Below are positions 1-21,165 of a stretch of 21,165 nt of DNA, piece after piece. Within the stretch, counting starts at the first letter, position 1, and the number at the start of each line of letters is the position of its first letter. Source of the stretch: a virus; IMG/VR virus record IMGVR_UViG_3300020160_001258, positions 1 to 21,165 of that record. One strand, 5' to 3'. Below the pieces are notes generated by a model that worked only from the letters and a program-made list of their open reading frames with translations, was not told the origin of the DNA and searched no databases. A program made the translations under genes and the position numbers.

Positions 1-3000
1 TATAACTTATCCCATATTTTTCAGTACGAGCTATTTGAGTTCCAAGCACATCAGGGATGGACGCTATAGCTCCTCCCGCTGCAGCGTCTGAAAGTAAATT
101 TTTGCCCGATAGCACGTATGAGATTTTGTCCTCTTGCAGAACAAGAACATCAGTCTCTCTCCCGTCCATCATATAGACAGGGCCGAATGAAGCCTCGAGG
201 TTTTTGTAGTTTAAAAGACCAAGATTAAACTCGTTCAGTTTGTTTACGTTCGTCTCGGGGTTGTAGATTCCGCTATATGTTATATCGGAAAACCTATCAG
301 CCCTCTTGTAATTTTGAGCAGAAACAGTATTTACTCGCTCTCCTATCGTAAAGTACTTCCCAACGATAGAGTCCCTAACCTTGTAGCTTTCAACACCATT
401 TCCAAAAGCGAAACAGTTGAAAAAGCCTGTATCTACTATCGCAGGCAACCCGCCACCAATGTTTTGATTTTGCACATTCCCTTGGTGCTGCCCTAAGTCA
501 TCTATCGCAAATGACAAGTTATTCTCAAAAAACACATCAGGCTTGGAGTCCGTAGGCTCCGTTTCAAATATAAAGTTATTGTCAGCCCTGTAAACAGTTA
601 TAGTAACAGAAAGGTTATAGTTCTTATACGCTCTTTTTATAAATGTGCAACTCTTCCCTGTGCCAAATTGCAGCACAAGCTTATTGTTAGAAGGGTCTCT
701 ATAAAATTGAAGATAACATATATAAAATAAAAAAGTAGTCAATACCCCGTTCGCTTGTATATAGCCAAGTTCTGTATTATTATCCTTAGATGTTCCTGTG
801 TTTAATGTCAATTGTATATTATCCCCATTAAACCAATCCTCAAAATTAGCATAGTCAGACGATGCTGTGTATGTTTTTTCGAGAAGATACCCCCTGTGTT
901 CGCAAGCTTTATCATCTCCCTTTGGATTCCCCGGTCTGTCCCAATCGGCTTTTATGTAAATTCGGCTACCTGCAGGTATGTCATAATCGATATAAGTTCC
1001 CGGCACCCCCGGGTCTTCTATATTCACAGGGTAATCTAATTTTGCATAATTCCCTCCTGAAGGTGCCGTGACCGAAAGCATCCCCGGTGATATTGTTGAG
1101 TTTTCGTCCTCTTCGGCAGAGAAGTTACTTGGGTTTATTTTCATATAAGTCCCACCAAGAGCATCAATGCCATTCCCTGTCGTTATAAATGCAGAAGGCT
1201 TTGCCGCTTTCTCTAAGACGGTTGCATATACGCAACTTCTTGTAGCCCCCTTAGAGTCAGACTTGACTATAAGCCTATCCCCCGTCTCTACCTTTCTTGA
1301 ATTTTCTCCTTCAAGGTAGAACCAAACCTCCCCTGTATCAGGGTCTTTAAAGAATATATTAGAATAAACTGTCTCGTAAAACTCTGCGCTTGGTTTTACA
1401 ACAAGCTTATATCTCTTAGCCCAATACGGGGCTACTTGTTGAGGCGGGATGGTAACCTGTATTGAATTCTTCTTTGCGGAATTAGCACACGGTACGTGAA
1501 TTGTGTTGTACGGACTAACCAAAGCTGTTGACGACCTCCCGAATTCATCCATATACACAATACCGACCTCGTAGTCTCTATTACTATGTAAGCTCCTTGG
1601 GGACGCTACAGCTTGCCACTCAGCATTAGAGAAAATAACCTCATAATACTCGTACACAGAAAATGTGGGAGCCGCTACGTTATCTACAAACTTCATAGCA
1701 GGCAACTGAAACCCTATCTGACTACTCCCCGGAGATGTAATTATACCAATCGCATCACCTGAAGCATTAATACCGCTTGTTATTTTTGTAAGCGTATTCA
1801 AATTGTTTGGTATCGCACAGTTTAACCCATCAGTGGACGTGTTCCCATCGCAAGATGTCTCAGCCCCCGGAACGGCAGAGTATACGGGTTTTATATTTCC
1901 AAGAGGTAATGACGTTCCTATAGCCGCCTTAAATTCGGGGCTTGTGGCTAAATCAAATACTGACGAATATGAAGTTGGCAATATAAATAAAAAATCTATT
2001 TCTATCTCATCTGTAGTGTCTGCGGGATATGGGGTATTCCCCGAAAATGCAGAATGCTTAAACGTATAACTTAAAGTTACAGAGCCCCCCTCTACTAAGT
2101 CAATGCCACTTAAGTCCATAGATACAATGGAGTCTGCTATATTAACCGCCCCGTTTATAAAATAAGCCCCTTGGGATGTAGATGTTGGAATTTCTTCAAT
2201 GCCTATATCCTCAGAAATTAACTTTGTAGTGTACTCAAACATTACAGGTGAGTCTTGAGCATCTAACAAATCATACCCCTCTACATAATTCCCATACATC
2301 AATCTATTCCCCATTATAGTCTGAGCTTTTGCAGTCAAAGGAACATTGTCATATAGCCTAAGAAGTTCAGCATCAGGAAGTATTGTAAATATCTTACTGC
2401 TATCAAAAGTAAATGTATAAGGTGTATTGTCAGCAACCCCTAATTGGGCCTTGTCTATTTTTTCGATTATTTTTATAATATTATTCGCCGACTGTTTAAA
2501 TAACAAGTCTATACCAACAACAAGTTGTCCTCCTGAATTATATGTGACATTAGCACTATTGCAAGAATTTGACATCCCCTCATTCAGCATGCTGTTAATA
2601 CTAAATTCAAACTTACTTGGGATGAACGATATGTCAGACCATTGTGACGTAGCTGAGTACTCCCCATCTGCATATCTATATCTGTAAGCAAAAGAAATAA
2701 ACCTCGTGTCCATGTAGTTCTCTTGCCCACTCGTAGCAAAAGGTACAACGACAGGGGCCTCTACAGGTGGCTTCTTAATTACAAGCAACTCTTCATACAG
2801 GATAGGAGGGTCAACAAGCATAACAGGTAGCCCGTAGTTTTTATTTACATTTACTACACGAGGAGGATTATAATCATCCGTAAAGAAAAGTAATCTCCCC
2901 TCAACAATATTAACCCCTGTTATTAGGTATTGTTTATTAAAGTTAAGCGTACTTTTAACCCCATCCCCATCATCTACACTAACTACATGGTAAGTTAGCG

Positions 3001-3337
3001 TTTGCGTTACTATATCATATGATACAATCAAATCACAAACACCTGTTGCTGCCGAGGGGAAACTTGGGTCATGAACAAACCAATATATCTTGTTATTAGC
3101 ACTATCCTCTATAGCCCCGATACAAATCGCTTCAGGGCTAAGTGGGACATTATCTGCACCTACAAGTGTAGTTAATGGCTTGTTTCCGATAGTATTCTCT
3201 ATAACACCAATCTCCGAATTCTCGGTAGACCCCATACGTATATTAAGAGCGTCTATATATTCCCCTTCAGGGAGAAGTCGCTCGTCAACAACTTTATTCA
3301 TCCTGCCTGCGACAAAATTTCTCGATACTTTAGACAT
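1..3337 (-). CDS. Very large virion/tail structural protein (partial, 3' end outside window)
   Basis: The minus-strand frame beginning at ATG 3337 stays open to the left edge, giving at least 1112 codons with no stop; the C-terminus is missing. The N-terminus reads MSKVSRNFVAGRMNKVVDER and continues through LLPEGEYIDALNIR and EIGVIENTIGNK. This opening (F-x-x-GRMNK, DERLLPxGEYxDALN, GN) is, as I recall, shared by large virion structural proteins of marine and crAss-like phages, sometimes annotated as stabilization or muzzle protein. The rest is beta-rich, with many G/N/S/T/D residues and no enzyme motif I can see. Near the edge it reads VLSGKNLLSDAAAGGAIASI and then VLGTQIARTEKYGIS, a conserved-looking stretch. 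The start lies 3 bp after the stop of the connector-like gene upstream, so it is co-transcribed with the tail module. A structural role is well supported; the exact part of the tail is inference. Confidence 0.8.
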   Translation of the reverse strand, partial: MSKVSRNFVAGRMNKVVDERLLPEGEYIDALNIRMGSTENSEIGVIENTIGNKPLTTLVGADNVPLSPEAICIGAIEDSANNKIYWFVHDPSFPSAATGVCDLIVSYDIVTQTLTYHVVSVDDGDGVKSTLNFNKQYLITGVNIVEGRLLFFTDDYNPPRVVNVNKNYGLPVMLVDPPILYEELLVIKKPPVEAPVVVPFATSGQENYMDTRFISFAYRYRYADGEYSATSQWSDISFIPSKFEFSINSMLNEGMSNSCNSANVTYNSGGQLVVGIDLLFKQSANNIIKIIEKIDKAQLGVADNTPYTFTFDSSKIFTILPDAELLRLYDNVPLTAKAQTIMGNRLMYGNYVEGYDLLDAQDSPVMFEYTTKLISEDIGIEEIPTSTSQGAYFINGAVNIADSIVSMDLSGIDLVEGGSVTLSYTFKHSAFSGNTPYPADTTDEIEIDFLFILPTSYSSVFDLATSPEFKAAIGTSLPLGNIKPVYSAVPGAETSCDGNTSTDGLNCAIPNNLNTLTKITSGINASGDAIGIITSPGSSQIGFQLPAMKFVDNVAAPTFSVYEYYEVIFSNAEWQAVASPRSLHSNRDYEVGIVYMDEFGRSSTALVSPYNTIHVPCANSAKKNSIQVTIPPQQVAPYWAKRYKLVVKPSAEFYETVYSNIFFKDPDTGEVWFYLEGENSRKVETGDRLIVKSDSKGATRSCVYATVLEKAAKPSAFITTGNGIDALGGTYMKINPSNFSAEEDENSTISPGMLSVTAPSGGNYAKLDYPVNIEDPGVPGTYIDYDIPAGSRIYIKADWDRPGNPKGDDKACEHRGYLLEKTYTASSDYANFEDWFNGDNIQLTLNTGTSKDNNTELGYIQANGVLTTFLFYICYLQFYRDPSNNKLVLQFGTGKSCTFIKRAYKNYNLSVTITVYRADNNFIFETEPTDSKPDVFFENNLSFAIDDLGQHQGNVQNQNIGGGLPAIVDTGFFNCFAFGNGVESYKVRDSIVGKYFTIGERVNTVSAQNYKRADRFSDITYSGIYNPETNVNKLNEFNLGLLNYKNLEASFGPVYMMDGRETDVLVLQEDKISYVLSGKNLLSDAAAGGAIASIPDVLGTQIARTEKYGISY

Positions 3338-3340
3338 ATG

Positions 3341-4267
3341 TTATTTTATTACTTTGTTTATCCCCTTCATGCTTGTTAACAATTTCCCCGGATGAATATC
3401 ACTTATTCTTATCTTAGCGTTCATCAACAAGGCTCTTCTTTTTTTTCTTGTTCTATTAAGTATATACTCTTGAACGCCATGCTTCGAAGATAGTATCTCA
3501 TGTTCAATTGCGGCGTATATATAATCTTCGAAAAGTTTATTGACAGAAACAAGAGAGTCATCTCCCCCTTCCATACCATCAGACACATACTCTAACACGC
3601 ACAACTCCTCAGCCATTCTGCTGTCGAAATTTATAACCCCTCTTTTTTTATCTATGCTAAATGTCGGATTAACATTAGCCGTCTCCGTATTTAAACCATA
3701 TCTACCGCCGCTAAAACTCATCTCAAAATACCAATTACCATCAACATTCCATCCCATCTGCCCCGAAAACTGAGACCCTTGAGAGAGGTATAAACTTTTG
3801 CTCATCCCGTTCAATCTGTCATAATCCAAGAATGAGTTGTTCGGCTCCAATATCTCGCCATTCTGACTAAAGAGTATCTTGCCATTATGGTCTTGCAGGT
3901 ACGCAGAAGCAGACATTGCTTGTATATTTTCATTTAGAGGGAACAAACTCCCGTTTTTATACAATGAAATTCTAACCCAATTTACATAGTCGTGAGGGAG
4001 AATATAAATAAGGGATGAAGGCACCGTTAGCTCAAGGATTTTTACCTCCTTGAAAGCATCATAGTTCAACTCTTGTATAGCTCGTTTTGCATGAAATAAA
4101 ATCTTATGTCTTGGCGTATTATTCACAAGCGAGTGGTTGCCTGAATACATCAACATGAAATTATTCACTATGTCATAAAGCGAAACATACTGATACGAGC
4201 CCCAATTAGTAGATTCGGGCTGATTCCCATTATTCTGATAATATTGATAAGTAGATAAATATGCCAT
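3341..4267 (-). CDS. Putative head-tail connector / ring protein (308 aa)
   Basis: A 308-residue soluble protein with no signal peptide or membrane segment. The N-terminal third carries a helical stretch, SLYDIVNNFMLMYSGNHSLV followed by RHKILFHAKRAIQELNYDAF (about residues 29-72). The segment LTVPSSLIYILPHDYVNWVRISLYKNG (about 81-107) then begins a beta-rich middle, and the basic C-terminus includes RTRKKRR. As I recall, this layout (helical gate, then LPxDYVNWVRIS) is typical of a neck/adaptor protein conserved in Bacteroidota podovirus-like and crAss-like phages. It lies between another connector-like gene and the giant tail protein, with a 7-bp gap upstream and a 3-bp gap downstream, which fits portal-proximal neck assembly. 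The neck role is inference; the virion role is fairly safe. Confidence 0.7.
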   Translation of the reverse strand: MAYLSTYQYYQNNGNQPESTNWGSYQYVSLYDIVNNFMLMYSGNHSLVNNTPRHKILFHAKRAIQELNYDAFKEVKILELTVPSSLIYILPHDYVNWVRISLYKNGSLFPLNENIQAMSASAYLQDHNGKILFSQNGEILEPNNSFLDYDRLNGMSKSLYLSQGSQFSGQMGWNVDGNWYFEMSFSGGRYGLNTETANVNPTFSIDKKRGVINFDSRMAEELCVLEYVSDGMEGGDDSLVSVNKLFEDYIYAAIEHEILSSKHGVQEYILNRTRKKRRALLMNAKIRISDIHPGKLLTSMKGINKVIK

Positions 4268-4274
4268 CTATTGT

Positions 4275-5225
4275 TTATTTTACACTGAAAGTTTGTTTGT
4301 TCGCCTGCTCTTTCGCTATCCCATACTGAGAAGCTACCACCTCTCTTATTGATATACCGCAATATGATAATATCTTGGCCACCAATAAGTACTCATAATC
4401 TGCAGGAAGCTCAAAATCCTGATAATCAGGCTGAGACTGATTAAATACAGGTTCCCCGTTCGCTAATGTACTATAAGTCCATTTCGGCTCCTTAGGATAC
4501 CTGAAGTAGTCGGCTATAACTGACCCATACGTATTAATCGTACTTGGATAACACACTACAGCATCTCCAATCATTGTGTACGAAGGGTACGCTTTTGTTG
4601 GACTTGTTAAGTTCGATGCGTTCAATCTCGTTATATCAGCGTTCGAAACCTTTTCTGCTATAGAGGTCGCACTCCCGCTATATATATAATACACATTCCC
4701 TATTGTAGTGAATATATCTGACGACAAAACTAACTCCGTAGCACCCGTTACGCTAATAACCGTAGATGATAAAAACGTAGTCGCATTGACAATAAAATCC
4801 CCTGCGGCAATCCCATCTGTAACAAAATCAGCAGAAGAGTCATTTAGCTCATTAGCCGCAACTGAAGTTGCAGTACCGCTACTAAGTGTTGACGTGTTAA
4901 TAGCAATCTTGCTAATCATATACGCAAAGTCCCCCGTAGTTATCACCGATGGTTGATAAAATGAGTTATTAGCCTTTATAACGAGAGCCTTACTTGTAAG
5001 GAACATCTCCAATACCTCCTCTATCGCTTTTTTCATATCGGCATAATCAGTCCCTGAGGCTCTTAAGTTCTCAGCATTTATGGCTAAGTTGTAATCCTTA
5101 AACAAATCCTCAAACAGCTCCATTTGTGCATTCAATGCAAATAGATTAAAGTCCGATGGAGATACATAGCCGTAATTGTTTTTATTTAAAATAGCAAGTA
5201 CAGCATTCCTTACCGAATTTATCAT
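4275..5225 (-). CDS. Putative neck/connector protein with inserted beta module (316 aa)
   Basis: I chose ATG 5225 (MINSVRNAVLAILNKNNYGY) over the ATG 13 codons upstream. The extra residues (MCPLFCIFVKILE) overlap a terminator and a promoter-like TATATTTG and look non-coding. The protein opens with a helical region rich in F, L and N (SPSDFNLFALNAQMELFEDL, about 22-41). About residues 117-188 form a beta module with GDFIVNATTFLSSTVISV and LVLSSDIFTTIGNVYYIYSG, also present in the protein at 16966-17508. The second half contains DITRLNASNLTSP and DYFRYPKEPKWTY, which I associate with neck/connector proteins of Bacteroidota phages. It is the first gene after the terminator at 5249-5280 and is followed 7 bp later by another connector-like gene. 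The shared module looks like an insertion into a standard connector fold. Confidence 0.7.
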   Translation of the reverse strand: MINSVRNAVLAILNKNNYGYVSPSDFNLFALNAQMELFEDLFKDYNLAINAENLRASGTDYADMKKAIEEVLEMFLTSKALVIKANNSFYQPSVITTGDFAYMISKIAINTSTLSSGTATSVAANELNDSSADFVTDGIAAGDFIVNATTFLSSTVISVTGATELVLSSDIFTTIGNVYYIYSGSATSIAEKVSNADITRLNASNLTSPTKAYPSYTMIGDAVVCYPSTINTYGSVIADYFRYPKEPKWTYSTLANGEPVFNQSQPDYQDFELPADYEYLLVAKILSYCGISIREVVASQYGIAKEQANKQTFSVK

Positions 5226-5239
5226 CTCTAAAATTTTGA

Positions 5240-5247
5240 CAAATATA
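5240..5247 (-). promoter_or_regulatory. Bacteroidota-type -7 element upstream of tail module
   Basis: The minus strand reads TATATTTG, an exact TAnnTTTG match, about 15 bp before the ATG at 5225 and directly downstream of a rho-independent terminator. No TTG is present at the usual -33 spacing, so this is a weak candidate. A promoter here would let the tail genes be read independently of the capsid unit. Confidence 0.3.
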
Positions 5248-5248
5248 C

Positions 5249-5280
5249 AAAAAAGGGGGCACATTAATGTACCCCCTATG
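5249..5280 (-). terminator. Rho-independent terminator after capsid-adjacent gene
   Basis: On the minus strand GGGGG (5276-5272) pairs with CCCCC (5259-5255) around a 12-nt loop that itself contains the palindrome ACATTAATGT. The stem is followed at once by six T residues (5254-5249). It sits between the stop at 5297 and the start at 5225, in the only sizeable gap in this part of the block. The other strand also has a T run after the stem (CCCCCTATGTTTTTTT), so it could work in both directions. Confidence 0.8.
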
Positions 5281-5296
5281 TTTTTTTATTTTTAAA

Positions 5297-6055
5297 TTAA
5301 TGCTTAGCTACTGCGTCAAGCGTTTTCAAGGTGTCAATGCCTTCTTCGCTTTGTAAATAGCGGCAAGCTGCATCATATGGAGTCTCCCCAAATGGGACAC
5401 TCATAAGCTTAACCTTCTTCCCTTCGGTGTGAATCCACAAATCCCTGTCGTTGTTTTTTGCGACAAGTAATCCTTCTTCGAAAAACATTCTAACATTAGC
5501 TTGGTGTTTCAATTCAGGGTCTCTTGTAATATCAAGAAACGATTTAGGGTTCGTCTTTGCGAATACCCTTACATCTCTCTTTAGTTCGCTATTGGCAACT
5601 TTTGACGGGTCTTTACCAAATATAACTCGGTAAACCATTTCGAGTTGAGCTATCGTCATTTCTCTTGACTCCTTTACGGCATCATCTTCGATATCCATCA
5701 TCTCAATCTCTTTGGCTGCATCCTTCTCTTTATCAACCTCGGTAAAGACTATGTCTCTTAGTGGGTGGTAATGAAGCATAGCTTGCAGTGATGGCTTGTT
5801 AAATGGAACGTGTAGCATACCATCCTCAAAAATAATAGGCTCTAAAATTGAGTTCCCATCTTGTTCATCCTCAAATGGAGAATTTTGGTTTGACGCATAT
5901 CTCAATGCTCGGTTCTCGTTCTTCTCCTCATCATACCATAGTAATGGGAATTTTGGATGGTTTCGAGATGGCAATGTGTAAGATAACGGAGACCCCCCTA
6001 ATAGTCGGTAGGTCTTGTCTTTTGGTGTTGTTTTTGCTTGTTTTTTTACTGACAT
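5297..6055 (-). CDS. Capsid-adjacent conserved phage protein of unknown role (252 aa)
   Basis: I place the start at ATG 6055 (MSVKKQAKTTPKDKTYRLLG). The frame is open back to ATG 6115, but those 20 codons run into the hairpin that follows the capsid gene, so the shorter form fits better. The protein is soluble and charged. It has a basic N-terminus, then FPLLWYDEEKNENRALRY and SPFEDEQDGNSILEPIIFED (roughly residues 38-76), an acidic segment (IEMMDIEDDAVKES, about 117-130) and a C-terminal part with VPFGETPYDAACRYLQSEEG. I know of no enzymatic motif. I recall similar proteins beside the major capsid gene in marine phages. Its position between the capsid gene and a strong terminator suggests a head-associated or capsid-decoration role, but that is inference from location only. 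Confidence 0.65.
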   Translation of the reverse strand: MSVKKQAKTTPKDKTYRLLGGSPLSYTLPSRNHPKFPLLWYDEEKNENRALRYASNQNSPFEDEQDGNSILEPIIFEDGMLHVPFNKPSLQAMLHYHPLRDIVFTEVDKEKDAAKEIEMMDIEDDAVKESREMTIAQLEMVYRVIFGKDPSKVANSELKRDVRVFAKTNPKSFLDITRDPELKHQANVRMFFEEGLLVAKNNDRDLWIHTEGKKVKLMSVPFGETPYDAACRYLQSEEGIDTLKTLDAVAKH

Positions 6056-6090
6056 TTTATTTGATTTTAATTGTGAAAGATTTAAAACAA

Positions 6091-6124
6091 ACATGGTCAG
6101 TGTCCCTGAAGACACTGACTATGT
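6091..6124 (-). terminator. Hairpin terminator / attenuator after major capsid gene
   Basis: GTCAGTGTC (6096-6104) and GACACTGAC (6111-6119) are perfect inverted repeats around a 6-nt loop. The stem extends outward by ACAT/ATGT after one mismatched pair, giving 13 of 14 paired positions. On the minus strand it begins 19 bp after the capsid stop and is followed by the T-rich run TTTGTTTT. It is a likely partial terminator that would raise capsid mRNA over the downstream gene, or it may protect the 3' end. Confidence 0.65.
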
Positions 6125-6142
6125 TGTTGTTGTTTTTACATA

Positions 6143-7576
6143 TTACCCAAAGCGGAATAACATAAAGTTGTTAGCCCCAAGAGTACATACACAACGCTCA
6201 GATAAGAAGTGAACTTCCATTGCATCTAAGTCGCTATTGTTAGCTCCACCTGCAGAACCTGTAACCCAAGTTTTGTATCGGCGGTTCTCTGTTTGAGAAG
6301 CACGATAGCGAACGTGTAAGAACGGACGTTTTGCGTTTTCTCCCAAAGTTTGGTCGTAAACAGTAGTTGAACCTGCCGGTACAAGTAACCCGTTAACGGT
6401 ACCTGTTGCGGTTGATGACGCTGTGCTCATAGCCCCACGCATTGTTGGGTCGTTTAAGTACTTCCAATCAGTCTTGTAGAAATCATAACCTCTACGGAAT
6501 CCTGAGAACCCAAGGTTCAAGGCCATTTGAGAGTTATTGTCAAACAATCCAAATGATGGGCCGTTTGCAGCAGAAGAGCCGTTGAAGCCGCTTAGTGTAG
6601 CAAGCATATTGTCAATATCAAAGCTAAGTGCTCGGTTACAGAAAATAGCATTCTCTTCGATAGCTCCTTGACGGTCAAGTCGCCCAACGATAGAATCCCA
6701 ATCTGTCAATGCCGTAGGTGTACCTGCGCCCCAAACATTACCTCGTAAGTTCGTAACATAGAACACCCCTTCAGAACCCTTAAAGCCTGCAGCTAACGCT
6801 CCTGAAGTAGCTTCAGCAGGTGTTGCTTCAATCATTGCAGTCTCAAGGTAATCTTCAAATCTCATACGAGTTTCGTGTTGAGATTTTAGATACCACAAGT
6901 ACCCGCCTTGTCCGCCGCCTTCTTGAGCTGATATTTCAATCCACCCAATTTGAGCCATGTCAGAACCATTTACAGAGTACTTGTCTTTGATGATAATTGG
7001 AGAGTTTGTGTAGATTGAATCTTCACCTTCCAATGAACCTGTCATGCCATTTGTACCTTTCTTGAACTCAGACCCATAGATGAACACTGAGTAGTTTGCA
7101 TTACCCAAGCCTGTCCCCGTAGCAGCAAGACCTGCAGCCCCGTAGAACGCAACTGTGAATTGCTGTGTACCTGTATTTACTGCAGTAACAATACCTTTAG
7201 AGTGCACCCCTGTTGTATTGAACTGAAGCATAACGGTTTGCCCAACTCGGATAGCTATTGCTGTAACCCCTGTGTCATTCACTTGGAAAACACCCGTAGT
7301 GGCTGCTGCTGATGCTGCTGTACCTACGCTTGTGTACTTAATGTGAAGGCGACCTTGCTCTGCCCATTTTACTTGGTCAGATGTCATTGGTAATTCTGCT
7401 CCAACCATTCGCAAGAATGAGGATATACTTCGATTGCCGTAGCGTTCGAATTCTTTTTCGTAAACATCAGGCAAGTATTGATTTAAGAAATCAAAATTGG
7501 TGATGTAGTTTGTTGATAACGCTACCTGTTCGCTTGCAGGCTGCAAAGCATAGGTAGGTGTTGATAATAGTGCCAT
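6143..7576 (-). CDS. Major capsid protein (477 aa)
   Basis: This gene sits in the standard head order portal, scaffold, capsid and has the expected size. The N-terminal region contains FDFLNQYLPDVYEKEFERYG and then NRSISSFLRMVGAELPM and VKWAEQGRLH (residues 28-78), which I associate with HK97-fold capsid proteins of crAss-like and related Bacteroidota phages. Residues about 85-170 form a T/G/A/V-rich beta region (VGQTVMLQF, GIVTAVNTGTQQFTVAFYG, YSVFIYGSEF) that looks like an inserted or extended loop domain. Further on are GEDSIYTN, QHETRMRFEDYLETAMIEAT and an aromatic C-terminus. The leader is A/T-rich (AAAAAAAAGTAAAAAACT) without a Shine-Dalgarno sequence. A strong hairpin follows the stop, as expected for a very highly expressed gene. 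The GroEL/GroES genes in this window may exist to fold this protein; that link is inference. Confidence 0.85.
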   Translation of the reverse strand: MALLSTPTYALQPASEQVALSTNYITNFDFLNQYLPDVYEKEFERYGNRSISSFLRMVGAELPMTSDQVKWAEQGRLHIKYTSVGTAASAAATTGVFQVNDTGVTAIAIRVGQTVMLQFNTTGVHSKGIVTAVNTGTQQFTVAFYGAAGLAATGTGLGNANYSVFIYGSEFKKGTNGMTGSLEGEDSIYTNSPIIIKDKYSVNGSDMAQIGWIEISAQEGGGQGGYLWYLKSQHETRMRFEDYLETAMIEATPAEATSGALAAGFKGSEGVFYVTNLRGNVWGAGTPTALTDWDSIVGRLDRQGAIEENAIFCNRALSFDIDNMLATLSGFNGSSAANGPSFGLFDNNSQMALNLGFSGFRRGYDFYKTDWKYLNDPTMRGAMSTASSTATGTVNGLLVPAGSTTVYDQTLGENAKRPFLHVRYRASQTENRRYKTWVTGSAGGANNSDLDAMEVHFLSERCVCTLGANNFMLFRFG

Positions 7577-7604
7577 AGTTTTTTACTTTTTTTTGTTTTA
7601 AAGA

Positions 7605-8684
7605 TTAGTTTTTTGTTTTGATTCTTAAGCCACTCCCCGAATCGGGATTGACGGCACGAACCTGAATGCCTGAATGTCCTTTTGATACCTCCGGTGCTCT
7701 ACGAGTTGCCATGTCGATGTTCTTACTTTCCTTATCAAGGTTTATAATCGCATCTGCTTGCCCTTGCTCGTAAAAATGCTTCGCAAATTTCTCAGGGTTC
7801 ATCGCTACAGAAAGTGACTTGTGGTATCCTGTTATATCCTTAATCATCCCCTTGTCATCCAAGAATTTTTGAATAAAATTCTGAGGATTCGATTGAAGCG
7901 TTTTAAGTTCCACCGGACTTGCAGGAGTAAATAGAACTTTTTTAGCATTTTCACCAACTTCGAATTCAAAGCCCTTGAACTCATCGGTAAACAGCTCGTC
8001 AGTTTTCTGTGAAAACCACTGACGTTTTCTACTATTCTCCTCTTCTACAGTACTCGCCTGCGATATGTATTGCTTATAAGCTTTGTAATCATCCAACTCC
8101 TTCTCTGATAGACCGCCACCTGCCGACTCGACAGGCACTTTGTACTTCTCTTTTTCAGAGTTGAAAAAATTCTTAGCCTCTATAAGAATCTTTTTTCTTG
8201 CGATTTTTATCTTGCCAACATGAGACTCGTCATCAAGGTCTTCATCATAAGAGTAGTCATCCATAAGGATATCTATATCTTCTTTATCAAGCCCTTTTTG
8301 AGTCTCAACCAAATACCCTCTAATAAGGGCATCTTCCGGTTCTGATTCAAAATCTCTATTTAACTTAACGAAGTCTTCTATTCCTCGTCCTGTTTCTTTT
8401 TTGTACTTCAAAAACGCAGATACGTCTTCGGGTAGCTCCTGAGGCTCAGCCTCGAATTTTATCTCATCAAGCGATGTAATTGGTCTATTACTACGCTTAC
8501 TTAAATACTTTACAACCTCATCATCATTCAACTCGATTGCCGATTGAACTTCAGATTCTTTCTTTTCAGGCTCAGTAACAACTGTTTCTGTAGTCCCTGA
8601 TTCAGCAGTCTTGATAAGTTCACTCTCAAGTACAACCGCCCCTTTTGCAGTAGGCGCACCTACTTCTTTTACGCTTAATTCCAT
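7605..8684 (-). CDS. Scaffolding-like / capsid assembly protein (359 aa)
   Basis: A highly charged, mostly helical protein located directly between the portal and the major capsid genes, the classic position of a head scaffold. The first 150 residues are strongly acidic (for example VVTEPEKKESEVQSAIELND and YSYDEDLDDESHVGK). The middle is rich in E and K with helical heptad character (EKELDDYKAYKQYISQ). The C-terminus turns basic (RRAPEVSKGH, then SGLRIKTKN), as in scaffolds whose basic tail contacts the capsid protein. There are no protease motifs, cysteines or membrane segments. The ATG at 8684 has an A/T-rich leader, with a TAnnTTTG-like site 20 bp upstream. The assignment rests on composition and position, since scaffolds conserve little sequence. 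Confidence 0.7.
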   Translation of the reverse strand: MELSVKEVGAPTAKGAVVLESELIKTAESGTTETVVTEPEKKESEVQSAIELNDDEVVKYLSKRSNRPITSLDEIKFEAEPQELPEDVSAFLKYKKETGRGIEDFVKLNRDFESEPEDALIRGYLVETQKGLDKEDIDILMDDYSYDEDLDDESHVGKIKIARKKILIEAKNFFNSEKEKYKVPVESAGGGLSEKELDDYKAYKQYISQASTVEEENSRKRQWFSQKTDELFTDEFKGFEFEVGENAKKVLFTPASPVELKTLQSNPQNFIQKFLDDKGMIKDITGYHKSLSVAMNPEKFAKHFYEQGQADAIINLDKESKNIDMATRRAPEVSKGHSGIQVRAVNPDSGSGLRIKTKN

Positions 8685-8704
8685 ATTTTTAAATTTAATT
8701 TCAG

Positions 8705-8712
8705 CAAAGTTA
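8705..8712 (-). promoter_or_regulatory. Candidate -7 element upstream of scaffold and capsid genes
   Basis: The minus strand reads TAACTTTG, which fits the Bacteroidota TAnnTTTG pattern, in the 46-bp gap between the portal stop and the scaffold start. No TTG lies at the usual distance upstream. An internal promoter feeding scaffold and capsid would make sense, but the match alone could be chance. Confidence 0.25.
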
Positions 8713-8730
8713 TAACATTTTTTTTAATAT

Positions 8731-11169
8731 TTATCTCGGTTCAAATTCTTCTAATCCAAAGCCATCAAAACTGTCCTCATTAGATTCGAAACTCATAGGG
8801 GGTAAGTTGTTCTTTCTTTGGTTAATAAGTGCCGATTGCTGCGTACTCTGCAGTCTCAAACGATTCTCCTTTTCTGTTTCCTTTTTTGTCTCTATAGAAT
8901 TAGTAACCTCCATCTGCATCTTATGAAGCATCATATTATAGTTGAATTCCTCCTTCATAAGTGTACGCTTAAGATTAGCCTCTACGGTCATTTTCGCAGT
9001 ATCAACCTCAAGTTCCTTATCCTTAATAGCTATCTTCACCTCTCCCTCCTTTTCCAACTTCATCATAGCTATTTGAGCTGCTGCTTGTTGAGACTGCAGA
9101 TTTTGCTGAGCCACCATAGCATCTCGCTGCATAGCCACTTTAGTCTCTCTATCCTGCTTTCTTAATCTCTTTAGTTTTAATAGCTGATTAGCTAACTTTA
9201 GATTTCTTAACTCACGGATATCAATAGCATCCTCAAGATTTATATCCCCTTTAGAAATGGCCATTTGTATATTACCCTCAAGCTGAGCCCTTTGCTCCTC
9301 GTCAGGGGCCACCTCAATAAACATACCAAAGTCATATAAAGATAGCTCACTTATTTCTTCCAATAAGCTCACATTGTACTTTCCTATTTGGTTAATAAAC
9401 TCCTCCCTTGCATCAGAGTATTGAAGTATATCACTTATTCTGTACGTTATAGCCTCTGCAAGAGCCTTATATATATAAATTCCTGAATCCAATATATGCC
9501 TTGTGGCAGTATTTGAATTCATAGCGGCAAGCTTTTGTAACCCAACAAGAGACCTCGCATCAGGCATAGACCCGTCACGGGCCTCATTCAATCCTGTTAC
9601 CGCCCTAATCATATTCAGGTAATGTTCATAGTTAGCAATCAACATTTGCATCTTAGACCCGCCCGAACGAGACTCAAGCTGCTGTATAGGTATTCTTGCA
9701 TTATTAAACTCTCCATCTTGGGTATAACTACGCCCAATAACACTACCCGTTTGAAAATATAATCTTAATGCGTCCTTAGGACTATATGTAGCTCCCTCCC
9801 CAAGGTCAACTTCATTTATACCGTCAGCATCAATAAATACGCCATCAGGTACTATTCTATTTATAACCTGTTGCACCTTTAAATGGGTAATCTGCGCTAA
9901 GTCTATAAGTGGCACCATTCGTCTCCCTAAAGATTCTATTCTACCCTTATACATCCTTGGCGCACAAGCTACATAGTTTGGTATTGCGAATTGCGAAGCG
10001 GATTTAGGACGAACCATATTTTTAGACATCTCCCACTTAAGGATTATGTTAGCTCCTAAAACCATGACCCCTTCATACCATACATCAATCTCTTTTGATA
10101 CTTTTTCAAACTTACCCTCCTCCATCATCTCTGCAGGTGGGTTAAACGACTCGCCCTTCTTTATCATACGGACTCCGCCATTATCTAACTTCTTTTTCTT
10201 ATATACAATCTTCTTAGTTGTCTTGTAATTAAAGTACAATAAAGTGGTTGTATTCTTAGAATATAAATCATCGAATCCTAAATTGGCCACGCCAAAGTAA
10301 TCGTTCCAAGCACCTGAGCCCTTTTTAATCTCATCAATCTGAGTATCCGTCAAATTTGGGTTTATCTTTCTCAACTCCGATATTGGAGTCACTGACACTT
10401 CTCCCCAATAGAAGCAATCCTTAAAATTAGGGTCTTCCGTATAGCTATATATAATATTAGCAGGGTCTACATATGATATGCGGATACCCTCATTGTGTTT
10501 ATACTCATGCTTAGCTACGGCGATACCTATAACAGTAGAGTCGTAATCAAGCCGCTTTCTAATATCGTCATATTTATTCTCGTCAAAAATAGTATTGACA
10601 GCCTGTTCTTCAGCAATCTCAATAGCAGGCTTGTACTTCAGTTGCATATGCAATTGAGTCTCCTCGTCATTAGTAGGCAACTCATCAGGCTCCATTATAA
10701 ACGGGTCTGCACCTGTAGACTCCTTCACTACAGATAATACATCTTTAGCTGCAGCTTGGCCTTCTACCTGTAGTTGATACTTGCTCCTATTACTTTGAGA
10801 CATAGCGTCCTGCGCATAAACCTTCACTTTGAATAACCTCTCCGACATCCCATTTACCACTATGTCTATAAACTTAGGCATAATCGGTATTGGAGTCCAA
10901 TCTAAATTAAGGTACGAAAGGTCGCCATCTACAGCCATCTCGTTTTTATATTTAGCAATAGGCTGCTCACCACGAGCATACAAGCGTAATTCGTGGAAGT
11001 CTCTTAATTGGTTGTAATACCTTGAGCCACCACTGTCTCTTCGGAACCATTCGTTCTGTATAGATTGACCAATCTTTAGCCCGTATTCGTGACTTGATTT
11101 GTCTAAATCTCCTTCACAGTCAGATGGGAATGACACTTGTGGTATTATTTCTATTTTTTTATCATCCAT
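8731..11169 (-). CDS. Portal protein (812 aa)
   Basis: This gene follows the large terminase with an 8-bp overlap and has the size of the large portals of podovirus-like Bacteroidota phages. The N-terminal 100 residues include RYYNQLRDFHELRLYARGEQ and MPKFIDIVVNGMSERLFKVK, which fits the portal clip/wing entry region. The middle includes ISYVDPANIIYSYTEDPNFK and, near residues 520-545, LNMIRAVTGLNEARDGSMPD followed by RSLVGLQKLA, typical of portal stem and crown segments. The C-terminal ~170 residues form a long coiled coil rich in Q, K, E and M (QDRETKVAMQRDAMVAQQNL onward), probably the barrel or crown extension. The very end is acidic (ESNEDSFDGFGLEEFEPR). The dodecameric portal sits at one capsid vertex, where terminase docks and DNA enters. 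No frameshift is seen. Confidence 0.85.
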   Translation of the reverse strand: MDDKKIEIIPQVSFPSDCEGDLDKSSHEYGLKIGQSIQNEWFRRDSGGSRYYNQLRDFHELRLYARGEQPIAKYKNEMAVDGDLSYLNLDWTPIPIMPKFIDIVVNGMSERLFKVKVYAQDAMSQSNRSKYQLQVEGQAAAKDVLSVVKESTGADPFIMEPDELPTNDEETQLHMQLKYKPAIEIAEEQAVNTIFDENKYDDIRKRLDYDSTVIGIAVAKHEYKHNEGIRISYVDPANIIYSYTEDPNFKDCFYWGEVSVTPISELRKINPNLTDTQIDEIKKGSGAWNDYFGVANLGFDDLYSKNTTTLLYFNYKTTKKIVYKKKKLDNGGVRMIKKGESFNPPAEMMEEGKFEKVSKEIDVWYEGVMVLGANIILKWEMSKNMVRPKSASQFAIPNYVACAPRMYKGRIESLGRRMVPLIDLAQITHLKVQQVINRIVPDGVFIDADGINEVDLGEGATYSPKDALRLYFQTGSVIGRSYTQDGEFNNARIPIQQLESRSGGSKMQMLIANYEHYLNMIRAVTGLNEARDGSMPDARSLVGLQKLAAMNSNTATRHILDSGIYIYKALAEAITYRISDILQYSDAREEFINQIGKYNVSLLEEISELSLYDFGMFIEVAPDEEQRAQLEGNIQMAISKGDINLEDAIDIRELRNLKLANQLLKLKRLRKQDRETKVAMQRDAMVAQQNLQSQQAAAQIAMMKLEKEGEVKIAIKDKELEVDTAKMTVEANLKRTLMKEEFNYNMMLHKMQMEVTNSIETKKETEKENRLRLQSTQQSALINQRKNNLPPMSFESNEDSFDGFGLEEFEPR

Positions 11170-13423
11170 TTTTGATGCTGCTTAAATTGCCTTCGTTATT
11201 ATATCTTGCGAAGTTAATCATTATTTTTGATTTCTTCACCACAGGCTTGTACAAATGCCTGCTTATTGCCATAAGAGCAAGCCCTGAACTAATGGAAGCA
11301 TCATGCTTCGTCCTATTGCTTATATCGAACTTGGCCCAATCATCGAGTGTCCTCGGAAACACCATCGAACCAATCTCCCCTGCTTCCCTGTATTTCCCAT
11401 CATTATCTATCCCTATGTATTTTTCTATGTAAGACCCTATAGCAGCGGCATGAGATTGCATTACATCCTCCGAAGAGTTAGGGATTCCCCCAAGCTCCCT
11501 CTCTGTGGCGGATAACTTGTTTAAAGCCTTATCGGGCCTATTCATAGAAAACCCTCTATATCCTCTATTCTTTAGATGATACAGTAGCCTTGGCTTATTA
11601 TTCTCTGCCAATATTGGCATCCCGTAGAATACTATTGCCATAAGGACATCCTCGTAGAAAATCTCTGCCATAGGAGGTCTAGCTATATACTCAAGGAAGA
11701 ACTCATTTATTGGGGCATCTTCCATATGGAACCCTGTCGCTCCATGCAATGCGCCGTTAGACCCTCTACCATCAACTACTGCCGATATATCATAAGAGTC
11801 ACAGCCAAACGCCCCCATGTGTTCATTGCCGGGGTATTTTATCCCATTCCTTATGTGCACGTTGTTTTGTAGATGTGGCGGAGGAACCCAACTTACCAAA
11901 AACCTACCACTTCTGTCAGGGTAAAATATAACCTCTGTATCTTGTATACCGTCCTTCCATCTAAATGAGCCTCTCGTTACATGGTGCTCCTTTATAGTCG
12001 CATCATTATGGTCTATCTGTTGATATATTTTTGTTAAGTTAAATAAAGCCTGTTTGCTTTCATCTCTAAACGCATGAGACTCTGTACGTGGGTATTGTCT
12101 ATAAAACTCATTAAGCGCATCTGCATCATTCTTCAATGACTCAACCTCCGCTTCCCAAAAGTCAATAGCTCCATTTGTAATCTTATTCCCGTCTATTCCT
12201 ATTATAGGAGATTCGGGCTTTCTGAATACAGGCATCCCATAACGGTCAATAAAGCCTTCCATATTCCATTCCATTGGAACGAATAATGAATATAGCCCAC
12301 TTTTCGTCTGCCCATTCTTGTTTCTCTCAGTTGGCACCGAGTCGAAGTATATATCCTTGAAGTTCTGACCTCCCTTTGGTAGAGCATTCACGGTAGACCC
12401 CATCATACACTTGCCTATTATCTTACTACCCAACCTCAAGCACGTTTTCGTTACCCGCCAATTCTCCTTAATATTTTGCGGCTTTGTCCACTTCCCCGAC
12501 TCGTCATGAGCCAAGAAAATCAACTTCTCACCATCATAAGCATTATCATCCGTATTCCTCCAATCGATAGTCGTATTAAGCCCGTCTAATTCATCACTCC
12601 CCGTGTCGTACATATTGTTACGAGTAATTTTCGTAGCAGGAATTCTATAAGCAATCTCTGTCTTAGGAGTATCCATCCCATCCATTACGGGCTTAAAGAA
12701 GAACGGCATTTTGCTGTTTATAGGTACAACCTTTCCTGTGAACATTTTCTTGGCATCAGGGCCCGTCTTGGACAATATACCTATTCTCGAATCTCTTGCA
12801 AGAGTCCCTATATTAACGCACTCCGAGGAGGACATGAATGAAAACCCTGAACGGCGTATCTTAAGATAATTCATGCCATAACACCTAATATCAGCCTTAC
12901 AAGCCTCCCAATATATGAAAAATATCCTATTAGCCTCCCTGTAATCAGGGTACCCAACGTCTATACTCGCCCATTGTAAATACATCCAATGAGACGGTGT
13001 TACATAGGTAGGAGCCCCATTATTCATGAACCAAAATCCGTTATCCCTATACTCGTACTGCTTTTCGATATAATCAATCCATTTAGCCTTAAACTCCCTT
13101 GGCTTTTCATTCCATTGATGTATGGACTTGATTTTAGCCAACTCAGCAGGCATCGGATGCCTCTCCCAATACTGCTCGGACTTTAGTGTACTTCTTTTAA
13201 ATACATTATTTGATTGCAGAGGGAGTGCTATGCAAAGCCCATTTATATTATAGATGTCTCCTATCTGCCCGGTCTTAGATATTACCACCATGTCAAAACG
13301 CTCATTGTACCCATAAACCCAAGACCTGTCCTTATTCTTTTTCTTAAGGACGGCTGAATCTATATAGTCAAAAACTATATGGTATAGATTGTTATTTTGA
13401 AGTATATCGTTCTGCGAATCCAT
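11162..13423 (-). CDS. terL: Terminase large subunit, packaging ATPase-nuclease (753 aa)
   Basis: The motor that pumps genome DNA into the head. The ATPase region shows a variant P-loop, KIRRSGFS (residues 188-195), a clear Walker B LIFLAHDE (301-308) and a coupling motif GST (342-344). The usual P-loop lysine before S is replaced by F194, while K188 occupies the N-terminal position used in the deviant P-loop of lambda gpA. The C-terminal nuclease (RNase H-like) has a likely acidic triad: D542 in FGCDSYDIS, E607 in PILAENN and D708 in KHDASISSGLAL. About 140 residues precede the ATPase and include WMYLQWASIDVGY, a common adenine-binding-region neighbourhood in phage terminases. The start overlaps the preceding 98-aa gene by 32 bp and the end overlaps the portal start by 8 bp, indicating tight translational coupling. 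Confidence 0.9.
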   Translation of the reverse strand: MDSQNDILQNNNLYHIVFDYIDSAVLKKKNKDRSWVYGYNERFDMVVISKTGQIGDIYNINGLCIALPLQSNNVFKRSTLKSEQYWERHPMPAELAKIKSIHQWNEKPREFKAKWIDYIEKQYEYRDNGFWFMNNGAPTYVTPSHWMYLQWASIDVGYPDYREANRIFFIYWEACKADIRCYGMNYLKIRRSGFSFMSSSECVNIGTLARDSRIGILSKTGPDAKKMFTGKVVPINSKMPFFFKPVMDGMDTPKTEIAYRIPATKITRNNMYDTGSDELDGLNTTIDWRNTDDNAYDGEKLIFLAHDESGKWTKPQNIKENWRVTKTCLRLGSKIIGKCMMGSTVNALPKGGQNFKDIYFDSVPTERNKNGQTKSGLYSLFVPMEWNMEGFIDRYGMPVFRKPESPIIGIDGNKITNGAIDFWEAEVESLKNDADALNEFYRQYPRTESHAFRDESKQALFNLTKIYQQIDHNDATIKEHHVTRGSFRWKDGIQDTEVIFYPDRSGRFLVSWVPPPHLQNNVHIRNGIKYPGNEHMGAFGCDSYDISAVVDGRGSNGALHGATGFHMEDAPINEFFLEYIARPPMAEIFYEDVLMAIVFYGMPILAENNKPRLLYHLKNRGYRGFSMNRPDKALNKLSATERELGGIPNSSEDVMQSHAAAIGSYIEKYIGIDNDGKYREAGEIGSMVFPRTLDDWAKFDISNRTKHDASISSGLALMAISRHLYKPVVKKSKIMINFARYNNEGNLSSIKNG

Positions 13424-13688
13424 TTTTAGAGTCTACATTCTTTTTTAAATCCCCATCTATCTCAGGGGCTTCTATATTGTTTTTTTCATCCTCAATCCTT
13501 TTTAAAATTTCAAAAGCGTCAAATATGGCCAACTTTTTAGTAGCCGCCGCATTCTTTAACTTGTCAGCAGTTAGGTCATTCTCTTTATCCTCGCTATTTA
13601 ATATAGAATCCTCTGCGACCTTAATCAGCTCGTCTACAGCCTTATGACCCGCTGCTATTATTCTTAACCTTATATCTTTGTTACTCAT
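13392..13688 (-). CDS. Small helical protein before terL, possible terminase small subunit (98 aa)
   Basis: A 98-residue charged, helical protein with no cysteine or membrane segment. The first half (RLRIIAAGHKAVDELIKVAE) could form a helical DNA-binding or oligomerising region, and LTADKLKNAAATKKLAIFDA (about 39-58) a second pair of helices, while the C-terminus is polar and probably flexible. It overlaps the terminase start by 32 bp and the oxygenase-like stop by 8 bp. Size and position match a terminase small subunit, but no helix-turn-helix is convincing by eye. Treat the role as a guess from location. Confidence 0.6.
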   Translation of the reverse strand: MSNKDIRLRIIAAGHKAVDELIKVAEDSILNSEDKENDLTADKLKNAAATKKLAIFDAFEILKRIEDEKNNIEAPEIDGDLKKNVDSKNGFAERYTSK

Positions 13689-14259
13689 AAGATTTGTTAT
13701 AAAATATTACATATATCATTCTCCCATCCTTCCATCCTAAATTCGGATACTTACTATGAAAGTAGTTAGCAGGGTATGCTACGGCTCTATTTGGCTTATA
13801 CCCAACAACAGAACTTAGCTCCCAATTATCTAAATTATTTGACTCCTCTAAAAGCATTCTGTCCGCCTCCTCGTCAGAAGTATCTAATGGCATTTCATAC
13901 CCCATCTTTTTGTGCTTCCAAAAAGCGGTTCCATGCAACCCGTTCATGTGCGAAGGAGATATATAAAGCACTAACGCCATTTGAGGCATAACGTCACCAA
14001 TCTTAGAATCAGCGTGTACCCTCCAATCGGTATCCAACTCATCGGTAGCTACCCTGAAAAACGACAATAAAGACTTCCTCTTTACCCCGTCTATCTCGCT
14101 CAACTTATTTAGGACGTATTCGTCAAAAGATTTATTACTTTCTTGGATATAAAAAACCTTATCCCCTACCTGAACGCCATTAAATGTGTTATTTAGTAAT
14201 AACTGATGAACAGTATCGAACACCCTCTGCCCTAAAAAGTTATCTATAATATTTATCAT
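13681..14259 (-). CDS. 2-oxoglutarate/Fe(II)-dependent oxygenase-like protein (192 aa)
   Basis: The sequence shows the iron-binding pattern of the 2OG-Fe(II) oxygenase double-stranded beta helix: H82-A-D84 in WRVHADSKIG, the distal H168 in NYFHSKYPN, and R180 in DGRMIYVIFYNK, which would bind the 2-oxoglutarate carboxylate. Between them are ALVLYISPSHMNGLHGTAFW (about 95-114) and RAVAYPANYFH, consistent with beta-strands of that fold. It is the length of a single catalytic domain. Related domains are frequent in marine phages, where they may hydroxylate a protein side chain, a nucleobase or another substrate; nothing here tells which. It overlaps the GroES-like gene upstream by 4 bp (ATGA) and the next gene by 8 bp, so it belongs to the packaging-side operon, which hints at modification of a virion protein or the packaged DNA. 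Confidence 0.7.
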   Translation of the reverse strand: MINIIDNFLGQRVFDTVHQLLLNNTFNGVQVGDKVFYIQESNKSFDEYVLNKLSEIDGVKRKSLLSFFRVATDELDTDWRVHADSKIGDVMPQMALVLYISPSHMNGLHGTAFWKHKKMGYEMPLDTSDEEADRMLLEESNNLDNWELSSVVGYKPNRAVAYPANYFHSKYPNLGWKDGRMIYVIFYNKSYE

Positions 14260-14819
14260 AATATCATTGTTATTTGATGGTCAAAAACCCTATACAACTT
14301 TTCATCGTCTATAGTAAACTCGTATTCACTGTCAGGAGTGAACCCAACAGTCATCCCCTGAATAACGCCTTGTGTAATTAATTTCTTATTAGGGTAAATC
14401 ATAATCCCACACAAAGGCTCATTTGTGAATGGCTTTTTTACAAAAGACTCTGAAGCAGGCAATGGTTTTACAAAACAGTACCTACCGTAAGCATACCACT
14501 TATTAGCCCTTTTATACATGAAAAATTGGTCGTCATCTACAAAAAACAAACCATCCCTTAAAAAACTTCGACCGCTTCTACGGCGGCCCTTCATATCATT
14601 GTAAAACTTAAACACATTATGGTGCACTACAAGTGTGTCACCAACCTGTATAGGCCCTAAATAATTTACCGGCAATTCCAAGACTTCAGCAAAACGATTT
14701 GAAAATAAATGGTCTTCCTCCGATGTGCTTACAATCAGCTCAACCCCACCTATCGATTTCGTATTGTCATATCTTTTATCATTTACAGGCTTTACAATAA
14801 AGTAAAATGGTGATTTCAT
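14256..14819 (-). CDS. Divergent GroES-like (co-chaperonin fold) protein (187 aa)
   Basis: The N-terminal part matches the order of GroES elements: FYFIVKPVNDKR (5-16) like the first strand, NTKSIGGVELIVST (19-32) like the GroES mobile loop, FAEVLELP (43-50), IQVGDTLVVHH (57-67) like the VKVGDxVLF strand, and DDDQFFMYKR (95-104) like the closing DGEELLVM strand. A second closing pattern appears at the C-terminus, FTIDDEKLYRVFDHQITMIL (168-187). The protein could therefore hold two GroES-like halves, or one barrel with a large insertion that includes the basic stretch KGRRRSGRSFLRD (78-89). It is twice the length of GroES and distinct from the canonical groES at 18625-18882. It abuts the small gene upstream exactly and overlaps the oxygenase gene by 4 bp. 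A role as a T4 gp31-like specialised co-chaperonin for capsid folding is attractive but inferred. Confidence 0.5.
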   Translation of the reverse strand: MKSPFYFIVKPVNDKRYDNTKSIGGVELIVSTSEEDHLFSNRFAEVLELPVNYLGPIQVGDTLVVHHNVFKFYNDMKGRRRSGRSFLRDGLFFVDDDQFFMYKRANKWYAYGRYCFVKPLPASESFVKKPFTNEPLCGIMIYPNKKLITQGVIQGMTVGFTPDSEYEFTIDDEKLYRVFDHQITMIL

Positions 14820-15041
14820 TTAAAAATTTATATTACATTCTATTACACAAGGCATCGTTGACGTTACCTCTTTCCAAAGGAGAACTTCATTCGCCTCTGT
14901 TTCTACGTAAATCTCAATAGCCCCTGTGTCTAATTTTCGTATAGCGTGAATGCTGTGTGTGCCGTCAAGTACAGACTGACCAACTACATAATGCATAGCC
15001 GACTTATAATCAACCCCAACCGAAACTTTTCTTATATCCAT
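14820..15041 (-). CDS. Small hypothetical protein (73 aa)
   Basis: A 73-residue protein that I do not recognise. It reads as mostly beta: VSVGVDYKSAMHYVVGQSVL, then HSIHAIRKLDTGAIEIYVET and EVLLWKEV. It has one cysteine (in MPCVIECNINF there are two close to the end) and no signal or membrane segment. Its ATG shares one base with the preceding stop (TAATG), and the following GroES-like gene starts on the next base, so it is translated as part of a tight chain. A small virion or fibre-associated role is possible, because the gene just before it is a fibre-type protein. Confidence 0.6.
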   Translation of the reverse strand: MDIRKVSVGVDYKSAMHYVVGQSVLDGTHSIHAIRKLDTGAIEIYVETEANEVLLWKEVTSTMPCVIECNINF

Positions 15042-15694
15042 TATATTTTATTTACAGTTACATACAAGCTTGGCTTGTTAGCATAGTTAGACCCTGCCGC
15101 CGCCGCATTTATACTCATATCTACATTGCTTGTCATCCACATAGGCGATATGTAATCATTTGCCGCCACTTCAATAATATACTCAGCATAAGCCGTGCCA
15201 AAAGGAATTGCGGGGTGAAGCGAAAACCGCTTTGTCGTATTACTGATAAAGTTAGGTTCTCCATTTCTTGATAACCAAATCATAATATCCTGCTTTGCAT
15301 TGTCTGCATTTGCTATCTGAGCAGAAATTCCTATCTTGTAAATACCTTCCGTTGGGAAGGTTAATCTGCACGGGATAGAAGAACCATTCAAAGCGACAGA
15401 AACGCCCGATGTTAAAGCACTGTCAGTAACCCCCATCTCTAATGGGAACGGATTGTTTGGTGCCGAAGCTACATGATTTACTAAGCTGTAGAATACCCCT
15501 CTTTTTGAAGCAATTGTTGCACTGAATGCTGATATTGCATTGTTCACAAAAGTAGCAACCTGAGCCATTATATAGGCAGATATAGCCCCAATAGAAAAAT
15601 TCTTCGTTGCATTACTTCCTGACACATCAGTCCCTATTACCATGTCATCGTCAGAAATGGTCGGTTTTATTGGGTATACTACTATTTTTGCCAT
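15041..15694 (-). CDS. Tail-fibre/virion protein with C1q/TNF-like C-terminal domain (217 aa)
   Basis: The N-terminus (PTISDDDMVIGTDVSGSNAT, then KNFSIGAISAYI, about residues 11-42) matches a short virion-attachment opening I recall from many phage fibre proteins. It is followed by a small helical, alanine-rich link (FVNNAISAFSATIASKR). The C-terminal ~150 residues look like a jelly-roll of the C1q/TNF type: SVALNGSSIPCRLTFPTEGI, YKIGISAQIANA, DIMIWLSRNGE, TAYAEYIIEVAANDYISPMW and a final SLYVTVNKI strand. Such domains trimerise and often serve as receptor-binding or decoration modules. It lies 5 bp after the coiled-coil gene and overlaps the next start by one base. Virion location is likely; receptor binding is inference. 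Confidence 0.65.
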   Translation of the reverse strand: MAKIVVYPIKPTISDDDMVIGTDVSGSNATKNFSIGAISAYIMAQVATFVNNAISAFSATIASKRGVFYSLVNHVASAPNNPFPLEMGVTDSALTSGVSVALNGSSIPCRLTFPTEGIYKIGISAQIANADNAKQDIMIWLSRNGEPNFISNTTKRFSLHPAIPFGTAYAEYIIEVAANDYISPMWMTSNVDMSINAAAAGSNYANKPSLYVTVNKI

Positions 15695-15699
15695 TGATA

Positions 15700-15978
15700 T
15701 TATTTTTTATCCATGCTAACAACATTCCCCATCGACTTTTTATTCATCTCTGAAATCTCGCCGGTAGCCATGTTAATCATGATGTTATCTCCGTATTTGT
15801 CCTTGAGCATTTGCTCGTGAGCTGACAAAGCCTCACGTAGAGATTCTACCCCACGCATTATGCCTTGTTTCTCAATTTCTAAGCTACCAACCGCACTTTC
15901 GAGCTTTCGGTATTCGCTATTCAAACCTTGCGTGGTTTGTAAATCTTCATTACTTAAGTATTTTTTATTGCTATCCAT
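15700..15978 (-). CDS. Coiled-coil protein of unknown function (92 aa)
   Basis: A 92-residue protein whose residues about 13-65 form a probable coiled coil (NEDLQTTQGLNSEYRKLESA, SLEIEKQGIMRGVESLREAL, HEQMLKDKYG). It has hydrophobic residues at heptad spacing and no proline in that stretch. The C-terminus (NMATGEISEMNKKSMGNVV) is polar. It has no signal or membrane segment and no cysteine. It lies between the endolysin and the fibre-like gene, so it may be a chaperone or oligomerisation partner for the fibre, but this is only position-based. A TACATTTG motif (15983-15990) lies 5 bp before its ATG, close enough that a transcript from it would be nearly leaderless. Confidence 0.6.
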   Translation of the reverse strand: MDSNKKYLSNEDLQTTQGLNSEYRKLESAVGSLEIEKQGIMRGVESLREALSAHEQMLKDKYGDNIMINMATGEISEMNKKSMGNVVSMDKK

Positions 15979-16000
15979 AGTGCAAATGTATGTAATTAAA

Positions 16001-16672
16001 TTAAATCAACCTAATAAATCCCTTACATTTTGAAATAAGTCTACCTCCCGGCTTTTTACAAACCTCGTGCCCTTCCCTTGAACCATCGTCATTAGAGTTC
16101 CCTTCTGCCGTATTGAATCTAAAATCCTTTAATATGTCATCACAAAACCCTGTATGCCCCTTACCCCCGCCAAAATCCATTATAAATATATCGCCCGGCT
16201 GCGGAGAGGCTTTCACTAACCCCTTCCTTTTTGCGTAGTTATAAACTGTCAATACGTGACCCGACTTAAATAGTGGGTTCTTTTTGCCTGTCGTTTCGCA
16301 AGCCCTACTTACACACCAATAAACAAACGCCATACACCATGACGCAGGAATTTTTAAGCCTACCGAATCCAAATATACCTTAACCTCAGGCCCCCAATTA
16401 GACCCCTTCGGAACCTCTTGAACACCAATCTCAGATTTTGCATAATATAAAGCCACCTCGCCTAATGCCGCATTGTACGGCTTAAGGAACTTAGTGTTCA
16501 CCCACCCGTATTGTGTATACCCCCAAACGTCACTACCAACGCTCTCTGTTTCATGAACGACAACAATCTCGCCATTAGATAATGGCGGTCTGCTTTTTAC
16601 TAACGTATGATTAACCCCCGGGCCTACTCGCAAATTAAGCATCTTAGAATCTACCTTGTATATAACGTCCAT
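16001..16672 (-). CDS. Endolysin: SH3b-like + CHAP-type amidase/peptidase (223 aa)
   Basis: A two-domain cell-wall hydrolase. Residues about 1-65 resemble a bacterial SH3 domain (SKMLNLRVGPGVNHTLV, EIVVVHE, YTQYGWVNTKFLKPY). Residues about 72-223 are a CHAP-like papain-fold catalytic domain with C113 in PASWCMAFVYWC as nucleophile, H173 in GKGHTGFCDD as base and E190 or N192 in AEGNSNDDGSREG as third residue. PGDIFIMDFGGG before the histidine is the usual CHAP lead-in. There is no signal peptide, so release would depend on a holin; a holin-like peptide lies at 17736-17915. The binding domain is at the N-terminus, the reverse of many CHAP endolysins. The start is one base from the stop of the 90-aa gene. 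A virion-associated lytic role is possible. Confidence 0.85.
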   Translation of the reverse strand: MDVIYKVDSKMLNLRVGPGVNHTLVKSRPPLSNGEIVVVHETESVGSDVWGYTQYGWVNTKFLKPYNAALGEVALYYAKSEIGVQEVPKGSNWGPEVKVYLDSVGLKIPASWCMAFVYWCVSRACETTGKKNPLFKSGHVLTVYNYAKRKGLVKASPQPGDIFIMDFGGGKGHTGFCDDILKDFRFNTAEGNSNDDGSREGHEVCKKPGGRLISKCKGFIRLI

Positions 16673-16673
16673 T

Positions 16674-16946
16674 TTACTTCTTTTTAAATAGGTTAATATC
16701 TATAGCAGATAGTATCCCTAATATCTTTCGAAGAATACTGCCTACTTTTGTAGATGGCTCACTTTCAGAATACTTGCTTGCAATAGATTGCAAAACAGCC
16801 AACAGGACAATCTTCGCTCTGTGTGCGGGGACATCCTTAGCTAACATAATCCCAAGCTCCTGTCTAACAACTCGATTGTAATCAGGCACCTTCCCTTGGA
16901 ATTTAATTATATCATGGTCTGTAAGTAAATTATCGTAATTCTGCAT
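16674..16946 (-). CDS. Hypothetical protein next to the endolysin (90 aa)
   Basis: I do not recognise this 90-residue protein. It is mostly helical: NYDNLLTDHDIIKFQGKVPD at the start, a central helix HRAKIVLLAVLQSIASKYSE (42-61), and a C-terminal amphipathic helix KVGSILRKILGILSAIDINL (67-86) capped by FKKK. The two hydrophobic helices are too polar to be sure membrane spans, but a membrane-associated lysis accessory is conceivable given that the endolysin starts one base after its stop. It follows the beta-module virion protein by 19 bp. Confidence 0.55.
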   Translation of the reverse strand: MQNYDNLLTDHDIIKFQGKVPDYNRVVRQELGIMLAKDVPAHRAKIVLLAVLQSIASKYSESEPSTKVGSILRKILGILSAIDINLFKKK

Positions 16947-16965
16947 TTTTTTGTTTTTAATAATA

Positions 16966-17508
16966 CTACCACATAGCTATGAATGGAGGCTTCATAGTAC
17001 TTGAGTAAGCAACGTCAACAGACATATTTTTTACAAAGATAAACTTCTTAATTTGGAATGGCAAAATAATAGGCCCTGAAGGTTGTGTCGCTTGGTCTAT
17101 AATATAATCTATAATATCCCCGCCTATAGTCTCTACGGTTACGTACCCGTAAGAATCAGTAAGCCCACAAGTAATCATCAGTGTACATCCTCGATTATTC
17201 AACCCCGAAGCGTCACTGCCTGAGTATATTTCGTAATCCTCGCCGGGACTAGTGAATATGTCATCTGATAAGATTAGATTGTTTGTACCTACGCTTAATA
17301 CTTTAGCGGCAGTATAATAAGAACTTAAATTGTACACAATGTCTCCTGCAGAGACCCCTAATGCTATAAAGTCAGTATTATTGTCTATAAGTTGATACCC
17401 CGTTGCAGCTGTTGTAGCTCCCTGCTTTATTAAATTAGGGTATGGAATATCGTACTCGTTTGGAACTACATGTAATGCTCTTGTATATTTTTGGTTAAAT
17501 GCTGACAT
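16966..17508 (-). CDS. Virion-like protein with beta module shared with the connector (180 aa)
   Basis: A beta-rich 180-residue protein. Residues about 30-100 (QLIDNNTDFIALGVSAGDIV, then VLSVGTNNLILSDDIFTSPG and DYEIYSGSDASG) align closely with residues 117-188 of the neck-like protein at 4275-5225: both have D-F, G-x-x-A-G-D, V-x-S-V, L-S-x-D-I-F-T, a G, then Y-x-I-Y-S-G-S. The C-terminal half (GCTLMITCGLTDSYGYVTVE, LPFQIKKFIFVKNMSVDVAY) is also beta and resembles small tail or decoration proteins. It starts two bases after the preceding stop. It is probably part of the particle, maybe a tail-surface or capsid decoration protein; the exact role is unknown. Confidence 0.6.
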   Translation of the reverse strand: MSAFNQKYTRALHVVPNEYDIPYPNLIKQGATTAATGYQLIDNNTDFIALGVSAGDIVYNLSSYYTAAKVLSVGTNNLILSDDIFTSPGEDYEIYSGSDASGLNNRGCTLMITCGLTDSYGYVTVETIGGDIIDYIIDQATQPSGPIILPFQIKKFIFVKNMSVDVAYSSTMKPPFIAMW

Positions 17509-17510
17509 TT

Positions 17511-17732
17511 TTATCTTTTTTTGTTTTTGTAAAAAATTTTGTTTATCAGGATGTTAGGCTCGTTTAGCCTTTCTTTCCTTTCTTCACACCCGCAATCTAC
17601 ACCTGTTACATCTGACACCTTATCGACAACCATTTTTATACCTGTAGCTTTTGTTATTCGCTCTATAGTGTCGCCTATCCCTCTGTCAGGAATTTTATAG
17701 TCCTTCCATTTTTCAGTGTGTATCGTAGGCAT
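17511..17732 (-). CDS. Small basic protein with CGC motif (73 aa)
   Basis: A 73-residue protein with HTEKWKDYKIPDRGIGDTIE, then RITKATGIKMVVDKVSD, then GVDCGCEERKERLNEPN and a lysine-rich tail (FYKNKKR). The pattern ATGI-x(n)-CGC-x-x-R-x-x-x-LN recurs, as I recall, in short genes beside holins in Bacteroidota phages, but no function is known to me. The paired cysteines could bind metal or form a disulfide. It begins 3 bp after the holin-like gene and ends 2 bp before the next gene, so it sits in the same lysis and virion cluster. Confidence 0.6.
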   Translation of the reverse strand: MPTIHTEKWKDYKIPDRGIGDTIERITKATGIKMVVDKVSDVTGVDCGCEERKERLNEPNILINKIFYKNKKR

Positions 17733-17735
17733 ATT

Positions 17736-17915
17736 TTATTTTATAACTTCATTAGCTGTAATGCGCCCATATATTGCGTATACTAATCCCGCAACTTCTA
17801 CAAGTTTCGTGGCTATAACGCTCAACTCGCTCTCTTCCATAACAAATCCTGTTAAAGAAGCAATAGCCGCTGCTACAATTCCCCAAATCGTTCTTGACTG
17901 ATACCAATTTTTCAT
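17736..17915 (-). CDS. Holin-like small membrane protein (59 aa)
   Basis: A short gene that I read directly from the sequence. The product begins MKNWYQSRTIWGIVAAAIAS and continues LTGFVMEESE, then LSVIATKLVEVAGLVYAIYG before a polar end (RITANEVIK). It has a hydrophobic segment at about residues 11-25 and a second at about 38-49, separated by an acidic turn. The opening KNWYQSRTIWG resembles small phage holin-like proteins that begin with K-W-x-x-S-x-T-x-W-G. Its place just upstream of the endolysin block, with both genes on the same strand, supports a role in membrane permeabilisation at lysis. Three genes lie between it and the endolysin, so the cassette is loose. Experimental holin activity cannot be told from sequence. 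Confidence 0.6.
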   Translation of the reverse strand: MKNWYQSRTIWGIVAAAIASLTGFVMEESELSVIATKLVEVAGLVYAIYGRITANEVIK

Positions 17916-17930
17916 ATTGTTATTTTTTTT

Positions 17931-17950
17931 AGTGTCTCCGAAGAGACTGT
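17931..17950. other. UUCG-type small hairpin upstream of the holin-like gene
   Basis: GTCTC (17934-17938) and GAGAC (17943-17947) are inverted repeats. On the minus strand this gives GTCTC-TTCG-GAGAC, a stem capped by a stable TTCG tetraloop. It lies between the stop at 17957 and the holin-like start at 17915, but is followed on the minus strand by A residues, not T. It is more likely an RNA-stabilising or translation-control hairpin than a terminator. The plus-strand sequence AGTGTC...GAAGA...ACTG resembles the hairpin after the capsid gene. Confidence 0.45.
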
Positions 17951-17956
17951 TTAAAA

Positions 17957-18151
17957 TTATTTTGCTCTATTTTTTCTGCCCGGGTCTCCGTTTTTTGTGT
18001 CAATGTAGACCCATCCATCATTGGTGATTTCTTCTGTAACCTCCTGTTCATGAGCCTCAAGTACCTCGGGTTCTTGTTCGTAAACTACAGGAGTTTCAGT
18101 CTCAATAACTTCTGTCTCCTCAACTTTTTCAATATTTTTTTTGCTGCCCAT
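17957..18151 (-). CDS. Small acidic protein at head of the late block (64 aa)
   Basis: I prefer the start at ATG 18151 (MGSKKNIEKVEETEVIETET). An earlier ATG at 18178 is in frame, but it would place the promoter-like TATATTTG (18176-18183) over the start codon. The protein is very acidic, with about a dozen E residues in VEETEVIETETPVVYEQEPE and VLEAHEQEVTEEI, and ends with a basic tail (DPGRKNRAK) after GWVYIDTKNG. It is probably disordered. The function is unknown; an acidic DNA-mimic or host-protein inhibitor is conceivable but only a guess. It is the first minus-strand gene after the plus-strand regulator, so it would be the first cistron of a transcript starting at the divergent promoter region. 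Confidence 0.55.
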   Translation of the reverse strand: MGSKKNIEKVEETEVIETETPVVYEQEPEVLEAHEQEVTEEITNDGWVYIDTKNGDPGRKNRAK

Positions 18152-18171
18152 TTTTAAAGTATTTATCTTTG
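18141..18171 (+). promoter_or_regulatory. Bacteroidota-type promoter for the winged-helix regulator
   Basis: On the plus strand TTG (18141-18143) and TATCTTTG (18164-18171) are separated by 20 bp, an exact fit to the TTG / TAnnTTTG pattern. The gene start at 18192 follows about 20 bp after the -7 element. The element lies inside the 5' end of the divergent 64-aa gene, so the two start regions overlap. Confidence 0.5.
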
Positions 18172-18175
18172 TCTG

Positions 18176-18183
18176 CAAATATA
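18176..18183 (-). promoter_or_regulatory. Candidate -7 element facing the late minus-strand block
   Basis: The minus strand reads TATATTTG, an exact TAnnTTTG match, 25 bp before the preferred start at 18151. No TTG is found at standard spacing upstream. Together with the plus-strand element at 18164-18171 it would form an overlapping divergent promoter pair, which would put the block under control of the adjacent regulator. Confidence 0.35.
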
Positions 18184-18191
18184 CAAATAAA

Positions 18192-18659
18192 ATGAGATTA
18201 AGAAAAAATAATTACCTGAAATATTATAAAGTTGTCAGGAAGTATATGTTAGCTAAATATAATCTAAGCCAAGCAGATTTGGATGTGCTACTTTACATCT
18301 ACAGCGAATCCTACTTTACAAGAAAAACCTTTTTTATAATAAATAAAGTTCTTAAGTGGGAGGATGACAAGCTTTCTCGAATGATGAAGGATGGGTGGAT
18401 TGAAAAGTTCAGAAACTCAAGCCCGGGTAAACCTGCAAGATACCAAATATCAATTAAGGGGTCGAGACTTGTAACGGATTTGTACAATATTTTAGACGGC
18501 GACAGAGAGATTAGCCAAAAAGCAAGATTCAACCCTTTATACTCAAGCAAACAGGATATAGATAAAAACTATATCAAAATGTTGGAAGAAATGATAGAGG
18601 ACACCAAAAGGTTGAAAGCACTTGCTACTCAACAACAACTACGTCCCCCTCACGAATAA
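18192..18659 (+). CDS. MarR-like winged-helix DNA-binding protein (155 aa)
   Basis: The only convincing plus-strand gene. I chose ATG 18192 (MRLRKNNYLKYYKVVRKYML) because the promoter -7 element at 18164-18171 lies upstream of it. Residues about 20-95 look like a winged helix: KYNLSQADLDVLLYIYSESY, then LKWEDDKLSRMMKDGWIEKF as the recognition-helix region, then SPGKPARYQISIKGSRLV as the wing and following strand. A C-terminal helix (NYIKMLEEMIEDTKRLKALA) could mediate dimer contacts. This order matches MarR-type regulators. It diverges from the late minus-strand block and converges on groES, overlapping the last 35 bp of that gene. It is probably a regulator of late or chaperonin transcription; binding sites are not proven. 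Confidence 0.65.
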   Translation: MRLRKNNYLKYYKVVRKYMLAKYNLSQADLDVLLYIYSESYFTRKTFFIINKVLKWEDDKLSRMMKDGWIEKFRNSSPGKPARYQISIKGSRLVTDLYNILDGDREISQKARFNPLYSSKQDIDKNYIKMLEEMIEDTKRLKALATQQQLRPPHE

Positions 18660-18882
18660 TCGTAACCTGCTCATCCTTGATTAGCATAGTAAACGAGCTG
18701 CCCTTGTCGTAATAGACAACGTCTCCGTCTTTAATCGATTGAACCTCAGTCCCTTTCTTGATAACGACTGCTCTGCGGTATCGCAGTTGGTTAGCGTCCT
18801 CGCCCGAAAGCAATAATCCCGACTCTGTCTTTATGTCAGAGTGGTCGTCACGAACGGCTATGTACTTCCCTATCGGTTGCAT
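18625..18882 (-). CDS. groES: Co-chaperonin GroES (85 aa)
   Basis: This protein matches GroES in size and layout. It has a first strand PIGKYIAVRDD (3-13), a mobile loop region SDIKTESGLLLSGEDANQ (15-32) in which SGLLLSG stands for the GroEL-binding GGIVLTG, VVIKKGTEVQSIKDGDVVYY (39-58) like the KVGDxVLF strand, and a closing VTIIREGDVVVVE. Seven such rings cap one GroEL heptamer during folding. The start overlaps the 69-aa gene by 35 bp. The 3' end overlaps the convergent regulator gene by 35 bp, so transcripts from the two strands could interfere. The order, groEL first, is the reverse of the bacterial groES-groEL operon. The chaperonin pair is probably used for virion protein folding. Confidence 0.85.
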   Translation of the reverse strand: MQPIGKYIAVRDDHSDIKTESGLLLSGEDANQLRYRRAVVIKKGTEVQSIKDGDVVYYDKGSSFTMLIKDEQVTIIREGDVVVVE

Positions 18883-19057
18883 ATATTAAGTTTTTATTAT
18901 ATATAAAATTATCGCAATGTGTTTTACCCTCAAACTCATCGAATTTGAATATTTTAAACACAGACGGGTCTCCGCCCGGGTGATTCGTGTATCGTTCGCA
19001 TGACCCTTTTAGCGGGCACATGGTATTTGCACAGCCTATTTTAACCTCTTCCGTCAT
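18848..19057 (-). CDS. Four-cysteine small protein between groEL and groES (69 aa)
   Basis: A 69-residue protein starting MTEEVKIGCANTMCPLKGSC. The cysteines are C9, C14, C20 and C48, the last preceded by H47 (GKTHCDNFIY), with ERYTNHPGGDPSVFKIFKFD in between. The spacing C-x4-C-x5-C and a later HC could bind zinc or an iron-sulfur cluster. It overlaps the groEL end by 17 bp and the groES start by 35 bp, so all three genes are translated as one chain. I know no function. Its fixed place inside a chaperonin cassette suggests a partner or regulator, or simply a small gene kept for translational coupling; this is inference. Confidence 0.65.
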   Translation of the reverse strand: MTEEVKIGCANTMCPLKGSCERYTNHPGGDPSVFKIFKFDEFEGKTHCDNFIYNKNLIYATDREVHSRS

Positions 19058-20642
19058 ATTCTCTTGCCATTGTGATTATTGCGTTAGTTGATAGGATTGT
19101 AACAGCAACACTAATTGCGTTCTGCAATGCGCTTCTTGTTACCTTCAATGGGTCTATTACGCCCATCTCGATTAGGTTCCCCTTCTCCCCCGTCTTCACG
19201 TTGTACCCTTCATCCCAAGCCATACCGCCTGAGTAGATGTTGGTAACACAAAGTCCTGCGTTCTCGATTATCTGAGTAAGCGGAGCTTTCAGTGATAACT
19301 GAATTATATTCAACGCTGCAGCGTGCTCAGGAGATGTAGCTCCGCCACACAACTCTCTAAGGTCTATCGAGTCAAGCCCTCTACCTGCGCCCGGTAGGAT
19401 ACCCTCCTCAAGCGCAGAGCGAACAGCACATACTGCATCGTCCACTCGGTCATACAACTCCTTCTGCTCTAAGTCGGTATTACCGCCAACGTATATCACG
19501 CCAACTCCACCCGTTAAAGAAGCAATTCGCTCAAGGATAAAGTCCTTGTCTGTTTTTTTAGTTGCCTTGTCGTAAGCATGCTTTAGCTCGTCCACTCGTT
19601 TCTCAATCTCCTCCATGTTTACCTTAGCCTCAGAACGGATAATAACAGTCTTGTCTGAACTTATCACAACCTTAGCAGCGTGGCCAAGGTCTCCGTAATT
19701 AATTAAACTTAAATCGTCACCTGTCTTTTCGCTGAAGTAGGTCGCTCCTACACTCATCGCAATGTCTTGCATCAGCTCATGTTGTCGGTACCCAAAATTA
19801 GGAGGCTGAACAGCGCAGCATTTCAAATTCCCCCTAACCACATTAGCCGCTAACGTGTTTAGCATATTCTTCCCGCAAGGGGATATGATTAACAATTTCT
19901 TACCCTCGGTGATAATTGGTTTCAAAACCTGCTCAACCTGAAGGATGTTGGATATCTCCGTGTCACTCATCAGTATCATCACGTCCTCAAGGATACACTC
20001 GTCTCGCTTTTGGTCGTTCACGAATAATGGGCTCATAAACCCACGATTAAATTGCAACCCCTTCGTACTCTCCGTATAGGTCTCGGTTGTCTGAGATTTC
20101 TCCACCGTCACTATGCCATTACGGCCAACAGCTTTGTACACGTCAGCTATCAACTTCCCCGTCTCCTTGTCGTTATTCGCAGACAATGACGCTACATCCC
20201 CAATCATTTTCGTTGTCACTCGTTTACTCATACCTCGAAGCTTGTCCACTACCTGCTCCCCTATGTCTGACATATGGCGAAGCACAGCAGTCCTGTTCAA
20301 CTTCTCATCCAAAAACTCAATCCCCGTCAAAACCAATGCCTCAGTTAATACTATCGCCGTTGTCGTCCCATCCCCCGCAGAAGTAGCGGTACGCTCAGCA
20401 GCCTCACGCATCATACTCACAGCCAAATTTTCAACAGGGTCTATCAACTCTATCGACTTCGCTACAGTTACCCCATCCTTCGTCACAGTTATACCATGGG
20501 TATGATGAGGTGACTCTATCAAGACCGTATTACCCGATGGCCCTAAAGTGCTTTTTACAGCAGTTGCCATTTTTACAATACCCTTCACTAATTTGTCTCG
20601 ACCTTCTTTTCCGAACTTTAAATTTTTTGGTTGGTACTCCAT
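19041..20642 (-). CDS. groEL: Chaperonin GroEL, 60-kDa type (533 aa)
   Basis: A full-length group I chaperonin. The equatorial domain has STLGPSGNTV (31-40), ITVTKDGVTVAKSIEL (51-66) and the nucleotide loop AGDGTTTA with D91. D402 in DRVDDAVCAVR matches the catalytic aspartate D398 of E. coli, and EEGILPGAG (412-420) corresponds to EEGxxxGGG. The apical domain has FNRGFMSPLFVND (198-210) and ISNILQVEQVL. Against E. coli, Y199 appears as F and Y203 as L, so the substrate/GroES-binding face is altered. The C-terminus ends at YDGRG with no GGM repeat tail. The gene starts behind a good promoter and is followed by an overlapping small gene and groES. Phage GroELs are uncommon; this one is probably for folding of capsid or tail proteins. 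It could work with the host or the phage GroES. Confidence 0.95.
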   Translation of the reverse strand: MEYQPKNLKFGKEGRDKLVKGIVKMATAVKSTLGPSGNTVLIESPHHTHGITVTKDGVTVAKSIELIDPVENLAVSMMREAAERTATSAGDGTTTAIVLTEALVLTGIEFLDEKLNRTAVLRHMSDIGEQVVDKLRGMSKRVTTKMIGDVASLSANNDKETGKLIADVYKAVGRNGIVTVEKSQTTETYTESTKGLQFNRGFMSPLFVNDQKRDECILEDVMILMSDTEISNILQVEQVLKPIITEGKKLLIISPCGKNMLNTLAANVVRGNLKCCAVQPPNFGYRQHELMQDIAMSVGATYFSEKTGDDLSLINYGDLGHAAKVVISSDKTVIIRSEAKVNMEEIEKRVDELKHAYDKATKKTDKDFILERIASLTGGVGVIYVGGNTDLEQKELYDRVDDAVCAVRSALEEGILPGAGRGLDSIDLRELCGGATSPEHAAALNIIQLSLKAPLTQIIENAGLCVTNIYSGGMAWDEGYNVKTGEKGNLIEMGVIDPLKVTRSALQNAISVAVTILSTNAIITMAREYDGRG

Positions 20643-20677
20643 TTGAATGTTTATATTTTTAATTTATGATTATGAGG

Positions 20678-20707
20678 CAAATTTAATACTAATATCTAAA
20701 CTAACAA
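20678..20707 (-). promoter_or_regulatory. Bacteroidota-type promoter for the groEL cassette
   Basis: On the minus strand TTG (20707-20705) is followed after 19 bp by TAAATTTG (20685-20678), an exact TAnnTTTG match. It lies 36 bp before the groEL start, giving a leader of about 28-30 nt. Both elements and their spacing fit the Bacteroidota housekeeping promoter, which suggests that the cassette is read by host polymerase. Confidence 0.6.
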
Positions 20708-20805
20708 AAAAAACTTTTAATTCCAAAAATGTCAAAATAAAAGTTCCCTATTATATATATATATTCTATTATACTTTATTTTTTTTTATATTATAAAATA
20801 AGAAT

Positions 20806-20822
20806 AAAATCGACATTATCGA
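20806..20822. repeat. 17-bp direct repeat, copy 1
   Basis: AAAATCGACATTATCGA, identical to the sequence at 20982-20998. It contains one CGACA box, with a second CGACA starting at its end (20820). It is directly adjacent to the A/T-only-like tract. Confidence 0.8.
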
Positions 20823-20860
20823 CACTATTCCCAATTGACAATAGTTTCAGAGAAAAAAAA

Positions 20861-20898
20861 CGACACAATCTTGACATTAGACCGACATAAAAGTGTCA
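20861..20898. repeat. Left phased box cluster (CGACA/TGACA)
   Basis: CGACA at 20861, TGACA at 20872, CGACA at 20883 and the inverted TGTCA at 20894 begin exactly 11 bp apart, about one helical turn. The boxes would therefore face the same side of the DNA. Confidence 0.6.
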
Positions 20899-20915
20899 AA
20901 AACTACCCCAAAATA

Positions 20916-20981
20916 CCCTAAAAACATATGTGAAAAATACATATAAGTAATATTCTTCATGGATTCAGGTGCTTTTTAGGG
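20916..20981. repeat. 9-bp inverted repeat CCCTAAAAA / TTTTTAGGG
   Basis: CCCTAAAAA at 20916-20924 and TTTTTAGGG at 20973-20981 are perfect inverted repeats around a 48-bp A/T-rich spacer. TTTTTAGGG appears again at 21091-21099, just after the last 22-bp repeat. Confidence 0.6.
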
Positions 20982-20998
20982 AAAATCGACATTATCGA
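20982..20998. repeat. 17-bp direct repeat, copy 2
   Basis: AAAATCGACATTATCGA, identical to 20806-20822. Here it continues as TGTCACC, so that GACAT (20988-20992) and ATGTC (20998-21002) form a small dyad. Confidence 0.8.
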
Positions 20999-21037
20999 TG
21001 TCACCTTTTTGGTCTAAAATGACGACTTTTTACCACC

Positions 21038-21095
21038 TTGTGTCGGTTTTTTATCCATTTTGTGTCGATTTTTTGTCAGTTTTGTGTCGATTTTT
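21038..21095 (+). repeat. Iteron-like array, three 22-bp direct repeats
   Basis: TTGTGTCG starts at 21038, 21060 and 21082, an exact 22-bp period. Each copy continues G/A then TTTTT. A half-period box TGTCA at 21074 and a degenerate TATCC at 21052 fall 11 bp after the preceding TGTCG, so boxes repeat each helical turn. A weaker TGACGACTTTTT copy at 21020 precedes the array. Confidence 0.7.
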
Positions 21096-21165
21096 AGGGG
21101 TAAGATATAGGAAGATTTGGGGTAATATGGTACATTTTGCGCCGGCGTTTGAAATGGGAAAGTGA

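Follow-up and report, generated by a model that had tools for sequence, protein, structure and literature searches.

What does an array of helically phased TGTCG boxes do beside the groEL gene of a phage? The window in which it lies, the whole 21,165-nucleotide IMG/VR record of viral DNA analyzed here, covers part of the genome of a Bacteroidota podophage of ~60 kb. Matches to its terminase come from Flavobacterium and Cellulophaga podophages, and the nearest GenBank record is MW202828, which is circular and 60,850 bp long. Phages of marine Bacteroidota that carry groEL and are related to Cellulophaga phage phi38:1 have already been described (PMC5332604). Between groEL and the end of the window lie 523 bp of noncoding DNA. 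A contig that is 97.8% identical to the window over 8.1 kb (L004) runs past position 21165 and adds about 1.5 kb more of noncoding DNA; on this contig, groEL and a leftward gene encoding an HTH-type protein of 204 aa are separated by a divergent intergenic region of 1.95 kb that contains the array. The leftward gene (L004, 3436 to 4050, minus strand) represents a family without a Pfam match and in many relatives is divergent from groEL. Overlapping inverted repeats (GTCTATA, CTATATAG, and CAATTGTC) are dense in the remainder of this intergenic region (L004, 4921 to 5400). Compared with sequenced phages by DNA similarity, the intergenic stretch gave only short AT-rich matches, an Rfam scan found no RNA family, and a scan for sigma-70 promoters and terminators gave matches at chance level.

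Chance is excluded as the source of the boxes in the window and of their 11-bp phasing. TGTCG occurs eight times on the two strands of the 523-bp stretch, compared to a mean of 0.44 and a maximum of 4 in 5,000 shuffles, and the number of boxes on both strands rises to 14 when TGTCA is included. Seven same-strand TGTCR pairs are spaced exactly 11 or 22 bp apart, versus a shuffle mean of 0.004. The boxes are not equally dense elsewhere, since no other 294-bp stretch of the window holds more than two. The first-pass annotation had described two clusters with box starts 11 bp apart. Three boxes of the left cluster start where it placed them and read CGACA at 20861, TGACA at 20872, and CGACA at 20883, which on the minus strand are TGTCG (20883 to 20887), TGTCA (20872 to 20876), and TGTCG (20861 to 20865); the fourth, at 20894, is TGTCA in reverse orientation. 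The right cluster was recovered in full, with TGTCG at 21041, a degenerate TATCC at 21052, TGTCG at 21063, TGTCA at 21074, and TGTCG at 21085. This inverted cluster is found only in the small clade of the window (L004 and, in part, L005), and the parts of the window conserved in relatives are the left cluster, a box doublet, and the AT tract (Table 1). The doublet and the last tandem box are 41 bp apart, and a further single box is present at 20987. A 17-bp direct repeat (AAAATCGACATTATCGA, 20806 to 20822 and 20982 to 20998), 9-bp inverted pairs (AAATCGACA/TGTCGATTT), and the near absence of G/C from the AT tract (3 in 60 positions) were likewise confirmed.

Table 1. Features of the window that bear on the box array
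Feature	Position	Strand	Remark
Winged-helix-like protein, 172 aa	18141..18659	+	Candidate binder in the first-pass annotation; unsupported
groEL, 533 aa	19041..20642	-	Gene downstream of the groEL-side module copy
Promoter match TTG-N19-TAAATTTG, which we take to be the Bacteroidota promoter type	20678..20707	-	Upstream of groEL; pattern match
AT tract	20749..20808		Overlaps the least stable 100 bp of DNA in the near-identical contig L004/G001
Box doublet TGTCGATAATGTCG, spacing 9 bp (20811/20820)	20811..20824	-	Mostly once per contig in relatives
Linker/dyad element, GAAACTATTGTCAAT in the window	20834..20848	-	Between tandem array and doublet
Tandem array, three boxes 11 bp apart	20861..20887	-	Position and phase kept in relatives
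Extra inverted array, TGTCG/TGTCA, spacing 11 and 22 bp	21041..21089	+	Only in the L004/L005 clade

About 40 relatives share a layout that consists of tandem boxes at 11-bp intervals, an AT-rich dyad element, a doublet with a spacing of 8 to 9 bp, and an AT tract. Among relatives whose boxes read TGTCG, the doublet TGTCG-N4-TGTCR hardly varies and the upstream boxes hold their position, the indels between the two groups being 10 bp long; the pattern TGTCGANNATGTCR (at most one mismatch) is found upstream of groEL, in most cases at a single place per contig. A second group of relatives has the identical layout built from TGTTA/TGTTG or TGCTT, other relatives build it from TGCTC or TGACG, and L209 builds it from ACCTA. 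The spelling therefore differs by clade (TGTCG, TGTTR, TGCTT, TGCTC, TGACG, or ACCTA) while the layout is constant. The spacing is also conserved, as the first-pass annotation had suggested checking: the last tandem box and the doublet are separated by 30 to 31, 41, or 51 to 53 bp, which corresponds to three, four, or five helical turns, and the phases cluster at a period of 10.5 bp (P = 0.007, five distinct values). The earlier proposal that this locus serves an oligomeric protein as its binding platform is supported. tRNA-like sequences are inserted in or beside the module region in L047 (about 5200 to 5300) and, upstream of groEL, in L034 and L036, and the region upstream of groEL in L054 and L042 contains long simple-repeat runs (CACGCACA and CACCACC units).

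The element that links the two box groups reads TAACTWATTGATWATYAAT in most relatives and matches the IHF consensus there. The linker contains the consensus WATCAANNNNTTR at 21 of 39 loci, as exact matches to YAANNNNTTGATW (1.9 expected), and is degenerate in the clade of the window. Exact matches were also found in 11 of 23 stretches upstream of primase genes (0.5 expected); locus counts of this kind are not independent because the sequences are related, and the least affected statistics are the within-genome permutation given below and the distinct-distance test. The lowest-stability 100-bp segment of the contig lies at one of two module sites in 15 of 21 contigs, which is support for an easily melted tract rather than proof of it because a high AT content is usual for intergenic DNA.

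Searching viral contigs with the linker returned many more modules, along with unrelated matches to its AT-rich pattern, and in three of the matching phages the module directly preceded a primase-helicase gene. A second copy at this place proved to be present in nearly all relatives whose primase-helicase gene could be read. All nine long relatives carry boxes and an adjoining AT tract in the region upstream of this gene, usually with the doublet and the linker. Most further contigs also have boxes on the primase side, with none there in G029/L178, and several of the copies are degenerate (e.g., G026/L225). The primase-side module is flanked by an SSB-like gene, whose product has an acidic DDLPF-type tail, and the primase-helicase gene. 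Its spelling is that of the phage: at this site, AAGTAAGCACA repeats are present in TGCTT phages and GTAGGTAAAGTAGGTAA in the ACCTA phage. Box words common to both sites within a genome numbered 185, compared to a permuted mean of 79 and a maximum of 142 (20,000 permutations, P = 5e-5). Genome-wide, phased boxes in a phage's own spelling are found mainly at these two sites and lie on one absolute strand wherever both were found. The two copies therefore have opposite orientations relative to the downstream gene, with the AT tract facing groEL at one site and the tandem boxes facing the primase gene at the other. The contigs of the window clade in this analysis stop short of the primase gene, and we assume that the window's own phage has a primase-side copy. 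A layout that is kept at two sites while its boxes are re-spelled points to a start site for DNA copying together with its own reader protein.

We propose that the phage has an initiator-binding module in two copies, of which the array is the one on the groEL side, and that this module is most likely a replication origin; we put the probability of this reading at about 0.58. The phased boxes, bend element, unstable tract, position next to the replication gene cluster, fixed orientation in the genome, and shared spelling are best fitted by such a module. The first-pass annotation had offered a replication initiator or a late-gene regulator as the binding protein, and the evidence favors the initiator. 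The regulator would act at the primase and late (groEL) operons as an early-to-late switch with no role in replication. Both copies do adjoin operon starts, where sites upstream of promoters or start codons resemble operators: the promoter match is ~100 bp from the groEL-side doublet, the primase-side boxes extend almost to the start codon, and the two sites have a common spelling. However, the geometry of the module relative to the gene is opposite at the two sites, other operons have no module, and the spacing of module and groEL ranges between about 150 bp and about 1 kb with an intervening gene (L047/L035; L031/L045). Furthermore, the module persists in a contig without groEL (G027/L208), which at 53 kb contains structural and replication genes and, as its only copy, a full module at the primase gene, may be incomplete, and yielded no groEL/groES, winged-helix, or 204-aa HTH gene. 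We consider two-site transcription control, the main rival reading, rather unlikely. A functional link to the chaperonin, whose cassette the first-pass annotation had noted next to the array, is likewise not supported: the same contig has the module but no groEL, and the module is separated from groEL by a gene in L047 and L035 and additionally by a tRNA-like sequence in L047.

Cumulative GC skew had been suggested as a test of the origin reading. Its minimum falls in or at the edge of the intergenic region in most long relatives, but this signal is confounded because gene direction switches there and a lone opposite-strand gene cancels the skew locally. Direct repeats 11 bp apart also recall parC, and arm-type sites together with IHF recall attP. 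A ParR/parC-like partition site or a set of integrase arm sites is nevertheless very improbable: a phage-integrase domain was found in 0 of 9 long contigs, a nonexhaustive scan of the proteins revealed no ParM/ParR-type gene, and the module has two copies in a fixed genome orientation, one of them inside the replication gene cluster.

If the module binds an initiator, the reader of the boxes is possibly the modeled C-terminal winged helix of the primase-helicase, which sequence comparison and structure models make the leading candidate rather than an identification. Pfam recognizes a primase domain (BT4734-like/PriCT) and DUF5906 in this protein, and its C terminus is modeled as a helix, a recognition helix, and a β-hairpin wing. 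A fold search with the C terminus gave no significant match, with the P4 origin-binding domain at E = 0.8. The primase tree requires at least five changes of spelling, with TGCTT and TGCTC arising separately. Three of the four parallel substitutions common to both TGCT-box clades fall in the last 60 residues of the primase. When more genomes are included, two TGCT-clade substitutions persist relative to six TGTTR phages, S/H770V and R791K, and these map to the recognition helix and wing of the modeled domain. Parallel substitutions are common in these genomes (38 in 5,489 columns of other proteins, examined as a control), so their count was dropped and only their location is suggestive. The C terminus is also the fastest-evolving part of the primase, and for both reasons the evidence does no more than suggest this reader. 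The ACCTA-box phage and the TGTTR phages have almost the same recognition helix.

Other DNA-binding proteins of these phages were considered as readers. The winged-helix protein near groEL, which the first-pass annotation had named as a candidate binder, was rejected: its recognition helix does not differ between TGTTR and TGCTT phages and varies within the TGTCG group, thus failing to change with the boxes, and its gene is missing from a module-bearing contig. Two separate short HTH proteins that resemble domain IV of DnaA (PF08299, without the ATPase part) are encoded in the replication gene region (MW202828, 51033 to 51335 and 60107 to 60676) and have homologues in relatives. They were rejected as readers, as their recognition segment is constant across box types. 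The 204-aa HTH protein might instead read the array as a regulator or a partition-like protein. Its gene adjoins the intergenic region in many relatives, its model shows a helical HTH-type domain, and the TGCTT clade has fixed differences at 3 of 210 positions, including a suggestive one, Y93H, in the presumed recognition helix. However, the TGCTC clade retains Y93, a fold search returned no significant match, and several contigs that carry the module, among them G031, G041, G049, and G027, yielded no homologue, all of which makes this protein an improbable reader.

From these patterns we infer origin activity, bending, melting, and the identity of the reader, which for the initiator-binding module would combine as follows. 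A phage protein would occupy both the doublet and the tandem boxes with their 11-bp phasing. The AT-rich dyad element between them would bend, probably assisted by a host protein of the IHF/HU type, and thereby bring the two box groups together, and the adjoining AT tract would then melt. Because the primase-side copy is just upstream of the primase-helicase gene, the initiator could also control its own synthesis, as is the case for the initiators of iteron replicons, and such self-control is a likely second role of the module.

Iteron plasmid origins of the pSC101 and R6K type combine phased direct repeats, an IHF site, and an AT-rich region, and repeats lie upstream of their initiator gene as well. 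The module likewise has direct repeats with helical spacing and an adjoining AT-rich, easily melted tract, as well as an IHF-type element and a copy upstream of the candidate initiator gene. It differs in that no RepA/Pi-type initiator was seen, the phage is of a lytic type, and the doublet has a spacing of 8 to 9 bp. DnaA boxes were also not enriched, with no exact match in L004; some iteron origins have no DnaA boxes. Phage P4 has two separate cis sites, ori1 and crr. In relatives of the window phage, the same repeats likewise occupy two separate putative cis sites per genome, and the primase-helicase is a multidomain protein with a putative winged helix, as modeled here. The winged helix of P4 α binds the origin repeats, and the protein then unwinds and primes (PMC4234260). 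Unlike the Toprim-type primase of α (PMC4234260), the primase here is BT4734-like/PriCT, and the boxes are 11-bp phased, accompanied by an IHF-like element, and re-spelled between clades. In PLE, the Vibrio parasite of phage ICP1, relatives differ in their origin repeats and, in step with these, in the part of the initiator that binds DNA (PMC8263062). PLE has three ~30-bp semipalindromic iterons and a RepA_N reader, in contrast to the 11-bp boxes and two sites described here, where a joint change of the reader is only suggested. The domain order of the replication protein resembles that of the primase-SF3 helicase-winged helix proteins of the pRN1 ORF904/BIP-1 type. For this class, stem-loop origins were proposed, and the repeats that were found were not counted as an origin (PMC4234260).

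Most uncultured phages have no known origin, and the comparative data presented here define a candidate to the base, at two sites and in many phages. Since the recognition word varies while the geometry is constant, the joint change of an initiator and its binding sites is testable. As a tentative and rather speculative picture, which we consider unlikely to hold in every part, this family of Bacteroidota phages may have two co-oriented, bend-assembled origins read by a self-controlling winged-helix primase-helicase and both re-spelled together with this reader at least five times with the geometry fixed. If this is true, the class of primase-helicases discussed for pRN1 would gain an iteron-like origin in place of the proposed stem-loop.
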